In this document: one piece after another, positions 1-64,000 of the stretch | Numbering within the stretch: position 1 is the stretch's first letter | How the letters are laid out: every line of letters begins with the position of its first letter | From: Mesodorylaimus sp. YZB2_4 | Taxonomy: Eukaryota; Nematoda; Enoplea; Dorylaimida; Dorylaimidae | Direction: 5' to 3' | Length of the DNA stretch: 64,000 bases | NCBI GenBank assembly: GCA_030248295.1 | Contig: JASANH010000647.1 | Location: 930,001-994,000, forward strand | Position numbers and translations under genes: made by a program | Notes under the pieces: generated by a model | Told to the model about the DNA's origin: nothing | The model's database searches: none | What the model saw: the letters and a program-made list of their open reading frames with translations, nothing else

Positions 1-781
1 GCAATTGAATGGACACCCACACTAAATGGGTAATAATCGACTGTATCACGCTTTCATTGTCATTCCTTGTAAATGCCAAGACGAAAAAGAGTATTGTACA
101 CACAGTGTAACTGATCCCATTTATACCGCATTGAAGGAATAACTTGATTTCCCTTTTTCTATTTGCTCCCGAATCGAAAGTTTGGATTTGCTTTCTCGTC
201 CTATGTACCCAAACGAGAGACCTCGTGTTGAATGCTAATATCAAAACGAGACACACTAGATTCCATGTCAAATTGATTTTCACAACAATTTGACCACCAC
301 GATTCTGAACGTACTTCCAAGTGAAAAAGTCAGAGTAAAATTTAAACATAACATTTTCGCTGAACAGCGAGAACAGAAAACATGTGGCCGGAAATATATA
401 GAAGGTAGAAGAATAAATGAGAAGATGTTTTTTCGAAAAGTATACTTCCGTTTTGAATGGCCATATTAATTGAATGCATCGACTGACTGCCATCAGAACC
501 AGAAACATGTTTCCGGAATAATAGCCGATAGCTAATATGTAACAAAATGCCCTGTAAGCTATATCGTTCTGTAAAACTGGCCAGAGCAGGGCCACACCAG
601 AATATACGGACAAGGCTATTAGGTTGGTCACTTCGCACAAGCACAGATGGAACATGCAGTAATAGGTGGGACACCAGATTTCCAATTCTTTGCACAAAAG
701 GATAGCAGTAAGTGTATTCTCGCTTATGCCGAAGACACCAATAATTATGTAAAGGACTCCCATTGCCTCATGTAGTGTCAT
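1..781 (-). CDS. 7TM serpentine receptor A, C-terminal end off window
   Basis: An open frame of 260 codons starts at ATG 781-779 and runs off the left edge without a stop, so the C-terminus is missing. It aligns along its length with the receptors at 1542-2465 and 17101-18126: a first hydrophobic helix, the PTYYCMFHLCLCE segment in TM2, SGVALLWP, then VSRCIQLIWPF where rhodopsin-like receptors carry DRY, and NRKREIKLFLQCGI before TM6. It probably acts in the plasma membrane as a ligand-sensing receptor. Nematode serpentine chemoreceptor families are the likeliest home, but I cannot name the family. No intron is needed. Ligand and G-protein coupling are unknown; a peptide receptor is possible. 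Confidence 0.75.
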   Translation of the reverse strand, partial: MTLHEAMGVLYIIIGVFGISENTLTAILLCKELEIWCPTYYCMFHLCLCEVTNLIALSVYSGVALLWPVLQNDIAYRAFCYILAIGYYSGNMFLVLMAVSRCIQLIWPFKTEVYFSKKHLLIYSSTFYIFPATCFLFSLFSENVMFKFYSDFFTWKYVQNRGGQIVVKINLTWNLVCLVLILAFNTRSLVWVHRTRKQIQTFDSGANRKREIKLFLQCGINGISYTVCTILFFVLAFTRNDNESVIQSIITHLVWVSIQL

Positions 782-1541
782 TTCTGAATCAGGTCTTTCA
801 GGAAGACAAAATGAATGAAACTCGACGATTTTCTGCCTCGCGGGTTCGGCCAATTGTGACTGCCAGCTTTCCCCCTCTGTTGGCAATCATCCTCCGTACC
901 ACCAAGAATGCTAATTAGAGCATACAAACTGATACCTTCGCTTGTATTGGTTCATTAGTGCAACGTGGGTGGTCATTTTGTGGTGTTAGATTTCGTATAA
1001 CTACACCGCAAGCTGGAGAGCCATATGGACATTTCTTTAGCAAGAGTGCAAATAAGTCAGGGTGCGATACTGCTTTCGCGCTATATATTATCCGTGCCTC
1101 CCGCGGGCATTCCCTCGGTAAGATATGGCAGCTGATCCAGTGATATGCAATAAATTAAAACCTGTTAGCACGGGCACTCAGGCCAAGAGTGTCTCTCTCT
1201 AGTGTTTGATTACTTTTACAGACAGACTGCCTTGCCAGATTCAGGAAACACATGCATGGTATGTGTCATGATACAGAAGACAGAGCGCGAAAATGGTTCA
1301 GTGATCTGCTGGAAGAAATGCACGTGTGATTCTGTCATTGTAAGCATCATGGGAACTGCAGCAGTACCAAGGACTAAAGTGACCACTGAACGCACCTTTG
1401 GTCTCTGAGGTCAAACGAGTTAAACGCATCTACTCACAGCCATCAGAACAATAACCCACTACCAATGACGGCTAGATACGTACATTGATAAACTGGGCCA
1501 TAAATCTCGAATCATCTTCGTGCAAGTCAAAAATGATTCAA
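782..1541. other. intergenic, with a receptor relic
   Basis: No intact gene is visible. The only recognisable content is the degraded receptor fragment at about 1390-1470, described separately. Confidence 0.6.
1390..1470 (-). pseudogene. relic of a 7TM receptor (TM3 / SRC-motif segment)
   Basis: About 75 bases match positions 2132-2207 of the neighbouring receptor B at roughly 80-85% identity by eye, including the stretch that encodes the SRC motif. The surrounding sequence is not open in that frame and the similarity fades on both sides, possibly reaching 1350-1500. It looks like the remains of a tandem receptor copy lying between receptors A and B. Confidence 0.6.
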
Positions 1542-2465
1542 TCAACTAGATTGGAGAAGCAGGCGCACTTCTTTGTCGTCAGTAGTTTGTTGCTGGCTTT
1601 GTCCATTTTCTCTTCCACCAACCATTCCAAAAATCAATGCACGAAAACGTTGCCTTAATAATTTATTAATGGCAAAATAAATAACAGGGTTTTGTATAAA
1701 GACGACGAGCCACAACAAATGAGTGGCAACGAATTCTCGCGTGCTTTTGGATACTCTTATGAAATTGAGCGCAAAAAAGAAGCTGGACGCAGTCACATAG
1801 ACGCCACTGGTAATGGCGCATTGAGCAAATAACTTTATTTCTCGCTTCCTGTTTTTGCTAGCCAACACGGTTCGAATTTGGGTCCTGGTTGTGCGCACCC
1901 AGTACATCGATCTAATATTGAATACGGCTATTGTGGCTAGGCAGGCGAAAATCCATGCCAAGTTGATGAGGGCTAATATTTGAGCTACCTTCTCCTCGAC
2001 GTATGCCCACGTGAAAATTGAGGGGATGAAGGTGTAGGGCAACGGACTGTGACAGAAACTAAACGTGAACACCACCGCCGTACCAGCATAGAAAGTCGCG
2101 CTGTAGATTTTTAAAAGTGTCTTACTAAACCACGCTTTTGTTCTCTGAGGCCAAACGATTTGAACGCATCTACTCACAGTCATCAGTACCATAAACCCAC
2201 TGCCAGAATAGAAACCAATTGCGGCCAGGTAGGCACAACTTCGATAAACCATTTCGTGTTGTAAGCTGCTCCACATAAGGGCCAGACCGGTATAGGCACC
2301 CAAAGGGAGCAAAATGAGAGCATCACAAATGCACAATTGAAACATGCAGTAGTAAGTCGGGTTACCAATTTTGACTTCCTTTAATAATAGTGAAGCGGTT
2401 ACAATGTTCAGCAGTATACCGAACAAGCTGATAGAGAGATAGATTATTCCTATAATCACCTCCAT
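1542..2465 (-). CDS. 7TM serpentine receptor B (rhodopsin-like fold)
   Basis: Intact single-exon gene of 307 residues. Hydrophobic segments lie near residues 5-28, 40-62, 82-105, 118-138, 160-185, 213-235 and 245-268. An extracellular-loop Cys is present near residue 77. The end of TM3 reads MTVSRCVQIVWP in place of DRY, a long basic third intracellular loop includes NRKREIKLF, and TM7 carries NPVIYF, which fits NPxxY. The short tail is Gln/Asp-rich. The closest relatives seen here are receptor A upstream in the same orientation and receptor C at 17.1 kb. It is probably a nematode chemoreceptor-type GPCR; the 7TM fold is well supported, the family name is not. Confidence 0.8.
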   Translation of the reverse strand: MEVIIGIIYLSISLFGILLNIVTASLLLKEVKIGNPTYYCMFQLCICDALILLPLGAYTGLALMWSSLQHEMVYRSCAYLAAIGFYSGSGFMVLMTVSRCVQIVWPQRTKAWFSKTLLKIYSATFYAGTAVVFTFSFCHSPLPYTFIPSIFTWAYVEEKVAQILALINLAWIFACLATIAVFNIRSMYWVRTTRTQIRTVLASKNRKREIKLFAQCAITSGVYVTASSFFFALNFIRVSKSTREFVATHLLWLVVFIQNPVIYFAINKLLRQRFRALIFGMVGGRENGQSQQQTTDDKEVRLLLQSS

Positions 2466-4266
2466 GGTTGCTATCCGTACCGCACCTCGGATTTGACTCT
2501 ATGTTCTTACCGGCCGATCACCTAACGCACGCAAGTTACTAGGATAATCGACAACATTCATTCATTACGGAGGAGAGAGAGCAGCTTTAGAATATAGTTC
2601 GCTCATATCACTTATTTAATTAGCCTAAAGCCATGAACTTGCAATTTTCCACCCAAGTACATGTAAGATGCCGATGGAACGTGGAAAACGGTCGCTGGGT
2701 CTATCGCAAATAGGGATCTCGCTCATTTTATCCTTGCACGAATCATCACTGTCAGCTTTGCTTCCCCGACATATGACGCTTCGAATTGAATATCTCTGCT
2801 AGACGCCTTCGTTTGTATCGAGTTGCCTTTCTTAAAACAAAAGGCTTGACGTGACTTTACGGCACCTGACCGGACATAAAAGGCCTTTTAGTTTCAACGC
2901 CATTAACGAGTACGGACCGTCATGTGAAAAGCCCAAGAGTACACATAAAACATTTCTGTCTCGCTTTTTGTTCACTCGCTTGCCAGTTTCCTTCTCGCCC
3001 ACCCATTTGCGCAGGTATAACAGTGCACTTTTCGAGTTACGTATTAAACTTTGCAGACGTACCTATTGGCGTGACACTGAGGATGAATGCTTATCACATG
3101 TTTGCTCGAAATACATCATTCATATAAGTCCGTGGGGTATTGTACCCAACTTCTCAATTCTCCACAGTGCCTCCCAACCGACTGAGCCTTCGGCGCTAGA
3201 TGGAAAAAACTTTCAACTGATACTTCACTCATTATAAAATGTCGGATAAGTGATCGGAAGATGGACAGAGAGTTTTCTAGCCTTAGGACAGAAACGTGAG
3301 CTAAAGAGGCGTACAAGTTCAAGCACATAATGCTTGTCCAACTGATTTTGGCACACTGAATGAAAAACTTTGAGCTCTTATCTACAAATGTGCACTATGT
3401 TGAACCCTTGTTTTATATTTACACCCAACCCACATTGAATACAGACCCGGTGAATGTGCATAGCATGACCTAAAATTAGCTATGGTGATTTCAGCGAACT
3501 GATCGTGCGCGGCTCAGGTGCAAAATGAAGGATTGATTTTAAAAATAATTGTTGCAACAAAGGCCGAAGGTGGGAGACCCGACGGGGACGCAGAGGCGTA
3601 GTACATATTATGGGATGCTCCTTACGACAGGCCTAATGAGGCTTCGTCTTACGAGATTAGAAGCTGCACAGACCGGCACATGAAATCGTTCTTAAATGGT
3701 TACATCAGAGATGTAAAGACACACAAAAAGGAAAGATTTTACTAGAATAATTCTCAGACTGTGCGATTTCGCCTTTTTAGTCTACTGCTTTGTTATTTCG
3801 TCTGGCTATCTCGCTCTACACTCTCAAAGCAGCCTGCTCCAGCTTCCGCCAATAATGCGCAATAGCCGAGCAATATGTACTTGCAACTATTCTTCTTCGA
3901 ATGGCTTTCACCAATGTGCATTGATCAAATTTTGTCGTATGTGCAGGACGCTGATTTTACCTGGAAGACTGCGGTATAAACCTCTGTGCCGTGATTGCTA
4001 GCTATTTCGCTTCGTGTAGCCTTTTCTCATATCATTATTCAAGAAAGGACCCCTAATTTGGCGTCTGTAGGGTGTTTCTTTTTACCGACCAAAAAATGAG
4101 CTTGCCAAAGCATACAAGCATACTGTTGACCTACATCGTGGAAAAAATAGTGATTTGTAAATAATAGACAAAATCAGGGAAAGTAACTAACGATAAGTCA
4201 TAAGCATTGGCCGTGTTCAGTCGTGACGTGCGAGACCTGCGAAACAGTGCTACGTCTATCGGCCAG
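2466..4266. other. intergenic, nothing recognised
   Basis: Several short open frames occur (for example 2851-3237), but none shows domain-like composition, a splice structure or similarity to anything else in the window. Confidence 0.5.
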
Positions 4267-5700
4267 CTACAAAGTACGGGGGCATTCAAAATCATCACAT
4301 GTCATCTTATTGTATTTCTCTTGAATGCGTTTCGGCTTCCATTTTCGTGGCTGATCTGTGGTTGACGAACTCTCCCTTTCTATTTTTCTATTCTTCTGCC
4401 TTGAATCCTTTCTACTTCTTGACGATTGCACACCTACGTTTCCTCGTGTTCTAACGCCAACGATATTTTTTACGGATGAGTAGTGAATGTAGGGTTCATT
4501 AGAGTTGCAAGATGCGCACCATTCGTGTGGACACTTGGGTAGCTCGTAGGAAGTACTCTTGTTAGCCATCATGGCATATCGCAGGTATATCTTACGAAGT
4601 CGTTGCTTCCTGTCCTCATTCAACGAGTGCTGCGTCAAGTAAGTCGTGGCTAAACGATGCCATAATAAGACAATGGCTTGATCAGCTTCTTGTTCTGAAG
4701 GAAAATGCGTGTTCTTTGAACTTTCTGCGCCGTCGGCTGCCACTTTGGCTTTGTACCACACGTACAATTCATCTTGCACCTTCTCGAAGTGCCTTTCGAC
4801 AGCTGCCCGAACTCCGGCGAGGAGAACGAACAGTGAACACATTGCAGTCAGAGTAAAGATGATATTTCCACAAATCACTGAGGCCCTGTCTATACAATAC
4901 TCACTAACTGATGCTGGCAATTGCATAAAGGCCACATAGAATGCGGCCAGAATGTCCCACTCGTCTTCCATCTTCGGTTCAGAACAGCCCGCGCACGGAT
5001 CGAAGGTGACATAAATGAATATGCCATATGCGATAAGGACAAAGATGATAATTAAAATAGTCGCAACGACCGGAAAATGAGATAGCGAATTCTTTCCTCC
5101 TTTTCGCATGAGAATGAAGTGTAAAGAATCAAGTCGTCGATACATTTCTGTTCCTAACTGGTACAAGCAGTAAGTATTGAATGGAATTCCTGCTATAGCG
5201 AACCCGATACACCAGATCTTCGCTGCCCATGTGCAAGGCGAACCGTGAGAACCTGAAATACAAGACACGAAAGAGCTTGATTGACGGCCTCCCCGTATTC
5301 TGCGTATTATCTAACCTGTCCAAGTCCAAATGCCGTTTACCAAATATGCGCTCCGCCAAAATGTCCAACTTGGTTCGCCTAAGCTGCAGTTCACATGTCT
5401 CATGCCAGATGCAGTTTTGAAATATTCAAACAGGCATACAATGCTAGCATTGATTAAAAGTGTGAAGAGCCAAAGCATAAATAGGAGACAAGAGCGGAAG
5501 AAACGGGGGTGATTGCCGATTGTGACCTTGGCGGCATTACAGCACGCTTTAAACGGCGAAAAGAACTTGCTGATATTAGCCTTACATTTCAAGTTCCCGT
5601 TGAGACATGAAGCAGCTTTTTGGTTAGAATTATCCAGAATGCTGAAAGCCAAGTTATTGATAGAACGCCAAAGCGGACGGATCGACAACAATGCTTGCAT
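4267..5700 (-). CDS. K2P (two-pore-domain) potassium-channel-like protein with atypical pore loops
   Basis: Two exons, 5700-5316 and 5252-4267, are joined across a 63-nt GT-AG intron and give 456 residues. The order is K2P-like: cytosolic N-terminus 1-68, TM1 about 71-92, extracellular cap with an NCS sequon, pore helix 1 (WTFWRSAYLVNG, 112-123), TM2 about 138-160 with FAIAGIPF (matching the family's ALFGIPL motif), TM3 about 188-212, pore helix 2 (WDILAAFYVAF, 227-237), TM4 about 253-275, then a long basic Ser-rich tail. K2P channels conduct background K+ as dimers. Both filters are aberrant: loop 1 reads TWTGSHGSP instead of TxGYG, and loop 2 reads LPASVSEYC instead of TxGFGD. K+ selectivity is therefore doubtful. 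The start is the first ATG after an in-frame stop near 5815. A degenerate or repurposed TWK-type channel is the best reading. Confidence 0.72.
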
Positions 5701-6412
5701 GGCTTTTAGAGGAAGGATCAGAAAAGAATGCTGATTCTTCGACTTTGTTCTTTTGCCGTGTGCTCCATGAAAGACTACCGAAACTGATCGTACGGTGCAG
5801 AGGTGCTGTTGTCAAGCAATTACGATTGGGGCCAAGGTCACACGTAATAAAAGGAGCAAAGTACGTATAATTTAAACATGCGTGGATGAATCTTATTCTT
5901 TCCAGATAAGCCAAGCAAGTCCAAAGTGCCTGAAGAATGAGTATACCAAGCTGCGAAATTGAAGGCAGAAATCCGGCTTGCCCCCCTCATTAAGATATCA
6001 AATACCATGTTTACCCGAAGATTCGGATCTTGCAATCCAGGCGGGGACACATTTGATATGGGGAAGGGGGCAATGAAAGTATCTTGCATTTACTTCCGCA
6101 AAGCTTTTCAGAGATCTTAAACCTAGAAACTAGTCTTGATCGATTTCAGCCGAGCGGAGCAAAACCAAAGCACAGCAAGTCTGAGAAAGTTTCAGCTAAG
6201 GGGACATACAGTATTTGTGGGCGGGCGAGCTACTACCCGGAATGGTCCAGATGGGGGGGGGGGGGGTTCGAGGGTTGACTTCCGAGTCCACCAAACACCG
6301 CCCTAAAGAAATTTTCTTCTTTACACTCTATTAGGCTGATTTTAACCCCTCAAAATTGCTGTCAATGTTCGGCTGTCAGCTGGCGATAGATCCGTTTTGA
6401 GTGGTCGAGACC
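5701..6412. other. intergenic; G14 homopolymer at 6253-6266
   Basis: No gene is seen. The stretch holds a run of 14 G residues. It separates the minus-strand K2P-like gene from the plus-strand single-pass protein gene, so both promoters probably lie here. Confidence 0.5.
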
Positions 6413-7283
6413 ATGTTCACGCTCACGCTCATAGCGAGTGCTTTGTTGGGCTGGGTTCTGACCATGGCCGTGATTGCTTTATGTGTGTGCGGCAAGCAGC
6501 ACCATAAAAAGAAATCGATACCTGAACCGGGCTCGGATCGGCTGTCGGAATCGTAAGTTTTTGTTCTGTCATAATTTGCGTGTGGCAGGCGGGGATCCTC
6601 ACTCCAGGGAAAGGGAACGTAAAAACGAGAGTTCTTCTGAGAAATCAGCGATGAAAGAAATCGAATCGATGCCGTCGACTTCAACTGTGACAACATGCCA
6701 GCGGTCTTGCGTCGCTTCCTCGGTGAATGAACTCCCTCCGTCACTGGCATTGCAGTCGCACGGAGGAAAGACCGCCAATCCCGCACCTGCTTGCGTGCCC
6801 ACCCCTGCTGGAAAAAACACTCGTGCTTTTCGATCGCTAGAAATGCAAAGCGTGTTTCAAGAGCGCAAAAACCCGCCGTCTAATTTTGAAGTTTTGAAGA
6901 AAATCTCGATACCAGCGAAGAAAGCTGACTTGAAACCAGCTCAAATGTAAGTGTGCTTTTTTTCCTGAATGATACTCCCTAAAAGCCCCACACTCAGAGT
7001 AGTTCGATACTTCGTGTTATAGGGCTATTTCGGATTCCAGTTACGACAGCACGTTCGCATACTTGGACGATTTTACGTTCCCGACCAACTTACGTAAGTT
7101 GCACTTGGTGGCCGCCCCCTGCATCTTAGCCGTGTCAGCCCCTTTGATTCCCATCTGCTGCATTTTCTCATTTCAGATTCTCAGAGCGCCCCACTGGTAC
7201 CGGATTCTCCAATCGACACCACGGAGACAACGTCGCTTTCGGGATCGGAGGAAACCGATACGTTCAGTATCACGATCGTGTGA
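6413..7283 (+). CDS. unrecognised single-pass membrane protein with PDZ-ligand-like C-terminus
   Basis: Exons 6413-6552, 6608-6946, 7023-7093 and 7177-7283 join in phase to give 218 residues. Introns are 55, 76 and 83 nt with GTAAGT donors and AG acceptors. Residues 1-27 form one hydrophobic segment followed by GKQHHKKK, which suggests a signal anchor with the C-terminus in the cytosol. The rest is Ser/Thr/Pro-rich and low in structure (an ERERKNESSSEK stretch near 48, FEVLKKISIPAKK near 145) and becomes acidic near the end. The last residues, FSITIV, fit a class I PDZ ligand (T-x-V at the C-terminus). I do not recognise the family. The consistent splicing and phase argue that it is a real gene. 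A poly(A) signal lies about 200 nt downstream. Confidence 0.7.
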
Positions 7284-7478
7284 TTTGTGAGCTCCTGGGT
7301 AATGTCATAGTTGCACGATGGCGTGTACTGATCTTACTGTTTTTTCTTACACTCGCTTGATGAACTGTGGGTCTGTACTGTATAAGTCTTGTGTTGGCTG
7401 TGTGACAGAATTCATTGAGATCTTGACTTGGCATGCGTCTATGAACGGCCGCAGATGAAACAGACTTCCCACTTCGCG

Positions 7479-7484
7479 AATAAA
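7479..7484 (+). promoter_or_regulatory. AATAAA polyadenylation signal
   Basis: Canonical hexamer 196 nt after the stop of the single-pass membrane protein gene, on the same strand. Confidence 0.55.
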
Positions 7485-7830
7485 ATTTTGCTTTCAAGCA
7501 TTCCCAGTCAGCTTGAGTGCGTTTGCTCAGTTATTCCAGGTCTTGCCAGTGATTTATACCAATAGAAAATGTTTACCTGCCCGTTCTTTGGCAATTTAGC
7601 GCAAAACAGAACAGCCTTAAAACAGAAGAACAGAAGTTTTCACTTTTCACGAAAGACAGAACTACCGTAGCTCTGCAACGGTCTGCTTTGAACTTGCCAA
7701 GATGCCAAGTGTGATCTGTCGCCAAGTTCCGTGCTTGAGCTCGTTGTGAATGTGCCAGTCAGGCAGGCACAGTGAGCTCATCTTCCCGCCCGTTTACGAT
7801 TCGATTTTGAATGGTCGACAATTGACACAG

Positions 7831-7908
7831 GTCAATGGTCGGCATGGTCGGCATGGTCGGCAATGGTCAGCATGGTCAATGGTCGGCGAACGGTGGACAA
7901 TGGTCGGC
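7831..7908. repeat. short tandem repeat, CATGGTCGG-like units
   Basis: Imperfect iterations of a 9-12 base unit (GGCATGGTC / GGCAATGGTC), repeated about seven times. Low-complexity sequence with no coding meaning apparent. Confidence 0.8.
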
Positions 7909-8147
7909 AGACATCAGGTGGACAACACCCGGGTTCAGTGGTAGATACGGCGTGATGCGGCGTGAACGGCACGTGCGGTGCCTATGCCGAGTGTGGTGAG
8001 CCTGGACGGGGCACCTGCTGCCGTCGGGACACACTCGCCGCCTCAGCATTGGGCCTCGCCACGACCTCGAGCCCAGCGGGTGGCGTTAACGTGCGCCAGA
8101 CGCCGACCAGCGACCACCTCGGAGAAGAGCAAGACCAGTGACCAGGG

Positions 8148-8235
8148 GGCGCTCGCGGACGAACCAGAGGGCGCTCGCGGACGAGCCAGAAGGCGCTCGC
8201 GGACGAACCAGAGGACGCTCGCGGACGAGCCACAC
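8148..8235. repeat. four tandem 22-bp units
   Basis: Four consecutive 22-base units (8148-8169, 8170-8191, 8192-8213, 8214-8235) share the core CGCTCGCGGACGA. Units 1 and 3 read GAACC after the core and units 2 and 4 read GAGCC, which suggests duplication of a 44-base dimer. The period is not a multiple of three. Confidence 0.9.
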
Positions 8236-8246
8236 ACTCTCCGCGG

Positions 8247-8298
8247 ACCCAATCACATCACTCTGGTCGGGGTCTTCACCAGAGTGATGTGATTGGGT
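8247..8298. repeat. perfect 21-bp inverted repeat with 10-nt loop
   Basis: Positions 8247-8267 are exactly complementary to 8278-8298, around the loop CGGGGTCTTC. The left arm begins 12 bases after the 22-bp tandem array. Such perfect arms are expected of a recent foldback event or a hairpin-forming site. No T-run follows that would suggest a Pol III terminator. Confidence 0.9.
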
Positions 8299-9095
8299 GA
8301 TTAGAGATGATGATGACCCGCCTTTTGGTGCACTGTGCCTGATTTTGTACAGTTTAGTGAGTTCAGTAGGAAAGATTCGGTTCGGTTTGGTCGCTTCGTT
8401 GTGTTGATTCGCCTTGCTCGTATTTCACTGGTTGCAGTGAAGTGAGGCGGTGTTGCGAGGCGAGAGGCGATTTGTGAGGCGACTAGCGGGGCGACGTGTG
8501 TGGAACCGAAGAAGTTTCGGCTTGGGGCAAGGGCTTTGTCAAGGCATAGCCCCTGAGCGTTGGAGCGCTTTGGATCAGCTTTGGTTCACGGGTACCAGAG
8601 CTGTTGCGTAAGTTGAGTGGTGTGTTTCAACTCGCAGTAGGCTTCTTAGGTGGCCATTAAACATCTGAGTGGTGGCACCGGGTAAAGGTAGGTTTAAGAA
8701 CAGGTTAGGACATACATAAATTGCTGTTTAACGTGAAATACATGCGTCAAGGTCATTTTTACCTGCCCTTCTTCAGTGAAGTCTATATACGTAAAAAACG
8801 GACTCGTTTTCAGGACGGTATACTGCAGCCGCTGTTCCCTGAAGGGCTTATCCGTTAGTCTGCTCTAAAAATTATTGAAGCACCTGAAAATTTGGCTGAT
8901 GCCTTAGTCCGGCACAATGATGTCTGGCTCTGGATCAAGTATGGGCAAGGTCGGCTGGGTTAGAGGGGTGTTTTTGGGGGGGGGGGAGAGGGGAAGGAGG
9001 GAGGGGGTAGAGATCCAATCAGATCGCCTTAGCCTGATCCGATCGCGCTGGAGACGTCAGGCCAGGTCAGATTTGGGTCGAGTCTAGTCAGTGAG

Positions 9096-9659
9096 TTGTA
9101 TGACTGTTTACGTAGGCTGGCTGGACAACTGGCCAGTTGCTTGGAGGCCAGGGCTTGGTCAGTCAGCTCAGGTCTTTGTCCTGCCCAGATACAAATGCGT
9201 CGAAAATTAGGTCGAAACATCGACCCTGAGGTTATGGGCACTGTTTATAAGACGTGTATGAGGTCCCTTATCGATTATGGATCTTGTGCCTATGATCAAT
9301 TACTAAAGAAAGATATTGATCATTTGGAACGCTCGCAATTATACGCTGCTCGTCTCTACCTCAATGATTGGTCTATCAAATCGTCGGATATTTTACGACG
9401 ATTTGATCGTTGTAATTGGGCTTTGCTTTTCGACCGTCGGAAACAGCTCAAGCTGGCTCAGTTCTACAAGTTTTATCATGGGATTCACGACTTGGAAAAC
9501 GTCAATTTTACTCACAAAACAGATCTTCGCGTCAGTAGCCGACACGTAGAAGCCCACCACTTACGCTTACCTCAACGTCGCAAAAAATCGCAAGATAAGT
9601 CTTTTCTGGCATCGACTATTAAGTGATTGAACAATTTATCTAACGATCTCGCCTGCTAG
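9096..9659 (+). mobile_element. non-LTR retrotransposon remnant, reverse-transcriptase C-terminal part
   Basis: The frame from 9096 encodes the segment that follows the RT catalytic core in CR1/Jockey/RTE-like elements: DPEVMGTVYKTCMRSLIDYG, then DIDHLERSQLYAARLYL, WALLFDRRKQLKLAQFYKFYHG, and a Leu/Pro/Arg-rich end. No catalytic YADD region is present upstream, where a stop lies just before 9096. The conserved end, which normally reads TI-x-W-N-x-L, is broken here: IK is followed by TGA (9624-9626), then LNNLSNDLAC and TAG (9657-9659). It is a 5'-truncated, inactive copy; the clade cannot be assigned. Confidence 0.72.
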
Positions 9660-10802
9660 TTTTCCGTGTTTTAAGAAAGGGATTTTTCTCGATGACATTT
9701 GTTTAATATCCACTCCATTGTGTTTTATCACGCATGTTTTCTATATGTTCATGCCCGCTAGTGCTCACCTGTGATGCTTGGGACCATGATAAAATATCGA
9801 TCTATCTATACAATTTGATCGCTTTTGCTTCCTCCCTTTTCTTTCTTCCTGCTGGACCTGAGGTGGGAGGGGGTTTCGAGAGGAAGGGTTCAATGTCCTG
9901 GCCGGCCCAACAGGCATGGTGTTTACCCCCACCCCTTCCCCCTTGCCCATACTTGCTCAGGATGTACTGTATTTTTGTGCTCTCGGTATAACATATTTGA
10001 GTCTGGACATATTTCGTCCAGGATAAGTTGACTGGTGATCGATAGGATACGTTCTGGCATCTGCACCTACACGGCTTCACCTCACCTCAGTCAATCTCTA
10101 GGTCGAACCGCACATCTCCTCGATAACCATATTCAGTGCCGTAGTCAGCCACACCTATTGAGAAATTTTGTCTAATTTTTCGACGAGCACTTTTCATTGT
10201 AATCTCGTGCTTTTGCGCATGATCTCCTTGTCATTTCCTGTTTTTCCCTCGCTCCATTTGCCTTGTTTGGAAACTAAGGTATCATCGGCATTTTGGGCAG
10301 TTCGCCGGAGTTGTCGTTTCAAGAATCTTCCATTCGCTACTTCGTGACTTTGACCATCGCACAGAAAAGAGGCCTTCAAAGTGCGAGAATGCGGGCCCCG
10401 TAAACGAAAACTGGTTTAAATACTTTCCTTTTCTAGATCGCTCCCTCGTATCGGGCTTTCTAAACTCGATTTTCTTGACCATATTTGAAACAGTGGCCAT
10501 CGGAATGTGATGCGGCAGTGTCGGTGACAGGACGGCAATTGATATGATTTCGAGTCAAGTTCGTGCTATGGTGTACCTTAAGTGAAAATGAAAAACTGGC
10601 TGGCGAAACAGATACTCCGTCAAAGATGAGCTGTTCAGGGTGTCGTCTTCAGAGATGTTAGTTCGGAGGACATATTTTATTTGTAGTGACGATTCGATGG
10701 AACAAAGCGAGGCAGCTAGCCGGTACTTCATTATATCGGCCAGTAGGCCATCAGATGTCCTTCAGTTTTCGTACCTAACTTACCCGAAGAAGTCAAAAGA
10801 AG
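9660..10802. other. intergenic upstream of collagen
   Basis: Nothing recognised. It presumably includes the collagen promoter; an in-frame stop near 10780 closes the collagen frame upstream of its ATG. Confidence 0.5.
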
Positions 10803-12808
10803 ATGGTGGCAACGAATTTTCTAGGATCAACTGCGATTGTGCTGGGCATATTGGCCCTATTAGCTTGCTTCATTGGGGCCCCTGTGTTGTATCTGAAATG
10901 TGACAGCTTGAAACATGACTTGACTGCGGGTATGAGCGACTTCAATGGGATGACGGCCAAAACTTGGAATCGGCTAATGACAGCTCGAAGCGGTGAAGCT
11001 GTGGCGGTCGCGAGGCTGACCAGACAGCCCGCTAAAGGACGCTGTAATTGCTACAACGGTATGAAGCCACTAACTCTGTTGAAGTAATAGTTTTAAAATA
11101 TACCGTGCCATACCGGCACGAAGTTTAATAGGTGTTAACTATTGTGGCGAATGCCCAAATCCCTGACTTGCTATTTTCAGACAACCGCTGTCCATCTGGT
11201 CCACAAGGCTCAGAAGGCCGCCCTGGCTTAGATGGTGAACCGGGGCCGCCAGGGACTAAAGGAAATATTGGACCCCCAGGACCATACCCTCGACACGTTC
11301 CCACACATCAGCCGTTTGAAAAGGCCTGCCGACCGTGCCCGCAAGGACCGAAAGGACCTCGTGGCTCACCAGGGCCTGTTGGACCATTCGGAAATCAAGG
11401 AAAGTCTGGATCATCGGGACCTGCAGGAAAAGGTGGAGAGTCCGGCTCACGTGGTCCTCCTGGTCCACCTGGTCCACTTGGGCCAAAAGGGAGACCGGGC
11501 TCGAAAGGACCTGCGGGTGACGATTATGTTGGAGGATACTCAAAAGGGCCTCCTGGACCGCCAGGAAAACCTGGAGAACCGTAAGTGATTTTATGTGCCC
11601 TAAACCAATGCATCAACTCACTTTCCCAAGTCATTTCCAGAGGTAGTCCCGGCCTGGTCGGTGACAAGGGCCCAGATGGAAGAAATGGTTTGCCTGGTCG
11701 TCCAGGGCCGCCTGGATTGACTGGCCCGCAGGGGCGCGACGGACCGCCTGGCGAGGCTCCACCAGGGGAGCCTGGAATTCCTGGGCCAGACGGGCGATAT
11801 TGTTTGTGCCCCAGGCCCAGTTGGTTCACTGATCGTGTAACTCAGCCTCATGCTCAATCAACCAGTCCAGCCTATCCTTCAAGTACTGAGTCTGTTACCT
11901 ATCCCACCCAACATCCGAGCACCCTCTATATTCCGCACCCTCCTCCTTCACCTCCTCACCCTGAGCGCCCAAGTACAGAATATATTCCCTATCCTACCCC
12001 TCAACCCGAAAACCCAAGCACCCAGTACATTCCTTATCCTCCTCCACAGCCTGAACAACCGAGACCTCAATATGTTCCTTACCCGCCTCGTCAGCCTGAA
12101 TCCCCGCAGGTCCAGTATATTCCTTACCCTTTCCCATCACCTAACGCTCAATATGGACCTTATCCTCCCCCTCAGCCAGAACAACCAAGCACGCAGCCAG
12201 TTCCGTACCAACCCCCCCGTCCTGAATATCCAAGTACTCAATATACTCCTTACCCATCTCCTCCTCCTGAGCATCAAAGCACCCAACCCATTTCTTACCC
12301 CCCTACGCAGCCTGAGCGTCCTCGAACGGAGTCCTCTCTAATTGAAAATCCATATCCCTATGGCGTTGCCTATCCTCCACCTATTTCTGGCATTAATCAG
12401 AATCCAAATACCTACCACCTAGTCAATACTTGGCCAGCTAAGAACAGCGATGATTCGAATGCAGCCCCTAATTCGGCACCGAATTCTTATCCTAATCCCA
12501 ATCCTAATCCTTATGCAAACGGGAACAGTTATGGCTCGGTCAATTCGTACCCGTCAGGCGTCCCAGCCAGCAGTCTCGCCCAAAATCCCAACCCCGTTTC
12601 CAACGCATCTCGTCTTGTCGTCTACGACGCTCCATACAGTCTTGGCAATGCTTATGGACCCCCTCGTGCCCAGGCTTTCTTCGTTAAGAGTTCGAATGTG
12701 ATTCCTTCGTCATCTCAAAAACATTCAGCAGCGATTCGTAAGGAAGTTCAGTTATGGATGTTGATGACATGCCTGGTATCGGCAATTATGACATTCGGTT
12801 TGGTGTGA
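10803..12808 (+). CDS. nematode cuticle-type collagen with long Pro/Tyr-rich C-terminal tail
   Basis: Exons 10803-11058, 11181-11580 and 11641-12808 join in phase (introns 122 and 60 nt) to give 607 residues. Residues 8-30 are a hydrophobic anchor, and the next 30 residues ([16 protein letters not shown]) match the helical N-domain of nematode cuticle collagens. A CNCYNDNRC knot leads into Gly-X-Y blocks up to about residue 270, interrupted near CRPCP. Residues 272-607 are unusual for the family: repeated [10 protein letters not shown]-like units, then an Asn/Pro/Tyr-rich part ([15 protein letters not shown]), then a hydrophobic last 18 residues ([18 protein letters not shown]) that could be a GPI signal or second anchor. 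Cuticle collagens usually end soon after their last Gly-X-Y block. It is expected to be secreted by hypodermis and cross-linked in the cuticle, with Tyr as a possible cross-link donor. Confidence 0.85.
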
Positions 12809-14344
12809 TCGCTAGTTCTCACTGTTCTTGTTTATGTATCTCGCAGTTTATTGTCATGTCATGTCTCCAGAAAACCAGCGGTGCAGTTCCCCCAAACCAA
12901 GACTGTTATGTCATCATATGATCCGTACAATGTACGCCCTACCATGCCAATGACTTTTGCGCATTTGGCGGCCTGAGCTCTTTTTTTGCGCTCAGAAGGC
13001 ACTCATTCTGCAAACCAATATTTAAAACTGGTTTCTTGGCCAAACCCACCAAAAGAATGGCTCTTGCCTTATTGTCAGGCAGTATACTGTACAATTCGAA
13101 CAACACTCGTAGGTTCGCGTCTTGTTTATCAGAGGTCTTTTATGACGATGTTTGCATGGGATGCCAATACAAAGCGCAACGGACTGGCCAGATACAGGCC
13201 AAATATGGATTTCAAGCGAGTCAACTAAAACGAAATAAAGACGAAACGGATGTTCATACCTACTTGAAAGATGTCTTACCTGGCGCCGCCCCCTATCTTC
13301 CCGCCGTCACAGAGTGACTTGACTTTTTTTAGTTCAGTGTCATCAAAGGGTGAGGTCATATTGCGTTCAGCAACTGAAAAATTGTGAGTGCATTATTTTG
13401 ATGGTTACCGTATTCGTCATCTCCTGCGATTAGGTTGTCAATACACAGAGGAGTATGTTCATAGCTTGCATCCAGGCAATCTTGTATCCCATAGCTACAG
13501 CCGGAGTGAACTGTCGCATCTTGTTTAGCAGACCCCTTTCGTGTCTTTATCCTCGTGCACACACGACTTCACACTCGAGCAAGTCCGTCTACAGCATCAA
13601 CTCAATCAAGTATTGTTCCTTCGACAAATAACTACTTTTGCTGCTTAGTTGACTGTAGCCTTATTATTGACGGGATTGAAACGAACGAGTTTTCGGGGCT
13701 ACACTCTCCAACCAAGGTCGAATTCAATCACCCCGAATATCTGCGTTGACGTTGTACTTTTGCAGCGGACCATGTGCACTCGAGCATGATGGCAGTGAAC
13801 GAATGATTACTCTGCTGCCAACCGAGCAGCCCCAAAACGTGCCAATTGAAAGAAGTAGAGAACTTTTCTCTTCTCGAGCAACCGGTCTTGGTCGCGGAGA
13901 ATCAGGGAACGAGTGCGTGGTGGATGCTTCGAAATAGAAGGCTATGCCAAATATGGGCATGGACGGGGTCAGCAGTTTCGTTTGTTGAGAGGACGTGAGT
14001 AGTTCGACTTACTTCACATGCAGTCGGAAACTGTAGTTATAGCGACTACCGAGATGTTTTACCTTCATCTTTCTTCCACTACTAGCGTTCAGGTGTAACT
14101 ATTCACCAGTTACCCTAGAAGGCGCGTTGAACTGTCAAAAGAATTTTTGTAAAATAATCATTACGCGAGTGCGAGCACCAAAAGCGTAGTTTAGTAAAAA
14201 AGAGACTCCAGTAGCTAGTTTTTGCGAATAAAAGAGCCTTTTGTAGCCCCATTTGACATGCTCGTCAAATCGATGCCTCTATTTCAGTGCACACTTCCAC
14301 ACATTCCCTCGCCCACTCGCAGGCTGTAGACGAGCAAATTCGAG
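12809..14344. other. intergenic, nothing firmly recognised
   Basis: An open frame at 13036-13317 (93 codons) has no recognisable domain or splice context. The rest shows no coding signal. The bestrophin promoter is expected in the right part. Confidence 0.5.
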
Positions 14345-16139
14345 ATGACCATTTCGTATTCGGGCAGTTTCCTTCATGTGCTCCGTCGATGGAAAGGCAG
14401 CGTTTGGAAAGCTGTATGGAAGGAACTGCTAGTCTTCCTTATCCTCTACTATGCTGTCCGCTTCACCATTCTGCTCGCGGCTACAGACCTGAAAAAGGCT
14501 GAAAAAGTTGTGGAAGTTGTAAATAGGTTTACTGACAAAGTGCCATTGCATTTCCTGCTTGGTTTCTACGTCGGTCAAGTTGTGACAAGATGGTGGGCGC
14601 AAGTGCAAGCAGTGCCATGGCCCGACGATATCATTGTCTGGATAAACACGTTCTTCTTCAAATCCGATGCCATTACCAGGGCCAAGAGGCGTACAGTGGC
14701 CAGGTATCTAATACTGTGCGAGACTCTGGTCTTGCGTAATGTGTCGACCAGAATACGAAAAAGATTTCCAACGATTGAATCGTTAGTAAAGGCGGAATTG
14801 ATGACCCAGGTATGCTGCTACTCGCGCAGCTGAGTCTAACTTTGTTCATGGTTCTTTGTAAACAGTCTGCATTGATCGTCGGCAATGCCATACAGGTATC
14901 TGTGGATGATTTTTAAGGAGGAACTGGAATTGTACCACAAAGCCGTTGTGGAGAACACCCGCTGGCAACTACCCCTCCAATGGATCATCAATGGCATTGT
15001 AGTACCCGCAGTCAGCTCCAGTGAGATTCCTGGCGCTGCAGCTGGAACGATCATTGGAAAGATCAATGACTTCCGAGGTGCATTACGCCAAATTTTCATG
15101 TAAGTTGCCGAGAGGTCTGCTTAGCATCTTTATCGTCTGAAGTGCTCGTCGTCCGGGTCACATAGACGTGGCAAAGACTCTCCTTGCCAGCCACCTTAAA
15201 AAAACTAGTTTCGCACCCTACTTGGAATTTGTCCCAGTTTTTCACCGTCACCATACGCGTTCTTTCAGTGTTGAATGACTTACTGCTCATCTTTTAAAAG
15301 GTCTTTTCCTGAGAGCTGCCCCGTCTGGTTGAACTAAATCATTCCACTCCTTTTTATTTCAGGTACGACTGGGTGTGCATTCCTCTTGTTTACACACAAA
15401 CATGCTCAGTCGTTGTTTACGGCTATTTTGGATTTTGTCTTGTTGGTCATCAGTACTTTGGCCTCGCGGCCGACCTGTACTTTCCATTCTTGACCGTGCT
15501 GCAGTTTATCTTCTTCGTTGGTATGGCCATGTCTCAGTCGGGTCCTGTTGCAGCATCATAACTTTATTTCCGTTTATAGGATGGTTCAAAGTGGCTCAAG
15601 ATCTAATGCGCCCGTTTGGAGAGGTATGAAGTGCCTTATTGTCTTACCCGGAGTAAGTCCAGGGTGCTTTCTAGGACGACGACGATGTGGAGCTGAATGT
15701 GGTTCTGGACAGACACGCAGCGGTGGCTATGAATCTGGCTGACCAGATTTGCGGGCTGAATCCACAACACAGTTGGGAGGCCGAACAGAAAAAGCAAGAA
15801 GCCGAGGATAAGGACGAGAACGGTGGGGGAGAGAAGAAAGTGGTCTGTTTGGGTGGACCAGACGAAGAGAAAATCGAAGGAGTGGATGGCGTGCTCGTGG
15901 AAGAGAGTGAGCAACCCTTCCTGATCCTGCCATACAGCAGAGCGTCGCTGCGAAAACCCCGGGATCATTTCCCAAAGCTTCATGCTATCGTCAGTTTGAA
16001 GACGCCCGAAGAAGAGCAGCTGGTCGTTAACACCAGAAACCCATTCTTGGCAAAGAAAGCGGAGGGAAGCCAGGAAAAACCACCAGCCCCTGGAACCAAG
16101 TCGAAACATGCTGAAGCTTGCTCTAGAAACCACTTCTAG
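14345..16139 (+). CDS. bestrophin-family anion channel
   Basis: Five exons, 14345-14809, 14918-15099, 15363-15520, 15580-15623 and 15675-16139, join in phase to give 437 residues. Bestrophins form pentameric Ca2+-activated chloride/bicarbonate channels in membranes. Family hallmarks are the MTISYS start, WKGSVWKAVWKELLVFLILYY (TM1), VPLHFLLGFYV (neck positions V, F, F where human BEST1 has I76, F80, F84), VTRWWAQVQAVPWPD, LILRNVST-like ETLVLRNVSTRIRKRFP, YDWVCIPLVYTQ, WFKVAQDLMRPFGE and the acidic Ca2+-clasp run EDDDDVELN. The acceptor at 14917 (TTTTAAG) was chosen because it restores the MTxxE junction; nearer AGs bring stops. The C-terminal 110 residues are charged and variable. Length fits nematode members. 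No paralogue lies nearby. Confidence 0.93.
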
Positions 16140-17100
16140 GGGATTCTTCTTTTTTTAGTTGGCCTGATGGTTATGTTTGGTAGTCAGCTAATGCATTTCA
16201 GGTGCTGGTGTCATACCTACTTTATGTATTTCTAGTACTACTAGACTTGTTTTTGACGTGGACTGAAAGTAGACTATGGCTAGCTGTTTTCTTAGTTTTC
16301 ATAAGGATGGTTTCATGTTTTACTCCTTTTTTATGCATGGTGGTTGACAAAATATGGCGAAGATATGCCTAATGTAAAGTGAGATGCGTCCTCCCATTGC
16401 TGGTTAGGCTGCGACGCTATCGACGTCGCCTATCTAACGTAAAAATATGAATATATAATCGGCTTAAAAACAGAGACTTTTGGGCTCATGCACAAACTGC
16501 TATCAACTGATTGATCTCCAACGATCTGTAGAGACTTGGATGGCATGGTATGGCAGTTTATAAGCATCAGCAAAAATAGGGATGAACTTACGATACTCCT
16601 CCTTGCAGGGACGGCAGGAGACTTGCCTCATGCATCATACAGGATATATATATATCGAGTATATTTTAGACTCATCGTAACTCGTGTACAGGATATCAAC
16701 ATCCCGGTCAAGCCACCACTGGAATCACGCTGTCGGAAACATATTCTACGGCTGCACAATTTCATCTTACTTTATGGGTTTTGCGTCCAACTAACGCATC
16801 GAACACTTTACATACTGCACATACGGACAGTTGAGGGGCCCGTGTGGACACGTTCATCAAATTCCCAGTAGGTGTATATCGAAAACGGAGAACATAATTA
16901 CATATTGTGGTCTGAACAGAAGGCATCACTCTCTTGGCTTGCTGCAAATTCGAACTTGAAGAAGCCGAGAATCTGTACGGGAGAGTTTGGTACAGTTTGT
17001 CGGCTCGCCCAACTGCCATCCTTCGCATGTAATCGTGCGGTCAGGCAAGAGAACTGATCTTTTAGATTCTATAACAGTTTCGGTCTGAACCAATTAAGGG
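16140..17100. other. intergenic, nothing recognised
   Basis: AT-rich sequence between bestrophin and receptor C. No gene or repeat structure stands out. Confidence 0.5.
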
Positions 17101-18126
17101 ATGGCGAACAGTACCGATCACTACTCGACTGTATTATTACCCATCGCCATCACTTATTTGACCATTGGCATGACAGGCATATTTATGAATGTCCTCGCCG
17201 CCTTCTTTATGGCAACAGAGAAAGAGATGCGCCACGCGACCTACTCCTACATGATCCAACTTTGTATCTGCGACTGCATAGTCCTATTATGTGCGTCGGT
17301 TTACACCGGCCTCGCATTATTATGGCCTCTCTTTTTGAAGGAGAATCTCACAGCATTGTGTGGATTTGTAACGGGAATCAGATGGTATAGTGGCAGTTGC
17401 TTTATGATACTCATTGCACAAAGCCGGTGTGTTCAGCTAGTTTGTTCTCACAAGACTGATGTCATTTTCTCGAAATCTGTTGTTCGCTTCTCCATTTTGG
17501 CCATGTACCTGTGCCCAGCCTTATTTTACACGTACAACTTGTTGCGCAGACCGCTCATATTTTATGTGTCCACGGTGACGAATACGTGGGTGTTCAAAAC
17601 CGATGATCAATTTGGGCATATTATGTCCGTCCTGAACATCGCATTCAATATGGTTTGCGCGGCTGCGATCACAGTCCTCAACTCCGGATCATTGCACTGG
17701 GTTCGCATGACCAGAAAACGTATTCAAACAGTACAAAATCAGGAAAATCGAAAAAGGGAAGTGAAATTATTTCTTCAATGCGCTATCACAGGCACTGTGT
17801 ACACCGTAACTGTAACCGTATTCTTCATAATACCTACAATGAGGATGGGAGGCGAAGAGATATGGGTCTTCGTTACGACCCACGTTGGTTGGATGATGGT
17901 ACATGTCGAGAACCCAATAATCTATTTCACAATGAACACTCTTTTGCAGCGTCGTTTGAGGCAGCTCCTTCGATGCAAGCAAGGACCGAATCCTACTATC
18001 TCATCAAATATTAAACACATACAATCGGCAAATGCCCTTCTGATCATCAGCCAATTGCGAAGGCGCCCGCAGAGATTGCTTAATGATATGGAAATGTCTG
18101 CAGGGCGCTGCTTCCCGTCCGCTTGA
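17101..18126 (+). CDS. 7TM serpentine receptor C (rhodopsin-like fold)
   Basis: Intact single-exon gene of 341 residues starting MANSTDHYS, with an N-glycosylation sequon (NST) in the extracellular N-terminus. Seven hydrophobic segments follow. Shared marks with receptors A and B are YMIQLCICD in TM2, YTGLALLWPLF before loop 1, AQSRCVQLVC at the DRY position, NRKREVKLFLQCAI before TM6, and NPIIYFTMN at the NPxxY position. The C-tail is longer and more basic than in B. It lies on the opposite strand and 15 kb from A and B, so the family is dispersed locally rather than strictly in tandem. An AATAAA at 18482 could serve as poly(A) signal. Chemosensory function is inferred from family resemblance only. 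Confidence 0.82.
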   Translation: MANSTDHYSTVLLPIAITYLTIGMTGIFMNVLAAFFMATEKEMRHATYSYMIQLCICDCIVLLCASVYTGLALLWPLFLKENLTALCGFVTGIRWYSGSCFMILIAQSRCVQLVCSHKTDVIFSKSVVRFSILAMYLCPALFYTYNLLRRPLIFYVSTVTNTWVFKTDDQFGHIMSVLNIAFNMVCAAAITVLNSGSLHWVRMTRKRIQTVQNQENRKREVKLFLQCAITGTVYTVTVTVFFIIPTMRMGGEEIWVFVTTHVGWMMVHVENPIIYFTMNTLLQRRLRQLLRCKQGPNPTISSNIKHIQSANALLIISQLRRRPQRLLNDMEMSAGRCFPSA

Positions 18127-21100
18127 CAATCTCATGATAGAAACTGGATATGTTTGAATATGTGCCCGCACCATATTTATATTTTCATTAATTAGAATAC
18201 AGTAACGTTGGGTATCTGTCGTGTATGTATAGTGCGTCGGAGGTCGAGAACTCAGGAATGTACACTCCTGAGTGAGCATGGATACAATAGAATTCTAGCG
18301 TATTCATGCTGGCGTTACGCTCCTGAGTGCGCATCTGCTTCTTACCGTCAGTGTATAGTAAAATGACTATGACTATGACTTTGAGGTTTTTGCAGGTTTC
18401 ATGACTGGTCGAAAAAATGCACTATGTTTTTAGCAGTTGGTTCCAGTAAAATAATTAATGTTGTGTGTTTCGAACAGTAAAAATAAAAGAGCGCAATTCA
18501 TTTGCAGTATGTTTTAGTTTTTAAAAAGTAGATCATTATGATTAGGTCTTTATGATCTACTTTTGTAACAAAATAAGAAGTTGAGAATTCTGTAACAGAG
18601 TACTTGTAGCTCGCTCCAACAAAGAAACACCGGGAATTAAAAAATTGAATTGGACGACAACCCAGCTGAAACAACAAAAAAAGCAGTACTGTATCTTGGT
18701 AGATGATGATGCTTAACATCGTATTTGTACCACCCAAGATTGGACTGACGCCACTCGTGTAATATCCTGTACACGAGTCAATAGCGGCATTGCTTTGTCC
18801 CTAATGCCATTGCAATGCCGTTAATGACGAGAACGGGTAGGGCAGGCGTTATTGCAGATTACATTGTATTTTGGGGAAAAGAATCAGTATCAATAAGACA
18901 CAGAAGCCTCAACTCATTCGCAACTAGCGCAAAGTGTGAAGGACAGAGTGACAATAAGAGAGTAAAGTAGGCCCCATAAACTGTAGTCCAACTTTCTGCT
19001 GGTGGCTGTCACCCCCCTAAACCAGGAACAGTCACTGACTTACATCTACGGCTGCAGTGTACTGCACTCATACGCGGTCGGTCGACTGTGTGCCATCTGG
19101 CATCTCTATCTCATCGCTGCCCCATCTTGGCCATGTACCTGTGCCCAGCCTTATTTTACACGTACAACTTGTTGCGCAGAACCGCTCATATTTAATGTGT
19201 CCACGGTGACGAATACGTGGGTGTTCAAAACCGATGATCTATTTGGTCATATTATGTCCGTCCTGAACATCGCATTCAATATGGTTTGCGCGGCTGCGAC
19301 CCCTTCCTCAAAATCGGTATGCCATGTCCGAATGTCTAACCCTTCTATTTAGTGAGGAATCAAAACTTACGGCTGTCCTTTTGTTTCTCTATGGCGTCGG
19401 TCTAATATTGCGTGTTGCAGACGGCAGTTAGGGAACCAGAAGCTGGGGATTGGAGAATGACCTCTAATAACTCCGCTTGGAGAGTGACCTGGAACACTAA
19501 GCTAATCAGTATAAGAGATTATCCGAAATGTTGCAAAGCGGACCGATAATTACACATCTGGCATATATTCGCACTCCAGGCTAAAAAATGAATGCTGCAA
19601 CAGATTACGAGTCCTTGATATTTACCATGAGGTGCTACCGTGAACTATATAAGGGTTGCAAACTTTTTTAACGGTGAGCCGTACCCTACACTGATCGCCA
19701 CCACCGTGTCGTGCTCTGTAAGACCAGGGCTTGAAATCTCTCACATTATTTCCTTTGACTATTGCAGCAACGTGCCTCGATTGAGGCTGAAAAAGGAAAA
19801 TGTGAAAATTTTTTACGTTCGCCACGTATAGCTAATGAACGACGGATGGCAGCGTTCTGTAGCAAGAGTTATATGAAGAATGGTTGCGGTGTCTAATTGG
19901 AGGGGCTGTGAAGAAATCTGATCTCACCCCAAAGTGCATGATGCCTGTTAAGTTTCAGCATTTAAAAACCTTTTACCACTTTCTATTTTGTTGAAGCGCA
20001 TGGAAGTCGAATTTCTCACTCATGATGGCAAACTTCCGGTGCTATTTGCTTTTTGAGATGGTAATTGGAGAAATTGAGGATAGCAGATACTATCGCCTCA
20101 AGTAGTTAATGGAAGTCATGCATGTACACTTTGTTATTAGCAGCCCCAAAACCGTCTCGATCATTAGCTACTTAATTCCACTTCCTCATCTCATTTGAAA
20201 AACCAACAGGGACATAAAAGTAGGCGAATTTGAAGAGAAAGCGTGAGAAAATAACCCTTGACTCCCTTTTGATCAATTATGGCGTGTTGAGGATCGATTT
20301 CACTGGCTTAAGTTACACTTTTTTGTATATATTTGGAGGAAGAGAGCACCCGCTTCCATGAGGAGAAGCTGCCGTCCGACTTAAAGTTACGTTCATTTTG
20401 CATGCTGCCTGGATTGGTCCCTACATATATGTAGCTACTTTTATCACAGGCAGCAGAGCTTTGGTTTATGGCAGTAAGTTCTTGGTAATCATTCTTTTGA
20501 CTTCTCTGTACAGTACGCAGTAGTGTATTTCTGTGCAAACATTGCCCAGCTGCGTAGTTTTCAACGGTAAAACTGGTGCTTTCGAAGGGAAGAGGAAAAG
20601 GATCTCTTGCGCCAGCTCTTTCAACGATTTTCTCCATATCTTTTTTTCATAGCAGCAAATCTAGCTAAAGTTCTGATCCTTGAAATTATTTCACGTTCTT
20701 TGCTCTCCAGGGGGCTAGTCCCTGGGCAGTGCAATTTAGCATCTCATTTTGCTTTTCCCATTTCCTGTTGCTCTGTGCTCACCTCATCACATGTCGCTCT
20801 CGAACTTCTACCAACTGTCGCTGTCGAGTCAGTTCCCTGACAGTGAGAGTCCGTCGGCAGAGTGTTAACACTTTATTAGCAATTCAGTTTATTGTTTTCC
20901 GCTGGAAATGTTGTTTGCGCCATGTCATTTTAAAACTCTCTTCCTGGTCCCTTTCTCCACTCTTCCCGCCCCTAATAAAATGAAGCAAAACTTATCGTTT
21001 GCAGTTCTGTATGTGACAGGCCTTCGTTTTGTGCATCAACTAACGTTAGTCACCATCGCGCGATAAGTGACTACGGCTCTATTATACCTCGAAACAGCCA

Positions 21101-21789
21101 GGAGTACTTGTTTCGTGGTCCCATCCTCAGGCGCGAATCGTATCATCTTCAATCTTTCCTATCATAAGGGACATTTTTCTTTGATAGGCATTGCGCGACA
21201 GCCGGCAGACTATCCTGAATACACCGGAATTCCGGTCTCAACGTGTAGCCAGCTTTCCAAATCCGATGATGTTCAAAGAATGAAAAGAGGAGCGTGGACG
21301 ATCGAAAGTGGATTAGGTCGATCAATACCTATATTCTCCTCCCCCCCCCCCCCCAAATAGCAACGTCTGTGTGAATGGCAAAGGTTGGGAAACTGATGCT
21401 CTTGTATTCATCTGCAAAATGGACTTTTTGCCAAACGATTGCGGAGAATGAAAGAAAATAGTAGCAAGACTGATTAGGTTCGCAGAGGTAGGTATCCTAT
21501 TTCGCGGACATTACATGGACAGGTGATAACTTTGACTTTTATCCAAATGACAGACGTCAAGCTGAGAGTATGACACAGAATTTGCCAGCTTCCCTTACCG
21601 CTAGCGCAGCCTTCTAGCTGAGAATAAGGCGTCATTTGAGAAGCTTCGCCTTAAACCTCTAGTGTGGCTTAATTCAAGAAATGCCGGTAACATCTCAAAT
21701 CTCCTTGCTAGGCCACCACGGTGTCAGCTGCTAGTGCGACTCGTAGGAGTCTTAACCTGCTATTTATTTGCAGCGGATTGAATCGTCAC
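18127..21789. other. intergenic, with receptor fragment and C14 tract
   Basis: Contains the partial receptor copy at 19122-19313 and a run of 14 C at 21341-21354. No intact gene is seen. A pyrimidine-rich acceptor-like site ending TTTGCAG just before 21776 could be a 5' UTR splice or trans-splice site for the DEG/ENaC gene that follows. Confidence 0.5.
19122..19313 (+). pseudogene. broken partial duplicate of receptor C
   Basis: About 180 bases are nearly identical to 17491-17683 of receptor C (TM4 to TM5 part): by eye, four substitutions and one inserted A. The insertion (GCAGAACCGC against GCAGACCGC) shifts the frame, and similarity stops abruptly at both ends. No other receptor exons are recognisable around it, although the preceding 100 bases may be a more diverged piece (a VGRLCAIW-like translation). 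It is a recent, non-functional segmental copy. Confidence 0.85.
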
Positions 21790-24700
21790 ATGATGAAACC
21801 AGTCATATATTTCCAAAATAGGTGGCGTCTTTTCTTCAATAACACCACAATCCACGGTGTCAAGGAAGTGGCAACAGCCCCAACATGGCCTTTGAGAATC
21901 CTATGGCTATTATTATTATTGTCATTCAGCGGAACGATGGCTTATCAGATTTATCACCTGACCGATCATTACTTCCAGGAGCCCGTAGTCGTCGTGATCA
22001 AGACGATGAGAGATGAAGATTACAAAACGTCGAACATGACCACGAGTTACGAGTTACCTCTGACTTTGTTACTTGTCCCAACTTTGGACTTGTTCAATGC
22101 CTCGCCTGAAGCTAACCGAGCTTTGACCGATTCACCTTTCGATGTGCACACACGTTATTACATTAGATCATTGGTCGACTCTAATTTCCAAGTGCCCCTG
22201 GATTATAATGGGACACACGGAAAGGAGCAATTCGATCGCTATCTGGCCGATCGCCCACATTTGACGTGGCACGACGTCGTATCGCCTTTCGTCGCCAACG
22301 TGTCTTATTGGCTCGGTGACGGCGAGGATTTCAAAAGTTTCAGTATTGTTAACAGGACCATATCGTCATACATGACATACCACTTCATCAAACCTATCTT
22401 TGATCAGCCTATGCTAAAAACAGCCGACGAAACAAAAGATATTCTCCTGGATGCCGCCATCGATTTCAGCCCCGATGTCATGAAGAAATCGACCAGCGAT
22501 CATGGGCGGACACCAGTGTTCTGCATCACAAGCTACGGCTTAGCGTCTGATATGGTTCGGCTGAAAAGCGGTAAGTACGGGCGCCGAGATTGTTACGACA
22601 CCTGCGAGCCGTAATTTTCTTCTGGAGATCCGTGTTTTAAAAAGCACCGTGAAAAACTGTGGCTCATCAAGGGCAGTCTTGGCTAATTCTATGGATTTTG
22701 ACATGAATGCAGACATCTACTCGTAGAACCAGTAGCGAACTACAGGACTACTGTGCAATATACTTTCAAAGCTGAGGGCCTAATTACAGCTTAGGGCCAC
22801 AGTCTTCAGCGGGAGATAGAGCAGATACTGTAGGCTTAGGTTCACGCATTTCATGTCTGTGCTGTCCAGCCGATCGACTGTGTGATACAGAATTACCATA
22901 AAACAGTATGGCGACTATCCCAGGTTATAAAAAAGAGCATAGGTAGAAGGATTGCAGGCAGCCCTCAGTCAATGGTGAAGGACCAATGGTTCATCGGTCA
23001 TCACTAACAAAAATCCTACTGAAATATTAGGCCCTTCTTACCAGCTCAGGCCTAATAGTAAGTGCTTTTGCACCGAACATACACGCTTCGGCGCCAGGGC
23101 AGCAATAGAGGATTAACGGTATTTTAGTAGCTCGTTGATGTGGCCATGCTATAGTGGCTTCTAGTTTTATCGTGAGCCTCGCTTCTGGTCGCCTGACAGC
23201 ATGCGGTGGTGTTTAAAGCCAACCGTGTCCACGTCCATGTAAGGACTGGGCTACCTCATCGACAATCGAGTTGAGAGATGTCTCGATTTGACTGTAGAGT
23301 CGATGTGACACAAAAATTCTCACAGTTGGATATTGGGAAACACAATTCCAATCATGACAAGCCTTTGGACTCTATGGTTTTGGCAAATCAAGTGAACTCA
23401 CGAGAAGTAGTAGGCACAGTATCTTGCCTTTGTCCTGCCTACCCCGTGTCCATCCTCTAATGTACGGTAGGTACATAAAGACACAGGTCACCTGAGCCCG
23501 ATTGCCGTAGTGATTAGACGTCTGATTCTCTCTCTAAGTTGGAATCTACGAGGAAGGTCTAACTGATAAAAATAGGAGTTTGTTTTCTGTGTCTGATGTC
23601 TCGTTGAGTACAGTATGATTAAAGGCAGGTGCGGCTAGCGCTTGCGTAAATTTTTTTCTTTCCGGTGCTCTATGTAGACCTTGAATGCTAATACATCGCT
23701 CATAATATGCGCGAGGATAATATTATTGAGCGCATATTGCCTCGTAGCTAGCCCGACCGACTGGGGCTAAATTGCCAGTGGAAACAGCGTGGGAGATTAC
23801 CAGGCTTACGTAATGTATCTCTTCATTCAGTTACCTTGGCTGGGGGACAGTCTGCTTAATTTTTTAAATTTTGCGGTACGTTTTGGGTCGCGAAAATAAA
23901 ATCTGGTTCTGTGAAGCTTTTTTAAAAGTTATCACAAAGGGTTTGCCATTGACTGACGTTATGAGGCCGATGTCTAACGTCGAGGCCCCGATAGTCCCAT
24001 TACAGCCAATGCATCAGTACGGCCTTTAGTACGGCTATTAATCACTCGAAAAGGTTACGAAGAGGCAACTTGAAACTAACCGACGGGGGCGCGGGGGCTA
24101 ATGTTGTAGATGTCTGACACCAAGCTTCAGAGTAATGAAATGTCTTGTGGTGAAACGACACCAGACAGTTCGTTCCACTACAGGATTTTCCGAAATCATG
24201 TTTAGACTCTATTCATTTAAAATACATGGGGGAATCCCGATCCCGAGTGTCTCTGTTTTAGCTATAAATCGAGAACCTTGTGAGTGAATATAATTTACAT
24301 AAACATGCGGACTGAATACTGTATATGAGGAGCTGTATGCCAAAAAGTTTTGTATGACTGCTGGCTATATTTTTACACACGTGCAAATGGGTGCATGCGT
24401 TAAATGTCATATATAACCCGTATCTATGCAGTTTTGTCGGCAATTACCCGACAGATTAGAACGCGCATCTGAAAGCTGAGCTAAAGAGGCCAGCCATCCT
24501 CTGAGGGTGAGAAAATACGGGTATCTTGTCCAAGGTTAGTGCCTTTTGGCACCGACTACGAGCGACCGAATACTGCTAAATGGTTCTAGGATGGCTAAAA
24601 GAGGATCCTCTTGGGTACAATTATCATTTTTTGTTACATAGACCCACTAAAACCGTGCAGACGGATATAGCACCCTTTAGATAACTGAAGAAAGTCAGAA

Positions 24701-27700
24701 ACGAGTAGGGAACAAATTGCGACAGCAAATAGTTCTGTACCACAGAAGTTTGGGTATTAGGTTTCCTAAATACAACAGGCGTGAAAAACAATATGTTCAA
24801 CAGAAACCACGACAGGAGAAGTCCAAAGCCAAAGTTTATAAAAAGCTGGCATCGACAAATCATGCGGCTGTTTGTCTCCTTGGCTTGACACAGAGCCATT
24901 TATTGCTCGCAGCTTTTAACTTACGATTAGCCCAACAGAATCTAGCCGACGTAGATAAAAAGTGAATTTCGCGCAGGACTTGGGATTTGTGGGAAAAGGG
25001 ATGATTAGCGTTAGATTGACAGGATTAACAGAAATTAGCGGTTCTGTTCAGTTTGCCAACTTGTCATTAGCATGAAGGCAGAATTTGCTTTCATAATCTC
25101 ATTTGGTTAATGACCTAAGCCAGAAGTTTATTTGTCAGGTACTGTAAACATAGAAACGGCTTGGCTATGTTACTAGTGTAAAAGGCGCCTCATATTGTCC
25201 TCGACGTACGGAAATAAGTGTGCATACTAGTAAAGAATCCAGGCCATGTGCAGATATGGAGGTGAGCCAATATCATTTGGGTATGAACTTATACCAATGA
25301 ACCAGGGGATAACTACAAATGAGGGGACTTGTGGAACTTTAAGACAGCATTCAATCCTGAACTACTAGTACATGGGTTGTGCCCGTTCACAGCACATTGC
25401 TGTATTCCATAGCAATATCAAAAATGCAAAAGACTTTGGTGTGCGAGGCACTTTGACGAAACTTCAGAATACACCCTGATAGGAGGTTAAAATCAGGAGG
25501 ACTTACGATAATGGATCACGTAATCGTAAGTCCTTCTGATTCAAAGCTTAATTTAACAATAAATTTATAAATCGAAACCAGCCGCTCATAAACGGGATCT
25601 TGGTAGGCGGTAAAATGACGATTGAGGCCCATGTGGAATATGCCCGAATTGTTTGGGTCCAGCAAAGCATGTTGAAGTCTTGGCAATAGCAGCTCTGGAT
25701 CGCGATTATACTAGTGTGCATTTCCAGTTATTCCAGCGCTCATCTTCATGGTGTGGTTGCAAGGAGAGTTTGACCTTTATGTATTTTCTATCTTATTCCC
25801 TTCTGCACCGAGACAGGACAGGATAATCTGGTCTGTTCTATGTTCTATGACTTGATGGTCTTTGTGTGTTTTCATCTTCACTGACTACCTCGGGTTTGGT
25901 CCAGGACGGTTTTGTCCTTTGTGTTCTTGGTTTGTGGTGAGGGAAAGAAAAATTGTGCCTAATTTGTACCCAACACCATATCGGCGACTTGTCCATATTC
26001 ACGGCTACATACAACTCTGCAAATGTCGTGAAACTATTCAATTGCGTCCACGACAGCTTTTAGTAAAAACTAGCATTATGGTTTCTGGATCCACCGTCAG
26101 TGTCCCAACTAATCTACTAAAGAGCCTACTATTGGTATAAGCCTACTATAAGCAGTACACTGCACTACAGATGAACAGAAACATTATACAGTGTCTGCAA
26201 TAGGTACCGAAGGGTACGTAATGCAGTTGTAACCAGCATCCCTGGCGGTTAGGAGTAATCGATACGCTCCCCTGGCTGGGACGTCAACCTCTTCGGTTGA
26301 TGTTTCCTCCAGGTGGAGTTTTTTGCTTAGAGACTACGGTCTCGACTATCTCCCGCCGCCTGGGTGCGCTGGTTACACAGTCAAAATATTCAAAACTTAT
26401 GCCCTATGCTGCTGTCTTCCCATCCCATCTTATCGCGATTGTGGCCTGGAAGGAGTTCTCTTCTTTCGAACCCGAATTTATTTTGCTGTTGTCGCTGTCG
26501 GAGGCATGATCTTTGCTAGCTTTGAGCTCTTCATGTTCAAGTTTCACCACACCACCAAACGCCCATGCGCACCTGAGGGTAAGGGGACACACGGAATGAT
26601 TTACCTGTCCGAGAGTCGCCCGTATCTGTGCACCTGGCCTGAAAGGCAGACGCCTAACCCACCAAGCCACAAGCCCTGTGCTGCCGATTGTATCAGCTTG
26701 TGAGTACTGCAGAAGCAAGTGATGTTTGGCATTCTTGCGCCGCTTTAAAGATATAAAGCTTGCATGAAAGCCCATATTAGATGGGTATCTACAACAACAG
26801 TAGAAGGCATACATACTGTAAATGTCAAACCAGAAACGAGTATTCATAGGGCATTTAATGCGATCAAGCAGTAGTAAGGAGGCCCGATTTGCTTCTTATC
26901 TTTTTGACTGGTGGTAGTTGCATCATTCAACTGTACTACATGCACTTCTTCGGCTTCATTTCTTACATTTAGGCTGATTCTAACTTTTTGACACGAGTAA
27001 TATCAATATGATTGATCTGAAAAAGCCATCACCAATTTTTTTAACTGTATCCCATTGGGGACATTGCCAGTTCCGCACGCGCTATTGTTCGAGTGACCTG
27101 TGTCCGTTCCGCACGCCAGCCGCGTCAGTTCCGCACGCATATATACTTCTTACATGCCCATACATTCTACATGGCTATCGCTTCTGTAGAGGGACCCGTT
27201 GAGTTTTACATTCATTCATTTTTCAAAAAAAATTCGATCAGTCCTATCGGGCAAGAAATAGATATGATGCGAAAGCAAGCCTAATTTTGAGGATTCACAA
27301 TATCTCGGCTTCCAATGCGATGACGCATAAAACGAAGATATTCTTCGATGCAATGGCACAAGAATTGAAACGAAGCATGGTCAAGCAAACCAGGATCGGA
27401 ATGTGGAACCTTCCAAATATGCATGGTTCCATTTCCGAATCGCTGTTTTTCGGTATCGATCTGGGCGTGAACGCTTGCGTAGATGGCGTCCCTGGGTTTC
27501 GGTTGAGTAGTACCATTGATGATCCGAGCCACGTGTTGCTGCAAGCTATTATGCGACTGCTGCAAGCTCGCCAAAAAGTTGCGCAGGGATGGATGCAGCT
27601 CAGCGATTTCATTGTGATTCAGAGAGCTATGATACCCTTCGGCGTGATTGGTTGTGCGCATATCGTGACTGTTCCAGTGGTTCCAAACGAAAAGTGGGAA

Positions 27701-29821
27701 CTGATTTCCTTCCAGCGAGGTGTTGGAGAAATATTCGATAAACTCTTGCAGCTTAACTTGGTCTTGATTGTCCAATTGAGGAAGTCGCTGCTGCAGCATA
27801 TTCAAGCCAGTGGCACCAATTGAGGAGGTAGAAGAGCGGTGCTCTTAACCATACTGATCCAAACTCGGAAAGGATACTATGTTCAGCGTCAGCACCGTTT
27901 TTTGCATTTTTTGCTATCAGTATTTATTGCATATTTTACCGCGGAAATTTTAAACATTGAGTCTGGCATCTTTAGAGTATGTACGCTCTGCACGCTCACG
28001 AATGATAGCCATGTAGAATTTATGGGCATGTAGAAAGTATATATGAGTGCGGAACTGCCGCGGCTTGCGTGCGGAACGGACACAGGTCACTCGAACAATA
28101 GCGCGTGCGGAACTGGCGTATGATCTCTCGCATATTTCAAATCTGTACCCTGCTAGCCAGACACGCGTCAAAGGCGGCGGCAGCGACTATTTACGACTGC
28201 AACGAAGCCTTGTGCGCGGTCGCAGAGCACGGGATGTGCGTGGAGCTCGCACGCTTAGAAAACACGGCGGCAGAAACAATTTGTTCTATACTTATGCAAT
28301 CGAGATAATACTGGACTAATGAGCCTACGCCTAACGCTAAACCTAGGACGAGAAAGGAATAAGATATGAAAGAAAAAGCAAGGGAGGTATATAATGCGAT
28401 ATCCTCTACAAAATAAACCCATTTCAACCTACTTACAATTATTCACTGTCTGTGTCTAATTTACTGTCTGTGTCCAGTTTGTGCACATACTTGGGGATCA
28501 TTAGCACAGAGCCCGCCTTCTGACTCCCCCTGAGAAATGACTTCCCTGTGAATGAGCTAGTATACAAGGCCTACGAGTCACTTTTTCTGTGTCTACAGAA
28601 GGAGTTTGTAACGAAGTATGTAATACAACTGAAGAACAAAGCATTTCTACATCCTTTAAATGTGAACGTGAATTGGACACGGACAGTAAATAATTGCAAG
28701 TAGGTAGAAAAGGGTTTTATTTCTACTGGATATTACAGAATCCGACTCCCTTGCGTCTTTCATATTTTATCACTTCATTTCTCATTCCAGGCTTAGGCTT
28801 AGGCTCATTAGTCTGATATTTCCTCGATTGCATAGCCATCGAACAAAAAGTTGTTTCTGCCCGCCATGTTGCAAGCGAGCTCCTCCCACGCACGGCCAGT
28901 GCTCTGCGACCACGCACACCCTTTCGTTGCAGTCACAAACAGACGCTGTCGCCGCCTTTGACGCGTGTCTGCCTAGCAGGGTACACATTTGAAATATGCT
29001 GATCTCTCATTGGTAGCCCATTGCTGACCTTGTTTATTTTAGGCACGACGTACAAAATCAGTTTCGACATCGTGGGTCACCGTCGCATTTCTTTGAAACG
29101 ACGTCCATGTGTTGTTGATCGTGTGCAGTATCAATCGTACGACTATGAAGCATGTGCACAGCAATGTCTTTTCGACGCTGAACATAAATGGACACCACGG
29201 GTTTGCTACAGGCACACTTACGATTGGGGCTTTTACAAAACTTTTATCATAGCTCGCCCTTGCTCGCACGGCATCCACTACAATGCTAGCAGCGTGGACG
29301 AGGGCGGTATCTTGGACCAAGTCGAAGAGCCCTCCTACATCGCTGAACCCACTGAGGAAGATTTGGCCAAGGTGGAGAGGAGTTATCAATCTTGCATTCG
29401 CGAGCACTGTGCTCACGCTTGTCAACAAATGTCCGTCAAGTTTTACACGAAAAGTTCCGATTTTCATGAAAGACTCGGAAATAAGTCCATGATTTGGATG
29501 ACGTGGCCAGGACCAGGAGCGGTGCCTGTTTATGTCGAGACTCTGCAGTACACTTGGGATGGCTATGTCGGCCAACTTGGTGGTCTCATGGGCCTTTGGC
29601 TTGGAGCGAGTATGATATCTATTTGCGACTTGCTTTACGTGTTCTGTTGCTGCTTTCGAATTGAGAAAAGAAGAGAAGCTTCCAGTCGGCGGAAACGGCG
29701 GTGCGCAGAAAATGGAAGTTTGGTCAATGTCCCAGGTGACAAAGGAATGGTCAACCCACCCATGGACTTGGTTGATACTGTTAATGAAAACTTGATAATA
29801 AAGCCCGTGACGCTTTGTTAG
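21790..29821 (+). CDS. DEG/ENaC (degenerin/epithelial Na+ channel family) subunit 1
   Basis: Two exons, 21790-22570 and 29043-29821, are joined across a 6.47-kb intron (GTAAGT donor, TTTTAG acceptor, phase 1) and give 519 residues. The family forms trimeric amiloride-sensitive cation channels gated by mechanical force, acid or peptides. Marks are the HG gating motif at 22-23 (TTIHGVKEV), TM1 about 37-55, a large Cys-rich ectodomain (for example CAQQCLF, RVCYRHTYDWGFY, CIREHCAHACQQM) with several NxS/T sequons, and the pre-TM2/TM2 run QLGGLMGLWLGASMISICDLLY with the GAS selectivity filter at 448-450. A CCC cluster follows TM2. The start was chosen by alignment with subunits 2 and 3. Unlike them it has no intron before GAS. 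A poly(A) signal lies at 30027. Confidence 0.9.
23496..23562 (+). repeat. tRNA-derived SINE-like module
   Basis: The sequence CCGTAGTGATTAGACGTC resembles a tRNA A-box/D-arm region. About 35 bases further on, GTTGGAATCTACG resembles a degraded B-box. No acceptor stem pairs, so it is not a working tRNA gene. A SINE head or tRNA relic is the likely origin. Confidence 0.35.
26425..26512 (-). pseudogene. antisense relic of a DEG/ENaC gene
   Basis: About 80 bases match positions 31328-31408 inside exon 1 of DEG/ENaC subunit 2 at roughly 80% identity by eye, the part encoding the SSDNSMMNFGAERSE region of the ectodomain. It translates on the minus strand to SDNSKINSGSKEENS. It lies antisense within the intron of subunit 1, and no further exons are recognisable nearby. 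Confidence 0.6.
26608..26675 (-). repeat. tRNA-derived SINE-like module
   Basis: Read on the minus strand, TGGCTTGGTGGGTTAGGCG fits an A-box/D-arm, then GTCTGCCTTTCAGGC an anticodon-arm-like segment, and a weak B-box follows. It resembles tRNA-headed SINEs rather than a functional tRNA. Confidence 0.4.
27066..28117. mobile_element. MULE-type DNA transposon remnant with 114-bp terminal inverted repeats
   Basis: Inverted repeats at 27066-27179 and 28004-28117 match over their length with only a few differences. Each carries three copies of GTTCCGCACGC-like subterminal motifs. Between them lies a minus-strand frame encoding the C-terminal part of a Mutator-like transposase. The element is about 1.05 kb, too short for a full transposase of this class, so it is an internally deleted copy. 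No clear 8-9 bp target duplication is seen by eye. It sits in an intron of DEG/ENaC subunit 1. Confidence 0.75.
27281..27805 (-). pseudogene. Mutator-like (MULE) transposase, C-terminal fragment
   Basis: 174 codons. The pattern FVWNHWNSHDMRTTNHAEGYHSSLN matches in type the region following the DDE core of MULE transposases (W, RTNN, EG-H). It is followed by HPSLRNFLASLQ, typical of the helical C-terminus. The catalytic DDE domain and zinc-finger parts are absent, and the sequence between this frame and the right inverted repeat is only about 200 bases. It is therefore non-autonomous. Confidence 0.7.
28130..28999. mobile_element. foldback element with about 330-bp inverted arms
   Basis: 28130-28460 is the inverted partner of 28671-28999, about 80-85% identical by eye with small indels, around a 210-base spacer. 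No protein is encoded. The left arm starts 12 bases after the end of the MULE remnant. Arms this long with divergence suggest an old foldback/MITE-like insertion. Confidence 0.8.
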
Positions 29822-30401
29822 CTGTGCCTAGCTACGTGCACACATGCTTGTTTCAAGACACTGCTTGCGTCATTGATTGCCCAGATTTTCTTTAGCTAAG
29901 AGAAAGTCGCCTAGTCCACACGTGAGTAAGTGCTAGCCCGAGCCTCTACTTTTGTATTGTGTTCGAAAAGAAATCGATATATGATTCGCGCCCTTGAATT
30001 TTCTTTCAGTCCGGTCTAAGGAATGTAATAAACCTTGCATACGCTGAGAGGTAGTGCATTATTCAGATGACAGCGGAGTCGGTAATTACGATAATCGTTA
30101 TGAAGAGGCTCCGACACGCTCTCTCTCCTCTCACCTATTGGGCCTAAAGCAAGAAAAAGTCGATGTGAAGAATATTCTGTCAGCATCTAGTATTCCTCAT
30201 ACATGTTTGAGGAAGCTTCACAGAAAAAAACCGCCCCTTAGGTCGGACGCTCTTTTAGATTGCACGGATCTTCCGATGTTCACCACAAAAAGCATGCATT
30301 TCGTGAATAACGTGTCACATACGCATTCCTATATACAAATAGTTTTGCGTAATTTCTTACGCTGCTAAGACTCGAAAAACCTAGGAGAAACAAAAAATAT
30401 C
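29822..30401. other. 3' regions of convergent DEG/ENaC subunits 1 and 2
   Basis: Subunit 1 (+) and subunit 2 (-) converge here. An open frame at 30054-30368 lacks supporting signals and lies past the poly(A) signal at 30027. Confidence 0.55.
30027..30032 (+). promoter_or_regulatory. AATAAA polyadenylation signal
   Basis: Canonical hexamer 206 nt downstream of the stop codon of DEG/ENaC subunit 1, on its strand. Confidence 0.55.
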
Positions 30402-32450
30402 TCAGTGTCTGTCGGTTTCGTCTAATGTCCAAGTACGAGTATCTGTTTTCAGTTTTTTCAATTCGTCCTTATTGGACGTGTAGTAATTCCCATTTCGGTT
30501 ATAATCGCTTCCATACCTCGTTTCCTCGTCACTACGAGCGCTTTTATATATACCCGTCGAATTAGAATTGGACCTTCGAGGCGCCTCGTTTTTATCACTG
30601 CGGACATCGTAGCAGCAACAGCAGCACAAATATAAGGCCTCGAAAAAGGACATCATAGATGCCCCCATCCACAATCCTGAAACATACACACTTATTGAGC
30701 AGGTAGACTTGGCCAGTTGTAAGCGGTGTACCTTATTAGCTGGACGGGGTGCCTGCTCAATGCTCCATTCTTCACACTAACCTGACAAGGGAAGCAAAAA
30801 TAATTGTGGTCTATCAGTGAAGACCCTCTAATTGTGGAATGCTTATGTACCAGCATGGCTGCCACGAGAGGCCAGGCATATATCCTCAATAATTTGTGGC
30901 GGATACCTAGGCTAGCTTCCTCAATCATCTGTCTCACATTCTGCCACTCATGACGGTCTTTAAGAGTGAGTGTCTGTAAGTCGCTGTCAGCCGTCCAACA
31001 GTTATCTCAGCAATATATAAATAATGCATACAGCACAGCCCACTGGCGCCGGGGATTTCTGTCATTTCGCCTGGGATTCGAAGAACATCCTGACCTAAAA
31101 TGCACCATACTTGCCTACTAAGCCTCCGAGTTGGCCAACGAATCCGTCCCAAGTGTACTGTAGTCCCACTTCGTATACCGTAACGGCGTTGACTGCTGGC
31201 CAGGTAGCGTAGAGAAGAGATTTATTGCCGAGTTCTACGCTGAATTCTCGACTACTGCTGTCCAGTTTGACTTCGAGCTCCTCGCACGCCTCGCCGCATT
31301 CGTCCATCAAACAGCGTTTGTGCTCTTCGATCATCTTATCTCGATTGCTGCCTGGAAGGAGCTCGCTTCTTTCGGCCCCGAAATTCATCATGCTGTTATC
31401 GCTGGACTGATAGTAAAATCCGAACGAGCATGGTCTAGTTTTGTTGTACATTTCATAGAAGCCCCATTCGTAGTTGCGATGGTAATAGCACGTTCGGGGC
31501 ATCCATTTTTGTTGGGCTTTGAGAAAGCACGTTTCGTTGCACCTTTGCTCGTCGTACATTCGAAAACGGACGGCATTCATCCTGCATTGCTTGCGTCTCA
31601 AAGGAGTTTGCTTGTGCGACTGTAAGTCGAAACGGACTTTCAAAATACGGCCGGGTTCGAATCGTATTGCATCAGTCAATAGACCATAACTGGTCAGTAC
31701 GAACGTTACCCAATGGCCCGGTTTGCGCATGGGTGACAAGATTGATAAGTTATGCCAGCTGAATTGAGTTTCGATTTGAAAGTCGTGGTTAAGCTCTGAG
31801 ATGCGATCGCCATTGGCCGGTTTTATCATGAAATATGTGGCTATGTTCCAGAGGGATCTTTGAATGACCTTAAACGCCCTGACCGCATTTCCACCAGTCT
31901 CGATCCAGCCAGTGATGTCGGTCATGTACGGTCTAAGCAAATCAAAATAGGAAAGTTTTGTGCCATTTCCCAAAGTGACATTATTTACAATGCTCTCCCA
32001 CTTGGCTTTGGCACGTTTGAAATTAAAGTCCTTCGAAACCAGTACCCGAGCATCGACCAGCGATCGACCGTAGGTCAATGTCTCGTAATCCAGCATTATA
32101 TCATCCGCTTTGGTCTCTGCCCCGGGTGGGAACGGACACTTGCGATCGGGCTCGTCGCCCATGTTCAGACAAGGCGGGAAAAGATCACGGGTGTGAGCCA
32201 CGAACAGGAACAGGGGAACGGGATAGGACTCATTGCGGACGTAGACAGTCGTGGCCACGGGCTCCTTCAAATAGTGATTGGTCAGTTTGTAAATTTGGTA
32301 TGACATCATACACGCACTCAGCGTGACGATGAAAAGCCAGAGTAATTTGAGTATACTCAATGGGGCACGATTGATCTCCTTGACTCCGTGGAGTGTGGTC
32401 GAATCGGCGAAGATTCTCCAACGTCGAAGCACATATTTTTGGATGGTCAT
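30402..32450 (-). CDS. DEG/ENaC channel subunit 2
   Basis: Two exons, 32450-31115 and 30676-30402, give 536 residues. The 438-nt intron has a GC donor (G|GCAAGT) and a TTTCAG acceptor. Motifs are HG at 21-22 (TTLHGVKEI), TM1 about 33-53, TSYGLLTDAIRFEPG at the ectodomain position shared with subunits 1 and 3, Cys-rich blocks (CNETCFLKAQQKW, RTCYYHRNYEWGFYE, CLMDECGEACEEL), TWDGFVGQLGG before TM2 and the GAS filter at 450-452. TM2 runs straight into five consecutive Cys (463-467), a possible palmitoylation site. The cytosolic tail is Ser/Asn/Arg-rich and low in structure. Nearest relative is subunit 3 (same strand, same pre-GAS intron). Gating stimulus is unknown. Confidence 0.9.
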
Positions 32451-34773
32451 GGCTGTTGTTTTCCCAAAGTTGACAATGGACGCCTTTTAAGGCAGAGCGG
32501 TAAGACCGACTGGTCCGAAACTGGTCGTGTTAGTAGAAAGAAGAGCTCGAACGATGAGTTGGCTTTCTCTAAAGTACCATAAAAAATTTATAATCCAGTG
32601 TTTTGTCACGACAGCATGTTAGGGGATTAGGAAACGCTACAGGTCGCGCGACAGGATGTGAGGTGGATCAAAGTTAATGAATTCTCCGTATCCTCCCCTC
32701 AGGGTACCTCCGAGCGTCTGACCGTTCGACCGTACGCGTGTGCTTGCTATTGGACTCCCGATGCTGTCCCAACTGAGGCCCAGGCGCAAGGCATGTGAAC
32801 GGGTGCTAGAGCAGCGTGTTCGATATCAATTTGGAAATTGATTTGTAGGGGTAGCGACGTGGGAGGCCATGAAATGGCTTACGCGCTAACGCAACAACCA
32901 GCCCGACTAGAAGCAATTTTTAGATGGTCGGCGTTAAGGGAAAACTGAAACCGCTTCGATTAACCTGCCTTCGAGTTCAGTGATGGTGCAGTCGACGTGG
33001 TTAGTTCTTTCTTCAGGCTCAATCGGTCTAGAATTACAAGCTTACAGGTTTTACTAGTTTCTCCTTCCTCAAGGAAAACATTGAATTTCAAGAAAAACTA
33101 AGGCTCTCTTTCTCCGTCACCAAGCAAACCGAGACTGGAATGCTCTTTTAACACATTTCTCATCCTTCTTCGATCATCAAGCAAGAAAATTCCGCGCCAA
33201 GCGTGCGCTCTGGCTGCCAGGAATAAAACTAGGTTCAGAAAAATTCAGCTGCGATTAGATTTCAAACTTGAGAGCAGCCATTGTCTAGAGCCCTCTTTGA
33301 TCTTCCTCTTCCTGCTCTGCCCAACGCCCCTCCCCCGTAGGTACCACAAACATGGCGGTGCCTACAAAGAACCGATCGGGGCGCGTTAGCATTTTTTAGG
33401 TGCCCGCATATAGAAAGTTTATGGACGGGCGAGTCCCAGACGGATCAGGCTCGAATGGATTCAGAAAAATACTAATTCGAAAATCTAATCCCAGGTTTGC
33501 TGCATTCTAATTGCGCTCACGTTTTATCGTCTTTTTGTTTGGGGAATCGGACAGCGGGGTATCTGCGTCCATTCGCGCTTTTTCTTCACGCTACAGCACA
33601 AATTGCTTTGTCCAAATGGCGTAGGCGAAGGGAAGGAAAAAACTCAGAAAGCCTGTCAGGAGCAAGCCTCGTCAGGAGTACTCGAGCTTGGTCTATTATG
33701 ACGTGGAGAGTCAAACGCCAGGCATGCTCAGGAATTTGTCATATCCCATTGCTTAACAACTTCTCCAAATCCGATCGAAATAAACCTGCTTGCCTCCACT
33801 CAACCGAAAGCGGGCCACGCTTCTTGGTCAATAAGCACACACGTGGGCGAGGATAGAATAATTGAATAGATAAATACTGAAGCCTACAAAAAGCTGCCAA
33901 CTCTCCAGTTGCTAAGAACCAAAGTTTTAGAACCATCAATGGCATTGAGTAGGAGCAGAGAGCAGAGGTATTTCAAATAACGAAACAGTGCAAGTCCTAA
34001 TTGCTTCCCTTTTTGCTGCCTTCGTTGAACAACTCGCCAATCTTAGAGAACGTAAAATATGCCCTTTTCGAGCGTACTTGCGACGTATTTAGGCTTCAGC
34101 GATGCATGTATTACATAGCACTGCTAGCTCTGATTTTCCAACACTGCTTAGTCTCTTTTCAGTAGGTGGAAGACTGATCGTGAATCATTGGCCAGCTTAT
34201 TGTTAGTGGGCGAGCTTTGATGGGAAGCTTATTCACTCATAAATGTAGCGAGGTAGTAAAACGGTCGCTTATGCCGAGAGTCGATATAAATTTCAGTACT
34301 CGTACACAATAAGAATTTCTGACTTTACGAGTGCACACAAAAATTGGCTTTATCAGTGTTTTCAATCAGACGCGACACACTTGTTAGACGCTTAGAGAAA
34401 GCTTTGAATCTTTTAAGTTTAGCCTTATCAAAATGGCATAGTTTCAGCAAAGGCTAAGAAATTGAGTGTTGATAAAGTACCTTGAGCACCTCTCCTCGCC
34501 GTATTCTCACATGCTATCTCTATTCTTTGTTTATCTTGTCTTCGTAACTTGAAACCCAATTGACATTGTTTTAGACACGATGTGCGTCTGGTCTTCTGAC
34601 TTGTACTTTGGCACTCGAAGATAAGTGCTTGAAGAGGTTGGAGTCGGTAGAGCGTTGGTAAGAGAGTGAAGTATACTCTTCCGTGGTCCGCCAAAGAAGA
34701 GCAGCAACAGAAGCCCGTTGTCTTGAAAATAGAAGCGATCAATTGAGCTTGAAAAGTTTTCAGCCTACATAGA
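32451..34773. other. intergenic, nothing recognised
   Basis: Divergent spacer between DEG/ENaC subunit 2 (-) and the ammonium transporter (+); promoters of both are expected here. No gene or repeat stands out. Confidence 0.5.
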
Positions 34774-36766
34774 ATGCTGGATAACGACTCCTCGTCAAAT
34801 GTAACCAATGGCCCTGTCACCTATCAGGATGGAGACATCGCGTGGGTCATGTTTGCCACTGTGCTCGTGGTTATCATGTTTCCTGGCTTGGCATTCTTTT
34901 ATTCTGGCATGACCCGAAGCAAAAATGCTTTGCAATTGATCATGGTCGTCTTCGTGGTCATGGCTGTGATGACTATTCAGGTATGTCAGGGGATTGGTTT
35001 CCGTCAAGAATTCATTTAAAATAGATCATGAAAAGCTCTAACTGGAGCGGCAAAAGACGAGACACTGTTCCTGAGGGGTGCTTGTTCCTGTGTCTTATCA
35101 ATCAACCTTCTTCAGTTCTCTGTTTTAGTGGTACATAGTCGGCTACAGCTTGACCTTCAGCTCCACCAGTCACAACGGCTTCATTGGAAATTTCGACCAC
35201 GCGGTATTCCGAGGCGTCGATGGCAAGCCGAATGCCATTACGGACAAAATTCCTTCCCTGTTGTTCGCTGGGTTCCAAAGCATGTTCGCAGCAATTACTC
35301 CAGCAGTGGCACTGGGGTCGGTAGCTGAACGTGCTCGCATTATGCCCATGATTGTATTCTCGCTCCTCTGGGGCACTTTGGTTTATAACGTAATCGCTTA
35401 TTGGACCTGGAATCCAAATGGGTGGAGTTTGGTTATGGGCGGACTGGACTATGCAGGTGCGCCGTGTCTGCCGTGCTGACAAGTGGGTCTGGCCCGCAAA
35501 CTATCGGCAATATTTCAGATCCTTATGCATGAATACTGCGCCACGGCTGTGGAGCAGGGAGCAGGGGGGACACTGCGAGTATACTGTAGGGAAAAGACTC
35601 TGATGAAGTTCCTCATTGCAGATGGGGCCAGCCCGTACGAGTAACACTGAGCAGTATGTCATTTCAGGCGGCACCCCGGTGCACATTGCCTCTGGAGCAG
35701 CCAGTCTTGCCTACTGCATCCTTGTCGGCAGGCGACGCGGCGACCCCGAAGAATTCAAGGCTCACAACTTGGCTAATGTGGTCTTGGGCACTGGACTTCT
35801 GTGGTTCGGGTGGTTAGGATTCAATAGTGGATGCGCCCTGGCTGCAAATATGCGTGCTGTAATGATATGCGTCGTGACCAACTTGGCGGCAGCTTGCGGA
35901 GGTGCCACCTGGACCCTTATCGATTTCGTTCGCGACAGAAGACTGTCCGCCTTAGGATTCTGTTCTGGCGCGATAGCGGGTCTGGTGTGCATTACACCAG
36001 CGTCCGGTTTTGTGGATACTTGGTCAGCAGCCATCATTGGCATCATTGGCGGCACTGTCTGCAACGTGGCCATGAAAATCAAGGAGAAGCTACGATTCGA
36101 CGATGCCGTGGACGTGTTTGCAGTGCATGCGATCGGTGGATGCACTGGAAACTTACTCACGGGTATCTTCGCTAGTAAACGTATCGCTGCATTAGATGGC
36201 TCGGTGATCGAGGGTGGCTGGGTCGATGGTCATTGGATACAAATAGTGAGAGCCTCACACGGCCTTATCAGTCTCCTCGCACACCCTTTCTTAATCATTT
36301 TCAGGTCCACCAAATAACGGACACAGCGGCTGGGTTTTCTTACTCTTTCGTTGTAAGCTTCATTCTTCTCGCCATAATCAATAAGGTTCCTGGCCTGTCA
36401 CTGAGGGCGGACGATGAAACGGAGAAGGCAGGTATGGACATGGCCGAGCTGGGAGAGGTAGCTTATCACTGGGCTATCCGCCGACTGTCATTGGGACATC
36501 ACGGTCTTCAGCAACAGCCCTACGACTGTTTGAACGGCTCGCGGGCACTGGTGGCACCTCCTGACCGCAACAGGCGCTCTGAACAGATGGCAAAAGTACC
36601 GAGTGAAGAGATGCCTGGTGGGCCAGAAAGTGGCACTGATACAATGGTGAGCATCGACACTCAATGCAATGAGGAAATGACAAAAATGGTTAACAAGTTG
36701 AGGAATCACTACGACCACCAGGATGTGATACGAGCGGGACGATATAAGAATGATGGTCTAAGCTAA
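34774..36766 (+). CDS. ammonium transporter (AMT/MEP family)
   Basis: Four exons, 34774-34980, 35129-35456, 35668-36245 and 36305-36766, join in phase to give 524 residues. AMT proteins are trimers of 11-TM subunits that move ammonium/ammonia across the plasma membrane. Marks are VMFPGLAFFYSGMTRSKNAL (TM1-loop), WYIVGYSLTFS, VAERARI, WNPNGW, LDYAGGTPVHIASGAASL (pore Asp and first pore His), GFNSGCALAANMRA, and VHAIGGCTGNLLTGIFA (second pore His), then GFSYSFVVSFILLAIINKVPGLSLR (TM11). The regulatory C-terminus, usually EHGE-AY, reads AELGEVAYHW here. The last about 90 residues are hydrophilic. It converges with the secreted protein gene; the stops are 188 nt apart. In nematodes AMTs serve excretion and acid-base balance, which is inferred here. 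Confidence 0.94.
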
Positions 36767-36954
36767 TCGTGCCCAGATGCACGAACCTTTTATCCTTGTG
36801 TCTCTCGAATCGATTCGAAATGGGTACAGTATATAGCCTCAAGCTTGCTGTCCTGTTGAAGGTTCCTCTTAATATGATAACATAGTGCGCAGATGTAAAC
36901 CCTTTCACGTACGTACATCTACATTGGAACAGCGTAACCTTCAAGAGCATTTAC

Positions 36955-37727
36955 TCAACCTGACTTCTTGTTGACCGAATAATGGCATTCCTCAGAGGAA
37001 AACGACATATCTTTCAGACCGCTGAAATGAAATGCCTGTTCTTGTAGATGTCCTGCTCAGGGGATAAATAGCACTTACTTTCCGTCATCAGCTTTCACGT
37101 AGCTGCAACTAAAGCGATGCACTAGCCTGGTGGATGGCAAGAAATATTTGACTGGACGGCCGTTGCCAGAACTTATTTTAACATTGCGGCACTTGTCCTG
37201 CCGAATGCTGACTTGATCGGATTTGCAACAATACGGGCGATACCTAGTCAAAATATCGTAGCTATACATACGCATCTTGGGCATACGGGGAAGTCTTACT
37301 GCTTACAGTTCTGCTTTATCTCCAGAATCAAAAACTTGGAATCCTCCTATCCACGCGTTCGGATCATTGCAGCCTTCTTCTTCGCCGTTGCACTTCAGAG
37401 AATCGCCCAATTCGCACGTGACATCCTAAACAGGCGAGCATCCGGCTAGTCTTTAGGAGGTTGCGGCTGGTTCAAGTTGGCCTCACCTGTTTCAAATGCG
37501 GACTGAACTTGGAACAGCGATGGCTAATGTCCCGCTTATTCTTGTTGACCACTCGTACGAAACCGGACAAGTGTTCGGTTGGTCCACACTTCAGGTCTTT
37601 ATCGTCGTAAGCGAGGGTTCCGGAGAACAAACACGCCGCGATGCACACCACTGCAGTGTATCTGAGACAGAATAACTTGGAATATTTAAGTGATTGAACA
37701 GAAAGCTGGGGCCACTTACATTTTCAT
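36955..37727 (-). CDS. secreted 10-cysteine protein, possibly dermatopontin-like
   Basis: Five exons, 37727-37720, 37661-37487, 37425-37307, 37243-37079 and 37021-36955, with four introns of 57-63 nt join in phase to give 177 residues. The first coding exon is only 8 nt. The start MKIYTAVVCIAACLFSGTLA is a clear signal peptide with cleavage likely after LA; no membrane segment follows, so it is secreted. The mature part has 10 Cys (KCG, HRC, VTC, LKC, EGC, YCC, DKC, FSC, EEC). Two or three loosely repeated units of the form G-F-x(8)-(K/R)-R/D-x(3)-C (SGFVRVVNKNKRDISHRC; GGFQVFDSGDKAELYRPYCC) recall dermatopontin-type repeats, though the match is weak. Consistent phase, signal peptide and Cys pattern make the gene credible; the function is not known. 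Confidence 0.75.
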
Positions 37728-38200
37728 TTTTCAAAAGTTCGTAATCTATCGATGCGCGTCTGCTGGGTCGAAACGGTTCGAAATTTACAAAGTGAGCGTG
37801 CAGGCATGGTTTTATCGGTTTTTAACGTAATCGCACCCCCGCACAGTTCCTTGCGAAACTTGATTCTCTTGTATTTTACGCCTCGTCGTCTTTTTGGTCA
37901 GGCCTCTATTTAAGGTTGCGCATTGTCACCTGCTCACCCGTCTTCGGTACAGGCCCACCTACCAGTCTTGAGCGCCGATTCCTAGTCAATATTTTTCAGC
38001 CGGATTTGACGTCAAGTGGGTGTGAAGGCTGGTAGCGGACGTGAATTTGGTGCATGATCGCTTAGACTCAAAGATTTCCTGACTCGAAGCAAATGTGCAA
38101 GCATGCGGGACGGTACAACATTTTATGGCCATACATCACTCGAGGCCGGTACAAAAGGTTTCGCAGATCCCTCAACACACAGCAGTTTAACTCGGTCAAG
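37728..38200. other. intergenic between secreted protein and DEG/ENaC subunit 3
   Basis: Nothing recognised. It should contain the promoter of the secreted protein and the 3' end of subunit 3. Confidence 0.5.
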
Positions 38201-40962
38201 CTAGTCATACATTGTCCTGGGTAACCACACCTCGTTTCTCGTCATCTCATCCATGTTATAGACCCCATTTTTAGCATGTTTGTGCAGTTGGCAACAGCTC
38301 CCAATATTCGTCACTGTTTGCGTCCCACTACCGCTGCGTCGTTGCTTCATTCCGTACATCTTCTCTTCGTCCTCCTGCTGCTCGTCGTTGACCACATCGT
38401 AACAACAGCAGCAGCACAAGTAGAATGCTTCGAAGGCTGACATCATGCTCGCGCCCATCCAAAGGCCTAAATGCAGAGGACAGTTTAGTGCTCGAATGAT
38501 TCGCTGGACAATTTATTCTAAAGTGGACATCTGCTAGTATCCCGCCCCTGATCTAAACTGTGATACTCCTCCCAGCTATAGATGGGGAGAGCCACACAGG
38601 CATTATGTTCGAATCACCAGTGCGCATACCTACTGAAATGGGCGCAACAACGATACCTCTTTATTTGGCCAACGGGCGGACACCTCTACAAGAGTAGGGC
38701 GGTACAAACAGGACGGGGAAAGAACCCTCATCAAGCGATGCGGGTTACAAAACCCATGCAAGCCAGACTTATGCGATGTCCTTTCCTGCTACGGCACAGG
38801 TCGTCCTCCTTTCTGACTACTTCTGAATCTCAGTTGTATACAAGTCGAGATCATTGCCCGGCAGTACATCTTATAGGCACTTACCGATCAATCCGCCCAA
38901 CTGACCCACGAATCCATCCCAAGTATACTGTAATGCTTCATCATAAACTGGCACAGCGTTAGGAGCCGGCCATGTGACGAAGAGCAAGGATCGATTTCTC
39001 AAATCATTGCCGAATTCTCGCGTAGTTGTGGAAAATCGAACGGAAAGCTGCTCGCAGGCTGGCAAACAGTCCTCGTCGAAACAATTTTTGTAAGCTTGCA
39101 GTACCTGCGCATCGGAAGCGCCTTCCAACAATTTCGATTTTTCTCTGGAGAATGGACCCCCAGTCGCATTGAAGAAGCCGTAAGAGCAAGGTCTCATTGC
39201 GGGGCTCAACTCGTAGAATCCCCACTCGAAAGCACTATGGTCATAGCATTTTCGGGGTGCGAACTGAAGTTGGGCTTTGGCCAAACAAGTTTCGTTGCAT
39301 CGTTGTTGCTCGTACATCAAGTACTGAGTGAAGCCAGTCCGACAGGTCTTCCTTCTCAGATTCACACTCCTTTGACTGTTCATTTCGAATCGGATTTTGT
39401 AAATGTGTCCAGCTTCCAATCGTATGGCATCTGTCAAGAGTCCGTAGCTGGTCAGGATCAAACTGGCTGGGATTTCATCAGCTATCAAAGGGGCACTCAT
39501 ACTGTTCCAGAATAACGGTACTTCCACGACAAAGTCGTGCGTCAATTGCAGCGGCGAGGAACGACTGTCCACTGGTTCCAAAATGTGATAGGTGGCAATG
39601 TTCCACATTGAACGACGCCACACTCGTAGCCTGTTGTCTGCCCCGATCCACGCTGATAAGTCGTACAAGTATGGTTCGAGGGCGTCGTGCCATGTCATAC
39701 CTGGAACCAAAATATTTAGAGCTGCTATACAGTAAATGAGACTTGGGCAACTGACCCAAGCCAGTGCTGCAATAAGCGTCACAGCTCATGCTGTAGCCCT
39801 GATCGTCAGTTCTTGGCACCCCGCGGTAATAGGATATCAAAGGAGCCCGAGCCAGGGACACAAGCGAAGGGGATTACAGCATGAGCAGGTCCAGTATATG
39901 CCCCTGTAAAAAAGTAATGATTGTAGGATTTTCATTAACAGGTCCCACACCCTCGCAATAGACACTTTTGTGAGTGATGGTGATGAAGATCATCAGGGCG
40001 GCCAAACAATGGTAAGGAGTAAAATAAAAACGTGAGCGCGCAAGACGGGTTTCTTTTGTACTGATAGTTTAGGCACATACTCGTATTCACACACATTGAG
40101 TGCTGACTCACAGTCGTTAATGCAAGAAGCACTGTCTTTTAGGGTTGATACTGTCCGTGTGCACAAAACATCTTGTCGTCAAATTTAGTTTCCATTTATT
40201 CAAGTGTGCCAGTCGTGTAAATATGAAAATATGCTTCCTGTTAAATGTAGGAGCTCTCCGTATTCGTAGTCTACACTACACCATCTTACCAGGATTAGAT
40301 GCCAGATACTCGTCGAACTTTCTTCGTCCTCGCTCGAAGTCGTATCCGGCTGGCAAGTACACTTTCTTATCAACCAAAGAGTGGGCGTAAGCCAATGTCT
40401 CGCCGTCCATCCCTTTCGGTCTGACTTTACCTTTGGGCTCTACCGAGAACAGTTCGTGCGTGTGAGCGACAAGTAGAAAAAGCGGGAGGTGATAAAAATT
40501 ATTCTTAACAGTAACGGTAGTGGTTACGGGTTCAGTGAGGAAATGCGCAGTGAGTTTATATATTTGGAAGAACATAATCGAGGCGCATAGTGTCAGGATG
40601 ATCAACCACAGGACTTTTAATTTTCTCATGGGCGCCTTATAAATCTCCTTGACACCATGCAAGGTCGTGTAGTCAGCGAATATGCGCCAACGATGGGCGA
40701 GATACCGCTTAATCATTTGTGGATCTGAATTCAGCGAGAGCTTGGTCGATGCTCTATGCTGATGGTGCCTTTTCCGTTTCTTCTCCAATTCTAATAAATC
40801 GGGGCACGGTCCATTCGATCTGTCACTCTGGAACTCGGAACTGATGAGTGAACCAGAAGGAGGCACAGCAAAATAACCGGCCCCGCATAACTCGTCATTC
40901 TCTGCACCACATTTCTCCATGGCGATAAAACGCAATTTCCTAAACCTCTTGTTCACTTTCAC
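38201..40962 (-). CDS. DEG/ENaC channel subunit 3
   Basis: Three exons, 40962-40290, 39700-38885 and 38466-38201 (introns 589 and 418 nt), give 584 residues. The N-terminus is about 80 residues longer than in subunits 1 and 2 and holds a basic run KKRKRHHQHR (61-70). HG is at 102-103 (TTLHGVKEI), TM1 about 115-133, then the Cys-rich ectodomain (CNETCLAKAQLQF, RKCYDHSAFEWGFYE, CFDEDCLPACEQL), TWDGFVGQLGG and the GAS filter at 501-503. Five consecutive Cys (514-518) follow TM2, as in subunit 2. The tail is Asp/Glu- and Ser-rich. The pre-GAS intron is shared with subunit 2; the other intron, before MTWHDALEP, occurs in neither subunit 1 nor 2. An upstream alternative start at Met15 is possible. 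Confidence 0.9.
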
Positions 40963-43900
40963 ACGCTAAGATTTGAACTAAGACCACGCAGCAGAATTCA
41001 AATTCTTGCTTATTTTACGATAAGACTCATGCAAAACAGGCACGACATGGCCTTCTCTCGGAATGGGTAAAAATGCGACGTGCTTGGATCCATTTCCTCC
41101 AAAGAGTGCAAGTTGATATCGAATTTCTTTCCCACCGCGCCCGCAAGAGTTTTCCAACAAGCAGAAACCTCTGACAGAAGACCCATTTTCTAAAAGCCCA
41201 TTTACGTATTTCATTACCCATCTGGAATTGCCTGGCTATGAAATCGATGGAAGCCTAATTTCGGTTAGCTGAGTGACTATGGCAGCTTTTTCGGCAAATT
41301 GACGCAAGTGAGTGCCTATCTGGAATCATTCGCCTGGACATGGCCGTACAGTTGCTCTGGTCATAATGCTCAAACTATTATGCGCGGAAGCTGGTTAGCT
41401 CTAGTCGAGTGAGCCTGGAGGGGGGACGCACTAATGACCGCTGGAAATATCGGAGGAACACGATAGGTACTCAAATTTACTGAATCCCTAGCGGATAGGG
41501 CTAACGACAATGAATTGCATGTAGGCTCTCCAATGTCTTCCGCATATAGAGGCGACTTTTAGCTTCGCAGAATTTTTTGCATTCAATTTAATGCATTTGA
41601 TACCCTATCTCCTACCCTTGCGAGCCATTGTAGCATCTCTGCTTTAACTGGTACGCGTTGCAGCGCTTACACTCACAGTTAGTAGTGCAGACTGTGGTTC
41701 CCTCCTTATCGTGAGCACTCTGCTGACCCGCTAAAATCTTTTGGTTCTGAAAGTTCTGTTTGAGGGGAGCTAGTTAAAGGCCACTGGTGTGATTTTGTAA
41801 CACTTTCAGTGCTAACTACACCCTCTGACAAATCATTTCGGCACCCTGACTCTTGCACTAATAGCAGTCGCAGGTGGGTAAGCAGAAACAAAATACTACT
41901 CACTGCTAAAAATTGCTAAGATTTGAGTGCGCAAGGACGAACACAGCCCGCCTAAAAACCCCTTTTCTTTTCCGACTAATTAAAGATATTTAGTTCTTAT
42001 TTGGATTCAGTTTACTAACCGTTAGAGAGACCTAAAAATTGTATTCCTCTATTGTTCCCTGATGCAGCAGTATTCGAAAATTGCACAGAAAAACTGTTGC
42101 TTTATTCGCTGAGTAGGGGGCAGCCGCTTACCTTTCATCGGTCTCAAGGTGACATCGGACAGTATATTGGATCAGTAGCTATAATAACATCATCGAAAGC
42201 ACACAACAGACCTTGTCCCTGCATGGAAATGCAGGGGCTTCTGATCAGACGATCATTTTCAGTATCATTTGTTAGTCATTCGCACAGTCTTTGAACTTTG
42301 GCTCATCCGAGCATCACATAAGCGCGCTGTTAAGTAACAGGAAATTCATAGTCCTTCCATACTGTTTGGTCCATGGCGGTGGTTTGCTTCGACTGACCTA
42401 GCCTTGTTTCTGTGCAGTCCTCACTGTTCATAATCGATTGGTTATAGTGTGAACATCGGCAGACAAGAATTTGTCGACAAGCGGCAAAGTGACCAGGGAC
42501 GCGCTGACCCGCCGGCACAAGAGAAGATCATCTCCAAAACGTCTGATATGACAAACAAAAACTGTTAGACCATCAAATTGTTTTGCACAGAATGACTAGG
42601 AATGACAGGATGACTGGCTTACTTGGTCACTAGCACAGGGCCCTCAATTACGTTTACACGCCAGCATGTAAACCGGGTCACTTTGCAAGAAGGAAGCTGT
42701 TCCTGCCCGTGAGTTTCCTGATCTACGATTCTGTACCAACGTAAGCTCACGACAAACGGAAACAGGATTCAAGGTGCTTTAGCGACCTGTATACAACGCT
42801 TATAGTTAGTCCGCCGCTCTTTTCGTGTGTCACTGGTGCCTTGTTACATTCTACTCCTGTCGCAACATGGGGTCGGCTGCAAGTTTTTGGCGAGGTCGGC
42901 AGTGCAAGTGGCCACTGCTGTGGCCATCAATTCATGGCTGTCGTGTAGATGACACCACAGAGGCCCGCATGCTTTGCATAGTTGCGTCCGGAAACGACTC
43001 CGCCAGCTGTTGTCAATATTCGATGGGTGCACAAAACAGTCCGTCGCCTTGGCTCGCGTCAATGCGGATGAAAATAAAGCTAGACCCCGCGTGAAACTGA
43101 AACCGGAAACTGAATTGGCGTCGTGCAGCCTCGTCTGGGGCCATCATCACCCAACGCTTGGTCGCGCGTGACACTTCCGGTTTTCGACAAAAGTATCAAT
43201 GTTTTATTTCGTGTCAACACGAGTAAAAAGCGATGAATAACAAAGTTCGAGTACGTATCCTAGCTGGGTAATTTTCTACCGCCGACCTGTGAGTATCCTT
43301 GGCACTTGTTGGTTTGGCAAGTAAATATTTTTTTATTTCCTGCTGGGTTCCCTGCAGGTCTGCTTTGAGGTCCCCGATGGAAACTTTGTTAGCTGGCCTG
43401 CACCAACTCTCTCGTTTTATACGTTTCCTCTTCTTGCTGCTTTCTGTGATCAGCCCTGGACATTTGGTTGGAATCCCGTTTTCCCATCGGACCCATGCCA
43501 AGATAAACATGTTTGACTGTTGCTAGCGATAATTGATTCATTTTCTCTGCTAAAGTCCCATCATCGTAGAAGTAGTCGAACCATGCAGTCTAGTCGACAA
43601 CTTTTTAGTGGACCAAACCTGGGGGGGGGGGGAGGTGCCACCACCATACGAACCGAACTATAGCACTGTGGACTTGATGAGAGGTAGGAAGAAGTTTTCA
43701 GCAAAAAGAAGAGAATAATATATACAAACATTAAAATTTTCCGTCATCTCTCAAATTAATCATTCGTCCCACTTTTCAAAGGAAAAGCGGAAGTTGCATG
43801 GAAAACCAGGAAGGGAAAACGTATCCTTGGCTATGCCATTGTGTCCACAGCCGCCTTTCTATCGCGTTTGTGTGCGTATGTCCGGTTGGATGGTTTGATT

Positions 43901-46900
43901 ACGACCACTCCATGAAAGGGATGAAAGGCGAGTGCCAGCTTGTTGGAATGAATAACTAATCAGATTCAATGTCAGGAAGTTGACTCAAAATTCTTCCCCC
44001 CCCCCCCTTCTTTCGTAACGTTCCCATGCTTCTCATCAGCGCATCCTTTGCCTCCTTCGAGCATTAGCGCGAGAACTGATGCTTTTCTATCCTTGACATG
44101 AGTGGTCCAATTTGCGGACCTTTGACCCTTGCAGATTCACCGGCTGTTGGTTTTTCCCACGCTCTTAGCGAGCAGCTGCTGCTCGCCTGATGCACCGCTT
44201 TATCCTGGGCTCGAATGGCGAAAAACGGGTTTTTACGACCACGAAAAGGGTTCTTATCTCGGAATTGAATGCCGTCATTGTCTTATAGAAATGACCGTGC
44301 ATTAGGGGGGGGGCGAAGGTGACATGTCACGTGTTATTTCCGACAGGTGGTTTTTTTAAATCGGAACTCGGAGGGAGAATAAAAGATTTCGCGACGATCA
44401 TTCTCCGTTTTCGGAGGATGGTGTACAATTCAGCAGGTAGGCTCGTAACGCGATGTCGAGGAAAAAAGGGGCAAGAGTACAGGGACAGTGGGCACCGGTT
44501 TCCTATTCTTGGTCGTGTTATAATAGGCAAGATTTCAACATTGACCGCTATGCGCAGGGTGGGATGGACATGGAAGATGGGTGAGCACGGGAGCACATAT
44601 TCGAATTATGCCCGCTTGACCCGTTTTCCGGCCTTGACTCAGCTCTACTGAATAGGAGAGATCGAATCGGAAATGTACCTTTTCTTCCGCCCCTTCTTTA
44701 TTCCCCCACCCTCCTCTCCTCCCAAAATTCACGTGCCGACGCCGAGACGCTTGTGTACCCGAGCGAGCCGCCATAGGTAAACTCAGTTTTTACAATACTG
44801 TACAGTTCAGAATCGACTCGTTCCCATCACTGCATCAACGATAAATGTCATTTCCTTATTTGCATGTTTCATTTTTGTCGTATTTTGCTTCTGGATCGCT
44901 GATCGATACATCGATTAGATTGGGCTGGATTGAAATATCGATAATTCACGATCTGTATTTGAATTACGCGGTGTGCTTATATTGGCTAACTATTTTTCAG
45001 GGGGGGGAATATTATTGCTCTAAAACAGGCCCCTTGTTGAGATGATTGACTTTGATCATCCATACTTCTATTTTGAGAATAAATTACTTCAAAGTCGTGG
45101 TTTCCTGATCGTTGTCTTTGTCAGCCTCAATGCAACCATAGTCAACAGATCAGTCTCATCGCTACTGGCGCCTCAGTTACGTGAGAAAAGGCCGAGCTTG
45201 TTCACGTTCGGATGCTTGTTTGGAGTGGCGCCCAATTGACGCGTCGCCTTCAACCCAAACATCCTACGCTTTTTGAACAAGCCTATGAGCAATGGGTCTT
45301 TGCTCATGACCACGCGAGAACGCTTTCCCCTGGTTTGTCGTCATGGCTTGCTAACTCGTTTTATCAAGCAATTTCTTGATTTTGACAAGCTGGAAATTTC
45401 GAAAAGTCTGCTTTGCTTTTGTTCAGATAAAAAACTTGACGCCATATCCTTTCGTTTCGGTGCATTCGTTCGCTCACCGGCTAGAAATTGACATAGGTCG
45501 ACTGTTGGACAGTTTTGTTCGTAGATGTCAAGTTTTTTTTTCTCGCCTGGGTTAACTCGTTTTCAATTTTCTAAACTATGCAATTGAGGTGCATAAATTT
45601 TTACAAGGATTGTAATTTTAAGAATGAGGAGGAAAGGGTGGCTAGTTTTGGAAGGCAGAATTGAGGTAGCCAATTATCCAGCGTATATCAATAAGTGCAG
45701 GAGGAATTTCATTTTGCCCAGTTTAAATTTTGCGTGAAGCAGTTTTTCTTCGTTTTCGTCTTCCCACTTTTACGCCTACAGTTTATCAGTGGCATTTTGG
45801 ATCTTGCTTACGAATGAGCTCGTTCCTCGTACAAACATAAACCACAGCCAAGAGTTCGTACTGGGGATGAGGACTAAGTTTATCACTGGCGAGTAAACAA
45901 GGCCCACGCTTTATGATGAAGAGCGGCATCCTGTGTTCCACAATACTGATATGGCCTTGCCCCGAGTGGGAGGATGACGCACGTTTGTCATGTTTTGGCT
46001 TATGGCTGGTGAACGGAAACGGAAAAAGGAGATTCTTCGTAGTTGTTGGATCATGCTTTGCAGCAGTTAGTAGTACGAAATAGATAGAACGTGACAGAAT
46101 TTACTCCGCTGGTCTATGGGCACGATAGGCTTGCATCTCCAAAAAAGGATCGAATTCGAAATGTGATTGAGGAGTTTGCAGAATGAGAAAATAAACCTTG
46201 GTCGATCTTTGCGGGCGTAATGGTATTTGTTTGTTGAAAATCGTGTAGAACATTGTGTCCGACTCTTCATCTTATCCTTGACGTGTTTCCGTCGAAACTG
46301 GTTTCTAAAAGGCGATAGATATAATCGTTTTGGGGTTTAGTCATCGTCGATTTGGTATGGAGGGAGGTGAGTGTATACGGTTGGCCCGTGATGGATTGGA
46401 GTAGTCGAGTGACGAGCATGTACCTGGTGTATCGTCGCGAAACGAGGTCTCGATTTGGGAGAAGAAAAGGAAGAAAAAGCGTACTGTTTGATGATGGGGA
46501 AGGGCCATCTTTAATGGAGCATTTCCTGTCTCCAATTTTGTGCCCACCGAACGAGCTTCTTTTCTGCACGACTGAATTCCATGCACGAGCCCGTTCCGTT
46601 GGTTTTCCCTTGGTCCACTATCGGCCGAGACGATCAGGGTTTTTGTGGGAGAAGGTCGGCGCCAAGGTGTTTTGGTAAATGGAGGAAAGAGAAAGGTCAA
46701 ACGGAGCGGGGGGATGGCGTAGCTGGTTGGTTTTTTGTTGGCGCCCGCGATCTTCTTCCGTCTATTGCCCTTTAGGGAGTAAGGTCAAGGGAGAAGTTTG
46801 GAAAATGAGGGACTAAGGTCGGGGAGGTGACCCGAAGGATTATTTTCCGTTTAAGGATGTTTATTTTCAGGTCACCCGACTCCGAGAGTAGTAGCTGTAG

Positions 46901-47792
46901 GTGGTTTTATGTTTGCCAAATTGGAGCTCGACCTCGGGCATTGTCATTAATCTCGACCATTGGTCCTTCGGCGTATAATTTGGTTTTTCTCCGTCAAGGC
47001 GAGGCGAGTCGGTTGGTTCGTTCGATTACTTTTATATGCGCATTTCAGTGCATGGTTGAAGGAATGATGATTCACATTAATGAGCGGACTCGGGGCGGAA
47101 AGAGTGAACTGGTCGAAAGGAATTTGCTGCTCCGTTCGACCTTTTAGGTTAAGGGGAGGGTCGTTTTTCTTGGTCGGTGGAAGAAAATTATCGTTTGTTC
47201 GCTTTGGTGCGTTTGGTTGGGTCGAATACGACCTTGGACCGGGAGCCATTATCTCGAAAAACTGTCTCATCTCGTTTCGGAGGACCGAAAGACGCCCACT
47301 TCCTTTTACGGATTCCGTGCAGGAGCAACGGGAGGTAGTGCATAGCGTTGTCTGGCGTCCTTGGAGAGCCTACTTTTTTCCTCTCATCTCCCTCCTTCCT
47401 TCCGTTCGTCTTCTTAGAGGCTGCCCATTACTACCTACCAACCGACACAAAACTATGTTGATTGTCGAGCCAAGAGGATTCGCGCCATTTCCGTGCCGAC
47501 GTGGTCCGGGTCGCGCTCGTGGCGTGCCCCCTGCGCCCAGGGATCTCAGGGACTACTAATCTGTTTCGTGTAGTCAACTACTTACTTTGCACATCCCTCC
47601 TTCCATGACGCCACACTTTTTGTTTTCATCATCAACCCCCGGCCCTAAATGCATTTGTCACTTTTTCTGTGACTTGCTGACTAGTTTCTGCTGGAAATAG
47701 AGACTGGCGTTTTTTTGCGCGTCCGGTTTCTAGCGGCCTTTGACTTCGCGCTGTATCATAACCGGATTTTTCATTGTCATTTTCCGTTGCAG
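40963..47792. other. long non-coding stretch, several G/C homopolymers
   Basis: No convincing gene. Homopolymers lie at 43621-43632 (G12), 43996-44007 (C12), 44305-44313 (G9) and about 45000 (G8). From about 44 kb the plus strand becomes visibly G/T-rich, and several open frames on both strands there look like composition effects. The right part may be 5' untranslated or intronic sequence of the ETS gene. Confidence 0.45.
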
Positions 47793-48156
47793 ATCTCGAA
47801 TCGATATTTGCGGGGATCATCGAATTTTATGGGAGTGATCGATTCGGATTCGGATCAAGAAATCAAACGAGCGGGTAGAATGGTGATGGATTTTGAGCAC
47901 ATTCAAGATAGGAATCAGTATTTCCAAAATAGTATCGATTCGATGGACAAAGATCACAGGTTGGATATCGGTGGATATCCGACTGGTATCGAGAGCAGCA
48001 AGGGATCGCCCTTGTATCCCATTCAAGCAGTGGAATCGAACTCGCTGTTGCAACGACGCAAACGGGCGGCCGAGATGAAGGGCAACGGCGATTGGTCATT
48101 TGCCGACAAGATAATACAGCCGTCCAAGAAAGCGGAGACAGAGATTATTTTGAGAG
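47793..48156 (+). CDS. probable upstream coding exon of the ETS gene
   Basis: Bounded by a strong acceptor (TTTCCGTTGCAG) and a donor G|GTAATT, and open throughout. It encodes an acidic, low-hydrophobicity stretch beginning at a candidate Met (47829-47831, MGVIDSDSDQEIKRAGRMVM) and including SNSLLQRRKRAAEMKG. Its end phase (one base, G) fits the start phase of the ETS exon at 53112 exactly, making Asp from G+AT. Direct joining would give a 726-residue protein. Further exons may lie in the 5-kb gap, and it could instead belong to a separate gene. No domain recognised. Confidence 0.45.
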
Positions 48157-51100
48157 GTAATTTTCGGAGTGGCGTTGTGAGAGGCTGGGTTTTCTTGCTG
48201 GATAGGGAAGGATGACCAATCGCAGGGACGACTTAGTTCACAGTCAGTGGTTTGAGTTGCACAGGGTTGGGGTACACAAAACTATATTGTGCCTCTTAGC
48301 ATGTTGTGCAGCCAGCCGTGGCTGGTTGGTGGCGTTGTTCCGCTTTGTATTAGCTTAGCCTCCTGCTCAAATGGACTCTTACGCGGAAACTGCGCCATCG
48401 CAGCCGCCGCTGGACAAGCATCGGGCGATCATAGCGGTCGGCGATCAGGAAGAGGAAGTATTTGACCGTAGCATCTGCCCAATTGGTTGTTTCAGCGCGC
48501 GGGGTCTCGTTTGGCGCCTTGTTTGGACGCGCCTGGTTTCTTTTGTGATGGCGGTCGTATTGGAGAAAGGGGGGTCGTGGGAAAGGGGAGATGCCAGGGA
48601 ATGATCAAGCTTTTGACGTATGGAATTCGCACTCGGGCGGGACTACGTAGGCACGAAAATGAGTTTAAGTCCGAAGCGTGGAGACCGGCTTAAAAGTGTA
48701 TTGGCGCGTGCCGGATGCTTGCATGTCCGGATAAATGGCTGGACTCGTTGGCCTATCCGGTAACCGTGCTCGAGACATTTTCTACCTTCGGTCATTCGAG
48801 TGTCGTCATCAGCGAAAGTCGTGTTGACTTCGCTCCGGTTTCGTGCTTCTTCGCTTCCCTCCCCCGTCGCCATCGTTTTCGTTTTTGAATACGCGCTCGC
48901 CTCTAGTCGGCCAGTACCGGCACGCTATAGGGGGGTTAGGAAAAAGAGTTGGTTTTCCGGCGGATAGGCTGTCCACTCGACAAACACCTCTTCTCAAAAC
49001 GTAGGCTGTTAGTGTATTACGTATTAGCTGTACGAGGCTAGCACGAGCCGAGCCACGGGCCGGTCGCGTGTCTGCCTCGCTACACTGTACATCGTCGCGT
49101 GCTCTGTCAATTGGGGCCAACTTGTGGGGGCAAGTTGTACCGACTGTGGTCGGGGACGGGTGTCTTACTGTACAACATTGTCCAGTGCATTGTTTTTCCT
49201 GTGCCCTATTTATGGCTCGGTTGACACTGTTGGGCAGATGGTCAGCGGCTGGTCAACGTTGTTGCTTGGTCAGGGGGAATATGGGAAGCGTCACCTGTCG
49301 TTCACTCGTGGATGTCCTGCCGTTGGGTAATCGCTTATGCAAGGGGCGTAGGAATGTAAGAGGGCAGCTGGTCAGCAGCGGCTTGTTGTTGGCGTGAGGT
49401 TGAAGGGAATCGGCGGTTGTTGTGTTAGGTCTACTGCTGCCAGCCGCCTGGTCTCGCTCGTCAAGAAAGGCGGCTTCGTAGCGGGCAGGTGTGGTCATAA
49501 GGTTGCCGCCACTAACCTACGGTCTGTTGCACCGGTGGTCGTAGGTACGTGTAGTCGCTGACATTCCCACAAGTCTGTGCTTCATTCTTGCGGGTGCGGT
49601 TCGAATTGGAAAGGCGCCCTCGATTGTGCAACAACAACAAGCTATTGAAGAACTCATTCTTAGCCTGTTTGTTTTATGGCCGTTGTGCGAACTGGCTCGA
49701 AGAAGTTTTCGCGTTAGCTTGTGGTGGCGTCGACCAAGATTTATGAGTCGAGTCTGCGACGTTGGGTGGCGCGACGTGGGTTCCTCTTTCAGTCTTTGCG
49801 TGTCCTTGTCTGGCCTGCAGCGCTCACTTAGCTATCGGGCTGCTGGTTACGCACGCCAGCAGGGCTTACTGCATCGATAGCCGTTAGTGGCCGAAGGTCC
49901 CTCGGACTCTGAGATTGCATTATAGCTAAAGAATCGGGTGTGGTGGGGGAGAGGGCAGGGGCGAAATTGGGGCATAGATGGGCCCGGATGACGTATGCAT
50001 GTACAGATGTAATGTAAACGTAAGAAATATCCGTCGACGTACACAAGCAATGGCTGGCAAAGAACGAAACAGCTTACGCATACGCCAAGCTGGGGAGGGT
50101 GAAGCTGGCGGACGGCGGGCTTGTGTCGTACAGCAATTGCTGCTGTCCGTTCCGCCGCCGGCTCGCCGACCAGGAGAGACCAAGAAGTGGGCTGTAAGAC
50201 GGCCGGGTGGGGAGCAGAAAGCTGCTTCAAGGGGGAAGAAGTAGTAAAACGGCGGCAGGAAGCGAAGGGCAATGGATTGATGATAAGTTTGGCCGGGGGC
50301 TGACGCACGGGGGCAGCTGACTGACCAACGTCGACGTTATTTGTTATGCGTACGGGGCGGCCGAGGGGGAAGTAGGCTCCGGTGTACTCAGGCCGCTTAT
50401 AGGTAGGCAATAGTGAAAGCCGAATACCGGTGTCCGACACGGGGCCCTGAGAGGGAGGAGGAATTGAAAAGGGAGAAGGGCGCTTCGCGGTTCCGGACTG
50501 GCGCGTGGTCGGGCATAGGTGCTGCGTCCGGATGGATGGACAAGAGGTGCTAGCCTCTCGCGTTTAAAGAATTAGAAATAGATGCGCTCATCATCCGTTA
50601 CGTAGTTCGCCCCTGAGGCCCGCTGCTTCCTCGGCCAGGGCTAAATTTAGACGGTGGGAGGGCGATACCGGCCAACTGCCCCGCCGTGTGGTCGGCCGCG
50701 GTAGAACGGAGGGTGCTAAATTCAAACTTTCACTCGCTTCGGCCGGACCAAAGGCGGAACAGTTGGTGGCGAGAGTGGGGAGCGGAAATGACCGATGCTA
50801 AATGCGTACCGTGCCGACTTTAGGTCCTTGATATATATTGCCCATCTGGCTGCCTCCGATGACGCTAGTTCCGCTGCTCGGTTCATAGGCTTTGGAAGCG
50901 AGGCGGCAGATGGCTGGGTGAGACGGTGGTGTGGACTCGATTTTGTGGCCGGATGCTTACTTCCTGCCTCGAGAAGCTCGTCTTTTTGCTTCCTTCTTTC
51001 AATGCGTTTAATCGCCCAAAGAAACCAGTCACCCTCTAATATCCGTTTCCGCTGCCCCTCTTTTTTGCTTGTTTATCCTGTTTGCTAGACGCGTTGCAGG

Positions 51101-53111
51101 GATGCGCTTGGAAGCATGATCGGTTTCAGAACGATTGCGTTGGTGTCATATGAGTGGTCGTAAATTAGTGACTGGTCCTCAATTTTTTAAAACCTATGTT
51201 TTATTGTTTCTCGATTGGTTTAAGATTATTCTTTTTTGGAGTCGATTCGTAGAGTAGGAAACAGGCAAACAGGAGAGTGGTGTATTGTCGTGGACTGAGC
51301 TAAGACGGGTGCAGAGACGTGCTGGGTCTCGTGCCAACTGAGTGTCTGCATTATTTTTGTTAGCTGGGGCGACACGTGGGTCGGCTGGAGTCTATTGATA
51401 GAATCGTAACTGGGCCCGACTCAACTCGACGCCGGAAGTGTGTTGTTGACTGATGCGCATCCGTCTCGCTTGATTGCTTTATACGGTGATGATGGCGAGT
51501 GTGCAGACAGAGCCTAGTAGTGGCGAATCAAGCGCGAAATATAAGAGCAATAAACAAGTGCTAGCGTAAAAGGTTTCTGGCTGAGATGGAGCGGAAAATG
51601 AAGGTCGTGTTTGTGGCTCTTTGTGAGACGCGCGTGGAGAGGTGAATGGGGAGTAGATGGTAGAAACGGAAGCTGTTCAAGTCTCTCATTATTTGTCGCT
51701 TGATCCTTTTCTCGACACCAGTTTCTAAAACATAATGCAAGACTGGTTTTCCGTTGTTCTCAGCAAGGGCACTGCGAGAGGGACCGGATGTACGTACGAT
51801 GTGTCTCGTCATCGCTTGATGGCTTATGGTCTTGTTTGTGAGATGGTGTCGAGCGTGAGCATGCTCTCGTCGGAGAGGAAGGAAATTGCGTAATTGTGGC
51901 TGCAGTGGACTGCTAATTGGGATTCATGGACGGGTATCGATGGGAGTTTGGTGAGTCGATTGGTTCAACCTGTTGGGTCATTGGCATGTGGCAGGCCCTT
52001 TCCGCCGAGTTCGTGTTGTGCTTTGGTCCGAGTTTCAGCGAGCTGCCGCGCCGTCGCGGCACTTTTTTCGTTGGTTCTGGTGTTCTGTCGGCGAGTAGCA
52101 TTGTGTAAGTTGTTGGTGGGATCGAACTTGTTGCAATGTCTACAAAAACGAGAGTCCGGCAGTCACGAATATAACGAAATGAGTTGCTATTCTTGAACGG
52201 GCGGTTGTTTGGTGAGTGCGACGGGCGCGTGCCGACGCGCGTGTTATGTCGAGAAGAGCGAGAGAAGGTGTTGCGAGCGTGTTGTTCAAATTTTCTCTGC
52301 TGCGATCCTGGTGGGGTCGGCTGACTGTGAAGTGACCGTCGGATGCGGACAGCGGCGACAACGGGGCGGGATGATGGGCCAGGGAGAGGTTCAACTTTTT
52401 TCGCGCCGTTTCGTTTTGAAGTTCTATTGTTGCCGAGAATGCACGCGTCGGCTCTTTGGTCGTTGTCAGTTTTAAGTGAAAAGCGAACCGCGAGTTTCTT
52501 CTCTGTCCATTCTTTCGGTCGTCGTGGGCAAAAGCGAATGCCTCTGTTTTCAATTGGGCATTATTTTCAGGTCTTGGTCGAGCCGTTGTTTTGAGGTTTT
52601 CGTGCGCCGACTCTGTTCTCACTCTCTGTCCGAGGGTCGGCGCTGGCTGAGCGTGTGGCCGGCGGATTGCGGAATCGGGTGTTGTGGGCTGGGCAGCCGG
52701 CGCAGAACCGGATTCGCGTCATGATCGCTCGTGATTGTGGACTTTCAGCTTGGAAACTAGGCTGGTCAATTTGGCCGATGAGTGTCCGTGAGGGGAAAGC
52801 AATCTTTGTCGGGCGTCGGGAGCGTGGGCACTGCTAATGGTTTTCGGGTTGCCTACTTTATGGAAACGATCCTTCGGTCTGTGGAAAAGAACTGAAGGAA
52901 GGTGCCCGCTCTTCCCCCAACGAATCCACGCTTGTAACCAAGCAGTGCGAAAACGAGTACTTTTTCCGACTTCCATTTGTGCTGAACAGTTATAGTTCCC
53001 CGAGAATCCTATTGTCAACTTGTGCCTTCCCATCTGTCAGTTGAGATTTCCACCCAAGGCTTGAGTGCTTTGTTGTTTTGTATGACTGATTGGTGTCATC
53101 TTGTGTTTTAG
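48157..53111. other. putative long intron or non-coding region, G/T-rich plus strand
   Basis: GC-rich with a marked excess of G and T on the plus strand. Open frames are frequent but overlap on both strands and show no domains. A short frame from 48371 (MDSYAETAPSQPPLDK) ending at a possible donor near 48459 might be an alternative exon, but support is thin. Confidence 0.4.
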
Positions 53112-54964
53112 ATGGCTCGAGTCCTGCGGTCGCTCTGCCAATATCGTCCATCGCCAGCACTTCACCGCATTGCCATGAGCGCCCAATAAGCGGGGGCAGA
53201 AGTAGTATTCATTTGCCATCGACGGACAACCAATCGGATTTGTTGAACGGACGCGCGAGTGACGAGAGTGCGGCACCGAATGCGACCACGCCAAACGGCA
53301 CAGCCAGCATGGATTCCAATATCACGCTTTGGCAATTCCTGCTCGAATTATTGCTCAGCAATCGATATCAGCATATCATACGGTGGACGAGTGCCGAGGG
53401 AGAATTCAAGCTGCTCAATTCGGAGGAAGTGGCTCGTCTGTGGGGCATGCGGAAGAACAAGCCGAATATGAACTACGACAAGTTATCGCGAGCCCTCCGT
53501 TATTACTATGACAAGAATATCATCAGAAAAGTGATGGGCCAAAAATTCGTTTACAAATTCGTGGCCTTCCCCGAAAATGCTCGCACAGAAATGGTTTCAT
53601 ATTTGCTAAAGATGAATAACGGCGTCCTGCAGCCGCCGCGGCTTCAGCAATCGACCTCGACCGAAGCTGCGACTGCTGCCGGATTGAACATGGACAGTTT
53701 GATGCGAAATCACCAGCATCTGCAACATTTGCAACGGATCGCTGCGGCCAGTGGAGCGACGGTGGGACATCAGAGATTATTGAATGGTGACGATTCGCCA
53801 GTCGACTTGAGCGCCAGTTCCGTCATGCCAGCTACTGGAGCCGTGGCCGTATTTGCCGCCGATGGGGCTTTGTTGGACACCGATCCCGATTTCTTGGACG
53901 ACGACGATGACGACGGTCCAAAGGCGGGAATCGACGATGACACCGACGGCGGGTCGGAAAAGCGTAGCCCTTCCGGATTGGACATTCTGAAGGAGAAGGA
54001 GCGACAGAGACTGATGTCAGGTGCCAATATATCGCCCAATGCCATTTGCTCTCCACGACCATCGCCGACCAGCACCGGAACGGCGGCCACTGTGGGTAGT
54101 TCAAAGACGAAAGAGCAATCGCCGTCGAATGTGCTGCCTCTTCGAAAACGAAAACACTCGTGCGCCAGCTCGGGCAGTGATCAGGACTGCGGCAGTGGTG
54201 CGAGCAGCGTGGCTTCTTCGTTGTCTTCGCTGACATCTTCGGCTGGAATCAGTCGTCGCGATAGTATCGGCGGTTACTCACCGACCGAATTGGCGAGAAT
54301 AAATGGCAATCATTGTCCGGTGATGAAATCAGCCAAAGTGGTCCAATCATCTTGTAACGCAGTGCCTTCGCCGTCGCCGACCACGCCATCGACAGCTTCG
54401 ATAAACCCATCAACCTCGCTGGGTCCCAATTCGTCGCCAGCCAAGCCAAAGCCGTATCCGTTGAACCTGGCCAGCGTGAATTCGACAGTAGCCTTGCAGC
54501 AACAACTATCGGCCACTGCGTTGACATCGCCTTTGTTCAATCCTTTTTTGACTAGCCCGTTGAATTTTTGGTCGTTAACAGCAGCCAATAGCCCGCTAGC
54601 AGTCAGTCCACTATTCTGTTCGCCGACTGCATTCCAGTTTCCGACTAGCAATGGAACAACGGCCTCGAATACAGTATCGACACCCACGGTCACTTCGCTG
54701 GCCGCTGCCCAACATCAGCAACAGCAACAACAAGCCGCACAAGCGGCCGCTTTGCAAGCTTTCTTCGGGGCCCAAGCAGCCATGGCCGCCTTGCAAGCAA
54801 GTGCCGCAGCTGACGTGAACGCCTCGTCGTCAACTTTGAAAACTCCCACATTTCCGTTAACGCCCACATCGACGTCGCTGGGTGGCCTGCTGCACGCCCA
54901 AGGAACTGTCTCGTCCATGATTCAGCAACAACATCAGGCCACCAGCGTGGCATTGAAAAAGTGA
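53112..54964 (+). CDS. ELK/LIN-1-type ETS transcription factor (main exon)
   Basis: The exon starts after TTTTAG and ends at TGA. From Met 53309 it encodes 551 residues; about 66 codons precede that Met in frame. The ETS DNA-binding domain (residues 5-87, [11 protein letters not shown] ... [19 protein letters not shown] ... GQKFVYKF) is closest in type to ELK ternary complex factors, with both recognition-helix Arg in LSRALRYYY. Further marks are PVDLS at 164-168 (a CtBP-binding motif), an acidic run [10 protein letters not shown], an RKRK basic patch, and a C-box-like region [18 protein letters not shown] followed by FQFP (442-445), the ERK docking (DEF) motif of ELK1 and LIN-1. A polyQ/polyA stretch and FQFP-distal Thr/Ser-Pro sites follow. 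It acts in the nucleus, probably as an ERK-responsive repressor/activator. The N-terminus may extend through the exon at 47793. Confidence 0.92.
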
Positions 54965-56096
54965 CTGTAGGCTATGGAACAGTGCTCGTGAGGAAACAGT
55001 GCCTATCGTTGACGATACTTTTCTATTGTGCTCGTTTTCAAATGTGCTTGCGCCTTTTTTTAGGTGCGAATGTGTTACTTGTTATTGGCAGGGCTATGTG
55101 TAATTGGTCATTGTTCTGATTGCGATATTGCCTGAGTGCCTTGGTTTTTTGTTTTTTCGCGTATTCAGTGAGGAGCCTTGAATGTAGCGTTTTTGAAAAG
55201 CGCTTTTGGCGCATTGTTGACGATTCTGTATGCAAACCGTTTTTTGATGTGCCTTCCTCGTTTTTCTTTTGCCATGGACCTAAGTGAGACGTTTTTGGCG
55301 TTTGCCTAACTAAGTATCATTTCATTGCACACATTCGTTTTCTGAGCGTGGTTTGTTAGTTTTCCGCGTGTACAGTGTTGTTGATGTATGCAAAATGTGA
55401 ATGATGATTTTGGGAACTGTAACTTGGAATGATGAAAGTGAAAGGATTTGAAGGGACTTTACTGGTATTGGTGATGATGTGACGGGGGGGGGGGGGGTAC
55501 ACTGAACGTAAGCATTCGTATTTTGGGGCCTCGCACCAAAAATGTGTTGTAGATCTCGCGCAATTTAGCTGACGATTTGAGAACTAAACAACGATATCGT
55601 CACTTGTTACTTCAGGGATACGAAAGAGGATTACGGAAATTGTAAGCGCGAAGAATCGGTCACAACCTCTGAGTGCATTAGTGGGGCAGTGTCCACTGGG
55701 ATAGCTCTCGAGGAAGAGGTCGATTCACGATCAAGAAAACGAGAATCACCGAGCAGAGAATGGTCAAGTGTTCATGTAAGCTTCATGACTGATTTAAGCT
55801 CTGTCATCACTTTCGCCACATCCACGCACTTTCTTCTGGCCTCCATCCTGACATGATAAATTCACACCGAGTTCGACCACGAAAAAAGAATTTTTAGATA
55901 ATGATTTCAGAACTATTCTCAGGCCTTGTGTCACCCCGCCCCGTCTCTGCCGTCTTCGCCTTAGCCTGCGCGTCTGGGCGGGGGGGGGGGTTTAGTAGGC
56001 CACTCCTGCAAGGCTGGTTCTGTTCCAGGTCGATCAAGGACCCGTCTTTATCTGGCCAATTGGTGAGCGGTCATTCGCATCTGACTGAAATCCCTG

Positions 56097-56693
56097 CTAA
56101 ACACTGCGGCTGGGACAGGGCAGATAAAGGATGCCCTCTGTAGAGATGCTCCTACTGAATGCACCAGAGGAAACTTTTCTCTGGCCTGTGAGCCTCACAC
56201 TCTCACAACGTGCACGTTCAACGGGGCTACGTGCAATATGCTTCAGTTGGAATCTAGAACAAGGAGGTAGAAGCCAGAGAGCAAGACAATAGTCTGCATC
56301 AAGAAATGTATTCAAATCGTAAAAGAAGGGTCATGTGAGGCTGACAGTGATGGTGATAGAACTGATTGTGAGCTGCTCTTACGGTAGGACTAAACTTGCG
56401 ACTTTGCATCGGTTCTGTGATCAAAGCCAGGTATACACACGATCACTAACTGGAAGTCAAGGTAAGTGTGACGGCAGGAAAGTACTGTTTGGAATTGTTC
56501 AAGGCCTTGTTTACTTTTCTTTAATTTATGGGCTGTTTCCCATAATGCCAATAGCCAGCCAGCAGTCAGGATTTGACCAGCATGTGAGAGTGTGAGGCTC
56601 ACAGGCCAGAGGAAAGTTTCCTCTGGTGCCTTCAGTAGGAGCATCTCTACCGAGGGCATCCTTCCTCTGCCCTGTCCCAGCCGCAGTGTCTAG
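56097..56693. mobile_element. foldback/MITE-like element with 111-bp inverted repeats
   Basis: 56097-56207 and 56583-56693 are inverted copies, about 95% identical by eye, around a 375-base unique centre with no coding capacity. High arm identity suggests a recent or still homogenised element. Target-site duplications are not evident by eye. Confidence 0.8.
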
Positions 56694-57820
56694 TGATGCC
56701 AGCAGACGAGATGGAAAGAACGAACCTTTTGGACGTGTTCAAGGAGATTCCAGTTTTTTGATTTTCTACTCTGTTGGCATCTGCAGCTTGTGGTAGGTGC
56801 GTTTGGCTTGTTGAGAAGGTAGTGCATGTGGTTGCCTTGACTGGCTGCTGTGTGCAGCTTATCAATTACCTTAGTTGGCCGCTCGATACGCTCCTCCAGG
56901 CGAGGTAGGAACCCGTCGGGTTGATGTCTCAAGCACCTACGACTAGGTGGCCTGCCTGGAGGGTTGTTGAGACCATCCGCTTCCCGCGGTATCTTCTCCA
57001 ATGGAGGCCATTCCGCCTAGTACAAGTTCAAATTAGTCTACACCGCCTGGCATACAAGATCGGGGGCTTAATATTTTTAAACTTACCTCAGTCGTTGGGG
57101 TACTGAATCTAGGGTTGTAGACCTGAGTGCATCTTATCGAACTCGGGATTCTTGAGTATGCCATGTTAGGATGGAGGCCGGAAGCCCGGAAGTGCTGACA
57201 GAGCTCAAATCGATCGAGCGAACATTGAACACGCGCCACATTTGGATGCAAGACAATGAGCATAGCACGTGGACGTGAGAGGCATGGGAAGATACGAGTA
57301 CACAGGGGAATTTTTTTCACATAAGTGACAAAACCTAAGCCTATCCTGTATTCCGCAACGAGTCAAATTTAATTTTTGTTGATAAAAACTGTTTATCTGC
57401 TGACTTTAGTCACAAGATCGCTGGTTGGCTCGGCTAGCGGAGCAAGTATGTCGTGATTTCTTGATTTTGTGATTCGACCTAGGTGAGCCACTTCCCTTGT
57501 ACCTACGCTTTACAGTGTGCAGTAGACTCCTGACGCGTATCGCTAACTGGGGGCTTTGAATGAGGCCACTGAGAAAGCGCCTATGCTTGTCGTGGTTCAT
57601 ACTGGGATAGCAGTTGGGACTCCAGGACTGGTTTTTTTATGCGTTTACATGAATTCCGTGGAGTAAGATAGGGTTGGCTCGTTGTGTTCATAAAGGGTCC
57701 TCTGGTGCTGACCACTGAGTGAATCCTGACTGACAATAGGCTTTTTCTGCCCCAATCAGTTCGTCGACAAGCATCTAGTCAAGTATGCATTCTATTCGCA
57801 GCCAGATTACTGCAAGTTTT

Positions 57821-57898
57821 TACGAATTAGCTACGAGCTGGCCGGTAGAGCGCCTGCCGTAGTGGGAGCTGCTAAACTCAGGGACTTCGAGCACTCAA
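57821..57898 (+). repeat. tRNA-derived SINE-like module
   Basis: CTGGCCGGTAGAGCGCCTGC closely fits a tRNA D-arm/A-box, and GGGACTTCGAGCACTC about 35 bases on fits a weak B-box. Acceptor-stem pairing is lacking, so it is not a functional tRNA gene. Confidence 0.45.
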
Positions 57899-58175
57899 GA
57901 TACAGAGCGATCACTGCTTAGAATTTGGAGTAGTTAAGGGCCTTGGGGCTCGTGTCTGCATAAGAACAGCTTCAGCATTCACCATTTAGATCGACAGTAC
58001 GTAAGAGCACTGGACCAATCTCTATCGAAGAGTATAGAAAGTCTCTGCCACTGATATTACCAGGCACAGTATCGTATTAGGTACATACTGCAACGTACTT
58101 GTCTGCACTGCGGCATCATTAATATCACCCATTAGCATACGTAATTTAGTACTAAGCATCTTGCCGTTCACTGGG

Positions 58176-58243
58176 CAGGCGTGGCTGTGATTCAGTGGTA
58201 GGACCCGTTGATGCTGGGCCCTGTGGTTGTTTCAGTGGGTGCT
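58176..58243 (+). repeat. tRNA-like module
   Basis: GATTCAGTGGTAGGACC resembles an A-box as in tRNA-Gly, and GGTTGTTTCAG resembles a degraded B-box. No cloverleaf closes. Confidence 0.3.
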
Positions 58244-58671
58244 GCAAAGTTGGCTATACTTTGGCACGAGTCTTCATTCTTCATCCGCTTGTAATATGTT
58301 GTCGTCCCGTCACCACCGAATGTGTGCAGAAGACTCGATCTCTCGGTTGGAGCTGGCTTGAAGATACGAGGCAACCACAGTGCCAACAAGGCTTTGGTTG
58401 CTAAAATAGCGCTGAGGTAGAAGCAAAAGTTGAAAAATCAATATCTGCCTTGAGGGAGCCTTGAAGGAGTTGCCTTGAGAGGCAACTAAAGTACGAGTAA
58501 ACAAAAACGCCTCAGAGGACATGCCACCAAATAAAACCGTTAGTCAGCTGTCAATGCAGAGTTTCTATATACACATCAGGTACGGTCTAGCGATGTCCGT
58601 GTAGACACGACAAAGCCCCATGCCCCGCTTGGCAACCTCGAGCCACAGAAGAGGACAAGCTTATGGACTAC

Positions 58672-61600
58672 CTAGCTGTGGCAGTCCAAAGATCGGCAGC
58701 AGACACTGAACTCACGCTTGTGATTCTTGGAATACATGCCAGCCATCCATAAACCAAGGAATACTACCACCATCAGCCACAGCGTCACATTTCCCACGGC
58801 CAAGAAGCTGATGAAGCCGAATTTGTTTAGCAGCTAAAAGGTGCACCAACTTGTTTAAGTCATATCAGCCTCTTGTTAGAGTATGGCTTACTTTCGATAA
58901 CGCCACTGGATATATCATTTCGCCGGTGGCCGCTCCCACCACCATACAGCTTGTGGCTCCGGCTAAAAGAGGCATCTCTCAGGAGTGACACGTGGTTGAT
59001 GGAACATTGACTTACGTCCTACGTCAACGAACTGTTCTGTAAGACTGATAGTGGACGGATAGATGCTGGAAAGGAACAATCCGAACATGGCTGTTCCAAC
59101 GTACAGCACACCCAGATTGTGGGGAATCACCAATAAAAATAGCATGGCCACTAATGAGCCCAGCTGAAATAGGTTGGCTGTTTTTATTGCCTGGAAGTCA
59201 ACTTTTTGCGGTTCTAGTCTTCGAGTAAGAACCTTCTAAGGAAAGCCAGCCTAGCAAGCTTGGGGGGTAGATAGTAATACACTTTACTGCGATACAGGGG
59301 CGAAGGCCTCAGGAACTGGGTCGAAGTAGTGGATTCGACCACCATCTCACGCTAGATACATCGAACGGGCATAACATTATTGTCCTAAACTCCTTCATGC
59401 TAAAAGAAGGCAAAAGTATAATTTCACTTACGATATCACAAAACAACATGAAACCCGGAGCCAAATACAACGCTGCGACGATTGAGATCAAACGGCCAGA
59501 TGCAAACGTGGCCTGAAAAGATACCTTCTAGACGAATTGTCAAGCACAGATCATAGGCTTACCCAGAACACTGCGTTTATGTCGGCCGCTTGTTGTCGGG
59601 TCAATCGTTTTACAGTCATGTGACCATATGTGAATATCAGTCCGCCGAAAGATGCCTAGGACAAGAGCAACAGGTACTACTGTATACTCTGCATAAGCAA
59701 TGTCAGCTTACCTGCATTCCATCAGCGAAAAACAAAAGCAAACATGCAGCAGCAACAACAAGCATCTTTTTGTGAGATGTGCCAGCGCAGCACTGCCTCC
59801 AGGTCTTTGGATTAGTTAACGACACTGAAATTAGTGAGTCCAAGTTGAAATACACTGATCCATCACTGCACTCTTACCCGCGCCGTGGTCCATTTCCTGG
59901 TAGCTGGACTTGGCCTCGGTATTTGGCTCGCTCGATCCAGCGGTCATGCGCTCGCGAAAGACAAGACTGAAAGTCAGCAGCATGACTGGCACCTGGAAGA
60001 GGGGGAGAGTGAGAGCGATGCGGCATATATTGTATGACAGCCAGAGGATACGAACCTGCAGGAAAGCCATTATCCAGAATGCATGATGAACTTGCATCTT
60101 TTGCTGCGCTTCGGCTAAACTGGTTGGCGTCACGGCTGTCCTAAAAGTTGGCCCTTGATCAGCTTATCCATTCAGTCTTGCGGCAGGAAGTTTCTGAGGA
60201 CCCTCATAAGATAAGCTCACGAGGTCCAAGTGGCTCAACCAGGGCGTATGGTTGATGTGAAAATACCCTTACTCAGCCTCCGCAGTGAGAAACTCTTTTC
60301 CTAACCAGCCAGTATAAATACTAGAATTATCGATCAGTCGGGTGCAGTCGAAATTCTGAAGGAACGGTTCGGCGATCATGGGACTCAAAAATGCCCCTAG
60401 TCCGTAGAAAAAGTGTAACGCCTGAAACAGAACAAGTTCCACAGTTGTACAGGAGGACCAAAAAACTACAAAAAAAGTACTTGCAAAAATGGCGATACGT
60501 CCAAGCCATAGAGTCTGATCATGGACACGTTGGTGGACGTGTCGATGATCCCCATGTAGAATCCCATTATGGCCAGAACCAACGCCAACGCGCCCATGGA
60601 TTTGCAAAATGGGATGACCAGGAATGCTAGCGTGATAATGATTGTGCCCAGGGACATGACGTTGTGAACAGGAAATCTGCAAAGGGAGTCCATAGGTGCA
60701 CGGCGGGCCAAGGTACAGGACACACTGCTCCTATAGCGTACAAACTGCAGGTGCAATGTGCGAATCTTGCTGCGCCCTCATGCTCTGTGGCACACAGCGG
60801 TTTAAAATCCGTAAGCACAAGTCTATAGAATGATCTCATCCTCTTTTTGCCATGTGCAGCGGCCAGCTCCAAAACAATGCTCATTTCTTTGTTTTACAAT
60901 TAAATGAAACGGCGAAGACACTTCCAAGCACAGTGCTTTCGAACTGTGATTGGCCCGGCGGGCCTCGGAGTCGTCAGCTGAGGAGCTCCGAGCTTAGAAC
61001 AGCTTCGAAGAAATCGTCAAGAAAAACTTAGACTAGACAACTTTTCCTCCAGTCTCACTCAAGCACGCAAGTGGAACAAAGGAGGCTGTAGAGTTCGAGA
61101 GCGAGTATCCGATATGTGCTTCTCCACCACAGCTTCTCGAACATCGTCGGATGACACCAATCGACCTATCCTACCAGCCGAGAGCTATTCCGTGATCAAA
61201 TGTGACCGCCGATGTTCTCGTGCGTCGTGTTGAGATGATCCCATCTAACTGATTTCTACGCGCCAAGATTCAGTATTTAATGGTTACTGGAAAAGAATGA
61301 AACAAGGTCGAACTGTAATAGGCATGGACTAGGCATGTGTCATGTCCTCCGGCCTATGTGTGTACTGGTTCAGGGAACCGGTCCGCCTCTCCTATGTCAG
61401 GGCCAGCACGAGACCGAGAGCGAGGTTGAGGTCGAGTGGCTGGTCTGATTGCAGACATCGGTTGAGAACTAGTCTGGATCACCTGATCTGAACTGCTCTG
61501 TGAGCACTTCGGGCTCAGGCCCGTCAGAACCCCTTTGACGGCCGACACGTGCGGCTGCTCCCCGAATTGTGAGTCTACACGGCCTTATTGGTGTGGGGAC

Positions 61601-63881
61601 TAATAAACTGTATCAATAAGTGTCCGTGGACTGCGTGGTACTGTTCCTGACTTGGGCCATCCGCTGGTCAGCCCTAGAATAGTCCTAGGGCGAGCCAAGG
61701 ATTTCAGAACGAAAGCACCCCGGTGCCGCCATATTTTCAGTAGGACATGCATTTCCTTATCGGCGGATACGACTTGCACAGTGATACCTCACTCATGGTC
61801 AGGAGTCAGTATTGTTTTTTGGCGCACCAGGCATGCGCTGCCCGACATGCATCCTGGATTGACCCGAGTCGATGGCAAGATAGGGTCAACTAAAAAGCCC
61901 CCTAACCCGCGGGCAAAGGACCAAAAAACCGACCCTCCCCTGGACCGACCAGAAAGGGTCAAAAAAAATTTAAAGTCACCGTACAGTCAAAATAAGGCGC
62001 GTGCTTCAGGTTATAAATGGCTATTGGCAAGGTTACAGTAGGTGCTGTCGGTGCAATCGAACAGTCCACTGGTACCTGCTCAATAAAAGTAAGTTGTAAC
62101 GGTATTTCCTCTTTTCGAACATGCATCCTCTCTAAGCTTCCTTCATCGTCCTACAAAAATCAGACTCCGACTAGTGTCCAAGCTCGATGAGTCCATGCCT
62201 GATGATAAAGTCCTCCCTTCCTCCACTGTTCCAATCTTTTCCATTATTATTTTCCTCTCTTCGATGAAGGACAAATATTAGACTGTGCCGACACTTCTCC
62301 CATCACACCCAAGTCCAGAAGGGGTCCTGCGCCTATACGCAGGGCCTAAGGAAGCATATTTCACAGTCGTCCACGTACCTGGTTTCTACTTAGGTGGTCA
62401 AAATCGATTCTGTTTTTCAAGCCGATTACGCACGTCGTCGTCGAAAAACTCGTTTACGTTTCCATGGGCATTAATCGAAAGCGCTATTGCGTGTTTGTCA
62501 CCTCGACCTTGGCTTGGCTGTCTATCACCTTTGACCGAACTCCTATATTGGACAGTAGTTTGTCATTCATCATGGCACAATGAAGGTGAGCTAGTGTGCG
62601 CGCCAGTTCGGAAAGCGCTAGCAAGAATGAAAGACTGTAAACAGAAGAGCGTGATCGCTCAAACACTGGCCAGTCCATCGGGACGACATGGAAGCCACGA
62701 CACTATACTTTACATCGTTCTCATTTTCAGTATACGATATTAGATTAAGTTTTTGTATTTCTTTTCGTTGTCTGTTTGAGTGACAAGTAGTTGAACGCAA
62801 CTAAAAGCAAAACAAGGCGAATTCTGCCCACTGACAAAGAAGTGACCATTTCTGAGCGAGCTGATTGCTTGAGCGACCTTCTAACTTGATTAGATCGACC
62901 ACACATACGCAAGCGTCAACGTAATCCAATAACCTCAGACTGCAATCCGCGCACAGAACAGTGCTCGTTTTCTACAGCGGTATTAAACGAATTAGTGTTC
63001 GATTAGATGAAATAAGGCATGCCTTTCAAACAAACGCCCATTTTCTCTTTTCCTAATTCTAAATAAAGCATAAGTTTCTGTTTTCTCCTAATCGACATGT
63101 GTGACGAACGGGGTTTCATCGCAGTAACACGCTAGTCGTTTATTAATAAAGGCAGGCTACTCGTCTTCGACCTTTTCCTGACGGGCATAGGTTTGGTCAA
63201 TAACAAGAATTTTTCTAATAACTGTTACACAGAGGATTGGAGAAGGCGACCATGTGCGGAGGGAGAAAGACAGCGAGTCAAGTCATGTCCAATTTCCGTA
63301 TCTCGCTAGCTTGCAGGGGAGATATTGAAGGGAAGTTTGTCCAGTTGCGCTCGATGATGGAAGAGTTGACGAATAAGAGGCTTACTGTAGGTCGCAGCCA
63401 AGCGGATCTACGAGTAGATTCGATGTATACAGTAGATTAAAAGACGAATCATGGCCGAGTTCTGTCTCTGCGAGCCGCGTACAGTGTTACCTACTGTGGG
63501 TGGGGTACACCACGCTGCCTCATCATCTAGGAGTCAAATTCCTCTACAGCACATCCACAAGGGGTCCTTCCAGTCACCATCAGTGGCTCGATGCAGTGCT
63601 TACCTTTGAAGACATAATCCACCGACCATACTGCCAATCAGAATAAACAGACTTTGCGCCAAAAATAACCAACTTATGGTCGAAAAGGTGGCTCCAGTTT
63701 GACACCCTAAATCTCCTAATGTCGGGCCTAGGAAGCCGACGCACATTCCAAAGCTCCAAAAAATAGCGCAGTAAGTAATTGTGGCGTGCTTGTTGGTCCA
63801 GAACAATTGCCGAAAATGACCTCGCTCTCGCTGAACCCAATTGGAGAATTGATATTCTCCATTTTCATTTGCTTCAGACAT
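58672..63881 (-). CDS. MFS transporter, MFSD4/NaGLT1-like
   Basis: Eleven exons: 63881-63604, 60676-60481, 60421-60273, 60140-60056, 59992-59878, 59824-59712, 59655-59563, 59512-59432, 59163-59016, 58962-58892 and 58833-58672. They join in phase to give 496 residues, the usual length of the family (MFSD4A/B, the latter a Na+-dependent glucose transporter). Marks are TITYCAIFWSFGMCVGFLGPTL (TM1), GGLCLQRFPVHNV (the MFS loop 2-3 motif), MGIIDTSTNVSMIRL (TM4), QALHFFYGLGAFLSP (TM5), HHAFWIMAF, FADGMQASFGGLIFTY (TM7), NAVFWATFASGRLISI (TM8) and GEMIYPVALSKLLN near the end. Substrate is inferred to be a sugar or small organic solute. Intron 1 is 2.9 kb; the rest are 50-268 nt. The 63-nt intron 59993-60055 is stop-free and a multiple of three. 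Confidence 0.92.
60677..63603. other. first intron of the MFS gene
   Basis: 2.9 kb without a recognised gene. Open frames at 61652-62041 and 62285-62743 show no domains. No foldback or tandem structure stands out. Confidence 0.55.
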
Positions 63882-64000
63882 TCTTCTAAAAAGAGTTACG
63901 CTCCTTTTGGTCGGTTTCGAGCGAATTCAAGAAGGAATTCGTAAATTCGTTGATATTTGGTTCCTAGAACGGGAGATGGTCAATGTTGCCTGACATTGAC

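Follow-up and report, generated by a model that had tools for sequence, protein, structure and literature searches.

A nematode gene of K2P origin that lacks both selectivity-filter signatures and a cap-sized linker, and may encode a non-conducting pseudochannel

The potassium filter is made of the backbone carbonyls of TxGYG-type strands, four to a pore and two from each K2P subunit, and the K2P cap forms part of the dimer interface. KCNK7 differs by a single filter-2 residue (GLE), far less than the protein described here. KCNK7 (K2P7.1), THIK2 (K2P12.1) and TASK5 (K2P15.1) are reported to give no measurable current alone (PMC5428834; PMC11339754), and some vertebrate K2Ps are described as silent for reasons that do not involve the filter, retention inside the cell being one (PMC5428834). 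In Caenorhabditis elegans, a filter-1 Gly-to-Glu change in TWK-2 is described as having been isolated as a potential loss-of-function suppressor (PMC9049526). The cap is described as present in all K2P channels (PMC13087257), and nematodes as unusually rich in K2Ps, with 47 genes in C. elegans (PMC6377628). Titles and the beginnings of abstracts in the open-licence literature yielded no description of a K2P without both filters. The gene reported here belongs to a nematode, whereas the silent KCNK7, THIK2 and TASK5 are vertebrate K2Ps.

The gene lies on the minus strand of a 64-kb stretch of DNA, which was analysed as a whole and is referred to as the window, from a host genome of 145 Mb. Joining exons 5700-5316 and 5252-4267 gives by spliced translation one open frame of 456 residues, with the start methionine at 5700 and a TAG stop at 4267-4269. 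Its features are as follows.

5316..5700, minus strand: exon 1, with the N-terminal tail, TM1, short TM1-P1 linker, pore helix 1 and filter 1 as far as base 1 of the Gly129 codon (spliced translation; AF2 model helices 65-97 and 114-126)
5425..5502, minus strand: TM1, residues 67-92 (AF2 model)
5371..5424, minus strand: short TM1-P1 linker (YFKTASGMRHVNCSLGEP) where K2Ps have the cap, containing C105 and the sequon NCS, without helix in the AF2 model
5326..5370, minus strand: pore helix 1 (SWTFWRSAYLVNGIW) (paralogue alignment; AF2 model helix 114-126)
5242..5325, minus strand: degenerate filter 1, TWTGSHG, residues 126-132, split by the intron
5253..5315, minus strand: intron of 63 nt, GT..AG, phase 1, splitting the codon for the first filter-1 glycine (acceptor position common to 26 of 26 split K2P paralogues examined)
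4267..5252, minus strand: exon 2, with the remainder of filter 1, TM2 with GIPF, TM3, pore helix 2, filter 2, TM4, the C-terminal tail and the stop
5107..5229, minus strand: TM2 with GIPF (alignment, AF2 model)
5008..5088, minus strand: TM3 (AF2 model)
4984..4995, minus strand: CAGC (C215, C218) in the TM3-P2 linker just before pore helix 2, an insert relative to 11 aligned paralogue rows
4918..4968, minus strand: pore helix 2 (EDEWDILAAFYVAFMQL), 4 of 6 consensus columns kept
4897..4917, minus strand: degenerate filter 2, PASVSEY, residues 241-247, matching 0 of 6 consensus columns in the register chosen here
4732..4884, minus strand: TM4 and cytoplasmic extension (AF2 model helix 273-323)

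The initial annotation described an intact frame with a clean intron, and we reached the same view: all 456 codons are open, the splice sites are GT..AG (donor TTTGGACTTGGACAG/gttaga, acceptor cttgtatttcag/GTTCTC), and no disabling change of the pseudogene type was seen in the frame or the splice sites. Retention of the 63-nt intron would bring in an in-frame TAG after the glycine codon. Exon 2 sits inside a stop-to-stop frame of 347 codons, about 19 of which fall within the intron; when the spliced DNA was simulated 2,000 times under a first-order Markov model and read in six frames, the longest open reading frame arising by chance was 221 codons, with a mean of 105. When seven variants of the poly(A) hexamer were sought in the 566 bases past the stop, the sole match was AGTAAA at offset 523.

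The intron ties the gene to the K2P family. All 26 K2P paralogues with a split filter 1 have the acceptor after the first base of the glycine codon, like the window gene; the donor matches in 12 of the 26, and 18 of the 44 audited paralogues have no intron at this codon. The intron thus occupies the site homologous to that of other K2Ps and sets the filter-1 register independently of residue similarity. This shared position is the strongest single point for K2P descent, and it is a marker of descent rather than of function. The same origin is indicated by a PDB sequence search, in which the best match was K2P1 (E 2e-4, residues 103-242) and all 20 rows at E ≤ 1 were K2Ps, and by a profile of 20 K2P paralogues from the same genome, which matched the protein at E 2.5e-8 over residues 109-290; the best E of this profile was 0.95 among 1,001 controls, which comprised 500 shuffled and 500 block-shuffled sequences and the protein in reverse. 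The K2P descent proposed in the initial annotation is thus well founded.

The Pfam search suggested there gave a different outcome, with an Ion_trans_2 (PF07885) score of 11.4 bits against a gathering cut-off of 22.5, so that Pfam-based annotation would overlook the gene. A profile of P2-TM4 built from paralogues had no match to exon 2 at E ≤ 1, indicating that the second half of the protein is the more diverged. The body of the K2P architecture also claimed for the protein is present, in the order TM1-P1-TM2-TM3-P2-TM4 with four transmembrane and two pore helices, but the extracellular cap linker is reduced to 19 residues. With canonical K2Ps and the nematode TWK family the protein shares this order, the GIPF of TM2, the pore-helix tryptophan and aromatics, and the intron in the filter-1 glycine codon; it differs from them in the absence of both filter signatures, the 19-residue linker, the CAGC insert before P2 and the sub-cut-off Pfam score. 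Since both filters and the cap depart from the family pattern and the Pfam score is below the cut-off, we file it as a K2P-derived homologue and not as a K2P channel.

Neither T-x-G-Y-G for filter 1 nor T-x-G-[FLY]-G-D for filter 2 occurs in the protein; P1 reads TWTGSHG and P2 reads PASVSEY, which bears out the earlier reading of both filters as degenerate. The register of filter 2 was set by hand from pore helix 2, alignments placing the gaps differently, and in this register proline, valine, glutamate and tyrosine stand where threonine, glycine, glycine and aspartate are usual. In every register filter 2 lacks a GxG, G257 being the sole glycine across residues 240-257. A wrong gene model, with the true protein built from other exons that carry normal filters, is very improbable. 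Further exons upstream or downstream are conceivable, but the homologous intron fixes filter 1, filter 2 lies within a single continuous exon, and, weak or short matches apart, three K2P profiles run over the 64-kb window detected no other P1 or P2 exon that carries normal filters. The best of these matches, a 14-residue P2 at 21241-21312 on the minus strand (E 0.03), lies upstream of the gene.

Elsewhere in the window, four open reading frames match Pfam ASC (DEG/ENaC sodium channel) within 20 kb, at 21712-22611 (+), 29003-29818 (+), 31098-32486 (-) and 40279-40965 (-), apparently a local cluster. Chemoreceptors of Srx/Srt type are encoded at 1542-2498 (-) and 17098-18123 (+), each in one long open frame; together with a cuticle-collagen N-terminal domain, such chemoreceptors identify the DNA as that of a nematode. 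A tandem array with a 22-base unit and about four copies, in two overlapping rows, occupies 8141-8248.

For comparison, filters were audited in K2P paralogues of the same genome. The 59 loci fetched, which exclude the window's own L009 and L010, represent 58 of 108 Ion_trans_2 clusters, drawn from 150 scored of 258 candidates. Merging L053 with the L008 gene and L059 with the near-identical L054, and leaving out 13 loci judged Kv-like or other (L014, L018, L019, L020, L021, L024, L033, L035, L043, L044, L045, L055 and L060), left 44. P1 has GYG in 40 of the 44 (the exceptions being L015 GYS, L050 GYD, L051 GFD and L052 GYS), and P2 has GxG in 39 of the 41 in which it is readable (exceptions L051 with TLG and L037 with an inserted residue; unreadable in L011, L029 and L046). 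The Ion_trans_2 family of this worm is large, comprising at least 108 clusters from the scored candidates; Kv-like members and near-identical copies, L054/L059 among them, are included.

The four P1 exceptions have the second glycine of P1 replaced. Unlike the window gene, they score above the Pfam cut-off and keep most of both filters. Three of them, L050 (C24:337072-341188), L051 (C24:359798-363923) and L052 (C25:141012-145128), form a clade with support of 99/96 that excludes the window gene, and are possibly a second altered-filter K2P group in the same worm. L015 (C1:1064428-1068985) has both pores in one open frame, with GYS in P1 and GIG in P2.

Identity of the window protein to the aligned paralogue rows is only 12-31%, which suggests great age. 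In a tree of 21 rows, where the median branch length is 0.71, it has the longest branch, at 4.2, with L056 near at 3.87, and no supported neighbour; such a branch is also compatible with relaxed constraint. No close copy was found in its own genome, where, self aside, the whole protein found nothing better than E 0.013 and the TM1-TM2 piece nothing better than 0.003. The P2 piece gave a match on C82 at E 2. A sub-threshold match of the TM1-TM2 piece at C118:296870-297151 (E 0.135), considered as a sibling gene, was set aside as chance, the open reading frames of that 2.3-kb region having no K2P features by eye. Relatives of exon 2 were also sought among viral contigs, where four pattern matches and no relative were found. 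The window gene thus appears old and fast-evolving, and is intact.

Codon choice in the gene reaches z 3.5 when judged by an amino-acid-matched null from its own composition. In 24 control frames, presumed non-coding, the mean was 0.97 and the maximum 2.6, and among the gene's other frames the maximum was 2.8, in an antisense frame; the excess is modest, because the control-frame mean already stands at 0.97. Under another codon null, without non-coding controls, the gene scores z 3.2 and 14 paralogue frames, scored leave-one-out, range from 3.0 to 7.7, so that it ranks near the bottom of the paralogue range.

These observations bear on the main rival explanation, that the gene is a K2P duplicate freed from constraint, evolving neutrally, its function gone and its stop codons yet to accumulate. 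The longest branch of the 21 rows, the weak best matches in its own genome, the codon score near the bottom of the paralogue range, the loss of both filters and the cap, and the failure of the P2-TM4 profile to detect exon 2 all suit a decaying copy. Against it, 456 codons and both splice sites are sound despite the great age suggested by the low identity, and the loss of the filters has spared pore helix 2, GIPF and the intron. The protein keeps 2 of 6 consensus columns in filter 1, 1 of 2 in pore helix 1, 3 of 7 from the filter to IP and 1 of 2 after IP, and 4 of 6 in pore helix 2 and 0 of 6 in filter 2. The concentration of column loss in the filters is borderline (one-sided Fisher p 0.053 overall and 0.030 for P2 alone), from hand-chosen rows (17 for P1 and 30 for P2), two of which in P1 (L040 and L042) carry VP in place of the IP of TM2, so that they drop out of the block up to IP and are misplaced in the block after it. 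We regard the decaying duplicate as rather unlikely.

A further loss was absent from the initial annotation. The TM1-P1 linker, measured from the glutamate ending TM1 to the tryptophan of pore helix 1, is 19 residues long, against 47-79 in 13 paralogues; these are the ones with hand-set anchors, and longer linkers (for example in L002, L007, L008, L012 and L034) lie outside the sample. The cap-sized linker is therefore gone from this protein. The AF2 model behind the helix positions rests on a K2P alignment and includes 21 intron-encoded residues. A single-sequence model was uninformative (mean pLDDT 54.1), and Foldseek gave no match at E ≤ 0.001 (best 0.011).

Five cysteines, C105, C135, C215, C218 and C248, are predicted on the extracellular side, and as a guess some of them may form disulfides. 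None of the 13 measured paralogues has a cysteine in the TM1-P1 linker. The idea that such cysteines are peculiar to this protein was nevertheless rejected, since paralogues outside the 13 carry them before P1 (for example L008, L056 and L057), and L002 has one just past filter 1; only the inserted CAGC stands out. These residues are relevant to the possibility that the protein is a conducting channel of altered selectivity, non-selective or specific for another ion, with a new filter made of other residues and perhaps braced by disulfides among the five cysteines. The pore helices in place in the AF2 model, the CAGC insert and the cysteine of the linker are compatible with such a channel. We consider it improbable, given the replacement of the usual threonine, glycine, glycine and aspartate in filter 2 and the presence of similar cysteines in other paralogues.

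The explanation we prefer, and hold to be somewhat probable, is that this is a nematode protein-coding gene of K2P origin whose product keeps the K2P body but has lost the ability to build a filter that coordinates potassium, and so would be a pseudochannel. We infer that the product is expressed and reaches the membrane but does not conduct potassium. Replacement of both filter strands should leave the protein, on its own, unable to select potassium; together with the TWK-2 mutant and the silent vertebrate K2Ps, this points to a non-conducting K2P-derived subunit or scaffold. That some vertebrate K2Ps are silent for reasons outside the filter counts against this explanation, as do the long branch, the undetected P2-TM4 half, the low codon score and the antisense frame at z 2.8, the borderline test of column loss, the Foldseek result, the limits of the structure models and the lone poly(A) variant.

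The pseudochannel may pair with canonical K2P subunits through the transmembrane and pore-helix interface; because a pore needs four filter strands, two per subunit, half of the strands would be defective in any dimer that contained it. Such pairing is plausible but made less certain by the missing cap. Alternatively, the protein may serve as a non-conducting membrane scaffold. Silencing of partners is put forward tentatively, and a scaffold or other non-conducting mode is a shade more doubtful. The dominant-negative, scaffold and non-selective functions raised in the initial annotation are thus conjectures. It is also a tentative suggestion that nematodes possess a conserved class of K2P-derived pseudochannels, lacking filters and cap, in which selection maintains a role that involves no conduction, for example the silencing of K2P partners, much as in pseudokinases.

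If the gene is a decaying copy, it would represent one of the usual outcomes in a large gene family. If the pseudochannel explanation is true, the K2P fold can be retained for roles besides potassium leak, and a hidden layer of subunit regulation would be predicted.
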